Shown: piece by piece, positions 1 through 64,000 of the stretch
How the letters are laid out: each line of letters opens with the position of its first letter
How positions within the stretch are numbered: position 1 is the stretch's first letter
Source: an uncultured Actinomycetes bacterium
GTDB taxonomy: Bacteria; Actinomycetota; Acidimicrobiia; Acidimicrobiales; RAAP-2
Direction: 5' to 3'
Assembly (NCBI GenBank): GCA_903825305.1
Contig: CAIKAC010000008.1
Span: 1-64,000 of the forward strand
DNA: 64,000 bases
Made by a program: the position numbers and the translations under genes
The notes under the pieces: generated by a model
Told to the model about the DNA's origin: nothing
What the model saw: the letters and a program-made list of their open reading frames with translations, nothing else
Databases searched by the model: none

Positions 1-168
1 CTCCGGCTCGCAAGACCGCAGCTAAGAAGGTTGCCAAGAAGGCTCCGGCTCGCAAGACCGCAGCTAAGAAGGTTGCCAAGAAGGCTCCGGCTCGCAAGAC
101 CGCAGCTAAGAAGGTTGCCAAGAAGGCTCCGGCTCGCAAGACCGCTGCCAAGAAGACCACTCGTCGTC
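1..168 (+). repeat. 42-bp tandem repeat encoding the basic tail
   Basis: Units begin at 1, 43, 85 and 127 with exact 42-base spacing. The first three are identical by eye, and the last diverges after the AARK/TAAK part (GCA-GCT becomes GCT-GCC, and the unit is cut short). The near-identity at DNA level suggests recent expansion or contraction by slippage or recombination, so tail length may vary between strains. Confidence 0.85.
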
Positions 169-173
169 GCTAA
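1..173 (+). CDS. C-terminal end of an HU/histone-like DNA-binding protein (partial)
   Basis: The reading frame enters from the left edge (first full codon at base 3) and stops with TAA at 171-173. All that is visible is a basic tail built on a 14-residue unit APARKTAAKKVAKK, repeated about four times and ending in TTRRR. Such lysine/alanine/proline tails follow the HU domain in actinobacterial HupB proteins and also occur in histone H1-like proteins; they bind DNA nonspecifically and compact the nucleoid. The HU domain itself lies outside the window, so the assignment rests on the tail and on the neighbours: cofC and gpsA follow closely, as they do near hupB in mycobacteria. A strong terminator follows the stop. 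Confidence 0.6.
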   Translation, partial: PARKTAAKKVAKKAPARKTAAKKVAKKAPARKTAAKKVAKKAPARKTAAKKTTRRR

Positions 174-195
174 GACGATTCTCGAGTTGATCGAG

Positions 196-224
196 CAAGA
201 GGGGGCCCTATGGGCCCCCTCTTG
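196..224. terminator. Strong intrinsic terminator, probably bidirectional
   Basis: A perfect 13-bp stem (CAAGAGGGGGCCC pairing with its complement) closes a 3-base loop TAT. On the + strand it follows the HU-like stop by 22 bases and is followed by a T-rich run. On the - strand it lies just past the stop of cofC, so it can serve both converging genes. Confidence 0.85.
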
Positions 225-232
225 TTTCGTTT

Positions 233-805
233 CTAGGCCCGATAGCGCGCGAGGTCGGCGGCATCATCAACGTCGTGACTCAGTGCTTCATCGTGAACCA
301 CGTGGACCTCATATCCAGCTGCGCGGGCTGCTGCTTCATGGCGATGTGAACTTCGAGCGCCGTAGTAGAAGTCGAAAGCACAACTTCTCGGCACTCGCAT
401 CACGTTGGTGCCGTCATGTCGATGATCGGGAACGATCAGGACGCCGCCGTGATCTGGCAGTGAGCCAATGTTTGCGGGATCGGCAAGATCTGCGTGCGAG
501 ATCAAGATGCTTGGGTACTCCATCACACTGATGTGATCCACGCCAAACCTAACGGCCGCATTGAGGCCAACCTCGGGAGTCCAGATGACGGTGGCGCCAT
601 GGTCATTGGCAAAACTGGCAACTTCTGGTGCGTCACAAACGACAAAAAGATCGAAGAGTGAACAGGCCCTCAGCACTCCAGAAGCCAGTTCTTGGGCCAG
701 GTCGCTCCGTTCTTGCGGCGTCAAAACTCCTGAAAGTCGAGCTTTGGCCTGAGCAAAATCCTTGATGGGCACCAACGCGGCGCTGCGGTGTTGCTTGGTG
801 TCCAC
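233..805 (-). CDS. cofC: CofC/FbiD-type guanylyltransferase of coenzyme F420 biosynthesis
   Basis: A 190-residue protein with the CofC fold pattern: an N-terminal nucleotide-sugar-transferase-like start (AALVPIKDFAQAKARL), then a central segment LNAAVRFGV and SHADLADP, then the PDHRHDGTNVMRVP region (GTN) typical of the family. Members transfer GMP from GTP to 2-phospholactate or, in actinobacteria (FbiD), to phosphoenolpyruvate, making the precursor that is joined to Fo on the way to F420. The GTG start at 805 is preceded at 6 bases by TAGGAT and has no Shine-Dalgarno sequence. It is divergent from gpsA, an arrangement also seen in mycobacteria. Which of the two substrates is used cannot be read from the sequence. 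Confidence 0.87.
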   Translation of the reverse strand: MDTKQHRSAALVPIKDFAQAKARLSGVLTPQERSDLAQELASGVLRACSLFDLFVVCDAPEVASFANDHGATVIWTPEVGLNAAVRFGVDHISVMEYPSILISHADLADPANIGSLPDHGGVLIVPDHRHDGTNVMRVPRSCAFDFYYGARSSHRHEAAARAAGYEVHVVHDEALSHDVDDAADLARYRA

Positions 806-811
806 AGGTTG

Positions 812-817
812 ATCCTA
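812..817 (-). promoter_or_regulatory. -10 element (TAGGAT) deciding the cofC start
   Basis: TAGGAT on the minus strand lies 6 bases before GTG 805. A transcript starting about 7 bases after the hexamer would begin at the start codon, so the mRNA is predicted to be leaderless. Confidence 0.5.
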
Positions 818-861
818 TGACCTCGTGAGCACCTTTGGCAGTGGAGTACTCGTTTCTTTCA

Positions 862-867
862 TAGGCT
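862..867 (+). promoter_or_regulatory. -10 element (TAGGCT) deciding the gpsA start
   Basis: TAGGCT is followed by 6 bases and then GTG 874. This favours GTG 874 over ATG 877 as the leaderless start. The -10 elements of cofC and gpsA lie back to back, 44 bases apart. Confidence 0.5.
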
Positions 868-873
868 CAGAGG

Positions 874-1899
874 GTGATGGAACGTCGTATTGCCGTTATC
901 GGCGCTGGATCATGGGGAACCACCGTAGCCATGCTCGCAAGTAGAGCACGGCCCACCTCGCTGTGGGCACGGGATGCGTCGTTGGTGCAAACGATGCACG
1001 CTCAACGCGCCAATCCTCGCTACATCTCTGATTGTCACTTCCCTGATGCGATGAGCGTGACGTCGCATATCGAAGAGGCGACTCGTGAGGCGTCCATCAT
1101 TTTCCTTGGGGTGCCATCACACGGCGCACGGGCTGTGTTGGAACAACTCGCCCCATTCGTATCTCCAGGTGTCGGCATTGTCTCTTTGGCCAAGGGGCTG
1201 GAGCAAGGTTCGCTCCTTCGCATCACTGAGGTAATTGAAGATTGTGTACCCCATGCCGTGCCTGCTGTCCTGACGGGGCCAAACATCGCCCACGAGATCG
1301 CCGTTGGTCAACCCGCGGGCTCGGTGGTGGCCTGCGGGGATGAGGCAACGTCAAAGCGAGTCCAAGCTGTCTTCGAAGGCTCAAACCTTCGGGTCTATAC
1401 CTCACTCGATGTGGCTGGTTGTGAAATTGCGGGCGTGACGAAGAACGTCTTGGCAATTGCGTCTGGCATTGTTGACGGACTGAATTTGGGCGACAATGCG
1501 CGAGCCATGTTGCTGACGCGAGGATTGGCTGAAATGAGCAGACTTGGCCTCGCTGCTGGGGGCAATTCTCAGACCTTTGGTGGTCTGGCCGGCGTGGGCG
1601 ACCTCATGGTGACCTCCATGAGTGCACGGAGTCGGAATCGACGCGTTGGGATGGAATTGGGTGCGGGCCGAGATTTGTCGGGCATCGTGGCCGAAACCCC
1701 CATGATTGCTGAAGGAGTGCAGTCCGCGGCACCCTTGGTATCGCTCGCTGGTCGACTTGGCGTTGAACTACCAATCGCTGAACGCGTGCTCGACATCATT
1801 GAAGGAACGCTCAGCCCAGAACAAGCGGTGCGCCAGCTGATGGATCGACCGGTCCGGGGCGAGTGGGACGCCTTGGGCGACTTAGGCCTCTCGAACTAA
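874..1899 (+). CDS. gpsA: Glycerol-3-phosphate dehydrogenase [NAD(P)+]
   Basis: A 341-residue cytoplasmic enzyme that reduces dihydroxyacetone phosphate to sn-glycerol 3-phosphate for phospholipid synthesis. The Rossmann motif GAGSWGTT is at residues 10-17. TGPNIAHEIAVGQPAG follows, then the substrate-domain motif TKNVLAIASGIVDGL with its catalytic lysine, and GGLAGVGDLMVTS, all at family-typical positions and at full family length. The start is GTG 874 (leaderless pattern) or ATG 877. The 3' end overlaps the converging mannosidase gene by 18 bases. In mycobacteria a gpsA paralog sits in the same position next to the cofC/fbiD gene. Confidence 0.95.
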   Translation: MMERRIAVIGAGSWGTTVAMLASRARPTSLWARDASLVQTMHAQRANPRYISDCHFPDAMSVTSHIEEATREASIIFLGVPSHGARAVLEQLAPFVSPGVGIVSLAKGLEQGSLLRITEVIEDCVPHAVPAVLTGPNIAHEIAVGQPAGSVVACGDEATSKRVQAVFEGSNLRVYTSLDVAGCEIAGVTKNVLAIASGIVDGLNLGDNARAMLLTRGLAEMSRLGLAAGGNSQTFGGLAGVGDLMVTSMSARSRNRRVGMELGAGRDLSGIVAETPMIAEGVQSAAPLVSLAGRLGVELPIAERVLDIIEGTLSPEQAVRQLMDRPVRGEWDALGDLGLSN

Positions 1900-4521
1900 C
1901 AAGGTCACAATCCGGTGAGGACCGAGGGAAAAACTTCCTGCTAGTTCCTCAATGATCTGACCTCGAAGATCAATGGAACAAGCGTGGTGGTGGCCTAGGT
2001 CAACATCACAGGCTTGATTACTTGGGTTATACAGCCTCACCTCGAGTTGTCCCTCGTGGCGACGAATGGAGGAAATGATGGCCCCGGTGATGCCAAGTAG
2101 GTGTCCTTGAGGTTCGAAGGTCCCCGTTCCAAAAGACGAAACGGTCTCGATCGGGACGTCGTGTCGTTGAGCTAGGGCAAGGGGATCGACGTCAATACCC
2201 AATCGACAGCGATAGGTGACCATCGAGCCAAGGAGTTGCAGCCCGGGAGTCGGCGTCAGCGGGCCCGCAGGAAATGGCCGATTGGTCATCCCAAGTCGCG
2301 AGAGCATGCCGGTTGAACGAAGCAAGGTGATGGCAATTTCGTTGGCTCCATCATCGTCGATAGCGACCAGCTCATATTCATGAACGCCGTGATGAGCAAC
2401 ACTGATGCGTCCAGCTTGGAGATACCGAGATGCAGGGAAGGTGGGCAATCCAACTTCGTCGGGGCGACCTTCTGCGCTAAGGCCACGCTGCACCGTGGCG
2501 AACGCTGAGCCTGCGAGCGAATGGGCAGCTGGTTCCATCGTTGGCAGGTGGAGACGCAGTCGATGATCCTTGGACAAGTTTCGCCACGACAATTCGAGGC
2601 CTATCTCTGGGCGATCGGCTTCGAGGGTGATGGTCATCGAGATGGGCGTGCTCACCACACCGCAGCGCGCGTGACTCACCTCATCTGCTGATTCGGGAAG
2701 GTCGTAGGTCCTCGTCACGGTGATGGCGCTGCGCAAAGGGCCCTGCTCGGTGATCACGATGTTGACGGACATGGGGGTGTCGACCAAGGAATCGTTGGCG
2801 GGCGGGGAGTAGTTGTAACTATCTCCGAGATCTCCACCGTCAACGAGGCGACCAAATCCGCCCACTCCGTTGACGCTGAAAGTTCCGTCATCAGCGATGG
2901 ACAACGAGAGCAAGCCGTTGCTCATGGAGCGCCCATCATCTCCAACGACTACCCGATGGGTTGGGGCAAGGGGTTCGACGGGCGCCCAACTAAGTGGCGC
3001 TAGGGGACCAGTCAAGGCAAGCACTTTGTAAATAGTTGGTTGGTTCAAGGTCAGGTGCACAGCCACATCCGGGCGCGCACCAAGGCGGGCGTAAATGTCT
3101 TGCTTGGCGGCAGCGATGGGTACGTTGGGCCGCTCTTCGGGGCCGATGGTTGCGCTGACATGCAAGCCATCGTCGAGTTCATGAACCTCAATGCTTTGGA
3201 TCCAGGCGTCATCGCCAAATCGAGGTCCTTGGAGCATGCCCAACAAGGCCTTCATCATGCCGGCGTCAATGGTGACTACCCCGGGGGTGCCTGCATGCTG
3301 GCTCAGCACTTGGGTATTGGCAGGTGCTTGATCGCCACTCGTGGTGTAGGTGACAAGACCCGTCGTGGTCACGCTCGACAAGTTGAGGGCGGTAACACCT
3401 TCATGGCTGAGTTGGCTCGCAAAGCTGCGCAGGCCTTCGTCGGCGATTGCCTCGGCAATGCTGCGTGCTGCGCTCGCTCGAGCCAAGACCGCTTCAACGA
3501 CCTCGTCAACCGAACAGGCACAAATTGAGTCATGCGCTGCGTTGTGAATCAGGTGAAGCCAGGCTTCGTCAAAGAAACAATCGCGCTCAGGCGACGTTGA
3601 CAACACCAGAGCCGCCAGTGGTTCTGCTCGGCGCTCGAGGGCAATTTCCGCGGCAGCTGTTGCCAGTTTGACGCCCACGTGGTTCGAGGTGACGCCCATG
3701 AGGAGGTTGGCCCGAAATCCAGAACGAAGTTCTCCGTGCCACTCAGTTGATGGCGTGGCAGTGGTGGAGGACACATAGGACTCAAGACTGGTGATCTCAA
3801 GAACGAGGTCATCTTGCATCTCATTGGCTTCGGCCACGAGATGTGGCAATTCGACGGTGATGGGGAGGTGGTCTCCACCATTCATCATCAAGACGTCATC
3901 TCCAAGGAGCGCGGCGCTTTCGACGAGATAGTCAGAAAAGCGCTCCAAGAACTCTGGATTTTCTTTGGGTAACTGACTCGCGTTGGAGTAGCCGATAGGC
4001 AGATATTCGGTGTCGATCGAACTTCCATCTGGACTCGTCCACGTAAACCTCGTGCTCGTAACTGCAGACGGCACTCCCCGCCAGACCACAGCATGGTCGA
4101 GGCCACTTTGTTTCAAAATTTGGGGCATTTGGGCAATGTGACCGAACATGTCTGGCAAATAGCCCACGGCCATCGAACCACCAAGCTCGAGAGCCCGACG
4201 CCTTCCTCGCTCAAGGTTCCGAATGATGGTCTCACCGGATATCAAGAATTCGTCCATGAGGACATACCAAGGGCCAATGGAGAGTCGGCCTTGTTCTACG
4301 AGGGCTCGGATTCGTGGTGCGTCTTGGGGGCGAACCTTGAGATAGTCATCAATGGCGGCAACTTGTCCGTCGAGCATGAAATGCGGGAAGGTCGGGTCTG
4401 CTTCCAAGGTGTCGAGGATCCCCATGACGGTGGGCACTAGCTTCATGCGGAATCCTTCAAAGGGCAGATACCACTCGCGATCCCAGTGTGTGTGGGCAAC
4501 GATGAACAGACGCCGAGACAT
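1882..4521 (-). CDS. Glycoside hydrolase family 38 alpha-mannosidase
   Basis: An 879-residue protein with no signal peptide, so probably cytoplasmic. The GH38 signature HTHWDREWY is at residues 10-18 (zinc-binding His and Asp). A YLPDMFGHIAQMPQ segment near residue 124 carries the presumed nucleophile Asp, and HNAAHDSICACSVDEV supplies a further metal/active-site His. The C-terminal half is the usual beta-rich domain. Family members release alpha-linked mannose from manno-oligosaccharides or glycans. The open frame extends upstream to 4593, but MSRRLF at 4521 is preferred because TATCCT lies 7 bases before it and the signature then begins close to the N terminus. Substrate linkage is unknown. 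Confidence 0.88.
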   Translation of the reverse strand: MSRRLFIVAHTHWDREWYLPFEGFRMKLVPTVMGILDTLEADPTFPHFMLDGQVAAIDDYLKVRPQDAPRIRALVEQGRLSIGPWYVLMDEFLISGETIIRNLERGRRRALELGGSMAVGYLPDMFGHIAQMPQILKQSGLDHAVVWRGVPSAVTSTRFTWTSPDGSSIDTEYLPIGYSNASQLPKENPEFLERFSDYLVESAALLGDDVLMMNGGDHLPITVELPHLVAEANEMQDDLVLEITSLESYVSSTTATPSTEWHGELRSGFRANLLMGVTSNHVGVKLATAAAEIALERRAEPLAALVLSTSPERDCFFDEAWLHLIHNAAHDSICACSVDEVVEAVLARASAARSIAEAIADEGLRSFASQLSHEGVTALNLSSVTTTGLVTYTTSGDQAPANTQVLSQHAGTPGVVTIDAGMMKALLGMLQGPRFGDDAWIQSIEVHELDDGLHVSATIGPEERPNVPIAAAKQDIYARLGARPDVAVHLTLNQPTIYKVLALTGPLAPLSWAPVEPLAPTHRVVVGDDGRSMSNGLLSLSIADDGTFSVNGVGGFGRLVDGGDLGDSYNYSPPANDSLVDTPMSVNIVITEQGPLRSAITVTRTYDLPESADEVSHARCGVVSTPISMTITLEADRPEIGLELSWRNLSKDHRLRLHLPTMEPAAHSLAGSAFATVQRGLSAEGRPDEVGLPTFPASRYLQAGRISVAHHGVHEYELVAIDDDGANEIAITLLRSTGMLSRLGMTNRPFPAGPLTPTPGLQLLGSMVTYRCRLGIDVDPLALAQRHDVPIETVSSFGTGTFEPQGHLLGITGAIISSIRRHEGQLEVRLYNPSNQACDVDLGHHHACSIDLRGQIIEELAGSFSLGPHRIVTLLVREA

Positions 4522-4528
4522 GGGCATG

Positions 4529-4534
4529 AGGATA
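4529..4534 (-). promoter_or_regulatory. -10 element (TATCCT) of the mannosidase gene
   Basis: TATCCT on the minus strand is followed after 7 bases by ATG 4521. This supports the shorter start and keeps the promoter clear of the divergent acyl-CoA synthetase gene. Confidence 0.45.
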
Positions 4535-4582
4535 CGACCCAAACGGCGCCATGAGGCGAACCGATGGCCCATACTGGAAACT

Positions 4583-6001
4583 ATGGCCTCCACTCTTCCC
4601 CAGCGTTGGGTCGGCGCTTGGGCTGCCCAGCCTTTGCGCGAAGCACTCTGTGTTCATGGCGAGCAAGCCGAGCGCTTTACTGGCGAAGCGTTAGCGCACC
4701 TCACAGCCCGTATCGCCCAAGAGCTGGCCCATGAAGGCGTCGCCGCAGGCGACCGGGTGGTCTGGGAAGCGGCAATCTCGAGCGAAGCGATTGTGAGCGC
4801 CCTCGCCGTGATTCGACTCGGGGCGGTGTTGGTGCCGGTGGCTACCTTTCAAAGTGACTTAGAGCGACAACGAGTCCTTGATGATGTAGATCCCGTGGTG
4901 GCACTGGCCACGAAACGGCCGGGCGTGGGAGACAAGGTCCGCCATCGCACAGCAGGCTTGCTCAATACTGCGGTGGCCGAGGTGGAGCTTGACTGCGCGC
5001 AAGGTGATGACCTTGCGTTCATCATCTATACGTCTGGTACGACGGGTGTGCCCAAGGGGGCCATGGTGTCTCACGCCAACGTGGCGGCGCAAGCTTCCAT
5101 GATTATTGATTCGTGGGGAATAACTCCCGAGGATCGACTCTTGAGCGCGCTTCCTTTGTTTCATGTTCACGGCCTCATCGTGGCCCTCATGATTTCGCTC
5201 GGCGCTGGTGCTGGCGTGGTGGTGGCTGATCGATTTGATGCTGGCGCATTTACGGACCTGCTTGGCGTGGAAGCAATTACGACGACGTATCTTGTGCCCA
5301 CGATGCTGCAACGCATCGCTGAAAACTCGTTGCTCCGCGCGCTGTCACCACTGCGACTTGCCGTGTCGGGATCAGCACCGTTGCCCAAGGATCTCTTTGA
5401 AGCGGTCGAAGCACACAGTGGCCAACGCATCCTTGAGCGCTACGGGATGACGGAAACGTTGTTGACGATCTCGAATCCCCTTGATGGTGAACGTCGTGCG
5501 GGAACTGTCGGCTTAGCGCTGCCTGGCGTGGAACTTCGACTGCCCGCAGATGGCGAAGAAGCCGAATTATTCGTCAAGAGTCCCACGGTATTTCAGGGCT
5601 ATTGGAATAAACCCGAAGCGACCGCTGAAGTGTTGGCCGATGGATGGATGCGTTCGGGAGACATCGTGCGACTCGACGCCAAAGGCTATGTGGTGGTCTG
5701 CGGCCGGTCCAAGGAACTCATCATTTCGGGAGGCTTCAATGTGTACCCCTCAGAAATCGAAGACCTACTTCGAGGGGTAGCTGGCATTGCCGATGTTGCC
5801 GTCGTGGGGGTTGCTTCAGAACGTTGGGGTGAAGCGGTGGTGGCCTACGTCGTTGGCGACGACTTCGATGAGGCGCAAGCGCGCCTGCAGATGGCTGAGC
5901 TTGTTAGCCCCTATAAACGCCCGCAGGAATACCGAAAGATCGCTGAATTGCCCCGAAATGCTCTGGGCAAGTTGCAGCGACACCTGCTTCGTGGCCCCTG
6001 A
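4583..6001 (+). CDS. MatB-like malonyl-CoA synthetase / acyl-CoA ligase
   Basis: A 472-residue AMP-forming ligase of the ANL superfamily. The P-loop-like motif YTSGTTGVPKGA, LPLFHVHGL, the adenylate motif ERYGMTETL, the hinge region SGDIVRLDAKGY and the C-terminal lysine motif GKLQR are in the expected order. Length and the stretches LPLFHVHGL and RAGTVGLALPGVELRL resemble malonyl-CoA synthetase (MatB) rather than long-chain ligases. The likely reaction is malonate (or methylmalonate) + CoA + ATP to the CoA thioester. The start ATG 4583 is 62 bases from the divergent mannosidase start. The upstream in-frame extension to 4352 lies inside the mannosidase gene and is not believed. Substrate is inferred; another short-chain acid is possible. 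Confidence 0.8.
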   Translation: MASTLPQRWVGAWAAQPLREALCVHGEQAERFTGEALAHLTARIAQELAHEGVAAGDRVVWEAAISSEAIVSALAVIRLGAVLVPVATFQSDLERQRVLDDVDPVVALATKRPGVGDKVRHRTAGLLNTAVAEVELDCAQGDDLAFIIYTSGTTGVPKGAMVSHANVAAQASMIIDSWGITPEDRLLSALPLFHVHGLIVALMISLGAGAGVVVADRFDAGAFTDLLGVEAITTTYLVPTMLQRIAENSLLRALSPLRLAVSGSAPLPKDLFEAVEAHSGQRILERYGMTETLLTISNPLDGERRAGTVGLALPGVELRLPADGEEAELFVKSPTVFQGYWNKPEATAEVLADGWMRSGDIVRLDAKGYVVVCGRSKELIISGGFNVYPSEIEDLLRGVAGIADVAVVGVASERWGEAVVAYVVGDDFDEAQARLQMAELVSPYKRPQEYRKIAELPRNALGKLQRHLLRGP

Positions 6002-6026
6002 GCCGACTCTGCTGAGGGCAAACCGG

Positions 6027-6032
6027 TAGGAT
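6027..6032 (+). promoter_or_regulatory. -10 element (TAGGAT) of the ABC ATPase gene
   Basis: TAGGAT is followed by 8 bases and then ATG 6041, with no Shine-Dalgarno sequence between, so a leaderless or 1-2-base leader transcript is predicted. Confidence 0.45.
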
Positions 6033-6040
6033 TTCAGGCC

Positions 6041-8077
6041 ATGGCACCGCTGCTTCGAGTTTCCCATCTGCAAACACAATTCTCCATGCGTTCAGGATCG
6101 GTAACGGCTGTTGACGATGTCTCCTTTGAGATCAATCCAGGTGAGTGCCTCGGTCTCGTCGGAGAGTCTGGCTGCGGAAAATCCACCACGGGTTTGTCCA
6201 TCATGCGGCTGCTTCCTCCCAACGGCCGGATCTCGGGCGGTTCTGTTGAATTGCTGGGTCGCGATCTGGCTCCGTTGAGTGAAAAAGATATGCATTCAGT
6301 TCGTGGCAATGAAGTGGCTTTGATCCCTCAAGACCCCATGACGTCACTGAATCCGACGATGCGCATTGGCCGCCAGATTTCAGAAGCCGTGATGCTGCAC
6401 CGCGACGTCACCAAAGAACAAGCTCGCGAGCGCGCGTTGGAAGTGCTGCGACTCGTCGAGATGCCCAGCCCCGAAGAACGCCTCATGCAATACCCCCACG
6501 AGCTCTCCGGCGGGCTGCGCCAGCGCGTGATGATTGCCATGGCCTTGGCTTGTGAACCCAAACTGTTGATCGCCGACGAACCCACCACCGCCCTTGACGT
6601 CACGATTCAAGCTCAGATCCTCGACCTGATTGACTCGCTTCGCGAAAAACTGGGCATGGCCGTACTGCTCATTACCCACGACATGGGCGTAATTGCGGGC
6701 CGAACTGACCGTGTGGTGGTCATGTATGCCGGCCAAGTTGCCGAAGAGGCCAGCACGGAAACCATCTTCGCCTCCATGCGCCACCCCTACGCCGCAGCCC
6801 TCTTGGAGTCGGTGCCAAGCGTTGAGCGCACTGATGGCGATCGCCTCCTCAGCATCCCGGGATTACCACCAGATCTCTCCAAAGAACTCGTGGGGTGTCG
6901 GTTTGCGCCCCGCTGCACCGAAACCACGGAGCGCTGTTTCGTGGAAAGCCCGGCCTTGACGAACCAAGAAGGGCACGAATACCGCTGCTTTAACCCCGTC
7001 GATGGACCTTCGGCCCTCAAAGTGCACATTGGCGAGGCGCCAAGCGCTCGACCAGAACCTGGACAGGTCTTGCTCAAGGTGGAGAACTTGGTCAAGGAAT
7101 TCCCGGTCATGTCCGGAGGCCTCATTCGCCGCAAGGTGGGATCTGTCAAGGCAGTATCGGGAGTGAGCTTGGAGATCCGTCAAGGCGAAACGTTTGGCCT
7201 GGTAGGGGAGTCAGGCTGCGGCAAGACGACCGTGTCGAAGTTGCTGACCATGTTGGAGCCGGCTGACTCGGGCTCCATCGTCTTTGAAGGCGTGAATCTT
7301 CGAGACATTGGTGGCAGCGATCTGCGCAACCGTCGCCGCGACTTCCAGATGATGTTTCAAGACCCTTACGCCTCCTTGGACCCACGCATGAAGGTGGGCT
7401 CGATTATTCGTGAACCCCTCAAGGTCCAAGGTGTCGGCAGTGAAGCCGAACAAAAGCAGCGCGTCCTCGATCTTTTGAGCGAAGTGGGCCTGTCTCCGGC
7501 GGCCGCTGAGCGTTTCCCGCACGAGTTCTCGGGTGGACAGCGCCAGCGCATTGGCTTCGCCCGAGCGCTGGCATTGGAGCCAAAATTGATCATCGCCGAC
7601 GAACCCGTATCGGCCCTTGACGTCTCGATTCAAGCGCAGCTCTTGAACCTGATGAAAGATCAGCAAGCTCGCCGTGGCCTGACCTTGCTGATGGTGAGCC
7701 ACGACCTCGCGGTGATGCGCTACATGGCCGACACCATTGGCGTCATGTACCTCGGCAAGCTGGTGGAAGTAGGACCCGCCGACAGCATCCTGACGAGTCC
7801 GGTGCACCCCTACACCGCCGGATTGCTCGAAGCCGTGCCGGTCCCGAACGTGAGCGAAGCACGGAGTCGTCGAGGACGCCAGATCAAGGGTGAGTTGCCC
7901 TCTCCGGTGAATCCACCTTCGGGATGTCGCTTCCGCACCCGCTGCCCGCGCACTGAGGAACGCTGCTCGGTCGATGAGCCTGAGTTCCAAGAATTTGCCA
8001 ACGGCGTTCGAGCGGCGTGTCACTTCCCGCTCTCACAGCCGGTCAACATCGCCTCGTCGGCAAACGCCCAGCACTGA
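6041..8077 (+). CDS. Oligopeptide/dipeptide ABC transporter, fused double ATP-binding protein (OppD-OppF type)
   Basis: A 678-residue protein with two complete ABC ATPases in tandem. The first half has Walker [10 protein letters not shown] near residue 45, signature LSGGLRQRV, Walker [13 protein letters not shown] and H-loop THD. The second has GESGCGKTT near residue 392, [27 protein letters not shown] and VSHD. Each half ends in the cysteine-containing C-terminal motif of peptide transporters (GCRFAPRC and GCRFRTRC), which in related proteins can bind an Fe-S cluster. The protein would power import of peptides or similar solutes. Its probable partners, the solute-binding lipoprotein and permeases, lie at 8603-12491 on the opposite strand. 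Confidence 0.92.
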
Positions 8078-8081
8078 GATC

Positions 8082-8606
8082 TTGAGCGCCCGCGAGCCGA
8101 GCGTCCTTATCCGGCCTCGACAAGACCAAGACCTTCCCGCCCTAGCGAAACTCCTTGAGGTCATTCAGCCTTTAGAGGGCTATCCCAAGTCGCGCCCTGA
8201 GTCACTTGAGAACTTTGTGCGCGATGAACGGGTCATTGGCGCCTGGGTGGTCGAAGAGCAAGGAGTGGTTGTCGGCCACGCTCTAATCAAAGAGCAATTG
8301 GTGGGTGGCATTGATGACATCGTTCATCGCCATACTGGCTGGCCCAAAGATCGTCTCGCTGCTGTTTCACGGGTCTTTGTGAGCCCTGAGACCCGCGGAA
8401 AGGGTTATGCAAGGCAACTGCTCCGTCATTGTGTCCAAGAGGCACGCAGACGCGATCTGTTGCCCTATCTCGACGTTGATACCCAAACCCCCGCCCCGCG
8501 GGCACTCTATGCCTCTGAAGGCTGGCAGAGCTTGGAGATCACTACGGTGACCTTCCCGAGCGGCGTCACGCTAGAACTTGACGTGCTCGTCCTGCCTGAG
8601 GCTTAG
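8082..8606 (+). CDS. GNAT-family N-acetyltransferase
   Basis: About 174 residues with the GNAT core: a beta strand VVVGHALIKEQ, then RVFVSPETRGKGYARQLL (the acetyl-CoA pyrophosphate-binding R/QxxGxG/A loop as RGKGYA), then the C-terminal ALYASEGWQ typical of the fold. The acceptor substrate is unknown. The gene starts 4 bases after the ABC ATPase stop, so it is probably co-transcribed. TTG 8082 is chosen because it avoids overlap with the preceding gene and leaves a normal GNAT N terminus (SVLIRPRQDQD). The Shine-Dalgarno sequence is weak, so the start is uncertain. The 3' end overlaps the converging permease gene by 4 bases. Confidence 0.78.
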   Translation: MSAREPSVLIRPRQDQDLPALAKLLEVIQPLEGYPKSRPESLENFVRDERVIGAWVVEEQGVVVGHALIKEQLVGGIDDIVHRHTGWPKDRLAAVSRVFVSPETRGKGYARQLLRHCVQEARRRDLLPYLDVDTQTPAPRALYASEGWQSLEITTVTFPSGVTLELDVLVLPEA

Positions 8607-9550
8607 CGGCGCTGGAGACGAACCTCAAGGGCGTCTCGCAGGGCGTCACCGATGTAGTTCAGTGCGACGACCACCAACACGATGCACAGGCCCACGGGGT
8701 AAATCTCCCACCAGTAGCCATTCGCTGCGTAGTTCACGCCGTTAGACAACATGGTGCCCCAGTCCGTCTGAGGGGCCGGGACGCCGAGGCCTAGGAAGCC
8801 CAGAGCCGCCAAGGTCAAAATCGAGTCGGCCACGTTAAAGGTGGCAAAGACGACGATGGTGCCCACCGAGTTGGGGATGATGTGGCGACCAATGATGCGC
8901 TTTCTGGTGCCACCCATGACTTTGACCGCTTGAACATACTCTCGGGTTCTCAGCGAAAGCGTTTCCGCTCTAATTAATCGAGCTGGCACTAACCACGACA
9001 CAGCCGCAATCACAATGATGAGCAAGGGAGCCGTGGGTCGATAGATAGTGACTAAGGCGATCAACAAGAAGAGCAGCGGGATAGAAAGCCCGATGTCGAC
9101 CAAGCGCATCAGTGCTGAATCCAGCCAGCCCCCAAAGAAGCCCGACAGCGCACCGTAGATGACGCCAATGACGGTGGCCACGATGGCTGAGGCAAAGCCC
9201 ACGATGAGCGAGATCTTGCCGCCGAACATGAGGCGACCCAAGATGTCAAAGCCATTGTCGTCGGTGCCCAAGGGGTGGCCAGCGCCAGGGGCTGCATTGT
9301 TGGTGGAGTTCATCAATGCTTCTTGGCCGTTGGTTTGGTTGGTGTGGTAAAAAAACGGCCCCAAGAAGCAGAACAAGATGATGAAAATCAAGAACAACAA
9401 ACTCGCAATCGCCAACTTGTTTTGACTGAAAACGCGAACCATGTTGCGCCAAAAACTGTCACCAGCGACGGCGTCCCCACCAGAAGGCAGCAATTCTTCC
9501 TGTTCGGCAACGACTTCTTCGACAGGCATGTGTTCAAAAGGATTCGACAT
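8603..9550 (-). CDS. Peptide-type ABC transporter permease (OppC/DppC family)
   Basis: A 315-residue inner-membrane protein. It has a cytoplasmic N-terminal tail, a first membrane span (LAIASLLFLIFIILFCFLGPFF), a periplasmic-side loop ending in HPLGTDDNGFDILGR, which is a hallmark of the OppC N-terminal domain, then five further spans and the EAA-like loop EYVQAVKVMGGTRKRIIGRHIIPN. ATG 9550 is chosen because GGGAGGGG lies just upstream. The open frame runs on to 9676 inside the preceding gene. It follows the OppB-type gene by 4 bases, so the two permeases are one transcript. Confidence 0.92.
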   Translation of the reverse strand: MSNPFEHMPVEEVVAEQEELLPSGGDAVAGDSFWRNMVRVFSQNKLAIASLLFLIFIILFCFLGPFFYHTNQTNGQEALMNSTNNAAPGAGHPLGTDDNGFDILGRLMFGGKISLIVGFASAIVATVIGVIYGALSGFFGGWLDSALMRLVDIGLSIPLLFLLIALVTIYRPTAPLLIIVIAAVSWLVPARLIRAETLSLRTREYVQAVKVMGGTRKRIIGRHIIPNSVGTIVVFATFNVADSILTLAALGFLGLGVPAPQTDWGTMLSNGVNYAANGYWWEIYPVGLCIVLVVVALNYIGDALRDALEVRLQRR

Positions 9551-9554
9551 GGAA

Positions 9555-10508
9555 CTAGTCCCCTCCCAGTCGGATACGTGGATCGGCCGCTGCATAGAGC
9601 AAGTCAGCCAAGAGCGAGCCAAGGACTGTCGCCACCGTGGCCACCAAGGTGGTACCAAGCACGAGGGGGATGTCATCGTTTTGGGCCGCTTGCACCGTCA
9701 ACAAGCCCATTCCGGGATAGTTGAAGACGTCTTCGGTGATCAGGGCTCCACCCACGATGGCTGGCAAGGTCAAGCCAATCAAGGTCAGCAGCGGCAACAG
9801 CGCGTTGCGCAGCGCGTGGCCATAGAGCACGCGACGAGGACCCGCCCCCTTGGCCTTGGCGGTGCGAATGTAGTCCTCCGCCAAAGTGTCCAGTACTGAT
9901 GAGCGCATGTAGCGAGAAAAGCCCGCGATGGTCAGCGCTGCCAAGGTGATGACCGGCAGGACGAAATCTTGGGGCTGGGTGAACACAGCCCAAGCAGACG
10001 CCGTTGATGGCGGTTGCGAGGGAAACCAGCCGAGGTCGAAGGAGAAGTACAAAATGAGGAGCTCACCGACCAAGAACGCGGGCATGGCGTAGAGGAAGAA
10101 GCCGACGCCGGTCACGGTGTAGTCAAAGAGCGAGTTACGTCGCACCGCCTGCCGCATGCCGACGGGAATGGCGATGATCAGCGACAACAGCGTCGAGGCA
10201 CCAACCAACACCATGGTCTTAGGCAGGCGCTGAGCGATCAGCGACGTCACTCCTTGGTTGTTTCGATATGAGTAGCCGAGGTTGCCTTTGAACAAACCGA
10301 GGAGGTAATGCCAATACTGCACCCACAGCGGTTGGTCGAAACCATTGAGGTGATTGAAGTGATCAATTTGAAGTTGCGTCGCCTTTGGACCGAGCGCTGC
10401 ACGCGCTTCGCCGCCCGGAATGAGTTGACTCAAGATGAACACAACCAGGGTCACGCCAAGGATGACGAAGAACGCTTGGATGAGCCGTCTGATGATGTAG
10501 CCGATCAT
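9555..10508 (-). CDS. Peptide-type ABC transporter permease (OppB/DppB family)
   Basis: A 317-residue protein of six membrane spans starting with the family-typical MIGYIIRRLIQAFFVILGVTL. The loop PLWVQYWHYLLGLFKGNLGYSYRNNQ matches the OppB/DppB N-terminal domain, and the EAA loop reads EDYIRTAKAKGAGPRRVLYGHALRNALLP. It forms the translocation pore with the downstream OppC-type protein. A perfect hairpin terminator lies between this gene and the upstream solute-binding protein gene. A possible own -10 (TAACCT, 9 bases before ATG) could feed the permeases separately. Confidence 0.92.
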   Translation of the reverse strand: MIGYIIRRLIQAFFVILGVTLVVFILSQLIPGGEARAALGPKATQLQIDHFNHLNGFDQPLWVQYWHYLLGLFKGNLGYSYRNNQGVTSLIAQRLPKTMVLVGASTLLSLIIAIPVGMRQAVRRNSLFDYTVTGVGFFLYAMPAFLVGELLILYFSFDLGWFPSQPPSTASAWAVFTQPQDFVLPVITLAALTIAGFSRYMRSSVLDTLAEDYIRTAKAKGAGPRRVLYGHALRNALLPLLTLIGLTLPAIVGGALITEDVFNYPGMGLLTVQAAQNDDIPLVLGTTLVATVATVLGSLLADLLYAAADPRIRLGGD

Positions 10509-10544
10509 GGTTCGCCAAGGTTACTAAAGAGTGAACTTAAAGAG

Positions 10545-10578
10545 AAGAGCCCCGGCCCCTTAAGGGGCCGGGGCTCTT
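10545..10578 (-). terminator. Intrinsic terminator/attenuator between the solute-binding protein and permease genes
   Basis: A perfect 17+17-base inverted repeat (AAGAGCCCCGGCCCCTT and its complement) without a loop base, followed on the minus strand by CTCTTTAAG. It lies 26 bases after the solute-binding protein stop. Read-through would give less permease than binding protein, as is usual for such operons. Confidence 0.85.
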
Positions 10579-10604
10579 GCACTTAAACCCTGATTAGGAA
10601 TTTA

Positions 10605-12491
10605 CTACCAGGACCACTGCTCTGGGTTGAGCTGCTGCAAGGTGCTGGGGGTGAAACCCTTCAGCGACTTGTTCACTTCACCCGTAGCGGTTGGGTTGGG
10701 CTGGAACACGACCGGAAGTTGCTGCGCGAGGTAGTTCTCGTACGTGGTCAGCGAAACGTTCTTGGAGGTCGTGGCGTTGATGTTGGCGTCGTTGGTGGCG
10801 TCAGAGTACGAGCCACTGTTCGAACCAGCACCGGTAGCGAAGATCGCCTCACCTGACGGGTAGTAGTCAGGTGCGAAGATCCAACCAGCACCCCAGTTGG
10901 CCATTTCCCAGGTGCAAGACGCTGAGGTCGAGGCACAGGGAACGGCGTTGCCGAGCACCGTGTTGAACGATGCTTGACCCAAGGTGACGTTGATACCAGC
11001 TTGTGCCCATGATGACTTCTCATCGTTCATCAACTGCGTCAACGCGGTTGAGCCCGAGGAGTACTGCAAGTTGAAGTTCATCTGAGCGCCCTTGGCGATG
11101 CCAGCACCACAGTTGGTGGCGCCAGTACCTGGGCTCACACAGGTGCTCGTACCGTTCGGGACAACCTTCCAACCGTGATCCTTCAGCAAGTTCACGGCCT
11201 TCGTGACGCTGTAGGGGTAGGGGTTGTTCTCTTCATACGAAGAGGCGAACTGGTTCTTCGGGTACACAGGGACCGGACCATAGGTCGGGACGCCGTAGCC
11301 CTTGTCAATCTTGTTGATGTACAACGCTTGGTCAACCAAGGTCTGGAAGGCCTGACGGAAGTACAACTGCTTGAAGATCGGACCAGCGTTGCCGCCGTCA
11401 CCCGTTGAGTTGAAGTTGAACGGGAAGTAGTTGATCGACCATGAGTAGCCAGTCACCAAGTTGTAGTTACCCAAACGTGAGTTGTTGGGTCCCGGCGTGC
11501 TGGAGTTCACAGCGTTGCCGGTGATGTCTTGGCTCGGAAGGTATCCAACATCAACCTTGCCACCCACCAGAGCGTTGAACTCAGCGGTGTCCGTGGTGAA
11601 CGGAACCAAGTTGACGTTCTTGATGGTTGCCTTGACCGGGCCGCTATACATCGAGTTGGCGGCGAAGGACACGTTGCCTGATGCGTCAAAGTGCGTCAGG
11701 TGGTACGGACCATCGACAACCTGCCAGATCTTGTTCGTGGCGTAGGTCGGCAGGGCGTTGTTGGCGGCCTGCGGGTTGGCCGGGTCATAGCCCGACTGCT
11801 TCGACAAGAAGGTGTAGACAGCCGAGCACTTGGCGTCAGCGGTGCCATAGGGAGCTGCGGCACAGCCACCAGAGTTGGAAGCGCCACCGGTTGCGGTGAT
11901 GTCCCAAGCATTAGGCATCGGCGTGATCTGAGCCAACTCGTTGTAGGTGAACCAGTACGGGTTCACTGAAGCCTTCAAGTTGAAGACCACGGTGCTTGAG
12001 TTGGGTGCCGTCACCGAGGTGAGGTCATCAGGCAGCGCACCTGGGGTGTAGTCGGCCCAGTTGGTCTTCTCAGCGTGCATCATGTTCATCCAGAACAAGA
12101 CGTTCTCAGACGTCACGGCTTCGCCGTTCGACCACTTGTAGTTCTTCAAGTTGACCGTGACGGTCTTGTCGCCGTTGGAGTAAACCGGTGCGCTCGCAAG
12201 TGAGAGGCCGTAGTTCACGTTGGGGGACTGTCCGTCACCGAACCAATAGAGCGGTCGGTACATGAGGAACTGGAACTGGTTGATGTTAGAAACGCTGAAG
12301 AACTGCAATCCCATGAACGGGAAGATGTAGTTCGGAGGCGTTGCTGGTGCTTCGGCAATGCGAACAAGGTTGGTGTTGCTCGGCGCTGATGAGCTCGATG
12401 AGCCACAGGCCGACAACGTGGCAGCAACCGCAACTGCGGCAACGCCCACGCCAATCCCCTTCACAAGCCGATTACGAAGATTGATCTTCAT
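10605..12491 (-). CDS. ABC transporter substrate-binding lipoprotein, family 5 (peptide type)
   Basis: A 628-residue secreted lipoprotein. The signal peptide has a lipobox LSAC with the lipidated cysteine at residue 29, followed by a serine linker. The body follows the SBP family 5 pattern: KTVTVNLKNYKWSNGEAVTSENV, a proline-rich peptide-binding core, and a C-terminal YLAQQLPVVFQPNP. Extra cysteine pairs (GGCAAAP, TNCGAG, SASCTW) suggest disulfides outside the cell. A good Shine-Dalgarno AAGGGAG precedes ATG. Codons are strongly biased to C- and G-ending synonyms compared with neighbours, consistent with high expression. The ligand could be a peptide or another solute; it cannot be read from the sequence. 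Confidence 0.9.
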   Translation of the reverse strand: MKINLRNRLVKGIGVGVAAVAVAATLSACGSSSSSAPSNTNLVRIAEAPATPPNYIFPFMGLQFFSVSNINQFQFLMYRPLYWFGDGQSPNVNYGLSLASAPVYSNGDKTVTVNLKNYKWSNGEAVTSENVLFWMNMMHAEKTNWADYTPGALPDDLTSVTAPNSSTVVFNLKASVNPYWFTYNELAQITPMPNAWDITATGGASNSGGCAAAPYGTADAKCSAVYTFLSKQSGYDPANPQAANNALPTYATNKIWQVVDGPYHLTHFDASGNVSFAANSMYSGPVKATIKNVNLVPFTTDTAEFNALVGGKVDVGYLPSQDITGNAVNSSTPGPNNSRLGNYNLVTGYSWSINYFPFNFNSTGDGGNAGPIFKQLYFRQAFQTLVDQALYINKIDKGYGVPTYGPVPVYPKNQFASSYEENNPYPYSVTKAVNLLKDHGWKVVPNGTSTCVSPGTGATNCGAGIAKGAQMNFNLQYSSGSTALTQLMNDEKSSWAQAGINVTLGQASFNTVLGNAVPCASTSASCTWEMANWGAGWIFAPDYYPSGEAIFATGAGSNSGSYSDATNDANINATTSKNVSLTTYENYLAQQLPVVFQPNPTATGEVNKSLKGFTPSTLQQLNPEQWSW

Positions 12492-12631
12492 TTAATCGCT
12501 CCCTTTGTGGTCCATTTCTGGCACACGCTTGTTTTTGATCATGCCACCTTGACGGTGGCTACCAAAGGGTAACCGAAATGACAATTTCTTGCCGAATTCT
12601 TAAGAACCCGAGGTAGTGAACCGTGGCCCGG

Positions 12632-12637
12632 TACGGT
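12632..12637 (+). promoter_or_regulatory. -10 element (TACGGT) deciding the rnhB start
   Basis: TACGGT is followed by 6 bases and then GTG 12644, in frame with RNase HII. This suggests a start seven codons downstream of the first possible GTG (12623). Confidence 0.45.
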
Positions 12638-12643
12638 GCTTGG

Positions 12644-13324
12644 GTGCCCAGAATCCTGCCCAGCCTTGAAATTGAAGGCGAATTGCGTCGTGAGGGGGCC
12701 CAGGTGATCGCCGGCGTGGATGAAGTGGGTCGAGGTGCCTGGGCGGGCCCGGTAAGCGTTGGGGTGGTGGTGATCGATGACCTAGAGCGCCAAGTTCCCA
12801 CGGGGGTATGTGACTCAAAAATGCTCACTAGGCCACAACGCACCGCGCTCGTTCCCGCCATCGAGTCATGGGCTGCAGCATGGGGTATTGGCCACGCAAG
12901 TGCGCGTGAGTGCGATGTACTTGGCATGCGTGGCGCCATCGCGGTGGCTACGTCTCGAGCCATTGAGGCCAGTGGCCTGGTTCCCGACGCCATTATTTGC
13001 GACGGACCCCTTGATCTCCTCGGTGCGGAGACCCTTGCGGTGGCAGCGTTGACCGCTGAGCATGCGTGGCGCCGGGCTAGGGCCCCGAAGGTGCGTGCGG
13101 TCGTGAAGGGTGATCAACACTGTGCGAGTGTCGCGGCCGCGTCCATCTTGGCCAAGGTGGCGAGAGATGACCTGATGGTCGAACTCGGCGTTCCTGCCGA
13201 ATTTGGATTTGAGAGCAACGCTGGGTATCCAGCCCCCAAGCACTTGCAGGCACTTGAGCACTTTGGCCTCACGGAATTTCACCGCCAGAGCTGGAGTTTC
13301 GCAGAAAGATATCGAAAGGCCTAG
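12644..13324 (+). CDS. rnhB: Ribonuclease HII
   Basis: A 226-residue enzyme that cleaves RNA in RNA-DNA hybrids and at single ribonucleotides in DNA. The catalytic motif GVDEVGRGAWAGP (Asp-Glu pair) is near residue 25. CDSKML, ICDGPLDLLG and GDQHCASVAAASILAKVARD follow in family order, and the C terminus GYPAPKHLQAL is typical. GTG 12644 is preferred over GTG 12623 because a TACGGT hexamer sits 6 bases before it; 12623 has a weak GAGG upstream and remains possible. The gene overlaps the converging epimerase gene by 4 bases. Confidence 0.93.
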   Translation: MPRILPSLEIEGELRREGAQVIAGVDEVGRGAWAGPVSVGVVVIDDLERQVPTGVCDSKMLTRPQRTALVPAIESWAAAWGIGHASARECDVLGMRGAIAVATSRAIEASGLVPDAIICDGPLDLLGAETLAVAALTAEHAWRRARAPKVRAVVKGDQHCASVAAASILAKVARDDLMVELGVPAEFGFESNAGYPAPKHLQALEHFGLTEFHRQSWSFAERYRKA

Positions 13325-14232
13325 CCCAGCAGGGCGTGCAGCGCCTGATCAAGATCAGGTTGAGCAAAGCTAAAGCCAGCCGCGAGGAGCGCAGCGGGTT
13401 CTACCCGCTGAGAGGCTGTGATTGCTTCATCAACCAACTCGGAGCCAAGGGCCGTTGCCAGCGCAAACTTGGGAACACTCATCACGGCAGGACGATGCAC
13501 GACGTGACCCAAGGTCTTCGTAAATTCAGCATTCGTCACCAGGTTTGGGGCCGTGAGATTGACGGGTCCGTGGATGTCGTCATTGGTTAAGGCGAACTCA
13601 ATGGCGCGCAGCTCATCTTCCATACTGATCCAACTCACCCATTGCTTGCCTGAGGCCAACTTGCCTCCAAGTCCAGCCTTAAACAGAGGAAGCTGTTTGG
13701 CCAAGGCACCACCCTTGGGGTCAAGCACAATACCGGTGCGAAGGTGCACGACCCGGATGGGCGAATGATTGGCGACTGCCGTGGCGTGCTCCCAAGCGCC
13801 GCAAACCTCAGCCAAAAAGCCGGAACCTTGAGTTGAGGTTTCGCTCAGGACCTCGTCACCTCTATTGCCATAAAAACCAATGGCTGAAGCCGAGAGCAAG
13901 GTGCTCGGACGCGGAGATATCTCGGTCAGTGCGGCGGCCAAGGTTTCAGTGGATCGAACCCGTGAGGCCAAGATTTCGTTTTTGCGAGCCTGGCTCCAGC
14001 GCTTGTCGGCAATGCCGGCACCGGCCAAGTGGATACACGCATCAATGTGGTCATAGGCAGCCAATGCGTCGAGGTCGATATGCCCGTGAGCTGGGTCCCA
14101 GTTGATGCTTGGTCCTTGAGCCGCGTGCGAGCCCGGGCGAACAAGGCTGATTACGAGGTGGCCGCGCTCGCGAAGGCGTTGCGAAAGGGCCGAGCCAATG
14201 AGGCCTGAGGCTCCACTCATCACAATGTTCAT
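13321..14232 (-). CDS. TIGR01777-type NAD(P)-dependent epimerase (SDR family, YfcH-like)
   Basis: A 303-residue protein with an N-terminal Rossmann motif SGASGLIGSAL and family markers INWDP, HLAGAGIADKRW, STLLSASAIGFYGNRGDEVLSE (Ser and YG of the SDR active site) and GPVNLTAPN. The C-terminal DUF1731-like part reads PKFALATALGSELVDEAITASQRVEP. The family's biochemical role is not firmly known; sugar-nucleotide epimerase or cell-division-inhibitor names are historical. The ATG overlaps the stop of the upstream hydrolase gene (ATGA), so the two are translationally coupled. Confidence 0.85.
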   Translation of the reverse strand: MNIVMSGASGLIGSALSQRLRERGHLVISLVRPGSHAAQGPSINWDPAHGHIDLDALAAYDHIDACIHLAGAGIADKRWSQARKNEILASRVRSTETLAAALTEISPRPSTLLSASAIGFYGNRGDEVLSETSTQGSGFLAEVCGAWEHATAVANHSPIRVVHLRTGIVLDPKGGALAKQLPLFKAGLGGKLASGKQWVSWISMEDELRAIEFALTNDDIHGPVNLTAPNLVTNAEFTKTLGHVVHRPAVMSVPKFALATALGSELVDEAITASQRVEPAALLAAGFSFAQPDLDQALHALLG

Positions 14233-15047
14233 AGGGTGCTCCTCTTGGTTGTGGCGACGATCATGTCGGCGAAGGTGGCGGGATGCGTGAGGTGAATGCC
14301 GTGGGCGGCACCCTTGGCAATGACAAATTCACCTTGGGGCAAGGCATCAACAATGACGTGAGCGACCCGTCCGTAATCGGGGTTCGTGACGGCATCGCCG
14401 ACGCCGAAGGTCACGGGCATGTCCAAGCGTGCGAGCTCATCAAGGCGGAAGGGCACCTCATCGCGTGTCATCTCGATATCTGAGAAGAGACCAGCAGCAT
14501 CATCGAGTCGCTCCTGCCGAGCAGCGTCATTCATGCGTTCCCAACTCGCGTCAGAAACCATGCGCCTGAAGAATTTTTCGACCTCGGCCTCAGGGTCATC
14601 AAAATTCATGGGGTGCTCAAATTCGCCAGACATTTCATCGAACCAGCGCAAGGGCGGTTCGTAGATCACCACGGCATCGATGGCCGTAGGTGCGCGAAGG
14701 GCGGCACCGAGTGCCACGAGGCCGCCAAAACTGTGACCGACGAGCACCACCGGGCCCTCGGTATTCTGAGCGGCCAAGACGGCCAGAGCATCATCGACGT
14801 GGCTAGAAAAACGAGAAGAAGCTCCTGCAGGCCTCGACCCCTGGTAGCCGCGTCGGTCATACGCGATGACATCGAAATCCTCGAGTCTGCGGGCTAAACG
14901 GCTGAAACTCGCGGCTCTATCCAAGGTGCCATGGATGAGCACCGCCGTCCATGGATCAAGGCTGGTGTGACTCGGTGCCGAAAACACAGCGATACCTTCA
15001 GGGCCGCTTCCCTTTGAGGGAGATAGAGACCGGGGGGAGGGATTCAC
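14229..15047 (-). CDS. Alpha/beta-hydrolase
   Basis: About 272 residues of alpha/beta-hydrolase fold. The oxyanion-hole strand AVLIHGTLDRAAS, AYDRRGYQGS, the nucleophile elbow VGHSFGG (Ser), an Asp region (GVGDAV) and a late His (AHGIHL) form the expected triad order. No signal peptide is clear. The open frame extends to 15197 inside kgd. GTG 15047 is chosen because TAGCGT lies 7 bases upstream and the frame then stays clear of the divergent kgd gene; ATG 15110 would overlap the kgd start codon itself. The gene is coupled to the epimerase by an ATGA overlap. Substrate unknown. Confidence 0.75.
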   Translation of the reverse strand: MNPSPRSLSPSKGSGPEGIAVFSAPSHTSLDPWTAVLIHGTLDRAASFSRLARRLEDFDVIAYDRRGYQGSRPAGASSRFSSHVDDALAVLAAQNTEGPVVLVGHSFGGLVALGAALRAPTAIDAVVIYEPPLRWFDEMSGEFEHPMNFDDPEAEVEKFFRRMVSDASWERMNDAARQERLDDAAGLFSDIEMTRDEVPFRLDELARLDMPVTFGVGDAVTNPDYGRVAHVIVDALPQGEFVIAKGAAHGIHLTHPATFADMIVATTKRSTL

Positions 15048-15054
15048 CCCTCCG

Positions 15055-15060
15055 ACGCTA
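15055..15060 (-). promoter_or_regulatory. -10 element (TAGCGT) of the hydrolase-epimerase unit
   Basis: TAGCGT on the minus strand is followed by 7 bases and GTG 15047. It lies 36 bases from the oppositely directed -10 of kgd. Confidence 0.4.
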
Positions 15061-15096
15061 TCGGCACTCCTTGGTTCGAGGGGCAGGCGGCATCGG

Positions 15097-15102
15097 TAGG
15101 CT
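15097..15102 (+). promoter_or_regulatory. -10 element (TAGGCT) of kgd
   Basis: TAGGCT is followed by 6 bases and ATG 15109, with no Shine-Dalgarno sequence, so a leaderless transcript is predicted for kgd and the genes coupled to it. Confidence 0.5.
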
Positions 15103-15108
15103 GAAGTC

Positions 15109-18100
15109 ATGTCCCCCGCACCCCACACCCCGGAGGCGAAGTCAGGTTCATTTGGCCCGAATGCGTGGCTGGTTGACGACATGTTCGCCCGATTCAAAGC
15201 AGATCCCGCTTCTGTGTCAGAAGCATGGCGTGAATTCTTTGCTGACTACAAGCCAGTCGTGGCGACCAATGCAGGAGCCAGTGCTGCGACAGCGATAGAG
15301 GTGGCCGAAGATGCGGTGGCGACGCCACTGCGAGGTGCGGCTGCTCGCATTGTGGACAATATGGAGGCGAGTCTCGGAGTTCCAACTGCCACCTCGGTGC
15401 GAACCGTGCCGGCTCGACTGCTCGAAGTCAACCGTCAATTGTTGAACGAGCAACTTGCTCGCACCTCGGGAGAGAAGGTGAGTTTCACCCACCTCATTGG
15501 TTATGCCATTGTTCGCGCACTCGTAGCCGTGCCGAATCTGAACGCCACCTATGTGGCCTCTATTGACGAGAAGGGCACGCACGGCGTGGTGCGTCACGAA
15601 CACGTCGGGCTTGGACTCGCGGTTGACGTGCAGAAATCCGATGGATCCCGCACCTTGGTTGTGCCCTGCATCAAAGATGCTGACACCCATGATTTTCGAG
15701 GCTTCTTACATGCCTATGAAGATCTGGTGCGCAAAGTTCATTCGAATACGGCCGATCCTTCGGACTACGCCGGGGTGACGGTTTCTCTTACCAACCCAGG
15801 GGGCATCGGCACCGTGCAGTCAGTGCCTCGCTTGATGCCGGGCCAAGGCGCCATCATTGGTGTTGGCGCAATTGGCTACCCTGCGGGTTTTGAATCTGCT
15901 GACCCCCGCGTGCTCGCTGATCTCGGCGTTGGGCGAGTCGTCACCATGACCTCCACCTACGACCATCGCATCATTCAAGGCGCCGAGTCGGGCCTGTTCT
16001 TGAAGTACGTCGCTGATTGCTTGCAAGGAGGTAATGGCTTCTACCAAGACGTCTTTGCCGCCATGGGTATTCCCTATGACCCGCGACCATGGGGCCGTGA
16101 CCACCAGTCGGTGGACCAGCTTGACGACGCTGAGCGAATTGAAAAGCAACTCAATGTTGCCGCGCTGATCAATCTCTTTCGCGTTCGAGGTCACCTCGAA
16201 GCCGATCTCGACCCCCTCGCCGTTGAGCCTCCGCCGAGCCACCCAGAACTCGATCCAACCACCTATGGACTGAGCATTTGGGATCTGCCAAGAACCTTCC
16301 AAACGGGAGACTTGGCGAAGCGCAAGACGGCCACGCTCGATGAAATTCTCAATATTTTGCGCGCGGCCTATTGCCGTACCTTGGCGATTGAGTACATGCA
16401 CATTCAAGATCCCGAGCAAAAAGCGTGGATCCAAGAACACGTCGAGGGTGTCGACACGACCTTGAGCGCCGATGAACAGCGTCACATCCTTGAGCGCCTA
16501 AACGAAGCAGAGGTCTTCGAGCGTTTTCTTCACACGCGCTACGTCGGACAGAAGCGCTTTGGTCTTGAAGGGGCTGAGTCTGCAATCGTGATCCTCGATG
16601 AGGCGTTGAGTGCCGCAGCTGATGCGGGACAGCGAGAATCCGTCATTGGCATGGCCCACCGTGGGCGCCTCAATGTGCTGGCCAATGTGGTTGGTAAGTC
16701 GTACCGAGAAATCTTCTCGGAATTTGAGGGCAACCTCGACCCCGATACCGTGCAGGGCTCAGGCGACGTGAAGTATCACAAGGGCGCAACAGGTGTCTTT
16801 ACGAGTGGTGCGAACCGCAGTATTCCGGTGACCTTGGCTTCGAACCCATCGCACCTTGAAGCTGTGGATCCTGTGGTCGAGGGCATGGCTCGAGCCAAGC
16901 AAGATCGGATCTCCACACCATCGGATGGAACGCCTGGAGAGCGACTCGTCCACGACGACGACTTTCCTGTGTTGCCCATCTTGGTGCACGGCGATGCCGC
17001 GTTCGCCGGCCAAGGCGTTGTCTCAGAAACCTTGAACTTGTCCAATCTCTCGGGCTTCCGCACTGGCGGCACGATCCACTTGGTCATCAATAACCAAGTG
17101 GGATTCACCACCTCGCCGGTTGCTGCGCGCTCGTCGTTTTACCCAACGGACGTGGCCAAGATGATTCAAGCCCCCATCTTCCACGTCAATGGTGATGACC
17201 CCGAAGCCTGTGCGAGGGCTGCGCGGCTTGCCGTTGGCTTCCGAGAGCGATTCCATAAGGACGTCGTTATCGACATGGTGTGTTACCGCCGCCACGGCCA
17301 CAACGAAGGCGATGACCCGAGTTACACCCAGCCCGTGATGTATCGCCGCATCGATGAGATGCGTTCGGTGAGAAAGCTCTACACCGAAACCTTGGTTCGC
17401 CGTGGTGACTTGACCCTTGATGAGGCAGAGGCGGCCCTCGATTCATTCAACAACCGTCTGCAAAGCGTGCTCGATGAAGTACGTGAAGTTGCCACTCCAG
17501 AGGTCAACGCTCCGCTGCAACTCGAAGAACCTGAAGAAACGCCAGCACCAATGACCGGTGTCGCCAAGAAGGTGCTCGAGGAGATTGCCGCCACCACGAT
17601 GACGGCTCCCGAGGGCTTTACCATTCACCCCAAACTCGAGCGTCAATTTGGTCAACGTCGGGCCCTCATCGAAGAGGGGCAGATCGACTGGGCGTTGGGA
17701 GAAGCACTGGCCCTGGGCTCGCTACTCGAAGAGGGGACCAGCGTTCGCTTTACCGGCCAAGATGTTCGTCGAGGAACTTTCAGTCACCGCCATGCCGCAC
17801 TCGTGGACTATGAAAACGGTGACGAGTACGTGCCCTTGGCAAACTTGGGTGGCGAGAGTTGGTTCACCATTCGCGACTCCTTCCTTTCTGAATACGCCGT
17901 CGTTGGTTTCGAATATGGCTATTCGGTGGAAGCGCCAGAGGTGCTCACCATTTGGGAAGCGCAATTTGGTGACTTCGTCAATGGCGCCGAGATCATCATC
18001 GACAACTTCCTCGTGGCCGCTGAATACAAGTGGGGACAACAGGCAGGGCTCGTGATGTTGCTACCCCACGGTTATGAAGGACAAGGCCCCGAGCACTCGA

Positions 18101-18726
18101 GTGGCCGTATCGAGCGATTCTTGTCACTGTGCGCGCGAAACAATCTTCGCGTTGTGATGCCCTCTACATCGGCTCAGTATTTCCACCTCCTGCGCAGCCA
18201 AGCTAAGCGCGACCGCAAGACACCCTTGATCGTGATGACACCAAAGTCGCTCTTGCGTGCTGAAGCAACGCGCTCTTCGATTGATGAGTTCACAACGGGT
18301 TCGTTCCAGAGTGTGATTGACGATGAGGTGGCCGACCCAGCCAAGGTGAAGCGAATCGTCTTGTGTTCAGGAAAGGTCAGTCACGAAGCTCGAGCACGAC
18401 GCGACCAACGCCTAGCAGCTGAACGCGATGGTGCCGATGAGGTAGCGGTCGTTCGAGTCGAACAGCTCTACCCTTGGCCCAGCGAGGCAATTGAAACGGT
18501 GATCAGTCGCTACGAAGGGGCGACCGAGTTGCTTTGGCTTCAAGAAGAGCCTGAGAACATGGGTGCGTGGCCCTTTGCTCACCACCAGTTCCACCGAGAG
18601 ATTCGTGATCGCCTCAAGCTCAGCCACGTGGCTCGCGCTGAGTCAGCAACGCCAGCCACGGGCAGTGCCTTGGTGCACCAAGCCGAGGTTGAGGACTTGA
18701 TGACGAGAGCTATTGGCGCCCTGTGA
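15109..18726 (+). CDS. kgd: Multifunctional 2-oxoglutarate metabolism enzyme (E2 acyltransferase-E1 fusion)
   Basis: A 1205-residue fusion typical of Actinobacteria. An N-terminal E1 segment (WLVDDMFARFKADP, residues 20-33) is followed by an acyltransferase domain with the catalytic motif TYDHRIIQGAESG (His near 286). A full thiamine-diphosphate E1 domain follows, with HGDAAFAGQG near residue 627 and INNQVGFTTSP near 660. The lipoyl domain is absent, as in mycobacterial Kgd, so lipoate would come from a separate E2. The enzyme decarboxylates 2-oxoglutarate in the TCA cycle, giving succinyl-CoA with the pyruvate-dehydrogenase E2/E3, or other carboligation products. The N-terminal regulatory phosphothreonine region was not checked. 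It overlaps the next gene by GTGA. Confidence 0.96.
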   Translation: MSPAPHTPEAKSGSFGPNAWLVDDMFARFKADPASVSEAWREFFADYKPVVATNAGASAATAIEVAEDAVATPLRGAAARIVDNMEASLGVPTATSVRTVPARLLEVNRQLLNEQLARTSGEKVSFTHLIGYAIVRALVAVPNLNATYVASIDEKGTHGVVRHEHVGLGLAVDVQKSDGSRTLVVPCIKDADTHDFRGFLHAYEDLVRKVHSNTADPSDYAGVTVSLTNPGGIGTVQSVPRLMPGQGAIIGVGAIGYPAGFESADPRVLADLGVGRVVTMTSTYDHRIIQGAESGLFLKYVADCLQGGNGFYQDVFAAMGIPYDPRPWGRDHQSVDQLDDAERIEKQLNVAALINLFRVRGHLEADLDPLAVEPPPSHPELDPTTYGLSIWDLPRTFQTGDLAKRKTATLDEILNILRAAYCRTLAIEYMHIQDPEQKAWIQEHVEGVDTTLSADEQRHILERLNEAEVFERFLHTRYVGQKRFGLEGAESAIVILDEALSAAADAGQRESVIGMAHRGRLNVLANVVGKSYREIFSEFEGNLDPDTVQGSGDVKYHKGATGVFTSGANRSIPVTLASNPSHLEAVDPVVEGMARAKQDRISTPSDGTPGERLVHDDDFPVLPILVHGDAAFAGQGVVSETLNLSNLSGFRTGGTIHLVINNQVGFTTSPVAARSSFYPTDVAKMIQAPIFHVNGDDPEACARAARLAVGFRERFHKDVVIDMVCYRRHGHNEGDDPSYTQPVMYRRIDEMRSVRKLYTETLVRRGDLTLDEAEAALDSFNNRLQSVLDEVREVATPEVNAPLQLEEPEETPAPMTGVAKKVLEEIAATTMTAPEGFTIHPKLERQFGQRRALIEEGQIDWALGEALALGSLLEEGTSVRFTGQDVRRGTFSHRHAALVDYENGDEYVPLANLGGESWFTIRDSFLSEYAVVGFEYGYSVEAPEVLTIWEAQFGDFVNGAEIIIDNFLVAAEYKWGQQAGLVMLLPHGYEGQGPEHSSGRIERFLSLCARNNLRVVMPSTSAQYFHLLRSQAKRDRKTPLIVMTPKSLLRAEATRSSIDEFTTGSFQSVIDDEVADPAKVKRIVLCSGKVSHEARARRDQRLAAERDGADEVAVVRVEQLYPWPSEAIETVISRYEGATELLWLQEEPENMGAWPFAHHQFHREIRDRLKLSHVARAESATPATGSALVHQAEVEDLMTRAIGAL

Positions 18727-20249
18727 GCAGTCACGTCATTGTTGATGGATCGAACCTCGCCACCGAGGGGCGCACCTTACCGAGTCTGAGTCAATTGGAA
18801 GACGCGGTAGCGGCCTATCGCGACGAACATCCCAGCGCCGAATTAGTCGTCGTGGTTGATGCAACCTTCGAACATCGCGTCGAATCCAAGAAAGAGCGCG
18901 AGCGATTTAAACAACTCGAAGCTGAGGCGAAGATGGTCACGCCTCCAGCAGGGGCCGTCGGCCGAGGCGATGCATTCATTTTGAAGATTGCCCAAAAAAT
19001 GAACGCCATCGTGTTGTCGAACGATTCGTTTCAAGAGTTCCATGGTGAATACCCATGGCTCTTCGAAACGGGTCGCCTCATTGGCGGCAAGCCCGTTCCT
19101 GGCGTGGGGTGGATCTTCACTGCTCGAACGCCGGTGCGTGGGCCCAAGAGTCGAGAAGCCACGAAGAATGCGGCCATTCCGGTAGCCCCCATTAAGAAGT
19201 TGGCCTTGGCGCGACCCGATGGCTCCAAAGCTCGCGTTGGTGACACCTTCACCCCCAAAGCCTTGGTGCCTGAACCAATTCGGGTGCATCAATTGGCCAA
19301 AGAGTTGAGCGTCGAATCAAAAGACGTCCTCGCCTATGCCAAGAAAGCCAAGGTGGAAGCCAAGAGCCATCAGTCCATGCTGGAGCCCAAGGCTGCTGAC
19401 AAGATTCGCGAACTCCACCGCAACGCATTGAAAATCTCCATTGCCCAACTCGCTAAACAATTGGAAGCCAAACCCGCTGAACTCGTGGCGCTTGCCAAAG
19501 CAGCCAAGATCGAAGCAAGGAGTGGAGCCGCCAAACTCGATCCCAGTGAGGCAGAACTCTTGGCCAAGGCGCTCGAGAAATCACGGCGACTAGCCCCAGA
19601 ACCTCAAGCGTCGACTCCTAAGCCCAAGCGCAGTCGCCGAGCGCGGGGATCAGGATCGGCACGAAGTGAAGAGTCGTCTTCGCAGTCGACGCAGGCATTG
19701 GCTTCGAATTCGCCAATTGACTTCATCGCATTTCTTGCGGCGCACAAAGTGGGCAGCACCATTGCTGCCGTGGTTACGGGCTTTTCGAGCCACGGAGCCT
19801 CGGCCACCGTGGATCTAGGCGATGGGCGCAGCTTCTCTTGTTATGTGCCAACGGCACGACTCGGCAACCCGCCACCTCGTAGGGCTCGCGACCTGTTGAC
19901 GAAGGGGGCGAGCTACTCCTTCACATTGGCTGACGTTGACGCCTCTCGCCGCGTTGCGGAACTCGCATTGGCCACCATCGCCGCGAGTGCTGCTGATGAC
20001 GCAACACGAGCGGCACCTGCGAAGGCCAAGAAGGCGACACGTGCTTCAGAAAAGAAAGCCACGACCAAAAAGGCTGCGGCGACGAGCGCTCAGGCTCCGG
20101 TGAAAAAAACTCTAAAGAAGGCCAGCAGCCCTACACGGACTAAGGCCGCGAAAAAGGCTCCCGCTAAAAAGGCGACGGTGGCCGCGAAACAATCGAAACC
20201 TGCGAGCAAACCTGCAGCCAAAGCTCCCAGTGCCAAGAAACGAGGTTGA
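18723..20249 (+). CDS. NYN-domain putative RNase fused to two IF2-N domains, an S1-like region and a basic tail
   Basis: A 508-residue protein, start GTG overlapping the kgd stop (GTGA). Residues 1-135 look like a PIN/NYN nuclease of the Zc3h12a type, with the four acidic positions D8 (VDGSNL), D46 (VVVDAT), D83 (GRGDAF) and D101 (SNDSF). Residues about 186-230 and 238-282 are two copies of the IF2 N-terminal small fold (IRVHQLAKELSVESKDVL and ISIAQLAKQLEAKPAEL). Residues about 343-415 resemble an OB/S1 barrel (GSTIAAVVTGFSSHGASATVDLG). The tail from about 425 is lysine/alanine-rich like histone H1. I infer an RNA-binding nuclease, perhaps ribosome-linked. The combination is not one I recognise as a named protein. 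Confidence 0.75.
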   Translation: MSSHVIVDGSNLATEGRTLPSLSQLEDAVAAYRDEHPSAELVVVVDATFEHRVESKKERERFKQLEAEAKMVTPPAGAVGRGDAFILKIAQKMNAIVLSNDSFQEFHGEYPWLFETGRLIGGKPVPGVGWIFTARTPVRGPKSREATKNAAIPVAPIKKLALARPDGSKARVGDTFTPKALVPEPIRVHQLAKELSVESKDVLAYAKKAKVEAKSHQSMLEPKAADKIRELHRNALKISIAQLAKQLEAKPAELVALAKAAKIEARSGAAKLDPSEAELLAKALEKSRRLAPEPQASTPKPKRSRRARGSGSARSEESSSQSTQALASNSPIDFIAFLAAHKVGSTIAAVVTGFSSHGASATVDLGDGRSFSCYVPTARLGNPPPRRARDLLTKGASYSFTLADVDASRRVAELALATIAASAADDATRAAPAKAKKATRASEKKATTKKAAATSAQAPVKKTLKKASSPTRTKAAKKAPAKKATVAAKQSKPASKPAAKAPSAKKRG

Positions 20250-20251
20250 TC

Positions 20252-20671
20252 ATGGACCCGAAAGAACTGTTGCCCCATCGCGAACCGTTCCTGCTCGTTG
20301 ATGAATTGCTCAGCATCGAACCGGGCGTGCGCGCTACGGGTCGATGGACGTTGACCGGGGACGAATGGTTTTTCCCAGGACACTTTCCCGGCCGGCCAAC
20401 CTTGCCTGGCGTCTTGATGATCGAGTCGTTGGCGCAAGTTGGTGCTGCTGCGGTGTTGAAAGATGACCGCTACACCGGCAAACTGCCACTCTTTGGCGGC
20501 GTGGAGCGCGCCCGCTTCCGTCGCCAAGTGGTCCCAGGCGATGTCTTGGAGCTCGAACTCGAAGTGACGCAGCTCAGCGCGCGCGCTGGAAAGGGAAGCG
20601 GTCGCGCCACGGTAGATGGCCAACTCGCTTGCCAAGCAGATTTGCTTTTTGTCATCGTCGACGCCGGATAA
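20252..20671 (+). CDS. FabZ-like 3-hydroxyacyl-ACP dehydratase (hotdog fold)
   Basis: A 139-residue hotdog-fold protein. It begins LLPHREPFLLVDELL and has the catalytic segment FFPGHFPGRPTLPGVLMIESLAQ (His and Glu), then FRRQVVPGDVLELELEV, all typical of FabZ, which dehydrates 3-hydroxyacyl-ACP in fatty acid elongation. ATG 20252 is chosen over TTG 20246 because GAGG lies 6 bases upstream. It sits in a tight run after the NYN gene and before exonuclease III, away from other fatty acid genes, so it could instead be a FabZ/FabA-like dehydratase of a different pathway. Confidence 0.85.
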   Translation: MDPKELLPHREPFLLVDELLSIEPGVRATGRWTLTGDEWFFPGHFPGRPTLPGVLMIESLAQVGAAAVLKDDRYTGKLPLFGGVERARFRRQVVPGDVLELELEVTQLSARAGKGSGRATVDGQLACQADLLFVIVDAG

Positions 20672-20675
20672 CACG

Positions 20676-21440
20676 GTGCGCATCGCCACGTGGAATGTCA
20701 ATTCGCTCAACGTTCGGCTTGAGCGCGTATTGGCCTTTCTCGAGCGCCAGCAGCCCGATGTGCTGTGTCTCCAAGAGACGAAGCAACGCGATGATGCCTT
20801 TGCCTTCGATGCATTTACCGCAGCTGGTTATCAGGCAATCCACCACGGAGAAGGTCGCTGGAACGGGGTGGCCTTGCTTTCTCGTATTGGCCTTGAGCAA
20901 CCGAGAATTGGGTTTGGCAGCAGCGAAGACGAATACGGAGCACGCCTCATTGGCGCCCTCTGTGGAGATACGTGGGTCTTCAGTGCCTACGTGCCCAATG
21001 GTCGCTCCCTTGGCTCAGAACACTTCGGCTACAAAATGGCGTGGCTGGCCCAGCTCGACGCGCTGGCCGCAAGCTTTGGCGATGACGAGCAAGTCGCCAT
21101 CTTGGGTGACTACAACATCGCGCCCAGAGATTCAGACGTGTGGGACATTGCGGCCCTCGAAGGCATGACGCATGTCAGCCCCGCCGAGCGCGCAGCACTC
21201 GCGAGTCTTGCTATCCATGGGTATCGCGATGTGTTCGCTGATCAGCATCCTGAGGGTGGGATATACAGCTGGTGGGACTATCGCGATGGGGCGTTTCACA
21301 AAGGCCATGGCATGAGAATCGATCTGTGCATGGCATCGCCTGTACTTGCGAAGCGAATTCAAGATGCCTTTGTGGATCGCGAGGAACGAAAAGGTTCCAA
21401 GCCGTCAGATCATGCACCCGTGGTGTTTGATTTTTCCTGA
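20676..21440 (+). CDS. xthA: Exodeoxyribonuclease III / AP endonuclease
   Basis: A 254-residue Mg-dependent nuclease of base-excision repair. Motifs in order: ATWNVNSLNVR (Asn), VLCLQETK (metal-binding Glu), VFSAYVPNGRS (Tyr), LGDYNIAPRDSDVW (Asp-Asn pair), WWDYR, RIDLCMAS (Asp) and the C-terminal SDHAPV (Asp-His). GTG 20676 follows the FabZ stop by 4 bases and gives a family-typical N terminus VRIATWNVNSLN. An upstream extension inside fabZ was rejected. The 3' end overlaps the converging helicase gene by 31 bases. Confidence 0.93.
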   Translation: MRIATWNVNSLNVRLERVLAFLERQQPDVLCLQETKQRDDAFAFDAFTAAGYQAIHHGEGRWNGVALLSRIGLEQPRIGFGSSEDEYGARLIGALCGDTWVFSAYVPNGRSLGSEHFGYKMAWLAQLDALAASFGDDEQVAILGDYNIAPRDSDVWDIAALEGMTHVSPAERAALASLAIHGYRDVFADQHPEGGIYSWWDYRDGAFHKGHGMRIDLCMASPVLAKRIQDAFVDREERKGSKPSDHAPVVFDFS

Positions 21441-22975
21441 CGCTCTTGTAGTTCGGCTCGAATTTGGGCGATCCTCATGGCGCCACGAGCTGATGCCCCA
21501 CCAGCTTCTTCTGCTCGCAAGTGACGAATGACGAGTTCCACTTCGTCGAGGAAGCCGGAACGTTGTCGAATGGGTGCGTGAGCGCTCCTGCGTTGCGCCC
21601 AGGTAATGGTGAGGTCACGCTCAGCACGAGTGAGGGCCACATAGAGCAAGCGTCGTTCCTCCAAGAGGCCAGCTACATCATTGACGTTGGCGTGGGGGAC
21701 CAAGCCGTCGGCGACACCGACCACGACGACGTGGGGCCATTCGAGTCCCTTGGCTTTATGGAAAGTGCTGAGCACCACGCCATCTTCTTCACTTGTGGCG
21801 GCGGGGCGAGCACCCGCTTGGAGATCGCTGCCGGGGCTGGTGTCGCCCCCGAGTTCTCGAACTGGAATACGCGCAGTGCGAAGGGCAGTAGCAATCGTTT
21901 CGAGTTGGTAGTTGGTTCTCGCCAGCACGGCGATCGAGGACCAATGAGAACCCGGAGCGCGTCGCTGTCGAACCAAGGAGGCCACCGCCGCGGCTTCTTC
22001 ATCTTCGGTCGCAAAGGAGAGGATCTCTGGAACCTGCTCTGAGGCTTGCGTAGCTCGAACGGGCCTGCGTTGATCGGGAGTCAACACGGCATTGGCCACG
22101 GCCAAGATTTCGGGGGAACTGCGATGATTGGCTTCGAGGTTGATCGTGACCAGATGTGAAATGGCTTGATCGAGGTTGCTCAGCAATCCTGGGTCCGCGC
22201 CGGCAAAGCCGTAGATGGACTGATTCGGGTCGCCCACGCAAAACAAGGTGCTGGTTTCATCGAGGAATCCGTTGAGCAAGGCATATTGCGCCGGGTTCAA
22301 GTCTTGGAACTCATCGACCAAGAGGTGTCGACTTCGCCACCGCATGGCGTTACCAAATTGTTCTTGGCTCAAGAGTTGCGTTGCTTGGTCGATGAGATCG
22401 TCAAAGTCCACGAGCCCACTGCGGATTTTTAATTCTTCGTAGCGAGCCCAAATCTCTGACGTCTCAGCAAGGTTGGCTTCACTTCGGCGCAGGCCGTGAT
22501 CGACCGCGTCAATCCAGCCCATGCGATCAAGGCCTTGGGATCTCGCCCAGGAGATTTCGGCGTCAACGGCAGCGGCGGTGACAGCAGATTGCTGCTTGCC
22601 AAGGAGTTGGGCGATGCGGCCCTTGCGATCGCCAATCACGGTTGGAGGATTGCGATGTTCAGCTTCGCGGGCGGTCGTAATGAGGTCAAGGCCTACGCGG
22701 TGAAAGGTGCTTGCTGTGACGCCTCGAATGCCAAAGCGGTAGAGCCGGTCGCGGAGTTCTTGCGCCGCTTTGCGCGAAAAAGTGATGACGCGAATGTGCT
22801 CGGGCTCAATTCCCGCTTCAACCATTCGGGCAACGCGCAAGGTCAACACTTGGGTTTTCCCAGCGCCAGCACCGGCTAAGACACAGAGGAAAGGGTCGGA
22901 GGCCATGACGGCTCGACGCTGGGAGTCAGTCAGGGCTGCGATTCGTGCCTCGAGGCTGTTGCGGCGGGAGTCCAC
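21410..22975 (-). CDS. Short UvrD/Rep-family ATP-dependent DNA helicase
   Basis: A 521-residue superfamily 1A helicase. Motif I GAGAGKTQVL is at about residues 35-44; then VITFSRKAAQELRDRL (Ia), FDDLIDQA, VDEFQDLNPAQ (II), GDPNQSIYGFAGAD (III), LEANHRSSPEIL (IV), STFHKAKGLEWPHVVVVG (V) and LLYVALTRAERDLTITW (VI). The protein is about 150-200 residues shorter than UvrD/PcrA and ends soon after motif VI, with no HRDC or long C-terminal tail. It presumably unwinds DNA in repair. GTG 22975 has TAAGGT 6 bases upstream. It is most like actinobacterial UvrD2-type proteins cut down to the core. Confidence 0.88.
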   Translation of the reverse strand: MDSRRNSLEARIAALTDSQRRAVMASDPFLCVLAGAGAGKTQVLTLRVARMVEAGIEPEHIRVITFSRKAAQELRDRLYRFGIRGVTASTFHRVGLDLITTAREAEHRNPPTVIGDRKGRIAQLLGKQQSAVTAAAVDAEISWARSQGLDRMGWIDAVDHGLRRSEANLAETSEIWARYEELKIRSGLVDFDDLIDQATQLLSQEQFGNAMRWRSRHLLVDEFQDLNPAQYALLNGFLDETSTLFCVGDPNQSIYGFAGADPGLLSNLDQAISHLVTINLEANHRSSPEILAVANAVLTPDQRRPVRATQASEQVPEILSFATEDEEAAAVASLVRQRRAPGSHWSSIAVLARTNYQLETIATALRTARIPVRELGGDTSPGSDLQAGARPAATSEEDGVVLSTFHKAKGLEWPHVVVVGVADGLVPHANVNDVAGLLEERRLLYVALTRAERDLTITWAQRRSAHAPIRQRSGFLDEVELVIRHLRAEEAGGASARGAMRIAQIRAELQERQEKSNTTGA

Positions 22976-22981
22976 GTGCGA

Positions 22982-22987
22982 ACCTTA
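22982..22987 (-). promoter_or_regulatory. -10 element (TAAGGT) of the helicase gene
   Basis: TAAGGT on the minus strand is followed by 6 bases and GTG 22975, supporting this start and a leaderless transcript. Confidence 0.45.
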
Positions 22988-23074
22988 GCGACCCCTTGAG
23001 ACATTGGGGTCTCGTCGGGGTCGGTGGCTCCTCGGTAGGGTGGTTATCGCCATGTTGATACAACGTCCCCGTGG

Positions 23075-23824
23075 GTGGAACCCGTGCTGAGCGCCTTTAG
23101 CGGTGGAGCCCTCTTTGGAGAACGACACGGTGAGGCACCCTTGAAGGTGCTGTTCCTCCATGGTTGGGGCAGAACGCACCACGATTACGACGCGGTGGTG
23201 GCCGAGCTTGACGTGCCATCCATTGCTCTTGACCTTCCAGGTTTTGGGGCGACTCCCGAACCCCCTCAGCGGTGGACGAGCCAAGATTTTGCCCGTGCGG
23301 TGGCCCCCATTTTGGGAGAATCGACCGACCCCATTGTTGTTGTGGGCCATAGCCACGGGGGACGCGTTGCCGCAGAGCTGTGCGCCATGGCCCCCGAACG
23401 CATCGCCGCCCTTGTCTTTATTTGTGCGCCGCTGATACGAAAAGCCAACACCGCGAAGCCATCACTGCGTTACCGCCTACTGCGATGGCTGAACGCCAAG
23501 GGCTGGTACTCAGATGAACGCATGGAACGACTGCGCCAATCTCGAGGATCGAGTGACTATCGAAACGCAAGCGGTGTGATGCGAGAGACCATGGTTACGG
23601 TGGTCAATGAATCCTTTGAAGAACAGTTGGCCACCATTACGTGCCCCGTGCGCATGGTGTGGGGCGAACTCGACGCCGACGTGCCCGTGAGGGTGGCTCA
23701 TGAGGCCGCTGCCGTTCTTGGATCCAGCGATGTTGCGGTCACCGTGGTGCCCGGAATCGGTCACTTAGTGCCGACATCCGCACCGCACGCCGTCGTTGCC
23801 GCAATTCGTGAGGTGATGCCATGA
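23075..23824 (+). CDS. Alpha/beta-hydrolase
   Basis: A 249-residue alpha/beta-hydrolase: LFLHGWGRTHHDYD (oxyanion strand), ALDLPGFGATPEP, VVVGHSHGGRVAAELC (nucleophile Ser), VWGELDADVPV (Asp) and GIGHLVPTSAP (His). The substrate is unknown. The start is GTG 23075 or GTG 23084; neither has a good Shine-Dalgarno sequence. A possible -10 TAGGGT at 23036-23041 is followed by ATG 23052, which opens an out-of-frame 12-codon reading frame ending across the gene start. The stop overlaps the next gene's ATG (ATGA), so it is coupled to the MurF-like ligase and may act in envelope metabolism. Confidence 0.82.
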   Translation: MEPVLSAFSGGALFGERHGEAPLKVLFLHGWGRTHHDYDAVVAELDVPSIALDLPGFGATPEPPQRWTSQDFARAVAPILGESTDPIVVVGHSHGGRVAAELCAMAPERIAALVFICAPLIRKANTAKPSLRYRLLRWLNAKGWYSDERMERLRQSRGSSDYRNASGVMRETMVTVVNESFEEQLATITCPVRMVWGELDADVPVRVAHEAAAVLGSSDVAVTVVPGIGHLVPTSAPHAVVAAIREVMP

Positions 23825-25353
23825 GTTATCTCGTCGCCGTGGTGCTGCTCGCAGCGGCAGCCGCCTCAGGCTTGCGCTGGCTTCGTGTTGTCCAACGCGA
23901 GCACTACCTCGGGGGATCAGCCACCCGCTTTGCCCTGCGGTGGTGGACCTGTGACGTGGCCAACGTGGTCTTGATCGGCGTTGTGGTGTTGTCGCTCTTA
24001 GCGACCTTTATTTCTGCCTATGCCGGCGTGGCCGTGGCGATTGTCTTGATCGTGGGCCCCTTTGGCCTTCCCCTGAAAGGCTCTACGTCATCGCTGGCCT
24101 GGACCGATCGACTCAAGCGATTGACAACAATTGCTGGGGCGATCTACCTCATCATCGCAGTGCTATGCGTTGTCGCACTCGGTGGTAACACCGGCATTGC
24201 CCTCCTCGGCTTGCTCAGCGCCCTAGTGCCTGTGGTCATTGATGTGGCGTGTATCGCCGCACAGCCTTTGGAAGACAAGAAGATGCAGCCGTTTATCGAT
24301 CAAGCGCAGCGCCGATTGGCCGCGGTGTCGCCACGAGTGGTTGCAATTACCGGATCGTATGGCAAGACGTCAACGAAGAACCACTTGGCTGATTTGCTCT
24401 CAGGATCGGTGGCAGTCGTTCCGACGCCGAGGAGTTTCAACAACCGTGCAGGGCTCGCCCGAGCTGTCAACGAGCAACTCGTCGAAGGCACGCAAGTCTT
24501 CATTGCCGAAATGGGAACCTATGGTCCCGGCGAAATCGCTGACCTGTGTTCGTGGTGCCCGCCAGAGATTGCGGTCATGACCGCGATTGGGCCGGTCCAC
24601 CTTGAGCGCTTCGGCAGTCTTGACGTCACCTTGGCCGCCAAAACTGAAATTACGACCAACGCATCAGTCGTTGTCCTCAACGCAGATGACGAACGCCTCG
24701 CCACCCTGGTGACGCCTTTGCAAGCTCAAGGAAAGCGCGTGATTGCGGTTTCGGCTCACCGCCATGACGCTGACGTGGCGCTGATCGCCGACGGTGATCA
24801 CTTCTCTTTGACGATTGATGGGGAGTTGAGAGGAGCGGTCCATATCCCCGAAGGCGTGCAGCCAAGCAACGTGGCCTGTGCCATTGGAGCGGCCATGGCT
24901 CTTGGGGTAGATCTAGCGGCCATCATCCCTCGCATTGATGCGTTACCGGCGGTCCAAAATCGTCTCACCGTGGCGGTGGCACCAAGTGGTGTCCGCATCA
25001 TCGATGACACGTTTAATGCCAATCCAGCTGGAGCTGCGGCTGCCTTACGCGTGCTCAATGCACAGCACGTTGAGGGTCGTCGCGTGGTTGTGACCCCGGG
25101 GATGATTGAACTCGGAGAGAAACAGCGCGAAGAAAATGAGCGTTTTGGTGCTCGATGTGCCGAAATCGCCGATGTTGTCATTGTGGTGCGGCGAACCAAT
25201 CGAGCCGCCCTGAAGCGCGGCGTGGAGCGAATTGGGGGCTGTGAACTGCGCCTCGAGGACTCGCGAGAAGAGGCCGTGGCCTGGATTAGGAAAAATCTTG
25301 GTCCAGGGGACTGTGTCCTCTACGAAAACGACCTGCCCGACAACTACCCTTAG
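23821..25353 (+). CDS. Membrane-anchored Mur ligase (MurF-like)
   Basis: A 510-residue protein. The first 155 residues hold about four membrane spans, and the rest is a Mur ligase: P-loop ITGSYGKTSTKNHLADLL, RSFNNRAGLARAVNEQL, IAEMGTYGPGEIADLC, ITTNASVVVLNADDERL and the C-terminal domain motif IIDDTFNANPAGAAAALRVL (DxYNANP type, which marks MurF). MurF adds D-Ala-D-Ala to the UDP-MurNAc-tripeptide. The Ddl gene that makes D-Ala-D-Ala follows 56 bases downstream, which supports that role. Classical MurF is soluble, so the membrane domain is unusual. An alternative is a Mur-ligase-like enzyme acting on another amino acid or peptide at the membrane. Confidence 0.82.
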   Translation: MSYLVAVVLLAAAAASGLRWLRVVQREHYLGGSATRFALRWWTCDVANVVLIGVVVLSLLATFISAYAGVAVAIVLIVGPFGLPLKGSTSSLAWTDRLKRLTTIAGAIYLIIAVLCVVALGGNTGIALLGLLSALVPVVIDVACIAAQPLEDKKMQPFIDQAQRRLAAVSPRVVAITGSYGKTSTKNHLADLLSGSVAVVPTPRSFNNRAGLARAVNEQLVEGTQVFIAEMGTYGPGEIADLCSWCPPEIAVMTAIGPVHLERFGSLDVTLAAKTEITTNASVVVLNADDERLATLVTPLQAQGKRVIAVSAHRHDADVALIADGDHFSLTIDGELRGAVHIPEGVQPSNVACAIGAAMALGVDLAAIIPRIDALPAVQNRLTVAVAPSGVRIIDDTFNANPAGAAAALRVLNAQHVEGRRVVVTPGMIELGEKQREENERFGARCAEIADVVIVVRRTNRAALKRGVERIGGCELRLEDSREEAVAWIRKNLGPGDCVLYENDLPDNYP

Positions 25354-25408
25354 AGGGTCGCCTCCACCGCGGAGGTGACGAAGGTTCATCGGTAAAGGGG
25401 AACGTCGG

Positions 25409-26515
25409 TTGGGTGAGGTAGCTGTCCTATTTGGTGGTCCGTCGCCCGAACACGACGTCTCCATCCTGAGTGGCTTGCAAGCCGTCCGTGCGCTCAAGGC
25501 CGCCGGTCGAGGTGTGCAGGCGATCTATTGGTCAAAGACTGCGAGTTTTCATCTCGTCGATTCCAATCTCGAAGCCACTGCTTTTGTCGACGGTGTCCCG
25601 TCAGGCGCGAGTCAGCTCACCCTTGAAGGCGGCGCAGGCTTCGTAGCCGCAGGTGGTCGACTTCGAGGAGCAAAGGCTTTAGATCTCGACGCGGTGGTGC
25701 TGTGCACCCATGGCGGGCCCGGCGAAGATGGATCGCTCCAAGGCGCTCTCGATGTGGCTGGTGTGTCCTATACAGGACCTTCGGTTGCTGGAGCGGCGCT
25801 GGGTATGGACAAATTGGCCTTTAGTGACGTTGTTCGAGCCGCTGGCTGTCGGGCACTGCCTCGCTTGGCGCTGACTCCAGAACTTGAGCACATTGATTTC
25901 GATGGTCCCTACATCGTGAAGCCTCGCTTTGGCGGTTCTTCCATCGGCATCGATGTGGTTGCTGACCTCGCAACCGCCAAAGCCCGGCTGACGAGCAACC
26001 CGCACCTTCGTTCCGGTGCGGTGATCGAGCCGTATCGCGAAGACCTCTATGACCTGCAAATCGGCGTTCGACGCCATCCGACCTTGACGCTTTCGGCGAT
26101 TGAGCGACCGCTGCGAGGGCCGCGCACCTCGGGCGAAATTTTGAACTACACCGACAAGTACGGCGGTGGTGAAGGTATGGCGAGTGCACCGCGTGAACTC
26201 CCCGCTCAGTTGGCGAGTCCCATTCACGAATCAATGGTCTCCATGGCAGCCACGGTGGCCGAAGCGGCCTTGATTCGCGGCGTTGCCCGGATTGACTTTT
26301 TAGGCAATGACCACGAGGTCTTTGTCAACGAGGTGAACACTATCCCCGGATCGCTCGCTCGTTATTTGTTTATCGAGCCAGAAATCCCCTTCGCCCAGTT
26401 GCTCACCGACATGATTGAGGAAACGAAGGCCGTACCGACGCGTCGCTACAGCGCAGCGGGAGCCGACGGCTTAGTGCTGCGAGGTGCAGCCTCCATCGCG
26501 GCCAAGCTGGCTTGA
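25409..26515 (+). CDS. ddl: D-alanine--D-alanine ligase
   Basis: A 368-residue ATP-grasp enzyme that joins two D-alanines for the peptidoglycan stem peptide. VAVLFGGPSPEHDVSILSG at the N terminus (FGG..EH..S), LCTHGGPGEDGSLQGALDVAG, YTGPSVAGAALGMDK, the ATP-grasp YIVKPRFGGSSIGID, and ARIDFLGNDHEVFVNEVNTIPG are all present. The start is TTG 25409, backed by AAAGGGG 8 bases upstream. In mycobacteria ddl also lies close to gpsA and cofC; here it is about 23 kb away, paired with a MurF-like gene. The last 70 bases overlap the converging LysM-BTAD gene. Confidence 0.93.
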   Translation: MGEVAVLFGGPSPEHDVSILSGLQAVRALKAAGRGVQAIYWSKTASFHLVDSNLEATAFVDGVPSGASQLTLEGGAGFVAAGGRLRGAKALDLDAVVLCTHGGPGEDGSLQGALDVAGVSYTGPSVAGAALGMDKLAFSDVVRAAGCRALPRLALTPELEHIDFDGPYIVKPRFGGSSIGIDVVADLATAKARLTSNPHLRSGAVIEPYREDLYDLQIGVRRHPTLTLSAIERPLRGPRTSGEILNYTDKYGGGEGMASAPRELPAQLASPIHESMVSMAATVAEAALIRGVARIDFLGNDHEVFVNEVNTIPGSLARYLFIEPEIPFAQLLTDMIEETKAVPTRRYSAAGADGLVLRGAASIAAKLA

Positions 26516-28767
26516 TCTTCTCGCAGGCGCGCCACCAAACGGCGATAGTGCTGTTCTTGGTAAGCGTTGGGACTCGTTCCAGGCTCGAGTTGGTCGCACA
26601 CGGCAGCGAGTGCATCAAAGGCTGAGCGAAGGGCGCGCGGGTCACGCTTGGCCGCGGCAATCTCCATGGCCAGCATGCAAAGAGATTCTGAGTAGGTCGC
26701 AACTACCTGTGCTTTGGCGAGCACGCTGCTCGCGCGATTCGCGAATCCCAACTCGAGCGCCAGAGAGACGGCTTCACTGGCCGCGTGCTCAGTAGCAATC
26801 TCGAGCTGAGAGCGAAGACCTTCAGCACTCATCCAGCCATAGCCATTCAAGGTCGCCCCAAGGGGCTCGGCTTCAATGAGATCAAAGGCTTGGGTGAGCT
26901 CGTCTAAACGCGCAAGGCCATGCTGAGTTGCGTTCCCAACCAAGGAGAAAAAGATTTCGAGATCGCACTGCAGTGAATCGGCCACCACGTAGCGACCATC
27001 TCGGGTGACCGCAGCCAGATAGGGCTCGCCGTCTGAGGTGTCACCGAGCGCCTTGCGGGCGGCACTCGCGATATTGAAGAGCGTCTTCGCTGCGGCATCG
27101 CGCTCGGTGGTGCCCAAGACTCGGGTGCGAAGTCGATCGGCGGTGGGCGGCTCATCTCGATGGAGGCACAGGTAGGCGAGCAGTTCGACCACTCTGCGTT
27201 GTCGAGAACTTTGCAAGGAGCCAGTCAGACCATCAATTCTTGGCTCGCTCACTAAGAGTCGCACCATGGGGCCACGGGTGGTCCGAGGCGGAGCGCTATC
27301 GAGGCGCGCAAGGGGTGCCGAGATCATCACGCCTTGAAGCGGCGCATCGAGTAACTCGCGACCGAGAGAGCCCAAGGTGGCCAGCGTGCCCGGAGTTGTC
27401 AACGAAGGGTCCTCAAGGCTCGATGAATCATCGATGCTGAAATCAGCATCGTCAGGTGCATCAACGACCACGATGGAGGCGGCTGAATCGGGCGCATCGA
27501 ATTGTGTTGCGATGATCACCTGGTCGCTGTCAGGTGCCTCTTCACTGCCCTCGATCCAATTCCACATGCCCCAGAGGTAGTCGCGCTGCAGTGCAAGTGC
27601 ATCGGTCACCATGGCGTTCGCCTGTGCGCCGGCGATGGTGGCGGTGACGCCCGCCGGCACGACGAGGAGCTCAGTTCGTCCTTCACCTTCGCGTAGTGGC
27701 ATAACGAATCCTGGCGAAGCGGTGGGTGCTTCACAAGCAACTGCCAGATCAGCAGGAGCTGCGCTCCAGTGCTGTAATGACCGTGATTCGATGCGTGCAC
27801 CCTCTGGACCAATGCTCATGAGGCAGGCTTCGTTCAACACGCCATCTCTCCACGCCAACAGCACCGCGCGTTCAACCATGGTGATCAAGGGCTCAACGGG
27901 GAGTTCATCGAGCAAGGAGGATGCATCGATCAACGGATCGGAAGGCAACACTCGATTACAGGATCGCCGCCGCTGAGCGAGCAACCCAAGAAGCAGAACC
28001 GAACTCGAAAGGGTGGCGGGCAGCCACCAGCGATGGGCCTGAGGGTGGTGGGTCGATGGCGTGTGGAGCCGCGACGACTGTGTTGAAGCCGAGCCCGAGG
28101 GCGCCACTTGTGCTCGAGGGGCGCTTGCGTGGAGCGCGAGAAGATCAGGCTGCTTGGCGATAGGAGGCAGCGAAGCGGATGTCGGCGCTGCTTGATCGGG
28201 GAGGGTGAGAAGCCAACCAGCGAAAATGAGTGATGGGTCGGTGAAGAGACGACCATCGGTCATGGTGCGCCCGAGGTTTGCTCGGGCAATGAGCGTCCAA
28301 TCCAGCGGATCGCCGTAGTGGGCTGCTGCAATAGACCACAGCGAATCGCCGGGCACGACGAGATAGGTCGAGGCGGTGGCCTGAATCACGGTCACCGCTT
28401 GCTGCGTATTCGCGTGAAGCGATGGGGCCGTGGACGGGGGAGCTGCGCCAGCAGCTGCACCAAAGCCTGGCAGCAGAGAGGCGATCACCAGGGCCAAGCC
28501 GGCCAGGCGGGCCGCCATTCGATCGAGCGCTCGCGGGGCATCAGCTAAGAGCTCTCGACGTTTGAGTTGGCTTAGCGTTGAGGCAATCAGGTCAAGGCCG
28601 CACCACGCCCACACCACCCATGCCAGGAGCGCAATGAGTGAGTTTGCCCGGCTGAGTTGTGCAAACAACGACAGAGGGTTGCCCGTGCGCAAGAGCAAAA
28701 CCGATGGCACTCCCGCGAGGAGGAGCCAGGCGAACAGTTCGTCACTGTGGTGGCGATTTCGGCTCAT
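26446..28767 (-). CDS. Membrane protein with LysM domain and C-terminal SARP/BTAD-like regulator domain
   Basis: A 773-residue protein from ATG 28767, which overlaps the upstream stop (ATGA). The first ~100 residues have three membrane spans. A LysM module (YLVVPGDSLWSIAAAHYGDP...IFAGWLLTLP) is at about 135-190, a further span (LPATLSSSVLLLGLLAQRR) near 250-268, and then a long cytoplasmic part. Near 535-650 is a winged-helix-like segment (SSRQRRVVELLAYLCLHRDEPPTADRLRTRVL) followed by a helical, TPR-like BTAD region to the end. LysM binds peptidoglycan and BTAD-type domains belong to SARP activators, so this may link envelope state to transcription. No similarity to an experimentally studied protein is recognised. 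Confidence 0.72.
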   Translation of the reverse strand: MSRNRHHSDELFAWLLLAGVPSVLLLRTGNPLSLFAQLSRANSLIALLAWVVWAWCGLDLIASTLSQLKRRELLADAPRALDRMAARLAGLALVIASLLPGFGAAAGAAPPSTAPSLHANTQQAVTVIQATASTYLVVPGDSLWSIAAAHYGDPLDWTLIARANLGRTMTDGRLFTDPSLIFAGWLLTLPDQAAPTSASLPPIAKQPDLLALHASAPRAQVAPSGSASTQSSRLHTPSTHHPQAHRWWLPATLSSSVLLLGLLAQRRRSCNRVLPSDPLIDASSLLDELPVEPLITMVERAVLLAWRDGVLNEACLMSIGPEGARIESRSLQHWSAAPADLAVACEAPTASPGFVMPLREGEGRTELLVVPAGVTATIAGAQANAMVTDALALQRDYLWGMWNWIEGSEEAPDSDQVIIATQFDAPDSAASIVVVDAPDDADFSIDDSSSLEDPSLTTPGTLATLGSLGRELLDAPLQGVMISAPLARLDSAPPRTTRGPMVRLLVSEPRIDGLTGSLQSSRQRRVVELLAYLCLHRDEPPTADRLRTRVLGTTERDAAAKTLFNIASAARKALGDTSDGEPYLAAVTRDGRYVVADSLQCDLEIFFSLVGNATQHGLARLDELTQAFDLIEAEPLGATLNGYGWMSAEGLRSQLEIATEHAASEAVSLALELGFANRASSVLAKAQVVATYSESLCMLAMEIAAAKRDPRALRSAFDALAAVCDQLEPGTSPNAYQEQHYRRLVARLREDQASLAAMEAAPRSTKPSAPAAL

Positions 28768-29378
28768 GTTGGCGCAACTTCTAGTCGGTAACTCGTCATA
28801 GCAATGGAGGGCGAGCCAATAATCGAAACCGTGCACGAGCCAGAACTAAGCGCAATCGTCAGGGGACTGGTCCCACTGATCGAGCTATCTTGCGTTCCAC
28901 ACGTCACCCGTAAGGTCAAAGAGACGGAGCTTGACCAGGTGAGCGTGGCGCTTCGCGTCGAGGGACTCGTGAGGGGGTAATCGGCTTCGATGATTTGGGG
29001 GCCTTCCAGCCAGCCGGTCTCCACGATGGTGGGGTCAAGGTTGGCTGCAGTGGTGGCAATGGCAGTGGGCTTCGTGGTTGTGGTCGTCGAAGGATCGACC
29101 GCCTGTGATGGTGGATACGGCGAGGTTGGCGTCGCCGCCGTGGTCGTCATGATGGGGCGGTGAGGCGATTCGTGACGTGACATGATCACTGGCTGTGAAA
29201 CTCGAGGAGATTTGGTCGCACCTCGGGTTCGCGGGCTCTGTGTAGATTGCGCTCGGTAATCGTGAACCACGATGCCGCCGTGGTTCTGGGCGGCCAAGAG
29301 GGCAAGCACGCCTAGCAAGGTGGCAAGGAGTGCCCAGCGGCGTCCATGCACCATTGATGATCGGGCCTTCGAGATCAT
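28764..29378 (-). CDS. Small membrane-anchored or secreted protein of unknown function
   Basis: 204 residues. A basic N terminus and one hydrophobic segment (WALLATLLGVLALLAA, about 15-30) form a signal anchor. A low-complexity Ser/Thr/Pro linker (TTTAATPTSPYPPS, STTTTTKPTAIATT) follows, then a compact C-terminal part rich in beta-forming residues with two cysteines (VTCGTQDSSIS and SGSCTVSI), likely a disulfide in an Ig-like domain outside the membrane. It lies between the HTH gene (22 bases upstream) and the LysM-BTAD gene (ATGA overlap), so it probably belongs to the same envelope-sensing unit. The start could be ATG 29378 or ATG 29354. Confidence 0.65.
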   Translation of the reverse strand: MISKARSSMVHGRRWALLATLLGVLALLAAQNHGGIVVHDYRAQSTQSPRTRGATKSPRVSQPVIMSRHESPHRPIMTTTAATPTSPYPPSQAVDPSTTTTTKPTAIATTAANLDPTIVETGWLEGPQIIEADYPLTSPSTRSATLTWSSSVSLTLRVTCGTQDSSISGTSPLTIALSSGSCTVSIIGSPSIAMTSYRLEVAPT

Positions 29379-29400
29379 CTCGGCACCCTAGATCGCCAAC

Positions 29401-30132
29401 TCACAGAATCCTCATCGCCATTCTTCGACTTGCCTCAGCAATGGTTCTTGGGGACACGCCGAGCATGGCCGAGAGCTCCCGATAGCTATAGCCAAGGACT
29501 TCTCGACCGTAGAGACCAGCAGCCCCAATGGGGTCTCGGTCATTACCGAGCGCCTTGAGACGGGCTCCAATCTCGTCGAAGGGCTCCGTATCTTCAATGG
29601 CCATACACAACGCACTCGCTAGGGCGCGCTCCTCATCAAGCGATGCGGTGGGATGGTGGTTAGCGAGTTGGCGCCGCATCCGACAGCGAACCGCGTTGAG
29701 GACATCGGGCGCTGCATAGGGACGACATTGGCCACGCCATTCAGTGATGACTTCGAAACACAAGGTAATGAGGTCAGCGAGCAGTGCTCCAGGATCAGCG
29801 CCAGCCCATCGACCCCAACCAAGTCGTCGGGCTACCCCGACGAGCCCGGGGAGTAAGGTCTGCAAGAGGGCTCGAGGCACCAGCGGATGGCTCTCAGCGA
29901 GTCGAAGCAATTCCGAGACCACCTGTGCTCGCTCGGGGCTGCTCAGCCCGCTTCGGGGTTCTAAGAGCCTGACAAGATCTCCGAGGTCTCGGGCGCTGAG
30001 TGTTTCTAATGCGTCGCTGTGGCTACAGAGGCATTGGAAGGCCGCGCGAGAAGCTGATGAATGCTCGATGGCGATCCATTCACTTCGCATTTGATCAAGT
30101 TGCTTGGTGGTGTAGGTAGTCATGGTGCTCAT
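29401..30132 (-). CDS. Putative sigma-like / HTH DNA-binding regulator
   Basis: About 243 residues from ATG 30132 (ATG 30123 also possible). The last ~50 residues read GREVLGYSYRELSAMLGVSPRTIAEASRRMAMRIL, a helix-turn-helix of the sigma region 4/LuxR kind. A central helical part (LLADLITLCFEVITEWRGQCRPYAAPDVLNAVRCRMRRQL) resembles the region-2-like part of sigma-related proteins that accompany LysM-BTAD genes. It heads the operon that also encodes the anchored protein and the LysM-BTAD protein. The target promoters are unknown. The upstream in-frame extension to 30216 would overlap the divergent gene and is not favoured. Confidence 0.6.
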   Translation of the reverse strand: MSTMTTYTTKQLDQMRSEWIAIEHSSASRAAFQCLCSHSDALETLSARDLGDLVRLLEPRSGLSSPERAQVVSELLRLAESHPLVPRALLQTLLPGLVGVARRLGWGRWAGADPGALLADLITLCFEVITEWRGQCRPYAAPDVLNAVRCRMRRQLANHHPTASLDEERALASALCMAIEDTEPFDEIGARLKALGNDRDPIGAAGLYGREVLGYSYRELSAMLGVSPRTIAEASRRMAMRIL

Positions 30133-30196
30133 GATGCGAACACCGCGTCCCCTTAACGCTCCCCAACGGAGCAGTCTTGGTAATGGGGAGTCGGAG

Positions 30197-30202
30197 TAGC
30201 CT
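30197..30202 (+). promoter_or_regulatory. -10 element (TAGCCT) of the 118-residue gene
   Basis: TAGCCT is followed by 6 bases and ATG 30209; a leaderless transcript is predicted. Confidence 0.45.
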
Positions 30203-30208
30203 GAAGCC

Positions 30209-30565
30209 ATGAACATTGAAGAGTTCTATTCCGAAGACGAACGCCGCCGAAGCTCCATCGAGATTGAGTTGGGCCGTGAGTGGCGCGATGCCGCCAATGT
30301 CCGATACGAACTCAGTTGGATTGAAGACACCGGTGAGCTCTACATCATGCGCGAACCCGTCCCAGAGTTCTTTGAAGACCCCCTCGGCGGCTTTCACGTC
30401 GATAAAGAAGATCTTGAGGGTCTTCAAGTGATGGCGCTGTGCACCATTGCCTCACACGAGCGACTGGTGGAAGTGCTCGCGGGCTGGGAGGCGGCCATGG
30501 ACGCACCCGATGGCATTTCGTGGCTCAAAGCGAAACTCAGCGCCGCGGGTTTGCGCGACGCCTGA
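30209..30565 (+). CDS. Conserved hypothetical protein, small and acidic
   Basis: 118 residues, acidic and soluble, without membrane spans or a signal. It begins MNIEEFYSEDERRRSSIEIELGREWRD and contains the aromatic strand pattern VRYELSWIEDTGELYIMREPVPEF, which suggests an alpha/beta fold. I do not recognise the family with certainty. The start is well supported by TAGCCT 6 bases upstream. It is divergent from the HTH regulator and converges with the lipoprotein gene, whose stop is 5 bases away, so it is a single-gene unit. Confidence 0.7.
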   Translation: MNIEEFYSEDERRRSSIEIELGREWRDAANVRYELSWIEDTGELYIMREPVPEFFEDPLGGFHVDKEDLEGLQVMALCTIASHERLVEVLAGWEAAMDAPDGISWLKAKLSAAGLRDA

Positions 30566-30569
30566 GGAC

Positions 30570-30956
30570 TCAACTCCCCAAATAGGGAGTGGGGGAGTTG
30601 ATGACCTTGCACATCGCGACGAACGCGGGAACGAGATAACTCTCAGGAACTCGGTCGGCTTCTTGGATATTGGTCATCAAGGCGTTGTAACTGCCATCGG
30701 CTGACGTGGCATTGGCTGCATAAGGCAGCGCCCGCAACAACTGCGACTGAGCGAGCAAGGTTTGCGATTGTCGCTGCGCGGCCGTCGCATCGTTAGGGAT
30801 GGCCTGCAGGGTCGAAACAGACTTCGTCACCCAATGGCACGCTGATCGGCCATCGCTCAGCGCCGTGCCATTCGAGCACGCAGATGCGCCAAGTGCGACG
30901 GCCCCCAGGGCGAGGACGACGAGGCCCACACGGGCCTTGGCGACTAGCCCAGCCAT
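30570..30956 (-). CDS. Putative small lipoprotein of unknown function
   Basis: 128 residues with a lipoprotein signal: a basic start, a hydrophobic core (VGLVVLALGAVALG) and a lipobox GASAC with the cysteine at residue 27. The mature part is mostly helical and holds two more cysteines (RSACHW and VAMCKV). No family is recognised. Its start overlaps the end of the upstream 185-residue gene by 13 bases, so the two are probably coupled. Confidence 0.65.
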   Translation of the reverse strand: MAGLVAKARVGLVVLALGAVALGASACSNGTALSDGRSACHWVTKSVSTLQAIPNDATAAQRQSQTLLAQSQLLRALPYAANATSADGSYNALMTNIQEADRVPESYLVPAFVAMCKVINSPTPYLGS

Positions 30957-31501
30957 CGAATGGAATTATCGAGAAGAAATTCGCTCACCGATGCGCAACG
31001 GTCAAAGACATCGCAAAGCAACTCTTCGCCTTTCAAAATCCTTGCGAGCGATACGGGTCGGCGCGCGATGATGGTGAGGCGACGCTCGGGAGCATCGGTG
31101 GCGGATGCAAACGAGTCGAGGGCCGAGACCTCTAAGGGGAGTTCCATGCCGCCAACGCCAGCCAAATCAATGGCCAAATTCAGCAAATCCGGACCCTTGG
31201 GGAGCGGGGGGAGTGCCCAGGTGAAGGTCAGGGGGAAGTGAAAATCATCGGCGGGATCTTCTTCATCACCAAGGCCGATGATGGCATCTTCGAAACTCAG
31301 CAAGACGCGGGGATCAACATCGAGGGCGAGATGGAGATCAACGGGCCCACCGCAACCTTCCTCAGGGTGAAGGTCGACTTCCCAGACTTGGCGCAGAGAA
31401 TAAGTCTCGACAAAGTGGCGCTCATCATGGACATGAAAGCCATGGTCCACTGAGTGATCTTTAATCTCGGCTACGTAGCCGGCAACATCGATAGCAGCCA
31501 C
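30944..31501 (-). CDS. Conserved hypothetical protein
   Basis: About 185 residues, soluble. It is rich in acidic residues and beta-strand patterns (DDFHFPLTFTWALPPLPKGP, RRLTIIARRPVSLARIL), with a C-terminal helical end DVFDRCASVSEFLLDNS. I do not recognise it. The frame is open to TTG 31567, but that start lies inside the divergent phosphatase gene. GTG 31501 has TAGTCT 7 bases before it and is preferred. It precedes and overlaps the small lipoprotein gene. Confidence 0.6.
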   Translation of the reverse strand: MAAIDVAGYVAEIKDHSVDHGFHVHDERHFVETYSLRQVWEVDLHPEEGCGGPVDLHLALDVDPRVLLSFEDAIIGLGDEEDPADDFHFPLTFTWALPPLPKGPDLLNLAIDLAGVGGMELPLEVSALDSFASATDAPERRLTIIARRPVSLARILKGEELLCDVFDRCASVSEFLLDNSIRWLG

Positions 31502-31508
31502 GTCATTG

Positions 31509-31514
31509 AGACTA
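31509..31514 (-). promoter_or_regulatory. -10 element (TAGTCT) of the 185-residue gene
   Basis: TAGTCT on the minus strand is followed by 7 bases and GTG 31501. It is only 25 bases from the opposing -10 at 31540, so polymerase occupancy should be mutually exclusive. Confidence 0.4.
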
Positions 31515-31539
31515 GTAGGGAGTTCGAGAATTCCGGAAG

Positions 31540-31545
31540 TAGGGT
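31540..31545 (+). promoter_or_regulatory. -10 element (TAGGGT) of the phosphatase gene
   Basis: TAGGGT is followed by 6 bases and GTG 31552, supporting that GTG and a leaderless transcript. Confidence 0.45.
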
Positions 31546-31551
31546 GACATC

Positions 31552-32292
31552 GTGGACGACCAAGCAATAATTGAAACCCTTCTTGAGGCTGCCAAGGCGG
31601 TCGAAACGGCCCTGGCGGGCTTTGAGGGCTCGGGGCTTTCAGGCCGGCGAGAGACCCAATATCTCCTTGATGAAGTCGCCGACCGAGCCGCGCTCGACGT
31701 ACTTTTGAACGCGAGCTTTGCGGTATTTTCAGAAGAAACGGGCCTGCAGGGCGAGGGGGATCTCACCGTGGTGATTGACCCCGTTGACGGATCTACCAAC
31801 TGCGACCGTGGGATTCCCTTCTTCTGTACCTCTTTGGCCGTGCTTGACCACGTGGGACTGCGGGCCGGTCTCGTGCGGAGTTTGGTCACCGGTGTCACCT
31901 ACAGCGCTACGCGAGGTGGGGGAGCGTTTCGCGATGGCCGGGCCATTTCGCCAAGCACCCAAACCCAGTTAGGCCAGGCCATCGTCGGCGTCAATGGCCT
32001 CTATCCCAAACAGTTCCTGTGGCGCCAGACTCGATCCTTGGGGGCCGCCGCTCTTGAGATGTGCCTTGTGGCTGATGGTTCTCTGGATGCGTTCTTTCAA
32101 GCCCCGCCGGCTTGTGTTCATCCTTGGGACTATCTCGCCGCCATGTTGATTTGTCTTGAAGCTGGCGCAGTAGTGCGAGCAGTTGACGGTGAGGAGTTAG
32201 TCATTGTTGAAGCGACACCTCGTCACCCCATCGTTGCGGCAACGCCAGAGTTGGCTCAGGCGATCGCAGATGAACTCGCGTCATCTCACTAG
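31552..32292 (+). CDS. Inositol-monophosphatase-family phosphatase
   Basis: A 246-residue Mg-dependent, lithium-sensitive-type phosphatase. The metal-binding residues are visible: FSEETGLQG (Glu), VIDPVDGSTNCDRGIPFFCTSLAV (DPxDG[ST] motif) and WDYLAAMLICLEAGA (Asp). Family members hydrolyse inositol phosphates, histidinol phosphate, fructose 1,6-bisphosphate or PAP. The short length and position before a tRNA do not discriminate between these, so no gene symbol is given. It ends 29 bases before tRNA-Val. Confidence 0.88.
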   Translation: MDDQAIIETLLEAAKAVETALAGFEGSGLSGRRETQYLLDEVADRAALDVLLNASFAVFSEETGLQGEGDLTVVIDPVDGSTNCDRGIPFFCTSLAVLDHVGLRAGLVRSLVTGVTYSATRGGGAFRDGRAISPSTQTQLGQAIVGVNGLYPKQFLWRQTRSLGAAALEMCLVADGSLDAFFQAPPACVHPWDYLAAMLICLEAGAVVRAVDGEELVIVEATPRHPIVAATPELAQAIADELASSH

Positions 32293-32321
32293 TCCATTCC
32301 CTTGCTAGCGTGTAACCCTTG

Positions 32322-32395
32322 GGGCGCTTAGCTCAGTTGGTTAGAGCTCTTGGCTTACATCCAAGCGGTCGGGGGTTCGAGTCCCTCAGCGCCCA
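32322..32395 (+). tRNA. tRNA-Val (anticodon UAC)
   Basis: A complete cloverleaf. Acceptor GGGCGCT pairs with AGCGCCC; the D arm is GCTC AGTTGGTTA GAGC. Anticodon stem CTTGG/CCAAG encloses loop CTTACAT, giving anticodon TAC, and the T arm has TTCGAGT in the loop. CCA is encoded (to 32398). A possible -10 TAGCGT lies at 32306-32311. A degenerate copy of the same gene is found at 37117-37185. Confidence 0.96.
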
Positions 32396-32398
32396 CCA

Positions 32399-32685
32399 CG
32401 TTTCCTTAAACCATTGTCGGATTCTTCAATGATGAAAGCCACCCCTTAGCCAATATCAAGGGTGAATCGATACGCCTCTTCGCTTGGCTCTGGCTCGCCA
32501 AGCTCGAGTGTGCATTCCAAGCCGAATGTCGATGGCGCCTTTGCAGTCATGCCGGTTTAGCTTGTCCAATTTCAATCTCACGCTTCGGGCCATGTATGAA
32601 TAACGTGACTCGCGGTCTCTCTAATCGAAAGCTGTGGTGGCAAATGAACCACATAGGGGAAGGCTGCGTTTTCTTGGAGATTTGG
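32399..32685. other. Intergenic stretch after tRNA-Val
   Basis: No supported gene or RNA is seen. Short reading frames on both strands lack codon character and start signals. Phrases such as CCCTTAGCCA and GATACG recur about 4.9 kb downstream after the tRNA remnant, but the match is too weak to call a repeat. Confidence 0.4.
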
Positions 32686-32691
32686 TAGAGT
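32686..32691 (+). promoter_or_regulatory. -10 element (TAGAGT) of the glycine-rich protein gene
   Basis: TAGAGT is followed by 8 bases and ATG 32700. This supports the signal-peptide start over the in-frame upstream start at 32634. Confidence 0.42.
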
Positions 32692-32699
32692 TTCCAACG

Positions 32700-33944
32700 A
32701 TGAAGACCAAAGGTTCCATACTCTCGGCCGCAGTGAGCGCGGTCGTATTTGCGGCTGGGCTGCTCTTCAGTATTGGGGGGACCGCAGGGGCTACGAACTC
32801 CGCATGCGTCACCACTGGCAGCTACGCAGCGTGTCAAACATTTTTAGAAATCGGTTCTGACCAATCATTTACGGTCCCCGCTGGCGTCACCGCGCTGCAC
32901 GCGGAGCTGTGGGGAGCCGGCGGGGGAGGTCCCAATCCCAATGGGTATTGGGCATATCAAGCTGGCGGCGGAGGCGGTGGCTACACCACTGCTGACATCG
33001 CGGTGAGCCCAGGCGAAGTCTTCAACATTGTTGTTGGCCAAGGTGGGCAGATGAATTCAGATTCATCTACCTATGGCGGAGGCGGGGCCGGTGGTTTCAG
33101 CGGATACGCCCCTGCGGTGGGTGGAAGTGGCGGCGGCATGTCAGCAATTTTCCATGCAACTACTCCACTGCTCATAGCTGGCGGCGGAGGCGGAGCATCC
33201 CCGGGAGCCGAAGGCGCGAACTTGACTGTTGCGGGCGGAGGCGGGGGAACGCAAGGCGGGAATGGGACGTACACGGATGTTTCGGGCCAAGGTGGAACCC
33301 AGTCAACTGGTGGAGCTGCGGCGGTCAACCCGGGCAATGCTTCTGACTGTGCTGGCTCACTTCCCACTGACCAAGGACAGCCCCAGCCAGGTTCGCAATA
33401 CCAAGGTGGACGTGGCGGGGGCAATACGGGTGGAACCGAAGGCGGCGGTGGAGGCGGAGGCGGCTACTTTGGCGGCGGCGGCGGTGTCTGCCAAGGTCCA
33501 TCGGCACCAGAACAAAACGGCGATGGTGGCGGTGGTTCCGGGTTTGTTGCATTAGCGAGCGCCGGCATCTCCAATGCATCGATGTCGCCGGGTGCCAACT
33601 CATCGCAAGATGGCGCTGGCGGTGCTGCAGGGAACACGTCGAGCGCGAATTATCTTGCAAGCCAACATATTGGGCAAGGTGGCTGGACGGGTGGCGGCGG
33701 GGATGGACTCGTCGTCCTTCAATGGGTAACCCCCACTTCGACAACATCCCCCGGGCCAACAACCTCGACGTCAACCCCTTCGTCCACAACCAGCCAGCAG
33801 TCGGTCACAACGGTGACGAAGCCCACACTTCCTTCGACAGGATTTTCCGCGAGTTCCCTGGCTGGCTTGGTCTCTGTGCTGCTTGCCTCAGGCCTAATGA
33901 TGACGAGCCTCGCAATGAAGCGGCGAGTTCGCAGGGTGAAATAG
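32700..33944 (+). CDS. Glycine-rich surface protein with LPXTG-type sorting signal
   Basis: A 414-residue exported protein. An N-terminal signal peptide (about residues 1-31) is followed by a beta-rich start (FTVPAGVTALHAELWGAGGGG) and then about 220 residues of glycine-dense repeats (GGGGGGY, GAGGFSGY, GGGGGASPG) typical of the bacterial glycine-rich domain. A Thr/Ser/Pro stalk and a C-terminal sorting signal follow: LPSTG (33828-33842), a hydrophobic helix (ASSLAGLVSVLLASGLMM) and a basic tail KRRVRRVK. It is probably anchored to the wall by a sortase; none is encoded in the window. The role is likely adhesion or surface coating, by inference. Confidence 0.85.
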   Translation: MKTKGSILSAAVSAVVFAAGLLFSIGGTAGATNSACVTTGSYAACQTFLEIGSDQSFTVPAGVTALHAELWGAGGGGPNPNGYWAYQAGGGGGGYTTADIAVSPGEVFNIVVGQGGQMNSDSSTYGGGGAGGFSGYAPAVGGSGGGMSAIFHATTPLLIAGGGGGASPGAEGANLTVAGGGGGTQGGNGTYTDVSGQGGTQSTGGAAAVNPGNASDCAGSLPTDQGQPQPGSQYQGGRGGGNTGGTEGGGGGGGGYFGGGGGVCQGPSAPEQNGDGGGGSGFVALASAGISNASMSPGANSSQDGAGGAAGNTSSANYLASQHIGQGGWTGGGGDGLVVLQWVTPTSTTSPGPTTSTSTPSSTTSQQSVTTVTKPTLPSTGFSASSLAGLVSVLLASGLMMTSLAMKRRVRRVK

Positions 33945-34013
33945 TTCGCCGAGCTTCGCCAGATTTTTCAGGAGTGTCAGTCGCCGGACTTAGTCATGTT
34001 GCGTCTGCCGCCC

Positions 34014-34041
34014 TTGACCTAAGTACTGAATTCGTTACCAT
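34014..34041 (+). promoter_or_regulatory. Probable sigma-70-type promoter
   Basis: TTGACC (34014-34019), a 16-base spacer and TACCAT (34036-34041) lie 72 bases before ATG 34114. This leaves an untranslated leader with a Shine-Dalgarno AGGAGTGAGG, unlike the leaderless genes nearby. Confidence 0.45.
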
Positions 34042-34113
34042 GACGGCAGATGGAGATTACATCTAATACACTGCACATGAGAAGTGATCGTGCATCGCGA
34101 TAGGAGTGAGGTT

Positions 34114-34650
34114 ATGAGTCTTCGATTCCGTTCAATCGCTACCTTGGCTGCCAGTTTCGTAATGGTGGCTGGTTCATTGTTCCTGTCTGCTCCACCAGCT
34201 TCGGCGGGTTCTCCGGTAGGCACCGCTTCAGGAAGTCCCACCACCTCACTCCATGGCGGATCCCTGATCACGATCAGCGGGTCGGGTTGGGCTCCGAATG
34301 CACTCCTTGGTATTGCTGAATGCATCCGTGGCGCGAGTGGATCCTCACAGTGCGACGTTGCGGCGGCATCTGCCGTAATGACTGATTCCAACGGTGCGAT
34401 TCCAGCGGGAACAAAATTTGCGGCTGTAGTCGGCGCTGTTGGAAATGGCCACTGCGGTACCGCCACCACGACTGCGAATTGTGACATCAGCGTTGGCTAT
34501 GCCTCTAACCAACAAGGGGTCTTCTTCAATATCACTTTCGCTTCGCCGGCTCAGCCTAAGAAGACCATCACCTGCGTGAGGGGCAAGAAGTCAAAGAAGG
34601 TAACGGCGGTAAAGCCTGTGTGCCCTACTGGCTACAAGCTCAAGAAGTAA
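34114..34650 (+). CDS. Secreted neocarzinostatin-family-like protein
   Basis: 178 residues with a clear signal peptide (hydrophobic core, cleavage after PPASA near residue 31). The mature part has the Ig-like pattern of the neocarzinostatin/macromomycin family: LHGGSLITISGSGWAPNALLGIAECIRG with paired cysteines (ECI...QCDV, HCGT...NCDI). It ends in a basic segment TITCVRGKKSKKVTAVKPVCPTGYK, a motif I have seen at the ends of secreted actinobacterial proteins. The family's structural homologues bind chromophores, but nothing here shows such a ligand. The start ATG 34114 has AGGAGTGAGG upstream. It is probably a secreted or wall-bound protein. Confidence 0.75.
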   Translation: MSLRFRSIATLAASFVMVAGSLFLSAPPASAGSPVGTASGSPTTSLHGGSLITISGSGWAPNALLGIAECIRGASGSSQCDVAAASAVMTDSNGAIPAGTKFAAVVGAVGNGHCGTATTTANCDISVGYASNQQGVFFNITFASPAQPKKTITCVRGKKSKKVTAVKPVCPTGYKLKK

Positions 34651-34684
34651 CGCAACCGATGGCATGTGACGCCCATCTGAGCAG

Positions 34685-36151
34685 GTGACCGAAGCGCAAG
34701 CCGGCAGAAGTGCCAAGAGATCCGGCACTGACAGCGGCGTGACTCAGGGCCAAGAGCCCAGCAGACATGTCCGCTGGCCTCACTTGGGCTTTGGGGTGTT
34801 GCTCGGTGTCTTGTTCTTGACCTTCTTGGATAACACGGTCCTGAGTGCGTCACTTGAGAGCATCTTCTTGGGTCTTCATGGGACCATCCCCGAGCTGCAG
34901 TGGATCGTGGGCTCCTATGCCTTGGCATTTGCTGCCCTCATGCTTGCGGGCGGATCCTTGGGCGACACCTTTGGGCGGAAAAAGATCCTGCTGGTCGGCG
35001 TCGTTATCTTTTGCGGTGGGTCACTGGTATGCGCCGTTGCAACCACCACCACCGTGCTCATTATCGGCCGCATCATTATGGGCGTTGGTGCTGCGTGTTC
35101 TGAACCAGCGACCTTGTCCATCATTAGACACATCTACCCCAACCCCACTCATCGAGCTCGGGCAATGAGCGCATGGGTAGCGGTATCGGGTCTCGCACTA
35201 GCCGCAGGGCCGGTGATTGGTTCACTGCTCGTCGCGCTGTGGTCGTGGAGGGCAGTGTTCTGGTTCAATCTCCTCGTTGGCTTGATGCTCTGTTTGCTCG
35301 CATCTGCCTCGTTGCCTGAATCGCGCAACGAAAGGACCTGGACCCTCGATGGGCTTGGCATGGTGTTGGGGGCCGGGGCTATTGGCTTGGCAACGTACGC
35401 CACCATCAGCGGAGAATCCCTGGGTTATGGATCGGCGACGGTGATCATTTCCTACGTGTTGAGTGTCATGGCCTTTGGTGGATTCATAGTTTGGGAGTGC
35501 CACGTCACGCAGCCCATGATCGATTTAGCGTTTTTCAAAGTTCGCGATCTTTCGATCAGTGTGTACGTGGCATTCTCGAGCAACTTTGCCATCTTCTCGA
35601 TCTTCTTCTTTGTGGCGCTCTACCTCGAAGTCCTCGCATCAGCAACGCCGTATCAGCTGGCGCTCGATTTCCTACCACTCTTGATAGGCATGATTGCGTC
35701 CTCGCTGGTGACGGGCCGTTGGATGAGTGTGGCTGGGCCGCGCCTCCCTATGGTGGTGGGGACAGGTCTCGCTGCGATTGGGATAGGCATCACCAATCTC
35801 TTCATCACCCCGAGTGCTGGTATCTGGTCGATTGGCCTCAGTATGGGTCTGACCGGCATCGGTATCGGCATGTTGTTAGTACCGGTCATCTCAAGTGCTC
35901 TGAGTTCGGTGCCCAAAGAACATTCTGGCGTTGCCGCTTCCGTGATCAACACCAGCCGACAAGTGGGGGCGCTCGTAGCAATTGCGATCCTGGGCTCCAT
36001 CGTCGATGGCCAAGCGGGAGAAGTCCGGATTGGCTACGTTCAAGCACTTGAGCACGGCCTTACCTATGCCCTCAACATTTCGCTTGCTCTCATGCTCGCT
36101 TCGTTTGTATTGGCTTGGGCTAATCGCAATCGGCCCGTTACCTATGCCTAG
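34685..36151 (+). CDS. MFS drug-resistance transporter (EmrB/QacA, DHA2 family)
   Basis: A 488-residue membrane protein with about 14 spans, the number typical of DHA2 transporters. TM1 carries LTFLDNTVLSASLESI (acidic residue with NT, typical of EmrB/QacA). Motif A between TM2 and TM3 reads GGSLGDTFGRKKILLVGV, and motif C-like GLALAAGPVIGSLLVALWSWRAVFW is in TM5. It would export drugs or metabolites by proton antiport. The GTG 34685 start is 34 bases after the preceding stop, with only a weak Shine-Dalgarno sequence. The substrate is unknown. Confidence 0.9.
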   Translation: MTEAQAGRSAKRSGTDSGVTQGQEPSRHVRWPHLGFGVLLGVLFLTFLDNTVLSASLESIFLGLHGTIPELQWIVGSYALAFAALMLAGGSLGDTFGRKKILLVGVVIFCGGSLVCAVATTTTVLIIGRIIMGVGAACSEPATLSIIRHIYPNPTHRARAMSAWVAVSGLALAAGPVIGSLLVALWSWRAVFWFNLLVGLMLCLLASASLPESRNERTWTLDGLGMVLGAGAIGLATYATISGESLGYGSATVIISYVLSVMAFGGFIVWECHVTQPMIDLAFFKVRDLSISVYVAFSSNFAIFSIFFFVALYLEVLASATPYQLALDFLPLLIGMIASSLVTGRWMSVAGPRLPMVVGTGLAAIGIGITNLFITPSAGIWSIGLSMGLTGIGIGMLLVPVISSALSSVPKEHSGVAASVINTSRQVGALVAIAILGSIVDGQAGEVRIGYVQALEHGLTYALNISLALMLASFVLAWANRNRPVTYA

Positions 36152-36251
36152 CGCCAGGTTGCAGTACCTGCAGAGGTTTTTCCTAGGGGGACGAGGATGG
36201 CGCGAGTCGCCTGCGTACAATGAAGTCACCATCTAGCGCGGAGTCGTCATC

Positions 36252-36998
36252 ATGACTGTCAACAACCCAGCCCCACCGTCAAAATCAACGGGTTCATTTG
36301 GCAGTGCTCAGAACTACCACCGCATGGTCGGCACTTTTCCAAGCACAACGACGACGGATGGCCACACCTTCTCCGCCAAGATGGCCATGAACAAGCTCGC
36401 TGTTTTGGCGCTCGTCGTGGCCGCGGCCGCTGCTGGTTCGCTGTTCATTCACGTTGCAAATGTCGCGGTACTTGTTGCCATGGTTGCTGCATTCGCGGTA
36501 GCCCTCGTGATTGCCTTTAGGCCTCGAATGGCGAAGTCCTTGGCATTTGTCTACGCAATCTTGGAAGGCGTCGTGCTGGGCTGGTTTTCCAATCTCATGT
36601 CTGGCGGCAACAAGAACATTGTTGAAATGGCCATTGTGGGGACCTCGGTGGTGTTTGTGGGCGTACTGGTGCTGTATCGAACCGGCCTCGTGAAGGTGAC
36701 GCAACATGTCATGAACGTGGTGCTGGTGGCCACGATTGGCGCAGCGGTTGCCGGGTTTATCGCCATGCTCGCCTCATGGGTCATCCCGGGCAACTCCTTG
36801 GTTTACGTTCTTGTCTTTGGCTATCTCTACCTCCTCATCGGCACGGCGAATCTTCTGGTTGATTTTGACTATCTCTACAAGGCACAAGCCGCTCACCTTG
36901 ATGCCGAGGGGGAGTGGTTTGGCGCCTTCATGATGTTGCTGTCGCTTGTGATCGTCTATACCTCCTTGCTTCGCATCCTCGGCGGCCGCCGTCCTTGA
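36252..36998 (+). CDS. Bax inhibitor-1/YccA-family membrane protein
   Basis: A 248-residue polytopic protein with seven predicted spans after a ~45-residue polar N terminus. Bax1-I markers are present: FRPRMAKSLAFVYAILEGVVLGWFS and the C-terminal NLLVDFDYLYKAQAAHLDAEGEWFGAFMMLLSLVIVYTSLLRIL with its acidic residues. The family forms calcium-leak-like or stress-related channels; the bacterial function is poorly defined. A -10-like TACAAT is at 36214-36219 and a GGAG Shine-Dalgarno sequence precedes ATG. The decayed tRNA-Val copy lies 120 bases downstream. Confidence 0.85.
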   Translation: MTVNNPAPPSKSTGSFGSAQNYHRMVGTFPSTTTTDGHTFSAKMAMNKLAVLALVVAAAAAGSLFIHVANVAVLVAMVAAFAVALVIAFRPRMAKSLAFVYAILEGVVLGWFSNLMSGGNKNIVEMAIVGTSVVFVGVLVLYRTGLVKVTQHVMNVVLVATIGAAVAGFIAMLASWVIPGNSLVYVLVFGYLYLLIGTANLLVDFDYLYKAQAAHLDAEGEWFGAFMMLLSLVIVYTSLLRILGGRRP

Positions 36999-37521
36999 GA
37001 TGGAGCTCGTGGTAATTCCTTGGCGCTTCATCGCGGTGGCCACTTTGCAACGAGGCCCTTTCTTGGAAAATGGGCTCACAAGGCGGCAGGAGCCAATTCT
37101 CTTACCCACGTAGGCCCTCAGGGGACTCTTCGTTGGTTAGAACTCTTGGCTTACATCTACGCGGTCGGAGGTTTGGACTCAGTCGGAACCAGTTGTTTCG
37201 CCCCAGTAGGTAGATAATGCCGATTCAGGGACGTAGGGACCTGTGGAGCTGGCACCTCATGGTTGTGGCTTTTGGGCCGCTGTGTCACCTCAACCGCTTG
37301 CTGTCAATCCCTTCTTGCTCTTTTGGAATCCCTGGCTCGTCACGTTGTCAACCCTTAGCCACCTAGCGATCCAGTCGGAAGGTCAAGCGATACGGCTTGC
37401 CTGCATATTGGATGGACGCAACGAGAAATTGCCCATTGTGCTTCTCTTGTATTGGAAATCTGCCCTAGGGTCACCATGGAAACGTTTGCTAGACAACCAG
37501 CCTCGGCCCAAGTGGAATCGG
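36999..37521 (+). other. Non-coding stretch with tRNA remnant and leader of the NHL gene
   Basis: No supported gene. It contains the tRNA-Val remnant (37117-37185). A possible -10 TAGGGT at 37466-37471 would start a transcript about 44 bases before the NHL-repeat gene. Small reading frames here (for example 37020-37217) lack start signals and family resemblance. Confidence 0.5.
37117..37185 (+). pseudogene. Degenerate tRNA-Val remnant
   Basis: Bases 37133-37173 match 32337-32377 of the intact tRNA-Val at 37 of 41 positions without gaps, from the D loop through the anticodon arm to the T loop. Changes break the anticodon stem (CTTGG/CTACG), the T arm has lost about three bases, and the acceptor end no longer pairs. 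The anticodon-loop bases CTTACAT are kept. Same orientation, 4796 bases downstream. It is not a working tRNA. Confidence 0.85.
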
Positions 37522-38883
37522 ATGATCATGAAACAATCACTGACGCGAAGTCATTTCTTGCCTTTCCGTTTTGGAATAGCACTGAACGCGCTCGTAGTCA
37601 CGCTGAGTTGCTTAGTCGCTGTGGTTGGCATGCAAGTTGCCCGTAGCTCCAGGGCACAAGCCGTCGCATCGCTGACTCCGACCATCTCCAACCTTCCGTC
37701 ATCAGCATTCGTCGGCGGATCTTTCACTCCCGTGGTGTCTACCAGTAGTAGGGGGAGCACGTCGGTGACGTCCTTAACGCCATCAATCTGTCGGGTGAAT
37801 CAAGATGGCAGTGTTTCTTACCTCTCAGTTGGCAGGTGTTCCCTCAGAAGTCACGTTGCCGCGTCCCAAACCACTGTTGGCTCTGGGTTTGCGACCCCCG
37901 GCGATGTCGCCGTCGATGCATCGGGCAATGTCTATGTGGCTGACACTTCCAACAATCGAGTTGTAGAGGTAAGCCCCACCGGTACGCAAACCACCATCGG
38001 CTCTGGGTTCCTTACGCCCTACGGTGTCGCCGTCGATGCATCGGGCAATGTCTATGTGGCTGACACTTCCAACAATCGAGTTGTAGAGGTAAGCCCCACC
38101 GGCACCCAAACCACCATTGGTTCTGGGTTTAGCTTCCCCCATGGCGTCGCCGTTGATGCATCGGGCAATGTTTATGTCGCCGATACTCAAAACAATCAGG
38201 TCTGGCAGGTGACACCCTCCGGCAGTGAGTACACCGTAGGCGGTGGGTATCACCATCCTTCCGCCGTCGCCGTTGATGCATCGGGCAATGTCTATGTGGC
38301 TGACACTTCCAACAATCAAGTTGAAAAAATAACCCCCACACAAAATCAAACCACCATTGGCACTGGGTTCAGTAGCCCCTTTGGCGTCGCCGTTGATGCA
38401 TCAGGCAATGTCTTTGTAGGCGACTACGGCAATAATCAAGTCAAGGAAGTAGGTCCCACCGGCACCCAAACCACTCTTGGATCTGGTTTTTCTGCCCCCT
38501 CTGGCATCGCCGTTGATGCATCGGGCAATGTTTATGTGGCTGACTATTTCAACAGCAGAGTTGTGAAGCTAAGCCCTGCTCTCGATGGGGTATCGCAGAG
38601 CCTGGTGATTCAAGCACACAAACCAAGTGCTCCGACTCAAGTCAGAGCGGTAGCTGACGGATCCAGCGTGGTTGTCTCGTGGCACGCTCCTGTTTCAAGT
38701 GGCGGATCCTCGATCAGTCGTTACAGGGTGTCTTTAAGCCCAAGTGGTAAGTCCTGCATAACATCGCGACTCACCTGCACTATTCGTGGCCTGAACCCTG
38801 AGAAGAGCTACACCCTCTTTATCACCGCTACGAACGCTGCGGGAATTGGGCCGGCAGCAACCCTGCGCCACGTGAAAGGCTGA
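37522..38883 (+). CDS. Secreted NHL-repeat beta-propeller protein with C-terminal fibronectin III domain
   Basis: About 453 residues from ATG 37522 (ATG 37528 also possible). An N-terminal signal or anchor segment (FGIALNALVVTLSCLVAVVGM) and a ~75-residue beta-rich part with a cysteine pair (SICRV, GRCSL) come first. Six 40-residue NHL repeats (VAVDASGNVYVADTSNNRVVEV type), enough for one closed six-bladed propeller, follow. A fibronectin III domain (APTQVRAVADGSSVVVSWHAPVSSGGSSISRYRVS) ends the protein. It is probably extracellular, binding ligands or carbohydrates. The upstream in-frame extension to 37243 crosses non-coding sequence and is rejected. Confidence 0.82.
   Translation: MIMKQSLTRSHFLPFRFGIALNALVVTLSCLVAVVGMQVARSSRAQAVASLTPTISNLPSSAFVGGSFTPVVSTSSRGSTSVTSLTPSICRVNQDGSVSYLSVGRCSLRSHVAASQTTVGSGFATPGDVAVDASGNVYVADTSNNRVVEVSPTGTQTTIGSGFLTPYGVAVDASGNVYVADTSNNRVVEVSPTGTQTTIGSGFSFPHGVAVDASGNVYVADTQNNQVWQVTPSGSEYTVGGGYHHPSAVAVDASGNVYVADTSNNQVEKITPTQNQTTIGTGFSSPFGVAVDASGNVFVGDYGNNQVKEVGPTGTQTTLGSGFSAPSGIAVDASGNVYVADYFNSRVVKLSPALDGVSQSLVIQAHKPSAPTQVRAVADGSSVVVSWHAPVSSGGSSISRYRVSLSPSGKSCITSRLTCTIRGLNPEKSYTLFITATNAAGIGPAATLRHVKG
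37866..38580 (+). repeat. Six 120-bp tandem repeats coding NHL blades
   Basis: Units recur every 120 bases exactly. Bases 37905-37982 and 38025-38102 are identical over 78 bases, so blades 1 and 2 were duplicated or converted recently. Units 3-6 are more diverged but keep GTCGCCGT(T/C)GATGCATC and GGCAATGT. Confidence 0.9.
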
Positions 38884-39040
38884 CACAACCCCATAAGCGC
38901 TTTAGTCCCAACAAAAGTGCGAGGTTGGGGAGTCACCTGTACGGGGCCATTGCTAGGTTTGGATGAAGCAACAGGCGCCCAACAGATTCATTCGGTGCGT
39001 AAGACTCGATACGGAAAACTAACGACAGATGGAGACCGAA

Positions 39041-39634
39041 ATGTCCAATCATGAGAACCACGAATCGCACGCCATTTTGGCTGGATCTGGCGTCCCTGAA
39101 CCTGGCGACATCGTGGTGGACCCTCAGTTGGGCGTCACTCCTGAGCCCCTTGTCGGATCTGGATCACCGAGTCCACTCGATGAAGCCGATAGCCCCATTG
39201 ACGAGGCTGCCTTGATCGCCATGAAGGACCGGCGACACAGTCAGTGGTTCAAGGTGCTTACAGGTGAAGTTGGTGATGACCTTGAACTCATCGTCGGGAT
39301 GGGAGCGAGCACGATCTATGTCATCGGTGACCGTAAGCACCACGCCATGATCAGTCGCATCGTGGGGTCTTCGCCTTCGTGTCGCTACGTGCTCGTAGGG
39401 CGCATCACCATGGATCATGTCCAAGAACTCGTTGATGAAACCTTGGCTCCAAAGGATGCATTTGGCGTGGCCGAGCAAATCGAGTTGGTAGGTGTTGCGG
39501 TGCTGCCAGGCATTGCCACGGCAAACATCATTGAAGTAGCAACTTATGAGAATGCAGAAGCGGTGCCTGCTGAATATCGGGTTGGGCATGCCGCACATCA
39601 CTTCGCCAAGGATCTTGACATCACTGCGTATTAA
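39041..39634 (+). CDS. Hypothetical protein
   Basis: About 197 residues, soluble and acidic. The first ~65 residues are low-complexity and rich in Pro, Ser, Asp and Glu, probably disordered. The rest forms an alpha/beta pattern (WFKVLTGEVGDDLELIVGMGASTIYVIGD..., RYVLVGRITMDHVQELV). I do not recognise the family. ATG 39041 is chosen because GGAG lies 6 bases upstream; ATG 39029 is also in frame. It precedes a chaperone-like gene in the same direction and may be functionally linked to it. Confidence 0.6.
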   Translation: MSNHENHESHAILAGSGVPEPGDIVVDPQLGVTPEPLVGSGSPSPLDEADSPIDEAALIAMKDRRHSQWFKVLTGEVGDDLELIVGMGASTIYVIGDRKHHAMISRIVGSSPSCRYVLVGRITMDHVQELVDETLAPKDAFGVAEQIELVGVAVLPGIATANIIEVATYENAEAVPAEYRVGHAAHHFAKDLDITAY

Positions 39635-39690
39635 CCACGCGATGCATTGAGGGTAGGTGATGTGTCACAACCGTCGTGCACACTGAGTGC

Positions 39691-40239
39691 ATGATGAATG
39701 TGACCGGCGAACGCACACCAGCTGAAACTACTGTGGCCTCTTTTCTTGGCAACTTGCCAGAATTGCTCGCCGCCATGATGAATGATCCACGAATTATGGT
39801 GGCAATCGCAGATTTCGAGGACTACCGCTACGTTCAGTTTTGGGCCGAAGACGACTTCATTGTGGCCGAAGTGATCTCCAATATCAACGTTTACAGCGGT
39901 GATGCCCTCACCCAAGAGCAAGAGCAGCTCCTCGAAGAGGCGGGCTGGTCGGTTCCGAATCAAGACGCTGGCTTCCCCAATTGGCGTCGCCAAGAATGGG
40001 GGCCCGGTGCCATTCTTTCTATTGCCGAAGCAGCCGCTGATGCCTCAACGCGAATCTTGCGCCAAGGGATGGAGCCAGGATTGCAAAAGGTGATGCTTAA
40101 AACTTTTCCGGTGACCAAGAAATCGGCCAAACGCAAGGTTGACCTTGAGGGGTCAGAGCGGGGTCAGGCCGAGATCGATGAGCAGTTTGCCGAGATCATC
40201 AAAGATTTCTATGACACTGAACTCGAAGGCGACGCTTAG
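39691..40239 (+). CDS. TY-Chap-like (T3SS/YbjN-type peptide-binding chaperone-like) protein
   Basis: About 182 residues. The segment YRYVQFWAEDDFIVAEVISNINVYSGDALTQEQEQLLEEAGW and then PNWRRQEWG follows the TY-Chap pattern, a chaperone-like fold related to type III secretion chaperones and YbjN and frequent in actinobacterial hypotheticals. The C-terminal half is helical and charged. The function is presumed binding of short peptides or partner proteins, by family inference only. The start is ATG 39691 or 39694; GTG 39676 is also open. It converges with the nickel transporter gene, with stops adjacent at 40239/40240. Confidence 0.62.
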   Translation: MMNVTGERTPAETTVASFLGNLPELLAAMMNDPRIMVAIADFEDYRYVQFWAEDDFIVAEVISNINVYSGDALTQEQEQLLEEAGWSVPNQDAGFPNWRRQEWGPGAILSIAEAAADASTRILRQGMEPGLQKVMLKTFPVTKKSAKRKVDLEGSERGQAEIDEQFAEIIKDFYDTELEGDA

Positions 40240-41352
40240 TTATTGCTCGACTGCTACTGCGGTTTGCGGGCTTGACATGGGGGCGCTGTAGCGCTCTTCA
40301 AGGTGACCAAAACGCCAATAGGCCAAGGCGCCAAGCCAGGTCACGATGAACATGCCGACGATGATAAATCCGGCCGTATTGATATTGATCTGGCTCGCAA
40401 AGGCAAGCGGGCCGCTCTGAATATTGAGTTCATTGGCCAAAAGCCCCGCAACTTCGATGCTAGCGATGACCACACATATGGCAATGGACAAGGTGGTGAT
40501 CACCAAGTTGTAATAAATCTTGCGTACGGGATTGAAAAATGCCCAGTCGTAGGCGTAGACCATGAGGACCGTGTCTGCAGTGTCCATCAAACTCATACCG
40601 GCGGTGAAGAGTACGGGCAGGCACATGATTGCGTACCAGGGCAGTGAAGCGGTGGCGAGCACAGCCGTGGTCGCAAGCAGCGCAACTTCGGTGGCGGTGT
40701 CAAAGCCCAAACCAAAGAGCACACCCACGGGGTACATTTGCCACTCAGCGTGAATACTTCTTGTCAATCGTCCAAAGAATCGATTCATGAAGCCACGACG
40801 CTGAAGATGGGCTTCAAGTTGGGTTTCGTCGAACTCGCCCTGTCTCATCGCGCGCATGACGCGGCTAATGCCGCGAAGGATTGAGATGTTGAGGAGTGCG
40901 ATCAGAAACAGAAAGCTGGCTGACACGAGCGTGCCGATGACGCCGCCGACCGAAGCCAGGGTGGCGTGTTGGCCGTGGAGTGAGCCCCAGACACTTCGAT
41001 CTGCGATGACGATTCCTGCACCGATGGCAACCACGACGGTGGAGTGACCCAAAGAGAAAAAGAATCCGGTAGCAAGAGGCCGTTTGGACTCTTCACTAGC
41101 GTGTCGGTCCTGGAGCAATTTGCGTGTGGTGTTGTCAATGGCCGAGAGGTGGTCAGCATCAAACGCGTGACGCAAGCCCAAGGTGTAGGCCAAGACGCCA
41201 ATACCGAGTCCAAGACCCCGGTAGTGGCCCGGTACGACGAGTCCCAAGAACACGCCCCAGCCAATGACATGCAAACTGGTGATAATGGCCGTCAACCACG
41301 TTGCAGTGCGCTTCTCGTGACGCGACATGCTGATGAACCGGGCGGATCCCAC
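40240..41352 (-). CDS. Nickel/cobalt permease of the NiCoT family
   Basis: A 370-residue protein with eight predicted spans. The NiCoT signature RHAFDADHLSAIDN in TM2 (metal-binding His/Asp) is present, together with SLGHSTVVVAIG, LGFDTATEVALLA and LFTAGMSLMDTADTVLM, all diagnostic of HoxN/NixA-type high-affinity nickel or cobalt importers. The start is GTG 41352, 7 bases after a TAGACT -10 (leaderless); ATG 41328 (MSRHEK) is the alternative, and neither has a Shine-Dalgarno sequence. A palindrome of Nur-box form sits directly upstream of the -10, suggesting nickel-responsive repression. Nickel rather than cobalt is inferred from that site. Confidence 0.92.
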   Translation of the reverse strand: MGSARFISMSRHEKRTATWLTAIITSLHVIGWGVFLGLVVPGHYRGLGLGIGVLAYTLGLRHAFDADHLSAIDNTTRKLLQDRHASEESKRPLATGFFFSLGHSTVVVAIGAGIVIADRSVWGSLHGQHATLASVGGVIGTLVSASFLFLIALLNISILRGISRVMRAMRQGEFDETQLEAHLQRRGFMNRFFGRLTRSIHAEWQMYPVGVLFGLGFDTATEVALLATTAVLATASLPWYAIMCLPVLFTAGMSLMDTADTVLMVYAYDWAFFNPVRKIYYNLVITTLSIAICVVIASIEVAGLLANELNIQSGPLAFASQININTAGFIIVGMFIVTWLGALAYWRFGHLEERYSAPMSSPQTAVAVEQ

Positions 41353-41359
41353 GAGGCTC

Positions 41360-41383
41360 AGTCTAGATGCAAATAAGTTGCAT
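41360..41383 (-). promoter_or_regulatory. Promoter with Nur-box-like operator of the nickel transporter
   Basis: TAGACT (-10, 41360-41365) is preceded by the perfect inverted repeat ATGCAAATAAGTTGCAT at 41367-41383: 6-base arms and a 5-base spacer. The Streptomyces Nur (nickel-responsive Fur family) box is remembered as tTGCaa-N5-ttGCAA, which this matches in arms and spacing. Its place between -35 and -10 fits a repressor site. Nur itself is not in the window. Confidence 0.65.
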
Positions 41384-41391
41384 TAAGCCGA

Positions 41392-42063
41392 CTAAGCCCC
41401 AGCTGGCTTCTCGCTTTCGACCTGAGCCAATTGCGCATTGAGTTGGGCCAGAAGTTGATCCGTGGTGCCGTGGTAGTGCGCGAGGGCTACGGAGAGGTGA
41501 AACTGCACCCATTCAGCCATCGACGAGCCATAGGCAATCACGGTTGGGTGTTGTCGGTTGGTCACCGAAATGGTTATGGTGCCAGCTGCATCGTCTTGAT
41601 TCATTCCCACCAACTTGTCAAAGGCACATTCTCGAGTCTGGGTAGTCCCCAAGAAGACAATGCGCTGGTCGGTAATGAACATGGTGCCCGTACCAATGGC
41701 GGTTGGAGAAGGCGTTCCCTGTACGTAGTGACCCCGGGTGGCCCCTACGTGATAGCGAATGGGGTAATTGCCAATTTTGCCGACAGGAATGGAGACGCCA
41801 GCATTGCCGGCAACAAAATGGCCGGCACCTTTTCTCTCCTCGATCAACGAGCAGTTGGTCAAGCTACCGAAACATGTTTCGCCTCGGTGCATCATGAGCC
41901 CATCGGGAGCGAAACCCGGTCCCGATGCTAGGGAAATCATCGCGGTGATGGTGTCGTGTCGAGCCTGCCATTGAGATCGGGCGGTTGCTGCTTGTTGCTC
42001 TGCGAGCTCTTGCGCGCGCTGTTGTTGCTGGGCGAGTCGTTTGGCTTTGAATTTCTCAAACAT
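41392..42063 (-). CDS. Hypothetical protein with coiled N terminus and GRAM/PH-like core
   Basis: 223 residues, soluble. Residues 1-40 are a Gln/Ala-rich charged helix, likely a coiled coil (RLAQQQQRAQELAEQQAATARSQ). The middle part has strand patterns with GTMFITDQRIVFLGTTQTRECAFDKLVGM, the type of segment found in GRAM or bacterial PH-like domains that bind lipids or proteins. The last ~30 residues form another helix. A good Shine-Dalgarno GGAGGAGGAA precedes ATG. It lies upstream of the nickel transporter's own promoter, so it is probably a separate unit. Confidence 0.62.
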   Translation of the reverse strand: MFEKFKAKRLAQQQQRAQELAEQQAATARSQWQARHDTITAMISLASGPGFAPDGLMMHRGETCFGSLTNCSLIEERKGAGHFVAGNAGVSIPVGKIGNYPIRYHVGATRGHYVQGTPSPTAIGTGTMFITDQRIVFLGTTQTRECAFDKLVGMNQDDAAGTITISVTNRQHPTVIAYGSSMAEWVQFHLSVALAHYHGTTDQLLAQLNAQLAQVESEKPAGA

Positions 42064-42148
42064 GGGTCATTCCTCCTCCCGCGACAATAGCGAGAAGTTG
42101 TGTCGCGGCGCGATGGCATGGCCTCGATCTTTCTGCAAGCATCGCTAG

Positions 42149-43414
42149 GTGCGAGTTTTGAGAATTTTCACCCCAGCCGTAACCGCACTCGCGCTGATTG
42201 CCCTGGCGGCTGGGTACGGGCAATTCGGAGCAGTTGCGGCCCTTGGGGATGTGGCACGGGCCTTTGGTCACGTGGTCAATGGTCATTCCATTGCCGCCCA
42301 AGCCGGCCTTTCGGGCGCGGTGCTGGGCGGCGGCCTTGCAATATTGCGTCTGGCCTCGCTCGGAGGCGTGTACTTGGCAAGCGTGGCCGATCGCTGGGGG
42401 CGCCGCAGAACCTTGCTGACCTGGTCGGTGGTGGGCCTTGGGGCCACGGTATTCGCAGCACTCAGTCCGAGTTATTGGTGGTTCGTGGTCATCTTTGCGC
42501 TGGGTCGTCCTTTTTTGTCAGCGGCAGCCACCGTGACGCAAGTCGCGGCTGCCGAAACGGAAGCTGGTGTCCACCGCGCCGGGGCCCTCGCTGTCGTCAC
42601 CGCTGGCTATGGACTGGGAGCGGGTGTCAATGCGTTGACGCATTCGCTCCTCCATGGCCCGCACCTGTTTCGCGTGCTGTTTTTGACGACCGCCATTCCG
42701 CTCGTCCTCGTGGTGATCGTGGCGCGATGGGTGCTGGAATCGGTGACGACCACGGAACTTATCGAGACGGCCTCAATGGGTTTTGGCCGCATCCCAGCGG
42801 ATGAACGCCAGCGCTTTGGCATCGTGATGGCCTTGATCTTTATGGTGTCGTGGGTGTCGGCGCCGGCCTCGAGCTATATCTACCTCTATGTCGAGAATGT
42901 GCGACACCTCAATCACGGGGTGGAGTCGGCCATGATCGCTTTGGCGGCACTTACCGGGTTCGGGGGATTACTGGCGGGGCGCTTCGTAGCCGATCGCTGG
43001 GGCCGCAAGCCCGCAGTGGTGGTTGGCGTTAGCGAGATTGCCCTCATGGCGGTGCTCACTTATTCGGGTTCAACGCCAGCAGCCGTAGCGGGTTACCTAG
43101 CAGGAGTCTTTGCAACAGGTTTTCTCGCTCCCGGGGGTACGGCGTTCACCAATGAACTGTTTTCCACCAAACTGCGGGCTCAAGCAGCTGGTTGGGGGAT
43201 CGGTGCTGGCGTATTGGGTGGCGCAGGAAGTTTGATGGCCTTTGGGCTTGTGGAACAGGCCAGTCATGGCTTTGAACTCGCGGCACTCGCTACATCAGTA
43301 TTTGGGTTGATTGCCGTTGGCCTCACGCTGGGCCTACCTGAAACAAGGGGCATCGCACTTTCGGGAACAGTGGGCGCTGCACTTGGTTCATCAGGGGCTT
43401 CGAGTTACCTGTGA
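42149..43414 (+). CDS. MFS transporter
   Basis: A 421-residue, 12-span major facilitator protein. Motif A between TM2 and TM3 reads LASVADRWGRRRTLLTWSV, and a repeat of it between TM8 and TM9 reads LAGRFVADRWGRKPAVVVG. The substrate is unknown; sugar or organic acid carriers of this size are common. The GTG 42149 start lacks a Shine-Dalgarno sequence. It leads a close-packed run of six genes (next start 14 bases after its stop). Confidence 0.85.
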   Translation: MRVLRIFTPAVTALALIALAAGYGQFGAVAALGDVARAFGHVVNGHSIAAQAGLSGAVLGGGLAILRLASLGGVYLASVADRWGRRRTLLTWSVVGLGATVFAALSPSYWWFVVIFALGRPFLSAAATVTQVAAAETEAGVHRAGALAVVTAGYGLGAGVNALTHSLLHGPHLFRVLFLTTAIPLVLVVIVARWVLESVTTTELIETASMGFGRIPADERQRFGIVMALIFMVSWVSAPASSYIYLYVENVRHLNHGVESAMIALAALTGFGGLLAGRFVADRWGRKPAVVVGVSEIALMAVLTYSGSTPAAVAGYLAGVFATGFLAPGGTAFTNELFSTKLRAQAAGWGIGAGVLGGAGSLMAFGLVEQASHGFELAALATSVFGLIAVGLTLGLPETRGIALSGTVGAALGSSGASSYL

Positions 43415-43427
43415 GAACATCACTGAG

Positions 43428-44210
43428 ATGAGTGACGCGTTCTATACCTATGAAGTCTTTGGCGAGGGTTCGGCTCTTGGGAATCCGGCAGCTGTGCTTA
43501 TCGCCAAGAAACCCTGGACCGAATCTGCCATGCAGGCCTTGGCGGCCGACGTTGGTTTCTCTGAAACAGCCTTTGTGATCGCAAGCCTGGGTGGCCTCCA
43601 CCTGCGCTGGTTTACGCCAACTACGGAAATTGATCTGTGTGGACATGCCACTGCCGCAAGTGCCGCTGCACTCGTGGCTGAGGGCGTGATGAAGCCAGGC
43701 GGAGAAATCGAACTCATCACCCGATCTGGACCACTGCTCTGCGGGGCTACTGACCAAGAAGCCTGGGTGCGTCTCCCCGAACGCAGCGCCATCGAAATGG
43801 CCGTGCCCCCGTGGATGCCGTCGGGAATCAGGGCTTGGACGGCCGCCGGATGGACGGTGGTAGAAGTTCCTGAGCGAGGAAACGTGAGTGACGTCGATGC
43901 GAACACGATCAGTCAGCTCGGCATCGATGGTCTCGTCGTGGTGTTCTGCGTTGAAGCCCCCACTTCGGTGGCGCTTCGCGTGTTTGGTCCCTCGTTGGGT
44001 ATCGAAGAAGATCCCGTGACTGGATCTGCTCATTGTTACCTCGCCCCCTTGGTGAGCCACCGGATGGATGGCGCGCGCTATCGGGCCGAACAACTTTCGG
44101 CTCGTGGTGGCATTGTCATGGTGAGGCGCACCAATCACGGCGTGGAAATCAAGGGCTCAGTTAGTCTGATCGAGCAAAGTAGCCGAACACAAAGCGAGGA
44201 ATCTCGATGA
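43428..44210 (+). CDS. PhzF-family isomerase-like protein
   Basis: A 260-residue protein of the PhzF/diaminopimelate-epimerase fold: YTYEVFGEGSALGNPAAVL at the N terminus (typical GNP), GFSETAFV (catalytic Glu region), LRWFTPTTEIDLCGHATAAS, and the late RVFGPSLGIEEDPVTGSAH. Family members isomerise small acids; outside phenazine clusters their substrates are mostly unknown. No phenazine genes are present here. ATG 43428 gives the expected N terminus; the in-frame extension to 43311 lies inside the MFS gene. It overlaps the next gene by ATGA. Confidence 0.88.
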   Translation: MSDAFYTYEVFGEGSALGNPAAVLIAKKPWTESAMQALAADVGFSETAFVIASLGGLHLRWFTPTTEIDLCGHATAASAAALVAEGVMKPGGEIELITRSGPLLCGATDQEAWVRLPERSAIEMAVPPWMPSGIRAWTAAGWTVVEVPERGNVSDVDANTISQLGIDGLVVVFCVEAPTSVALRVFGPSLGIEEDPVTGSAHCYLAPLVSHRMDGARYRAEQLSARGGIVMVRRTNHGVEIKGSVSLIEQSSRTQSEESR

Positions 44211-44872
44211 GCTATCAGCCCGGCGACCTCACGCGTCTGCGTCGGCTACCCCAAAAGGCGGTCTATGACGAGGACGGCATCAATGCCATCCTCGATGCGA
44301 CCAACATCGTTCACCTTGGCGTAGTGCTCGACGGTGTGCCGCTGGTGTTGCCGACGCTCTACGCCCGAGACGGGAAGAGTTTGCTGTTGCATGGATCGCG
44401 TTCATCGCGCATTCTGAGAACCGCGCTGAAAGCTGAACGTATTACTGCAACCGTGACCTTGGTTGACGGCATTCGTGTTGCGCGCTCCGCCTTTGAAAGT
44501 TCCATGGCCTATCGAGGCGTTTCGATGTGGGGTCGCTGCGAATTGATCGAAGATGATGCTCAGGCTCGCCAAGCACTCGACCTGTTAGTTGACGCAGTCC
44601 TTCCAGGGCGGAGTCGCGAAATTCGGCCGTCGTTTGATCGTGAAGTTACCTTGACGTCGGTCGTGCGCTTCCATATTGAAGAAGCGTCGGCCAAGGTGAG
44701 TGCAGGGTTTGCTGACGACATCGAAGAAGATATTGAGACCGATGTATGGGCTGGTATCGTGCCCATCGAGCATCGCTTTGGCCTCCCCATTCCTGCTCCT
44801 GATGGTCCGGTTGGTCGTGGAGAAATCAGCGTGCCCGAATCAGTGCTGGCGCTCTATGAAGGCCAAGAGTGA
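44207..44872 (+). CDS. Pyridoxamine 5'-phosphate oxidase-like FMN/heme-binding protein
   Basis: A 221-residue split-barrel protein of the PNPOx-like superfamily (MSMEG_6526/Rv1155-type relatives). The barrel pattern is visible in NAILDATNIVHLGVVLDGVPLVLPTLYARDGKSLLLHGSRSSRILRTAL, YRGVSMWGRCELIED and the late WAGIVPIEHRFGLP. It may bind FMN, F420 or heme; the F420 gene cofC in this genome makes F420 possible but not shown. It is coupled by overlaps to PhzF (ATGA) and to the Nudix gene (GTGA). Confidence 0.82.
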   Translation: MSYQPGDLTRLRRLPQKAVYDEDGINAILDATNIVHLGVVLDGVPLVLPTLYARDGKSLLLHGSRSSRILRTALKAERITATVTLVDGIRVARSAFESSMAYRGVSMWGRCELIEDDAQARQALDLLVDAVLPGRSREIRPSFDREVTLTSVVRFHIEEASAKVSAGFADDIEEDIETDVWAGIVPIEHRFGLPIPAPDGPVGRGEISVPESVLALYEGQE

Positions 44873-45432
44873 ATGACCTGATTCAGATTGTTGGTGCCCT
44901 CGAGCCCGTTGATGATCGAGAGGCCCAATCCATCGCCGCCACCGTGGCGTTGTTGGAACTACCCGGTGATCACTGTGATGAAGAGCGCGACCCGGTGCAC
45001 GTCACGGGATCAGCATTCGTGGTGTCCAGTCGTGGTGTCATCTTGCATAAGCACAAGAAACTTGGCATTTGGGTGCAACCAGGAGGTCATGTGGACCCCG
45101 GTGAGTCGCCAGCTGAGGCCGCGGCCCGCGAAGCCTTTGAAGAAACGGGTCTCGTGGTGCGACACCTTGACGATGGGCCCTTGTTGGTTCACGTCGATGT
45201 GCACCCGGGGCCTCGGGGCCACACGCACCACGACCTTCGCTATCTGCTGACTGCCGATGCTGTCGAACCAGCGCCACCGCCCGAGGAGAGCCAAGAGGTG
45301 GCCTGGTTTGATTTTCCTTCAGCTCGTGAACGCTGTGAACCCGCGCTCGTGGGAGCATTGGGACGCGTTGAACAACTGTGGCGCACCCTCGGCCTTGATG
45401 AGGCGCTGACGAGCAAAGGAACGAAGTCATGA
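44869..45432 (+). CDS. Nudix hydrolase
   Basis: 187 residues. The Nudix box GGHVDPGESPAEAAAREAFEETGLV (G-x5-E-x7-REx-EExG-hydrophobic) is intact at about residues 70-94, so a Mg-dependent nucleoside-diphosphate-X hydrolase is expected. An N-terminal helical arm of ~45 residues is of the kind seen in actinobacterial Nudix proteins. The substrate is unknown. GTG 44869 overlaps the preceding stop (GTGA), and the end overlaps the zinc-ribbon gene start (ATGA). Confidence 0.88.
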   Translation: MNDLIQIVGALEPVDDREAQSIAATVALLELPGDHCDEERDPVHVTGSAFVVSSRGVILHKHKKLGIWVQPGGHVDPGESPAEAAAREAFEETGLVVRHLDDGPLLVHVDVHPGPRGHTHHDLRYLLTADAVEPAPPPEESQEVAWFDFPSARERCEPALVGALGRVEQLWRTLGLDEALTSKGTKS

Positions 45433-46157
45433 GTGAGCCATTCCACCTACTCCTCGCGTTGGCTGAGACCGATGAACTACGCGCGCAACTCAAGCAATCG
45501 CGCACTACGCTTCCCGCCAAAGTCGAGGGTGACGCCATTACGACAGCGGCCCAAGGTCTCATGGCGGCGAAAACCATGCTCAACGAAGAACGAGAACCCC
45601 TGGCTGGCACCTTGGCGGCGTTGGAGGCCGAGATTGACGGGCTGAAGCGTCGTCGGGAACAAACGACTGCACACTTGAGCTCAGCGGTAGGTGGCGGCAA
45701 GGAACTCGAAGCCATGGATGCTGAAGTCAAGCACCTGAGCGCCTCCATCGATGAACTCGAAACGACGGAGCTCGAACTCTTGGAGCAACTGAGTCCGCTC
45801 GATGATCGCCTTGAATCGCTCAACGCTGAACTCGAGACTATGAAGGCTCGCCACCAAGAACTCCGGACTGAGTTCACTCAGCAAAGTGCCGCCCTCGACG
45901 AAAAGGTAGCTGAGATCACCAAGCGCCGTGACGAGCTCGTAGGCCAGATCGAGCCTTCCTTGCTGGAGCGCTATGAGCGAATTGCAGCGCGCACGGGAAG
46001 TTCGGGGGCCGCGGTATTACAAGCTGGCCACTGCGGCGGTTGTCACATCGAGATGGCGTCAGGCGAGATTGACGCGATCCATCACTTGCCCCTTGATCAG
46101 CTCGGCGCTTGTGAACAATGTGGTCGGCTCCTGCTGCGCCCCGAGCAAGTTTCTTGA
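45429..46157 (+). CDS. Coiled-coil zinc-ribbon protein (DUF164/CdsZ-like)
   Basis: A 242-residue protein. About residues 10-185 are a long alpha-helical coiled coil (LEAEIDGLKRRREQTTAHL, LDDRLESLNAELETMKARHQEL), and the C terminus is a four-cysteine zinc ribbon: HCGGC near residue 203 and CEQC near 231. This matches the DUF164/C4-zinc-ribbon family (mycobacterial Rv2229c and chlamydial CdsZ relatives). In mycobacteria this gene also neighbours a gene with a histidine-phosphatase domain, as here. Function is uncertain, perhaps nucleic-acid or protein scaffolding. Confidence 0.88.
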   Translation: MSEPFHLLLALAETDELRAQLKQSRTTLPAKVEGDAITTAAQGLMAAKTMLNEEREPLAGTLAALEAEIDGLKRRREQTTAHLSSAVGGGKELEAMDAEVKHLSASIDELETTELELLEQLSPLDDRLESLNAELETMKARHQELRTEFTQQSAALDEKVAEITKRRDELVGQIEPSLLERYERIAARTGSSGAAVLQAGHCGGCHIEMASGEIDAIHHLPLDQLGACEQCGRLLLRPEQVS

Positions 46158-46161
46158 CGCC

Positions 46162-46749
46162 ATGTTGATTTTGATCCGACATGGAGAGTCGACGTTTAAC
46201 CGAGAGCAACGCCTGACGGGACGAGTCGAAACTCCCCTTACCGAAACGGGGGAGGAGCAAGCACGCCGAGCGGGAGCAGCATTGAGCGCCGTCCATGAAT
46301 TGCGAAGTAGCCCCCTGGGCCGTGCACAGCAAACCTCGCGGCTCTTGGCCACAGGTCTTGAGCCCATGATTGATGAGCGTCTCGTAGAGCTTGATTTTGG
46401 CATTTATGACGGCCTCGAGTTATCGGCGGTACCCTCATCGCTCTGGGAGGGATACGGCCACGACGAGCACTTTGCGCCGCCTCAAGGGGAGTCGTTGTCA
46501 TCGCTACAACAAAGAGTCACCTCCTTAATGGAAGAGTTATTTAGCAATGACGGTGAAGGGGCGCGTCACCGTGATGCCGATGTTGTCGTGGTGAGCCATG
46601 TTTCGCCCATCAAGGCGGCAGTGCTGTGGGCATTGGGCTTACCGCCCCACGCCACCAATCGCTTCCATTTGTCGAATGCATCGCTGACGCGTATCGGCTG
46701 GGGCCCCCACGGACCCGTCGTCTACGGGTTCAATCACCAACCTGCGTGA
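46162..46749 (+). CDS. Histidine phosphatase (phosphoglycerate-mutase-like)
   Basis: A 195-residue enzyme with LILIRHGESTFNREQRLTGR at the N terminus (the RHG motif gives the phospho-histidine), SSPLGRAQQTS, ELDFGIYDGLE and the second histidine motif VVVSHVSPIKA. The family includes mutases and phosphatases of sugars and cofactors (for example alpha-ribazole phosphatase). The size and context suggest a phosphatase of unknown substrate. ATG 46162 follows the zinc-ribbon stop by 4 bases. The in-frame extension back to 45973 lies inside that gene and is rejected. Confidence 0.88.
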   Translation: MLILIRHGESTFNREQRLTGRVETPLTETGEEQARRAGAALSAVHELRSSPLGRAQQTSRLLATGLEPMIDERLVELDFGIYDGLELSAVPSSLWEGYGHDEHFAPPQGESLSSLQQRVTSLMEELFSNDGEGARHRDADVVVVSHVSPIKAAVLWALGLPPHATNRFHLSNASLTRIGWGPHGPVVYGFNHQPA

Positions 46750-46783
46750 CAAAGGCGGGGCAAAATTCCGGCAGACTGAGAGT

Positions 46784-47422
46784 ATGACGCAAGCTGTTAC
46801 GTGGATCAGTGACACGACGATGGATCCCCTGGTGCATCGACGCACGATCTCTGTCAATGTGCTCGATGACGGAGACCTCTTAGAACTCGATTGTCGATTG
46901 CTCGACGAGCGACCATGGGCTGGCGACGAGTTGGAAAATCAGCCGGTGGTTCATGACATTCGACTGCGAATCAAAGTGGACAAAGAAAGCCTGATCATCA
47001 CCGCTGCTGACGCCCAGATGTTGATGCAGCCCCACGTTGAATGTGTCGACATCCTCAGTAACTACCAGCAGCTCGTCGGCGTGTCGGTGGTTCGTGGCTA
47101 CAACAAAAAGATTCAAGAACTCTTTGGTCGAGAACGGGGCTGTTCTCATCTCGAGTTCATGGCAAAAGCCATCGGCACCGCCGTACTCCAAGGTGTGCTC
47201 TCGGGGTCGCGCAGAGACGATTGGCTACAAGGCGAGGCGTTTGATCTGCCTCCCAATGCTGATCAGATCCTGATGAATACCTGTCACTTTTGGAAAGAAG
47301 ACGGCGTGGGCTTCGCGAAACGCGCCGCTGGATGGAAGCCGGGAATTGGTGGGTGGCCGACTCCGGAACTCGTAGAGATTCGCCGAATCGTTGACGAGGG
47401 CGCATCTCAGAATGACGAGTAA
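46784..47422 (+). CDS. DUF2889-family protein
   Basis: 212 residues. The pattern HRRTISVNVLDDGDLLELDCRLLDERPW, VHDIRLRIKVDKESLIITAADAQM and FGRERGCSHLEFMAKAIG (GCxHL) is that of the DUF2889 family, whose role is unknown. CAGACT lies 6 bases before ATG, a near match to the leaderless -10 pattern seen at other genes. A large hairpin follows the stop by 14 bases. Confidence 0.75.
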   Translation: MTQAVTWISDTTMDPLVHRRTISVNVLDDGDLLELDCRLLDERPWAGDELENQPVVHDIRLRIKVDKESLIITAADAQMLMQPHVECVDILSNYQQLVGVSVVRGYNKKIQELFGRERGCSHLEFMAKAIGTAVLQGVLSGSRRDDWLQGEAFDLPPNADQILMNTCHFWKEDGVGFAKRAAGWKPGIGGWPTPELVEIRRIVDEGASQNDE

Positions 47423-47436
47423 AAGAGAAAGTGCGC

Positions 47437-47480
47437 CTCGGCTACCCACCGGGAGATGAACTCACCGGCGGGTAGCCGAG
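47437..47480 (+). terminator. Probable transcription terminator hairpin
   Basis: An 11-bp stem CTCGGCTACCC/GGGTAGCCGAG is extended, after one mismatch, by a 4-bp inner stem CCGG/CCGG. No clear U-run follows, so it may act with Rho or serve as an RNA 3' end stabiliser. Confidence 0.6.
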
Positions 47481-47571
47481 ACGCCTGGCCCCCCCTGCCA
47501 TTGGGTGCCACGATAGAAGTGAATTGGCCATGATGCAAAATGGAGTAATACCGAGGGAAAGTAAGGGAATA

Positions 47572-48552
47572 ATGCAGCACAGAACACTAGGAAATCAGGG
47601 CTTGGACGTCTCGGCCTTGGGATTGGGTTGCATGGGCATGAGCGACTTTTACGAAGGTCGTGACGAGGCTGAGGCCATTGCCACAATTCACGCGGCCCTT
47701 GACGCTGGTGTGACCTTTCTCGATACCGCGGACATGTACGGACCCTTCGAAAATGAGCGGCTCGTGGGCCGAGCGATCAAGGAACGGCGCGCCGACGTGG
47801 TGCTGGCGACCAAATTCGGGAACGTGCGCGATGAATCAGGAGCCTTCTTGGGCATCAAAGGTGACCCTGACTACGTGAAGGCCTGCTGCGATGCGTCACT
47901 GCTTCGCCTCGGGGTTGATGAGATTGATCTCTATTACCAGCACCGTGTCGACACCACCGTGCCCATTGAAGAAACCATCGGTGCCATGGCTGAATTGGTC
48001 GAAGCGGGCAAGGTCCGCTACCTCGGGATGTCTGAAGCTGCGGTGACGACCTTGGAGCGAGCCGTTGCCGTTCACCCCATTGCAGCGTTGCAAACTGAGT
48101 ATTCACTCTTTAATCGCGTGCCAGAGGATGGTCACCTTGAAGCCTGTCGGCGCTTGGGCGTGGGGTTCGTGGCTTACAGCCCGCTCGGGCGAGGCATCCT
48201 CACCGGCGTCTTGAACAGTCGTGATGATCTGGCCGAGGGCGACTACCGCCGGTTTGCTCCCCAATACTCAGAAGAAAACTTCGATGCCAATCGTGCTCTG
48301 GTGGCTGCAGTTGAAGCAATTGCCTCCGAGCGGGGTGTCACACCTGCGCAAATTGCCCTGGCCTGGGTGCTCGCCCAAGGCGACGACGTGGTGGCGATTC
48401 CCGGCACCAAGCGCCGCAAGTACCTCGCTGAGAATCTTGCAAGTGTCGACGTCGAGCTCAGTGTCGAAGACTTAGCTGCACTTGATGCAGCGGTGCCGAG
48501 TGGTTCAGTCGCTGGTGATCGTTACGCAGCGATGAACTCAGTCAACCGGTAA
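47572..48552 (+). CDS. Aldo/keto reductase
   Basis: A 326-residue TIM-barrel NADPH-dependent oxidoreductase of the YajO/AKR11-13 type. [14 protein letters not shown] is near the N terminus. The catalytic tetrad is visible: [14 protein letters not shown] (Asp, Tyr), VLATKFG (Lys) and [13 protein letters not shown] (His). A late cofactor segment [16 protein letters not shown] binds the NADPH phosphate. It probably reduces aldehydes; the natural substrate is unknown. ATG 47572 has TAAGGGA upstream and gives the standard N terminus MQHRTLG. Its end overlaps the converging cydC-like gene by 11 bases. Confidence 0.93.
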
Positions 48553-50185
48553 CGACGCGAACGTCACCATCGTCGAGCCATAACACGGCATCGGCGTCGG
48601 TGGTGAGATCGGTGTCGTGGCTGATCATGATCACCGTCATGTGCTGAGAGAGTTCTTTCACCATGGAGAGCAAGTCCCGAGATTGTGACGGGTCGAGGCC
48701 CACGGTGGGCTCATCGAGCATCAGAATGTCTGGATTGCGCACAAGGGATCGGGCAATGGCAATGCGGCGCAACTCGCCGCCAGAAAATGCTGCACCACCC
48801 TCACCCGTAGGCATTGCGAGCCCGCGAGCATCGGCACACTCGCCGAGTCCCACTAGTTGAAGTACTCGGAAGAGGTCTTCATCGCTGGCATCAGCGTTCG
48901 CCACGCGAAGCGCTTCACCAAGCGTTGTGCCGAACAGGAGTGGATGTTGATCCACCAAGCTGATGTGTTGCCAACGAATTGCGAGTGGCACCTGGGATAG
49001 GTCAGTGCCTGCTATCGAGATGGCCCCCGAGCTTGGGGTGATGAGTCCCATGATGCATGACACCAAGGTGGACTTACCCGCTCCCGAGGGCCCGGTAATC
49101 AAGGTCAGGGCATGCGGGGGAATGCGAAACGTGGCTCCTTGAATGACATCGTCTTCGCCGGCTCCCACGCTGAGCTGTGAGACGTCAATTGAAGCTTGGG
49201 CTTCGGGCCACGCCGCGCCGCTGGAGGCGATCGTGGGAGCTACGGGGGCGTCACTGATGAGCGAGAGTCGCTGAGATGCGACGCTGACCGATGCCAGGGA
49301 GCTCATGGCAGGCAAAGCTGCGAGCAAGCCTTCAAGGCCGGCTAATACCAAGAGCACCACCGCAACCTTGCCTACCCCGGTGAGATGATGGCTACTAGCA
49401 GCGATGCGGATCACTAATCCCATGACGGCGGCAATCACGACGCCTGTCGTTGCCGTGACGGTGGCCACGAGGGATGAGGTCCGTTGGTTGGTCTGGCTTC
49501 GCTGGCGCTCCCTGTGTTCAATGGTGCGAATCGTTTCATCTTGCCGGCCAGCCATCGTGAGTTCCACGAGGCCACCAAAGAGGTCAGCCACGGCCGAGGA
49601 CGCCGCCGAGCGAGCCCGTTTTTCTTCTCGCGCTGCAGCACTGAGTGGCTTGAAGAGCGAGGCAATGATCGCCGACAGCACCATGGCCGCGCCAAGGGTC
49701 ACCAGGCCAATCAGAGGGTCAAGGATCACGGTGGCGATCACCGCAATGAGCACGCTGCTGAGTGCCGCGAGCAGCGGCGTAATCGTTGAGACGTAGAGCC
49801 CCTCGAGAGTTTCGAGATCTTCGATGGCTGAATCAAGGAGTTGTCCCGAGGCCACCATGGAGAGCGAACCTGGAATACGTTGAGCAATGAGGTCAAAGAG
49901 CCAAAGGCGAAGCTGAGCGGTGGCATACACCGCGCGCCGGTGGCCTGCGATGCGCTCTTCGAATCGCATGGGTGATCGAAGAAATGCAACGAGTTCGATA
50001 ATGATGAGCAGTCCGGCAAGGGAGGCCAACGAACGAACACCGGCGGCACGTGCCAGCAACACTCCTGAGCCCACGATGAGGCCAAAGCCCATCAGGCTCG
50101 ACACCAAAGCGATAGCACCGCTGATGACGAGTTGTGTTCGAGTAACCCCAGCCCGTCGAAGCCAGGTGGCTAAGAGCGCTCTCAT
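48542..50185 (-). CDS. cydC: ABC exporter subunit, CydC-like
   Basis: A 547-residue half-transporter. About 300 residues of six membrane spans with a start typical of CydC ([30 protein letters not shown]) are followed by an ABC ATPase: Walker [16 protein letters not shown], signature [15 protein letters not shown], Walker [13 protein letters not shown] and H-loop ISHD. With CydD it forms the exporter of cysteine/glutathione-type thiols, or heme-linked transport, needed to assemble cytochrome bd. It overlaps cydD by ATGA. No cydAB genes are in the window. Confidence 0.85.
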
Positions 50186-51798
50186 CGCATAACCTCGTTG
50201 GTGGCCAAGGTGATGGTTCGAGTCGTTGGATCCAGCAAGGTGTCGCCGTGGGCCACTTCGATGACACCCGCCGAAGCTTGGTAGTGGCGTAGTGCGGCAC
50301 GCACCTTTGCAATGTGGCTCGCATCGAGGTGGGCAATGGGCTCGTCAAGCAAGAGCCACTCCTTGGGTGCCAGCAGCACTCGCGCGAGTGCGAGACGCTG
50401 GAGTTCGCCACCGCTCACCCCAATCGTTCCTTCACCAAGGTGGCTGTCGAGGCCACGGGCTACGAGTCGGGCCAGACCAAGTGCTTCGAGGAGCTCATAG
50501 AGTTCTGCATCCGTAGCGCTGGAGCCTAAGAGCACATTGTCTCGAAGTGAACCCGAAAAAAGATGAGGCCGCTGAGGGACGAAACCCACCTTGCTTCTCC
50601 ACCAGGGCTGATCGACTTCGACCATGGGGGTGTCGCCCACGCTGAGCGTGCCGCTCTCTGGGGCGATGAGGCCAGCCACAAGGTGAAGGAGGGTCGATTT
50701 TCCCGCCCCCGAAGGCCCTCGGATGATGAGATGGGTCTGCGGTTCGATGTCGACCGACACTGTTTGGTTCATGCCCGATACCCAGCACGCATGGAGGTGG
50801 AGTGGGGTGGTGGCCGGCCGATCGGTGCCCTGGCTACCCGAGCGTGGCGTATCGAGGACTTCAAGGACACCACGGCCGGCTTCGCGGCCTTCACTCGCTT
50901 CATGGAACGCAGCTCCCGCTCGACGCAGGGGGAGGAATACTTCTGGGGTTACGAGAACGACCGCAAAGGCATTACTGATTGACAAGGATCCGTGAACGAG
51001 GCGGAAGCCTGCGAGCATGGCCACGAGCCCTACGCCAACTCCTGAGAGAAACTCGAGGCCAGCAGATGAGAGAAACGCCACACGGAGGGTGGCAATAATG
51101 CTCGAAGCGGTGGCATTGGTGATGCTCGAAAGTTCATTACGGGCGACGTCTAGTTCACCCAGTGCTTTGAGCGATGGGGTGGCGCGGATGATGGACAACA
51201 TTCGGCTCGCAAGTGATCCAAGACGTGACCACTGCAGTGCGCTCGTGGCACTTGCTTTGCGTCCAAAATGAATCATGAGTCCTGGCAAGAGGGCCATGAG
51301 TCCGAGCGTGATGAGCAATGACGGCCAATCGGTCGCCGCAAGAAAGATCAGAGCAACAAGGGGAGCCAGGGCTGCAACGACGGCCGCGGGGACATAACGC
51401 GAGTAGAAGGATTCGAGCTTTCGTAATCCTCGAGTTGCCTCTAACACCAAGCGGCCACGCTGCCTGAGCGAGAGCTCTCGTGATCCTTGCGACTCCAAGG
51501 CGCTGAGCAATTCGTGACGCAAGTCAGCAACCGTGGTGGCCGCTGAGGTTTGGGCGAGGTGTTCGCCGAGTGCGCCCACGATGAAACGCAGCGAGGTCAG
51601 CAGCACGAAGCCGATGAGAGATCCTTGATTGAGTCGATGGCCTTCAATGAAGCTGCCCAAGATGGTCGCGAGCAGCCACGCTTGTGCCACCACGATGACC
51701 GAGAGCGCTAACCCAATCCCAACGGCTAAGAACAGCGACCTCCGAGCCGAACGACTTCGCGCGAGCAACTGACGGTCAATGTGGCGCTGAGGACTCAT
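50182..51798 (-). CDS. cydD: ABC exporter subunit, CydD-like
   Basis: A 538-residue half-transporter. The membrane domain includes SLIGFVLLTSLRFIVGALGEHLAQTSAATTVADLRHELL, typical of CydD, and the ATPase domain has Walker [15 protein letters not shown], signature VSGGELQRLALARVL and Walker B WLLLDEPIAHLD. It is the partner of the downstream CydC-like protein. ATG 51798 overlaps the stop of the nuclease gene (ATGA); the frame's extension to 51855 is inside that gene. The cydD gene and the nuclease are thus translationally coupled, although their functions seem unrelated. Confidence 0.85.
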   Translation of the reverse strand: MSPQRHIDRQLLARSRSARRSLFLAVGIGLALSVIVVAQAWLLATILGSFIEGHRLNQGSLIGFVLLTSLRFIVGALGEHLAQTSAATTVADLRHELLSALESQGSRELSLRQRGRLVLEATRGLRKLESFYSRYVPAAVVAALAPLVALIFLAATDWPSLLITLGLMALLPGLMIHFGRKASATSALQWSRLGSLASRMLSIIRATPSLKALGELDVARNELSSITNATASSIIATLRVAFLSSAGLEFLSGVGVGLVAMLAGFRLVHGSLSISNAFAVVLVTPEVFLPLRRAGAAFHEASEGREAGRGVLEVLDTPRSGSQGTDRPATTPLHLHACWVSGMNQTVSVDIEPQTHLIIRGPSGAGKSTLLHLVAGLIAPESGTLSVGDTPMVEVDQPWWRSKVGFVPQRPHLFSGSLRDNVLLGSSATDAELYELLEALGLARLVARGLDSHLGEGTIGVSGGELQRLALARVLLAPKEWLLLDEPIAHLDASHIAKVRAALRHYQASAGVIEVAHGDTLLDPTTRTITLATNEVMR

Positions 51799-53657
51799 GA
51801 TGGGCCGCCAATGCTTCGTACGTGAGGTAGGTCTCGGGCATGGGTGTCGAGCCAAAGTCGTAGCGCTCGCGTGGCTCGAACATCGTCCTCGTTGTATGCC
51901 AAGAGTCGCTCTCGTGCCGCCAATGAGCCGTCACGAGTCGCCTCTTCGTACCATCCGATAGAGGCCTCACCGCTGGGATCCTCATCACGCCAATGAAATC
52001 CCGCAATCCCCGCCAGCACTTTGAGTCCCAAGGGTCCTTCTGTGATGAGTTGATCACGGGCAAGCTGATGGAGGTCCACCCATTCATCAGAGGCAAAGAA
52101 ACGCCGCAGTGCGCGAACCGAGGGGATGCCTTCGCCGCCGGTGGTGGCAGCGCGAATCATTTGGCCCTCTTCCGCTGGCTTCCAAAAGCAGTAGACGCGA
52201 ACACGTAACTGCGCTGCATCGGCAATGGCTCGTATTCCCGTGAGCCACTTCCAAAAATTCGCGAAGATATCAGCTTCGACATCGGGAGTCAGTGCGTCAA
52301 ACGAGACGAAGGATCGGTATCCTTCTTTAATGCCCGCTACTGGCGAAGGCGTTGAAACGTATGCCCCCCACAAGTAAGTGGCATGGGCGTAACTCTCCAT
52401 ATCGACATCAATTTCGATGCCGCCTCGCTCGGCGGTGAGGGCTTCGGGTTCGACTTGGAGTGCGACACCTCCCGCGAGGTGAGCCCGTGCCCGCCGCACT
52501 AGTCGGCCAAGGTCATTGACATGGGGGATGAGCGCCAAGGTGGTGGCATCTCGTGACAGTAAGTCGTTCACCGTCACGAAACCAGCACTTGCAATGTGGC
52601 GCCGAACGCCCATGCGACTCCCCACCACCTCTTCAAGTAGCGCACCAGCTTCGGCACGTTGTGCTCGCTCAATCACAAGGGGGAGTGGCATGGTGGTGTC
52701 GCGAAGGCGCTCGGCGAGGTCGGTGACTCTGATGTCGAGACCGGCTAGATCGCGACGGGTGGTCACGCCATGACGTTTGAACAGCTCTAAAACCTCGGGC
52801 GAAACCCAGCGGACCAAACTGACGTCGTCGTTGGCTTCGAGTTCCTCATGGCACAGCAGCGAATAGAGACAGGTCTCACAGTCTTTGTGCCACCAGGGGT
52901 CTCGAGGTCGACCGAGGTTTGGGTTCTCATTGCGAGCCACGGTGGCGAGCGCGACACCCATGCGATCAGCAAAGAGCTGATCGTAGCGATCGGCCACACT
53001 GCATTGATCTTTGGCAACCGCAGCATCGAGATCGATCCACCACAGCGTCTGTGAACCATCGATCACGCCGCCGAGAAAACCATCAGCCGATGCGGCGAGG
53101 CCGAGGTGCTCGAGCATTCGTCGGTAATGCATGAGCTGCATGGCGTCATTGACCCATACTGATCCTTTGCGCAGCCGACAGCTGAGTTCTGATCGGCTCG
53201 CAGCAGGGAAGGGTGCATCGAGCGGCGAGTACTCCAAAGTGCCGTTGCCCTGCTGGGTGAGCAGGTGCAACTTGATTTCAATGGGCAGGTAGCCATCGGC
53301 CACTTTGACCAAAAGGTCAGGTCGGCCAATTCGGCCATGTTCCTCGTCCGCTGGGAGCCAAGCACCGACGATCACCTCATCGCCTCGAAGCAGTGCTTCG
53401 TGCGTGGCTGCTTGGGCGCTCGACCGGTCATGGCCATCAATGAGCGTGATGCGCTCACCGAGTTTCGAGGTAAGTTCGCCAATCACGGCATCTTCGTGCT
53501 CAATGCCGCCATTGATTCTGCGTCGTTCGGCCTCTGAGTACTCCCGACGTGCTCCATGGTCGATCGAAGCATCGAGGGAGTGCTGCAGGCGAACCTCACA
53601 GCGGATGGTGGCGTAGGCATCCAGCAGGGGAGGCCGTATGGGGAGTGGCTCCGACAC
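51795..53657 (-). CDS. TM0106-family RecB-like nuclease with Cys cluster
   Basis: A 620-residue protein. The N-terminal half carries the RecB/PD-(D/E)xK pattern (GRPDLLVKVADGYLPIEIKLHL: Asp, Glu, Lys) followed by WWHKDCETCLYSLLCH, whose cysteines can bind an iron-sulfur cluster as in Cas4/AddB-like nucleases. Helix-hairpin-helix-like parts (LFKRHGVTTRRDLAGLD) follow. The C-terminal third is an RNase-H-like exonuclease domain (EIDVDMESYAHATYLWGAYV, AYNEDDVRATRALRLWLD). This is the TM0106 architecture; the function is probably DNA or RNA processing in repair. The GTG 53657 start lies 33 bases after the rnpB 3' end, so it is likely co-transcribed with rnpB. Confidence 0.87.
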   Translation of the reverse strand: MSEPLPIRPPLLDAYATIRCEVRLQHSLDASIDHGARREYSEAERRRINGGIEHEDAVIGELTSKLGERITLIDGHDRSSAQAATHEALLRGDEVIVGAWLPADEEHGRIGRPDLLVKVADGYLPIEIKLHLLTQQGNGTLEYSPLDAPFPAASRSELSCRLRKGSVWVNDAMQLMHYRRMLEHLGLAASADGFLGGVIDGSQTLWWIDLDAAVAKDQCSVADRYDQLFADRMGVALATVARNENPNLGRPRDPWWHKDCETCLYSLLCHEELEANDDVSLVRWVSPEVLELFKRHGVTTRRDLAGLDIRVTDLAERLRDTTMPLPLVIERAQRAEAGALLEEVVGSRMGVRRHIASAGFVTVNDLLSRDATTLALIPHVNDLGRLVRRARAHLAGGVALQVEPEALTAERGGIEIDVDMESYAHATYLWGAYVSTPSPVAGIKEGYRSFVSFDALTPDVEADIFANFWKWLTGIRAIADAAQLRVRVYCFWKPAEEGQMIRAATTGGEGIPSVRALRRFFASDEWVDLHQLARDQLITEGPLGLKVLAGIAGFHWRDEDPSGEASIGWYEEATRDGSLAARERLLAYNEDDVRATRALRLWLDTHARDLPHVRSIGGPS

Positions 53658-53690
53658 GCTGCCATGCTACGAGGCTCAGCGCGCCCGTGA

Positions 53691-54069
<379 letters not shown>

Positions 54070-54113
54070 CATTGTGCCACCATCCGTCCGATTGGCCAAC
54101 GGGCGGAAGTCGG

Positions 54114-54119
54114 TAGCCT
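54114..54119 (+). promoter_or_regulatory. -10 element (TAGCCT) of xseA
   Basis: TAGCCT is followed by 6 bases and ATG 54126. It lies just beyond the 5' end of the divergent rnpB. Confidence 0.45.
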
Positions 54120-54125
54120 TGGTCG

Positions 54126-55397
54126 ATGGACCTTTCCAATCCTCAGACGCCGGATGAGGCGTGGTCGATATCGCGGCTCCTCGGTGGTATCGAAACGGTC
54201 CTGACTGACGTATTCCCCAAAAATCGCAAATTGTGGATTCGAGGTGAGATTCAAAAGATCAGCGATGCCTCAGGCCACTGTTACATCGATCTCGTGGATC
54301 CAGGTGCCTCGGCTGAGCGATATCCCCCCGTTCTCAAAGTCAAGTGCTGGAAGACCTCTTGGGCTCCTCTGAAGCGCAGTTTGGCTGACGACGGCATCGT
54401 GTTAAAAGCCGGGTCATCGATTTGCATTCGTGGCAACGTCGATTTCTGGCGCGCTCGAGGTGAGGTGAGTTTCCTCATTGATCAAGTGGATCGCACCGCA
54501 TTGCTCGGTGAATTAGCCAAAGAGCGAGCCGCCTTGATTGAAAAGCTCAAGGCCTCAGGGGCCCTCGTCGCCCAACAAGCACTCAGTGTTCCGCTGGCCC
54601 CCATAGTCATTGGCCTGGTGGGAAGTCCCGGCACCGAGGGCTTCAACGACTTCTTGGGTCAAATCGAAGCCACGGGACTCGGGGTGCGTGTCGTGGTGGC
54701 GCGAGCCACCGTGCAAGGCGCAACCGCAGTTCACGAAGTATCCCAAGCGCTGCGAGCCTTGGATGACTACGGCGTTGACCTGCTGTGTTTGGTGAGAGGT
54801 GGTGGCTCGAAAGGTGATCTCGCAGCCTTTGACCACGAGATCATTGCGCTCACAATCGCATCGCTCGCCACACCCGTGTGGACCGGCATCGGGCACACCG
54901 GTGATGAGTCCATCGCCGATCTCGTCGCACACACCCGGTTTGTCACGCCAACGGCCTGCGGTGCGGGCGTCGCAGAACGACTCGTAACCTTCGTTGATTC
55001 CATTGCCTCTGCTGCGACCGTGATTCGCCAGAGAAGCGTTGCTTCCCTTGATCTCGCTCAAGCCCATGCGAGTGATACCCGGCGCCGCTTGGTGTTGGAG
55101 CCTCGTCTCGCTATTGAACGAGCCCAGCAGCAGCTCTCGCGAACTGGCAGTCAGCTGCTTCATCGGGCCACCTCGTCACTAGAGCGGCGAATCAGTGGCC
55201 TCGACGCCAACCGGCGGGTCTTACAAGCCTTAGATCCAAAGCGTCAATTGGCGAGAGGTTGGACCATTACGACCAACGCACAGGGCGCAGTGATTCGCTC
55301 CATTTCAGATCTCACAATCGGAGACAGCATCGTGACCCGCACGGTAGATGGCGCCATCGCGTCTACCATTTCGGCGATAGAAGAGGGAGAACAGTAG
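54126..55397 (+). CDS. xseA: Exodeoxyribonuclease VII large subunit
   Basis: A 423-residue nuclease subunit. The N-terminal OB domain (LWIRGEIQKISDASGHCYIDLVDPG, residues 33-57) binds DNA. The core has VGLVGSPGTEGFNDF, VVVARATVQGATAVHEVSQAL, LCLVRGGGSKGDLAAFD and GIGHTGDESIADLVAHTRFVTPTAC, the last being the signature of XseA. A helical C terminus carries the small subunits. With XseB it degrades single-stranded DNA in repair and recombination. It starts the operon xseA-xseB-MBL-FAD oxidoreductase; xseB follows after 2 bases. Confidence 0.95.
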   Translation: MDLSNPQTPDEAWSISRLLGGIETVLTDVFPKNRKLWIRGEIQKISDASGHCYIDLVDPGASAERYPPVLKVKCWKTSWAPLKRSLADDGIVLKAGSSICIRGNVDFWRARGEVSFLIDQVDRTALLGELAKERAALIEKLKASGALVAQQALSVPLAPIVIGLVGSPGTEGFNDFLGQIEATGLGVRVVVARATVQGATAVHEVSQALRALDDYGVDLLCLVRGGGSKGDLAAFDHEIIALTIASLATPVWTGIGHTGDESIADLVAHTRFVTPTACGAGVAERLVTFVDSIASAATVIRQRSVASLDLAQAHASDTRRRLVLEPRLAIERAQQQLSRTGSQLLHRATSSLERRISGLDANRRVLQALDPKRQLARGWTITTNAQGAVIRSISDLTIGDSIVTRTVDGAIASTISAIEEGEQ

Positions 55398-55399
55398 GT

Positions 55400-55678
55400 A
55401 TGGCATCGAAGTCACCCAAAGATCCAGCAACCATGTCCTTTGCTGAGGCTTCAGCCGAGCTTGACGACATCGTGGAGCACTTTGAAGAGGCCGATATTGA
55501 TGTTGATGATCTCATTGTGCGCCTTGAGCGCGCCACGGCTCTGGTCACAGAACTTGACCAGCGCCTGCGAGCAACCAAATTGAAAGTTGAAGAGATCGCC
55601 CCTCGTCTCGATCAAGCCACAGCCTCGCTGAGTGGAGCGTCGGTGGATCCAGAAACCGGTGAGGTGCTCGATGACTGA
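55400..55678 (+). CDS. xseB: Exodeoxyribonuclease VII small subunit
   Basis: 92 residues with the XseB helical-hairpin pattern MSFAEASAELDDIVEHFEEADIDVDDLIVRLERATALV, then a polar tail. It binds the C-terminal helices of XseA. ATG 55400 comes 2 bases after the xseA stop; the extension to 55259 inside xseA is a shadow. Its last 8 bases overlap the start of the MBL gene. Confidence 0.93.
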   Translation: MASKSPKDPATMSFAEASAELDDIVEHFEEADIDVDDLIVRLERATALVTELDQRLRATKLKVEEIAPRLDQATASLSGASVDPETGEVLDD

Positions 55679-56378
55679 TCGGCTTTATTTCCGACAACTC
55701 CTTAGTGGTCACGATTTCGCGGCAGGCGACCAGGTGGCCGAGCAGATGGTCAATTTCACCTACCTCATTGGAGACCGGGAAACGCGCGAAGCCTTGATTG
55801 TGGATCCGGCTTATCGGGTCGCTGAGTTACTCGAAACGCTCGAAGCAGATGACATGCGCCCGGTTGGGGTCCTAGCGACGCACTTCCATGCTGATCACGT
55901 GGGGGGCGACTTGTTTGGTCACAATATTGAAGGCATCGCGGCGCTGCTCGATCAGGTCAACGTCCCCATTCACGTCCAAGCCGAAGAGGTGGAGCTCGTG
56001 ACAGAAAAAACCGGGGTCACGTCAGACTTAGTTGCTCACCATTCTTCGGACATTGTTCGCGTAGGCGAGGTCGAGGTTGAGCTCATTCACACCCCCGGCC
56101 ACACGCCAGGCAGCCAGTGCTTCTTGGTCGAAGGTCGCTTGGTGTCGGGAGATACCTTGTTCCTCGACGGTTGCGGTCGAACTGATTTTCCTTATTCGGA
56201 CCCTACGCAAATGTACGAATCATTGACGCAGCGCCTTGCCAAGGTGCCCGACACGGCCATCTTGTTCCCAGGCCACCGCTATTCGCCGCAGGCTTCGCGG
56301 TCCATGGGGGAGACCCGCGAAAAGAACTTTGTGTTTGCCCCCACCAGTCTTGAGCAGTGGCTCGGAGCGTTCGCATGA
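55671..56378 (+). CDS. MBL-fold metallo-hydrolase (glyoxalase II-like)
   Basis: A 235-residue metallo-beta-lactamase-fold protein. The metal motif THFHADHVGGD (HxHxDH) is near residue 72. HTPGHTPGSQC, GDTLFLDGCGRTDFP (Asp) and FPGHRYSP (last His) complete the two-metal site. Such proteins are hydroxyacylglutathione hydrolases, persulfide dioxygenases or related thiol-ester enzymes; SGDTLFLDGCGRTDF is especially close to the persulfide dioxygenase/ETHE1 type. ATG 55671 has GAGG upstream and overlaps xseB; the next gene overlaps by ATGA. Confidence 0.88.
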   Translation: MTDRLYFRQLLSGHDFAAGDQVAEQMVNFTYLIGDRETREALIVDPAYRVAELLETLEADDMRPVGVLATHFHADHVGGDLFGHNIEGIAALLDQVNVPIHVQAEEVELVTEKTGVTSDLVAHHSSDIVRVGEVEVELIHTPGHTPGSQCFLVEGRLVSGDTLFLDGCGRTDFPYSDPTQMYESLTQRLAKVPDTAILFPGHRYSPQASRSMGETREKNFVFAPTSLEQWLGAFA

Positions 56379-57604
56379 GTAGTGACATGAATTCCATTGG
56401 CATCATCGGCGGATCACTCGCTGGACTTCGCAGCGCGGAGGCATTGCGGTCTGAGGGTTTTGCCGGCGCCATCACCATGGTGAGTGCCGAGAGTCATCTG
56501 CCCTATGACCGGCCACCACTGAGCAAGCAGGTGCTGCGTGGGGCCTGGCCGGCTGAACAGGTGCAATTAGCAACGCCTAATCGACTCACCGAGCTCGACG
56601 TGACCTTTCGAGGCGGCGTTCGAGCAACTGCCTTTGACGCCGAATCCCTGACGGTAACGCTGGCCGATGATGCCCAGATGCAATTCGATGGGGTCATCAT
56701 TGCTACCGGGGCCCAACTGCGACACTTGCCAGGTACCCAAGACCGCGAGCACATTTACGGACTCAGAACGCTCGACGACTCATTGGTACTGCGCGACGCT
56801 TTGGCGGCCTTGACGCCTGATTCGAACGTCGTGTTGGTTGGGGCTGGATTCATCGGCCAAGAAATCGCAACGGTGGCTGCCGAGCTGGGTCATCGGGTTA
56901 CTTTGGTGGAAGGCATGTCATTGCCACTCCTTCATATCGTGGGTGAAAGCGTTGCCGCGACCTTGACGGCATTGCCCAGTCTGAAAGGCGCGACCCTAGA
57001 GCTTGGTGTTGGTGTCAAGCAGATTGGACCGGCCACGAGCGATGCTCTGGCTGGGGTCCTGGAACTCAATGACGGCCGAAGCATCAACGCAGATCTCATC
57101 GTGGTGGGTATTGGCGTAACGCCGTGCACCGATTGGCTCGAAGGTTCAGGCTTGACCATTGAGAACGGTGTGGTGGCAAATGATCGCTTGATGGCCGCGC
57201 CCAAGGTGGCGGTGGCGGGGGATGTGGCGCGTTTCCATTGGATAGCCCCAGGCCGTGATGAGCACGTTCGCATCGAGCACTGGCAAATGGCCGCCGATGG
57301 TGGCGCCCATGCTGCACGGTCATTGCTGGCCGGAGTTCACGCCGAACGCTTCTCACCCGTTCCCTATTTCTGGTCTGATCAATGGGGTAAGAAAATCCAA
57401 GCGGTGGGCCGACCAGATTCCAACGACGACGTGGTGTTTGTTGATGGACCCGACGATGAGGGACGCTTCGTCGCTTTGTATAAACGAGGCAATCTTCTAG
57501 GTGCAGCGCTCGGAGTTTCTCGTCCGGCCAAGGTCATGGGTTATCGGGCACTACTAGAGCGTGGTGCGAGTTTCGATGAAGCCATTGAGCACGCAAGGAG
57601 CTAA
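56375..57604 (+). CDS. FAD/NAD(P)-dependent oxidoreductase (ferredoxin reductase type)
   Basis: A 409-residue flavoprotein. The FAD-binding motif GIIGGSLAGLRSAEAL is at residues 9-24, YDRPPLSKQ is typical of ferredoxin reductases of Rieske oxygenases and P450 systems, ATGAQLR follows, the NAD-binding motif VVLVGAGFIGQEIATVAAELG is near residue 150, and VAVAGDVARF near 275 binds FAD. It probably passes electrons from NAD(P)H to a ferredoxin. It ends an operon with an MBL hydrolase; if that enzyme is a persulfide dioxygenase this could be sulfide metabolism, but that is only a guess. Confidence 0.87.
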   Translation: MSSDMNSIGIIGGSLAGLRSAEALRSEGFAGAITMVSAESHLPYDRPPLSKQVLRGAWPAEQVQLATPNRLTELDVTFRGGVRATAFDAESLTVTLADDAQMQFDGVIIATGAQLRHLPGTQDREHIYGLRTLDDSLVLRDALAALTPDSNVVLVGAGFIGQEIATVAAELGHRVTLVEGMSLPLLHIVGESVAATLTALPSLKGATLELGVGVKQIGPATSDALAGVLELNDGRSINADLIVVGIGVTPCTDWLEGSGLTIENGVVANDRLMAAPKVAVAGDVARFHWIAPGRDEHVRIEHWQMAADGGAHAARSLLAGVHAERFSPVPYFWSDQWGKKIQAVGRPDSNDDVVFVDGPDDEGRFVALYKRGNLLGAALGVSRPAKVMGYRALLERGASFDEAIEHARS

Positions 57605-57672
57605 AGAGGTTCTCACGCAGCACCGCCGGCAACGTGGCCGCTTCAATGTTTACGATGCGAAGGGGCGGGCAA

Positions 57673-59133
57673 TCACGGCTGCGTATGAGATTTGGGAAAG
57701 ATAATTGGAGTGCATATTCGAGCAGTAACTGCTGGATCTGGCTGCGCGCCTGAATCGGGATGAATTTTCCCCTGATGAATCAAGAGTTGCAGTAGCCAGA
57801 CTTCTACCTGTGGTGAGAGCGAAGCAGCCGGTTTCGCATTGATCGACAAACTTGTCTTTGCGGGGCACCCTTCACTGATGACGACCAACGCACTCTCAAT
57901 ATCATGATGGACATCAATATTTTCCTGGATAAATGGCGTCTCTATGGGCGATCGTAAATTGATTGCCCCACAGGCAAAAACGGCGATCAGCGCCACTGGG
58001 ATCCCCAGTGCGAGGATTGTGGAAATTTTCCTCGAGAGTTGACGCTGAGCAGCGACATCCTTGGCTAGCCGGTGGAGCGCGGGCGTGACCGCAATCGAAA
58101 ATGGAATATCGATCTGGCCCAGATATCGGTTCCAGGTCGTCCAATTGGCTCCAATCAAGCCGGCTCGTGATTGGGCAATGGCCAACACGAATATTGCAGT
58201 GCCAAGGAGACCGGCAATGAGCAGGCTTCGATCGGTGGCAGAGAGGAGATCTTTCTTGATTGCCCAACCCACACAAAGGGCAATCAAGATGAGGAGGACA
58301 AGGCCAGCCAGAAACTGGTCAGCAACCTGAAAACCTAAGAATGCACCGAGAGAACGAGGGAGCAGCTCCGATGCAACGACGACACGATGTCCAAATGTCC
58401 CAGGACTCGAAGGGTTCAAATTGGCGGTGAGATACCACCAGCAGAGGATGACTGCCGCGGGAATCGTTGGCCACAGGTATCGAAGTCCTTGAAGTAAGCA
58501 GATAGCAGTGGCCACCATCACGAGTAGTGCGGTCGCAGTCCCGCTGTCGCAAACTATAGAAAGGACCAGCAGGACTGCTACGAGGCTTCGAGAATGATTT
58601 GATCTGAATCTCACGCTGATTGCCATGGCGATGATTCCGAAAGCAAATGCGGACGTGTTGGCAATTTGCACGGCGAAAAGGGAATTGGTCCAAGCCCCGG
58701 GCATATACACAACGGCTCCAGCAAGGAGCAACGAGACAACCACTGGCACCTTTGCTATTCGCAATAGCCAAGCCAAGCTCAATTGCAGCGAAAGAAGCGA
58801 AATCAAGAAGACGATCTCAATGAAGAGATGACTCTGTAATCCAAATCCGAGAACCTGAATTCGATAAAGAAGAAAGTTTAAGATCCAGAGGTGACCGTTG
58901 AGGTTAAAGATGAGTCCTGATCTGACCGATCGGGTCATCTCATAGCCAGTAACGCCCCACTCATCGTAGAAAAACCACGTATTCCTGAGATTGATGGCAC
59001 CCCAAACGGAGAACAGCAGGGGGATGAAAACCCACCACAGGTAGCGAATTCGCTGGTTCGCATGCCCTTGGTCATTCTCCACGAATGGATCGTATGCCTT
59101 GATCACCTCGAGCATTTCTGTTCGTGGGCGCAC
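57673..59133 (-). CDS. Polytopic membrane protein, possibly GT-C-like glycosyltransferase
   Basis: A 486-residue protein with about 11 membrane spans. After the first span comes FFYDEWGVTGYEM, an acidic pair in the first outside loop as in GT-C glycosyltransferases that use polyprenyl-phosphate sugars, then NGHLWILNFLLYRI. The last ~90 residues are outside and hold two cysteines (SEGCPAKT and ARICTP). No close family is recognised. The base composition is more AT-rich than neighbours by eye. The gene stands alone and its start (GTG 59133 or ATG 59115) lacks both a -10 at the usual place and a Shine-Dalgarno sequence, so it may be acquired. Confidence 0.68.
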   Translation of the reverse strand: MRPRTEMLEVIKAYDPFVENDQGHANQRIRYLWWVFIPLLFSVWGAINLRNTWFFYDEWGVTGYEMTRSVRSGLIFNLNGHLWILNFLLYRIQVLGFGLQSHLFIEIVFLISLLSLQLSLAWLLRIAKVPVVVSLLLAGAVVYMPGAWTNSLFAVQIANTSAFAFGIIAMAISVRFRSNHSRSLVAVLLVLSIVCDSGTATALLVMVATAICLLQGLRYLWPTIPAAVILCWWYLTANLNPSSPGTFGHRVVVASELLPRSLGAFLGFQVADQFLAGLVLLILIALCVGWAIKKDLLSATDRSLLIAGLLGTAIFVLAIAQSRAGLIGANWTTWNRYLGQIDIPFSIAVTPALHRLAKDVAAQRQLSRKISTILALGIPVALIAVFACGAINLRSPIETPFIQENIDVHHDIESALVVISEGCPAKTSLSINAKPAASLSPQVEVWLLQLLIHQGKIHPDSGAQPDPAVTARICTPIIFPKSHTQP

Positions 59134-59305
59134 ACGGCAGCGTTGAGCTCACCTTGGATGAACTGAAGCGATCAAAGTTGGCGATATCTCACCGTCGTGC
59201 GCTTCGCCCACATCCGAAAATGTCGAACTTTCGCATTGCGAACAAGGCCCACGCCACACACTGTGGCAATCAGCTGCGGCCGAGGATCAGAACCTGAAGC
59301 AAGCC
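59134..59305. other. Intergenic region
   Basis: 172 bases between the membrane protein and aspartase. No gene, RNA or convincing terminator is seen. Confidence 0.4.
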
Positions 59306-60706
59306 TTAGTCCTCTGGGTGCGTCAAGCGAACTGGGTCGAGCAGTTCGTCGAGCTCTTCTTGGCTGAGCAAGCCAAGTTCGAGGACCACGTCGACAACAC
59401 TGCGCTGTTCGCTTAACGCGATTTGAGCCACTTTGGTTGCCTTCTCGTAACCGATCGTAGGACTGAGTGCCGTGACGAGGCCAATGGAGTTCTTGACCAA
59501 ATTAGCGAGATGGTCCTCGTTCGCGGTGCTGCCATCGATGCAGCGTTCGCGCAGCGTGCCACAAGCTTGGGTGAGGTGACCAATGGAACGGAACAGGCTG
59601 TAGGCGATGATGGGTTCAAAGGCATTGAGTTGGAGTTGGCCTCCTTCGGCCGCCATTGTGATGGTCACGTCGTTGCCAATCACTTCGAAGGCAACTTGAT
59701 TCACCACTTCGGGGATCACGGGGTTGACTTTGCCTGGCATGATGCTCGAACCGGCTTGGCGGGCCGGCAGGTTGATTTCCCCAAAGCCCGCGCGGGGGCC
59801 CGATGACAATAAACGCAAGTCGTTCGCGGTCTTGGAAAGCTTCACTGCTACTCGCTTCAATACGCCAGAAATTTGGACGAAGGCACCAACATCTTGGGTC
59901 GCTTCAATCAAGTTCTCTGCCGGAATGAAGTCCCCGCCCGTGATCTCAGCCAGATACGAAATCGCCAAGGGGCTGTAGCGGTGATTGGTGTTGATGCCGG
60001 TACCAATCGCGGTGCCGCCAAGGTTGACTTCAAGAATGAGTGCTCTGGCTTCATGGAGCCGGTCAATGTCTTCTCCCAGCATGACGGCAAAGGCTTTGAA
60101 CTCTTGACCCAAGGTCATCGGCACGGCGTCTTGAAGTTGGGTCCGACCCATCTTCAACACTGAGGCGAATTCCGTAGCTTTCGCTTCGAGGGATCGTTGA
60201 AGGTGCGACATGGCGTCTAGAAGATCGCCGAGTGCGTCATAGACCGCAACGCACAAGGCGGTGGGATAAGCATCGTTGGTACTTTGCGACAGGTTGACGT
60301 GGTCAAGGGGGTGGAGCTGGGCGTAGTCACCCTTTTCAAATCCCAGAATTTCCAATCCGCGGTTGGCGATCACTTCGTTGCAGTTCATGTTGGTTGATGT
60401 TCCCGCCCCACCTTGAATGGCATCAACGCAGAACGAGTCATGCAGCGCTCCGCCGCGAATTTCCTCACACGCTTGCTCAATGGCTTTGGCAATGCTGGGA
60501 TCCAAAATCCCGAGTTCACAATTTGCCCGAGCCGCCGCTTGTTTAACGGCCACCAGCGCATTGATGAGTTGGGGGTAGTGGCTAATTGGGGTTCCAGAAA
60601 TCGGAAAGTTCTCTAAGGCCCTCAGGGTGTGAATTCCCCAATAAACCTCGGAGGGAACGTCGCGCTCCCCAAGTAGGTCGTGCTCGACGCGGACAGGCGT
60701 AGCCAT
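59306..60706 (-). CDS. aspA: Aspartate ammonia-lyase
   Basis: A 466-residue lyase of the aspartase/fumarase family converting L-aspartate to fumarate and ammonia. EHDLLGERDVPSEVYWGIHTLRALENFPISG is the aspartase-type N terminus, SQSTNDAYPTALCVA and TQLQDAVPMTLGQEF are substrate loops, and GSSIMPGKVNPVIPE is the superfamily signature with the catalytic Ser. A strong GAGGAGG Shine-Dalgarno sequence precedes ATG. Fumarase C is the main alternative, but GIHTLRALENF favours aspartase. The upstream FGGY kinase gene is 90 bases away and may be in the same transcript. Confidence 0.93.
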   Translation of the reverse strand: MATPVRVEHDLLGERDVPSEVYWGIHTLRALENFPISGTPISHYPQLINALVAVKQAAARANCELGILDPSIAKAIEQACEEIRGGALHDSFCVDAIQGGAGTSTNMNCNEVIANRGLEILGFEKGDYAQLHPLDHVNLSQSTNDAYPTALCVAVYDALGDLLDAMSHLQRSLEAKATEFASVLKMGRTQLQDAVPMTLGQEFKAFAVMLGEDIDRLHEARALILEVNLGGTAIGTGINTNHRYSPLAISYLAEITGGDFIPAENLIEATQDVGAFVQISGVLKRVAVKLSKTANDLRLLSSGPRAGFGEINLPARQAGSSIMPGKVNPVIPEVVNQVAFEVIGNDVTITMAAEGGQLQLNAFEPIIAYSLFRSIGHLTQACGTLRERCIDGSTANEDHLANLVKNSIGLVTALSPTIGYEKATKVAQIALSEQRSVVDVVLELGLLSQEELDELLDPVRLTHPED

Positions 60707-60796
60707 GACAAATCCTCCTCGAGCGCTGCTGACCCCGTTGTCGTGAGCGCTCGAATCATGAATCTAGGCCGTCAAGCACGAACTGTGACGTAGCCC

Positions 60797-62272
60797 CTAG
60801 AAATCGATGTCAGAAAGACCGGGAATCGAGCGCTCTGAGCGGCCTCGTGCTTCGAGGTAAGCCTCGCGAGCGAGTCCTCGGAAGAACGGATCCATCGTGG
60901 CTTCCTTGGTGAGCCGAGGGCTCCATAGCGAGGCAATGTGATCGAGGTCACGAAATATTCCGGTGCCCAAGCCAGCAGCGTACCCAGCACCGAGCACCGT
61001 GGCCTCTAAGACCGGGGCGACCTCAATTGGCCGCTCAAGGGCGTCAGCAAGCATGTCGAGGAAGAGATCATTGGCGCTCATCCCACCATCTACCCGCACT
61101 CGCTCAATGGCAAGGCCCCCATCGAGTTCGGCGGCGTCCACAAGGTCGCGAGCCCGCTGGGCAATGCCCTCGAGGACTGCTCGCGTGATGTGGGCTCGGT
61201 TGCTTCCCCGAGTAAGCCCCATCAAGAGGCCGCGAGCTCCAAAGTCCCAAACGGGCGTACCGAGGCCAAGCAATGCCGGTACGAAGGTCACACCCTCGGC
61301 ACTGGCCACGCTTGCTGCCACGGCCTCGCTGTGCTCGGCACTTTCAATGATGCCGAGGTCATCGCGCAGCCACTCCACGCAAGATCCTGCAGACAAGGCA
61401 ATGGCCTCAAGACCCCAAGTGGCTTGTCCTTGGTGTTGCCATGTGGGAATAGGAAAGGTGCCGTGTTCATTGCGTTTGGCTTCTGCGGGGGGAGTATCTC
61501 CGAGCACCAGGTCCAGCATGGCTCCGGTGCCGAGGGTGAGCTTCGCGTCACCGCACTTCACGCAACTTTGGCCCAAGAGCGAAGCTTGCTGATCCCCGAG
61601 AATCCCCGTGATGGGCGGCGATCCCGGAAGCGCGGTGGCACGGGCTGATTCGCCGTAGGAGTCAACAATTGTTCCAAAGAGTGACGCCGGCAGTGCCAAG
61701 GCTTCGATCATTGCCTGATCCCAAGAACAGGTCGTCACGTCAATCAAACTCGTCACGCCAGCATTCGTGAGATCAGTGACGTGCGATGCCCCTTGACTGA
61801 GATGCCAGATCACCCATGAGTCCAAGGTTCCGAAGCGCAAGAATTCAATCGGATGCGTGTGGCTGTCAACATTGGCAATGAGCCACTGAATTTTGGTGGC
61901 CGATGCATTTGGGGCGATCCGAATTCCTTGTGCCTGGAGCTCAAGACATGTTCCGACGGTTCGAAGATCCTGCCAGCCAATGGCAGGACCAAGTGCTTGG
62001 CCATCTCGCGCGTCCCACACGACCGTGGTGGCGCGCTGATTGGCGATGCCGACACATGACACTGCCCCCACCTCGGCGATGACCTCGGCTGAGAGGGCGA
62101 GTACCGCTTCGATAAGGGCGTGAGCGTCGAGTTCAACGAGCCCCGGCGACGGGGTTGTGGGGAGGACCTCTCGCGAGCGAAGGGCGCGAAGCTGCCCGGT
62201 GTCATCGACGGCGCCACAGCGCACTGAAGAGCTCCCGATGTCGATGACTAAAGCCTGATTCGCAGCGTCCAT
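60797..62272 (-). CDS. FGGY-family carbohydrate kinase, glycerol-kinase-like
   Basis: A 491-residue kinase. The phosphate-1 loop is IDIGSSSVR near residue 11 (glycerol kinase usually has DQGTTSSR), then GIANQRATTVVWD and AIGWQDLRT, GILGDQQASLLGQSC (catalytic Asp), TLGTGAMLDL, and VRVDGGMSANDLFLDMLAD (the FGGY signature region). These fit glycerol kinase best, making glycerol 3-phosphate from glycerol and ATP; the altered first loop leaves another polyol or sugar substrate possible. A perfect AAAGGAGG Shine-Dalgarno sequence precedes ATG 62272. It is divergent from whiB. Confidence 0.83.
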   Translation of the reverse strand: MDAANQALVIDIGSSSVRCGAVDDTGQLRALRSREVLPTTPSPGLVELDAHALIEAVLALSAEVIAEVGAVSCVGIANQRATTVVWDARDGQALGPAIGWQDLRTVGTCLELQAQGIRIAPNASATKIQWLIANVDSHTHPIEFLRFGTLDSWVIWHLSQGASHVTDLTNAGVTSLIDVTTCSWDQAMIEALALPASLFGTIVDSYGESARATALPGSPPITGILGDQQASLLGQSCVKCGDAKLTLGTGAMLDLVLGDTPPAEAKRNEHGTFPIPTWQHQGQATWGLEAIALSAGSCVEWLRDDLGIIESAEHSEAVAASVASAEGVTFVPALLGLGTPVWDFGARGLLMGLTRGSNRAHITRAVLEGIAQRARDLVDAAELDGGLAIERVRVDGGMSANDLFLDMLADALERPIEVAPVLEATVLGAGYAAGLGTGIFRDLDHIASLWSPRLTKEATMDPFFRGLAREAYLEARGRSERSIPGLSDIDF

Positions 62273-62385
62273 GCCAGCCTCCTTTGCGCCCCCCGTGGCG
62301 ACTCACATTCTGCCCCGAGGAATCATGATCACGAATTGGGCACTTTTGCTGACACATCAATACAGGTCAGAGGCTATTTTAAGAA

Positions 62386-62399
62386 ATTTTTTAAAAAAT
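62386..62399. promoter_or_regulatory. A/T palindrome upstream of whiB
   Basis: ATTTTTTAAAAAAT is a perfect 14-base palindrome in an AT-rich patch, about 96 bases before whiB and 114 bases before the divergent kinase gene. It could be an intrinsic bend, an UP-like element or an operator; nothing proves function. Confidence 0.35.
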
Positions 62400-62494
62400 C
62401 ACTAGACACAAGCCCCCTGTTTTGAGAATATGGAACAGCCAGAAAGCCCCCCCGGACCGACTGGTATTCACCTCCCGAAAAAGGAATACAAGTC

Positions 62495-62734
62495 ATGGAA
62501 ACTCTCACGTGGCGTGCACAGTCAGCTTGCGCCGGCATCAACTCAGACATTTTCTACCCGACGAGCGAAGACGAATCTGAAGCTCGTGAAGCGAAGGCTA
62601 TTTGCAACGCCTGTCCCGTTGAGACTGCATGTTTGGAGTACGCACTCACCCAGCGCGAACGTGAAGGCATCTGGGGCGGCACCACCGAGCGTGAGCGTCG
62701 TCGCATCCTGCGTCACCGTCGCAAGAGCGCCTGA
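62495..62734 (+). CDS. WhiB-family iron-sulfur transcriptional regulator
   Basis: A 79-residue Wbl protein. Four cysteines ligate a [4Fe-4S] cluster: C12 (SACAG), C37 and C40 (AICNACPVE) and C46 (TACLEYA). The G[I/V]WGG turn follows at 58-62, and a basic end RERRRILRHRRKS contacts DNA. Wbl proteins bind the sigma factor region 4 and control division, redox response or antibiotic resistance. The length and lack of a long N terminus suggest the WhiB1/WhiB2-like small class. ATG 62495 has AAGGA upstream. It has a leader and an AT-rich promoter region, unlike the leaderless genes around it. Confidence 0.95.
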   Translation: METLTWRAQSACAGINSDIFYPTSEDESEAREAKAICNACPVETACLEYALTQREREGIWGGTTERERRRILRHRRKSA

Positions 62735-62761
62735 TCAAAACCTGGCGCGCTAGCGCCCGGT

Positions 62762-62767
62762 TACATT
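62762..62767 (+). promoter_or_regulatory. -10 element (TACATT) of trpD
   Basis: TACATT is followed by 6 bases and ATG 62774, giving a predicted leaderless transcript only 39 bases after the whiB stop. Confidence 0.45.
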
Positions 62768-62773
62768 TGACCC

Positions 62774-63832
62774 ATGGCTGGAACTCTTTCGCTCGGTAGA
62801 TTCCCCTCAATCCCCTCCATGTTGGATGCGTTGATTGAAGGAACACCGCTAAGCAGCGAAGAAGCCGAAGCCATGATGAATGCCGTCTTTGACGGCGAGA
62901 CCGATCCCGCTCTGGTTGCCGGTCTCTTGGTTGCCCTACGAGGCAAGGGAGAGACGGATGACGAGTTGACCGGGATGGTGCGTTCCATGCTTGGTCACGC
63001 ACAACGCGTTGAGCTCAGTGTTCCCGCCATTGACGTGGTCGGCACGGGTGGCGATGCGAAGCACTCCGTCAACATTTCGACCATGGCTGCCCTCACCATT
63101 GCGGGCGCAGGTATGGCTGTGGCCAAACATGGCAATCGCTCGGCATCATCCTCTGTTGGCGCTGCCGATGTACTCGAGGCCTTGGGTCTCGCCATTGAAC
63201 TGACCCCTGCGCAGGTCGCCTCGTCAATTGAGGCGAGTGGCTTTGGTTTCATGTTTGCGCCGAGTTTTCATCCGGCCATGCGATTTGTCGGCCCGGTGAG
63301 AAAGGCGCTCGGAGTGCGCACCACGTTTAATTTTCTCGGCCCCCTGGCGAATCCTGCTCAGCCACCGTATTTCTTGCTCGGTGTTGGGGCGGCAGAAATT
63401 CAAGGCAAGGTGGCTCACGCGTTGGGCTCCAACGGCGTGTTTCGCGCATGGGTGGTTCGCTCCGAAGATGGATTTGACGAACTCACGACCTCGGCGCCAT
63501 CTCGAGTGATTGAAATCACTGGGGATGGAAGCGGGGCCTATGAGCAGCGATCTTTCACCTTGGATCCTGGATCACTGGGCTTCGTCCCGTCTGGCGAAGC
63601 TGCCCTTACTGGGGGAGATGTTGCTCACAACGCCGAGGTGGTGCGTTCGGTTCTTGCTGGCGCGTCGGGGCCGATTCGAGATGCCGTGGTGCTCAATGCT
63701 GCCGCGGGCTTGGTCATTTCGGGTCACGCGGAAGATTTGGTTGCAGGAATCGGCCAAGCAGAGCGCTCGCTCGATGAGGGTCGAGCCGCAACTGTCTTGG
63801 CTTCAGCCATTGAGGCGAGTCACGCCAGCTAA
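62774..63832 (+). CDS. trpD: Anthranilate phosphoribosyltransferase
   Basis: A 352-residue enzyme of tryptophan biosynthesis that joins anthranilate and PRPP. The PRPP-binding motif VVGTGGDAKHSVNISTMAAL is near residue 90 (GTGGD...N.ST), followed by KHGNRSASSSVGAADVLEALG and the anthranilate-site FMFAPSFHPAMRFVGPVRKALGVRTTFNFLGPLANPA. Family length is normal. It stands without other trp genes in the window. The start has a -10 6 bases upstream rather than a Shine-Dalgarno sequence. Confidence 0.95.
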   Translation: MAGTLSLGRFPSIPSMLDALIEGTPLSSEEAEAMMNAVFDGETDPALVAGLLVALRGKGETDDELTGMVRSMLGHAQRVELSVPAIDVVGTGGDAKHSVNISTMAALTIAGAGMAVAKHGNRSASSSVGAADVLEALGLAIELTPAQVASSIEASGFGFMFAPSFHPAMRFVGPVRKALGVRTTFNFLGPLANPAQPPYFLLGVGAAEIQGKVAHALGSNGVFRAWVVRSEDGFDELTTSAPSRVIEITGDGSGAYEQRSFTLDPGSLGFVPSGEAALTGGDVAHNAEVVRSVLAGASGPIRDAVVLNAAAGLVISGHAEDLVAGIGQAERSLDEGRAATVLASAIEASHAS

Positions 63833-63883
63833 GGCGCGAAGCGTTTACGCCGAGTTATTCGGCCTATCAAAAAGGGAGTACCG

Positions 63884-64000
63884 ATGTCTGGTCCATTGAA
63901 TGGTGTCAAGGTCATTGAACTCGGAAGTTTGGGTCCAGGGCCCTTTACGGGCATGATGCTCGCTGATGCGGGCGCCGATGTTCTGTGTTTGATTGGACCG
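63884..64000 (+). CDS. CaiB/BaiF (class III) CoA-transferase, N-terminal part
   Basis: 39 codons are visible before the window ends. The sequence begins [39 protein letters not shown] (given here as the family pattern GPLxGVxVIE...GPGPFxxMMLADxGADV), which is the N terminus of alpha-methylacyl-CoA racemase and related class III CoA-transferases. GGGAG lies 4 bases before ATG. The catalytic Asp is outside the window, so racemase and transferase cannot be told apart. Confidence 0.88.

Follow-up and report, generated by a model that had tools for sequence, protein, structure and literature searches.

We asked what role a predicted nuclease might serve when it is joined to modules of initiation factor IF2 and to an S1 barrel, as it is in the protein encoded on the plus strand at 18723..20249 of the 64,000-nucleotide stretch analysed here (the window). 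An earlier note had proposed this multi-domain reading, and the searches bear it out: NYN and IF2_N both score above their Pfam cut-offs, the S1 region is recovered through a profile of the protein family, and the folded parts are modelled confidently.

The gene and its NYN nuclease domain

The gene starts with GTG at 18723, ends with TGA at 20247-20249, and encodes 508 aa, a frame far beyond chance given that no frame exceeded 295 codons when the region was shuffled 300 times. It follows kgd, which encodes a multifunctional 2-oxoglutarate decarboxylase/dehydrogenase (15109..18726, +; NF008907, 1743 bits). With the kgd stop codon TGA at 18724-18726, the genes share 4 nt; the earlier note had already described the start as lying inside that stop codon. 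The next gene, often a conserved neighbour, encodes a fabZ-like 3-hydroxyacyl-ACP dehydratase (20252..20671, +), and its ATG begins 2 nt past the stop.

Residues 1-140 (18723..19142, +) comprise an NYN (Zc3h12a-type) nuclease domain with a conserved C-terminal hairpin. RNase_Zc3h12a (PF11977) matches residues 3-109 with E=4.2e-10 (40 bits against a cut-off of 23), and the same Pfam profile is matched by 34/34 members of the protein family. AlphaFold2 models the domain confidently (pLDDT 91, pTM 0.87) in a PIN-like fold, for which the top Foldseek matches are ZC3H12C/B/A (E 3e-7; TMq 0.74 for ZC3H12C), with KHNYN and plant PRORP also among the matches.

The earlier note had seen all four acidic positions of the Zc3h12a-type nucleases in this domain, and D8, D46, D83 and D101 are indeed kept in 43/43 aligned sequences. 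In the profile-to-KHNYN alignment, D8 (motif DGSN, 18744..18746, +), D83 (motif GRGDAF, 18969..18971, +) and D101 (motif SNDSFQEF, 19023..19025, +) fall on Asp, whereas D46, just past strand 2 (18858..18860, +), falls on a non-acidic residue. We accordingly read D8, D83 and D101 as the three certain Zc3h12a positions and predicted metal ligands, and D46 as an Asp kept without exception in the family. The 43-sequence alignment is likewise invariant over much of SNDSFQEF and at the hairpin residues W130..R135.P137.R139.

A bacterial precedent comes from Bacteroides, where three conserved Asp of an NYN protein cluster in the probable active site, the D13A variant no longer cleaves, and the enzyme cuts single-stranded RNA in a Mn-dependent, sequence-nonspecific manner (PMC11346440). 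Given the NYN match, the conserved Asp residues and this precedent, RNase activity of the window protein is likely, and by analogy its cleavage may be Mn-dependent and directed at single-stranded RNA. This Bacteroides fragilis protein, like the window protein a bacterial NYN with a conserved Asp triad, is CRISPR-linked and S1 or IF2_N domains are undescribed for it, whereas the window gene lies among housekeeping genes. The Regnase/ZC3H12 proteins and KHNYN (PF11977) share the NYN fold, the DGSN and SND motifs and the three catalytic Asp positions. In contrast to them, the window protein is bacterial, carries S1 and IF2_N, and gave no match in the Pfam scan to a KH domain or to the CCCH zinc finger that follows the nuclease domain in Regnase proper.

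The S1 barrel and the basic segments

A full-length AlphaFold2 model, built with 34 family sequences, reaches pLDDT of about 90 or more across most of the NYN domain, both IF2_N modules and the S1 region, and predicts low-confidence, disordered linkers and tail. The IF2_N modules are helical (about 185-290), and residues 331-418 (19713..19976, +) form a five-strand barrel. The S1-like region of the earlier note corresponds to this barrel, which we assign as a divergent S1 RNA-binding domain. In the window protein alone, residues 331-418 gave no Pfam match even at E<=10; PF00575 (S1) is matched by 16/34 family members individually, and a family profile of 46 aligned copies matched ribosomal S1 with E=2e-31, with PNPase, GSP13 and Tex weaker. 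The assignment comes from this profile and from those 16 members, not from the window sequence by itself. Furthermore, Foldseek matches the barrel to M. tuberculosis S1. The likeness to ribosomal bS1 lies in the barrel itself; unlike bS1, the family has one S1 copy, an SHGA motif and a PPP..AR loop.

SHG is invariant in the S1 region and present in all homologs but six, whose reading frames leave the contig before the motif. Since every homolog that reaches this point carries SHG, NYN and S1 make up the conserved core, and comparison across relatives shows the conserved protein to be NYN–basic linker–S1. D406 is nearly invariant in the family, and R409/R410 are invariant.

The segments between and after the folded domains are basic and variable. 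A linker motif, RPDGSKARVGD (residues 164-174; 19212..19244, +), is a variant of PDGSxPKxGD, and a pattern search found the strict pattern in at least 35 of 122 family proteins, a set that joins two overlapping collections and counts some genomes twice; IF2_N carriers and non-carriers have it alike. The linker at 141-182 is 90% identical between the window protein and its closest relative, L001. Before the barrel lies an Arg-rich stretch (residues 302-311; 19626..19655, +), and in 73/122 members the 70 residues before S1 include four or more K/R in a row. The tail (residues 419-508; 19977..20246, +) is predicted to be disordered, mostly with pLDDT <55.

The earlier note had called this tail histone-H1-like. 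Its Lys/Ala composition stands (30 Ala and 22 Lys in 90 aa), but the window protein has no match in Pfam to the H1-like profile HC2 (PF07382), which 2/34 family members match. Of the 122 proteins, 55 have Lys/Ala tracts before S1, 38 have them after it and 4 on both sides, with none detected in 25. The tail is best described as a basic low-complexity segment of variable place and no histone H1 domain. Together with the S1 barrel and the Arg-rich stretch, such Lys/Ala segments would keep the enzyme on RNA.

The IF2_N pair in two genera

Two IF2_N modules, as the earlier note had proposed, lie between the nuclease and the barrel. PF04760 matches in two stretches with E=1.5e-15 (57.1 bits for the two together, above the cut-off); the second alone reaches 24.4 bits, just below the cut-off of 25.3. 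The first module (residues 183-234; 19269..19424, +) scores 43.9 bits in a search of the own genome. The second (residues 235-290; 19425..19592, +) is more diverged, having lost the SHSS motif and keeping 16-28% identity to infB copies, and is also modelled confidently. Both resemble the 50-aa IF2 N1 domain in sequence and fold; in contrast to IF2, they stand in tandem and are fused to a nuclease, and the GTPase and tRNA-binding domains are missing. Within the genome, IF2_N is confined to infB (905-aa frame) and the NYN–S1 gene.

Exactly 8/150 genomes of the taxonomic family match IF2_N three times, once in infB and twice in the NYN gene. These are both genomes of genus g1 and all six of g204; the remaining genomes have a single match or none. 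The NYN gene holds two copies in all 8 carriers. In a tree of NYN and S1, the carriers form one clade (95/94); the kgd tree unites the two genera weakly (67/20), and an NYN-only tree of 142 columns separates them. Two independent gains are suggested by the NYN-only tree and not by the other two, and the pair is probably a later graft gained once, inserted into the flexible linker in the genus of the window and one related genus. Because just 8/150 genomes have the pair, the core function of the protein cannot depend on IF2_N. The donor of the modules was sought in the infB of the same genome, which is not singled out, identity being similar to all infB copies. Separately, six genomes of other actinobacteria (G049, G050, G073, G080, G115 and G143) have three or four IF2_N matches each, one match lying in a short frame of 300 aa (G050:C76), so infB may not be the only site of IF2_N in other genomes either.

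Is the pair functional? Between the window protein and L001, dN is 0.13 for the first module and 0.11 for the NYN domain, 0.34 for the second module, and 0.5-0.9 for the Arg-rich stretch and tail; dS is near saturation in this comparison, which makes dN/dS ratios unreliable. The pair alone could be neutral linker filler with no docking role that arose by exchange with infB at Lys/Ala-coding repeats common to both genes. The variable linker that is K/A-rich in relatives, the K/A tract directly after IF2_N in the infB of this genome, and the divergence of the second copy would speak for this reading. However, the constancy of two copies in all 8 genomes, the low dN of the first copy and the confident models of both argue against filler, which we consider somewhat unlikely.

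We instead favour a protein-docking site that probably copies a surface of IF2, with NusA or an initiation-complex component as the partner. In E. coli, the IF2 N1 domain binds NusA directly, in a contact modelled on the KH2 and AR1 domains of NusA (PMC12297416), and, given this direct binding, we rank NusA first among single candidate partners of the graft. NusA of the present genome has an acidic C-terminal tail, and Pfam detected no AR repeats in it, despite which NusA stays the leading candidate by analogy. Docking through IF2_N would deliver the nuclease to mRNA that is nascent or newly translated. A more specific version, in which the graft lets the nuclease take the docking site that IF2 uses on the 30S initiation complex or on RNA polymerase carrying NusA and cut mRNA at the transcription-translation hand-over, is speculative and in our judgement distinctly unlikely. 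If true, initiation and mRNA decay would be coupled by a built-in link of a kind that we know from no other bacterium.

The earlier note had suggested that the protein cleaves ribosome-associated RNA. Such cleavage is possible; the argument for it drew largely on IF2_N, the pair of which occurs in 8/150 genomes against 147/150 for NYN. The evidence supports this reading only in part, since IF2_N is scarce in the family and a directly shown partner of IF2 N1 in E. coli is NusA, not the ribosome (PMC12297416). Its most concrete form would be a ribosome-dependent mRNase like Bacillus Rae1/YacP, with S1 and IF2_N as the ribosome contact, mRNA cut at the ribosome and the product passed to tmRNA rescue. 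Rae1 is an NYN-family endonuclease (PMC11346440) that in B. subtilis attacks mRNA in the A-site (PMC12320835). The window protein resembles it as a bacterial NYN nuclease with a possible link to translation; moreover, IF2_N and S1 are both known from ribosome-binding proteins, and the genome has tmRNA. A search with NYN_YacP (PF05991), which matched the B. subtilis control, found no match in the genome. This absence speaks for a Rae1-like role, but it extends to the window protein itself, and orthology to Rae1 was rejected on that ground. The nearest folds are ZC3H12, KHNYN and PRORP, with no Rae1 structure among the 50 Foldseek matches listed. In addition, most orthologs have no IF2_N, so the role would fall to NYN–S1 by itself, and a single S1 domain, found also in proteins such as PNPase and NusA, does not imply ribosomes. 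The window protein further differs from Rae1 in its extra S1 and IF2_N; A-site action has been described for Rae1. We judge a Rae1-like role unlikely.

Inheritance, neighbourhood and role

The NYN protein is present in 147/150 genomes of the taxonomic family, including 98/98 good genomes, nearly always as one copy. A search of 296 genomes from the phylum matched the NYN profile in the own order and class only (20 genomes), and in the sampled genomes the NYN–S1 protein was not found outside class Acidimicrobiia. Among 247 genomes of the class, 81 carry the profile, and several families of the order have no match. Phage or viral relatives were absent from IMG/VR and phage records, and plasmid matches were weak, comprising three Pseudomonas plasmids at 32% identity; a mobile, phage or viral origin was rejected on these results. 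Family-wide, nearly always single-copy presence and the lack of phage or viral relatives argue for a core role.

Two further observations concern the sampled genomes. Some genomes of the order have a second, shorter, diverged NYN protein (153-267 aa frames), for example at L106 (G287:C36:101805-102074), with similar matches in G504, G536, G558, G562, G589 and G646. Two loci (L024 and L072) lie on contigs labelled Bifidobacterium breve, yet their NYN–S1 genes group with Acidimicrobiia in the tree, and the labels look wrong.

The gene order around the locus bears on the proposal of the earlier note that expression is tied to kgd, a TCA cycle gene. Neighbourhoods were counted at the 80 best-scoring loci, which biases the counts to close relatives, and upstream sequence sufficed at 77 of these. 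kgd precedes the NYN–S1 gene on the same strand at 63, within 100 nt at 42 and overlapping at 11; it is absent at 14, one of which (L008) is an IF2_N carrier. Downstream, among 55 of the 80 best-scoring loci, fabZ lies within 1.5 kb at 38 and an exonuclease III-like gene within 3 kb at 42. The kgd–NYN order is common, but neither overlap nor tight coupling is conserved: these counts describe a conserved neighbourhood that is not tightly coupled to kgd. Cotranscription with kgd in this genome is plausible, with no conserved regulatory logic. No strong Shine-Dalgarno sequence is evident 5' of the GTG start (18690-18730), consistent, in this genome, with re-initiation of translation after kgd. 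At one locus (L044:2139-3959) the NYN–S1 frame continues into FabZ sequence, through either an NYN–S1–FabZ fusion or the loss of a stop.

This distribution and setting weigh against a defence or toxin nuclease. Toxins and CRISPR-associated effectors include NYN and PIN nucleases (PMC11346440), but universality in the family, stable housekeeping neighbours, the lack of phage or viral relatives and the weakness of the plasmid matches make such a role extremely improbable here.

Universality in the family is also what would be expected of a processing enzyme, and the Foldseek match to PRORP, an NYN-type tRNA maturation enzyme, could point to a maturation nuclease in which NYN cuts rRNA or tRNA precursors while S1 and the basic segments bind structured pre-RNA. 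However, the genome has RNase E/G, the window holds a bacterial class A RNase P RNA gene (53702-54059, -; 246 bits), and several families of the order do without the NYN–S1 protein; we hold a maturation role to be distinctly unlikely. As RNase E/G and RNase P RNA are both present, the protein replaces neither, and replacement of RNase P, raised by the PRORP-like fold matches, is ruled out.

The NYN–S1 protein is thus probably a housekeeping RNase. Overall, we favour, with somewhat better than even confidence, a vertically inherited chromosomal endoribonuclease, metal-dependent and tethered to RNA, with IF2_N docking added in two genera; the domains, conserved residues, predicted folds, distribution and restricted graft are observed, and its RNase activity, substrate and partner are inferred. 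In this Acidimicrobiia enzyme, D8, D83 and D101, and perhaps D46, would hold a divalent metal with which the NYN domain would cut single-stranded RNA.

In openly licensed papers we found no description of an NYN–IF2_N–S1 architecture, nor relevant work on NYN together with IF2 or on Acidimicrobiia NYN proteins, and we regard the architecture as provisionally new. A predicted RNase that is present throughout the well-assembled genomes of a large environmental bacterial family and, in our sample, limited to one class suggests a lineage-specific enzyme of RNA turnover or processing, unseen in model bacteria. Furthermore, the orthologs with and without the IF2_N pair offer a natural experiment on what the IF2 N1 domain binds.
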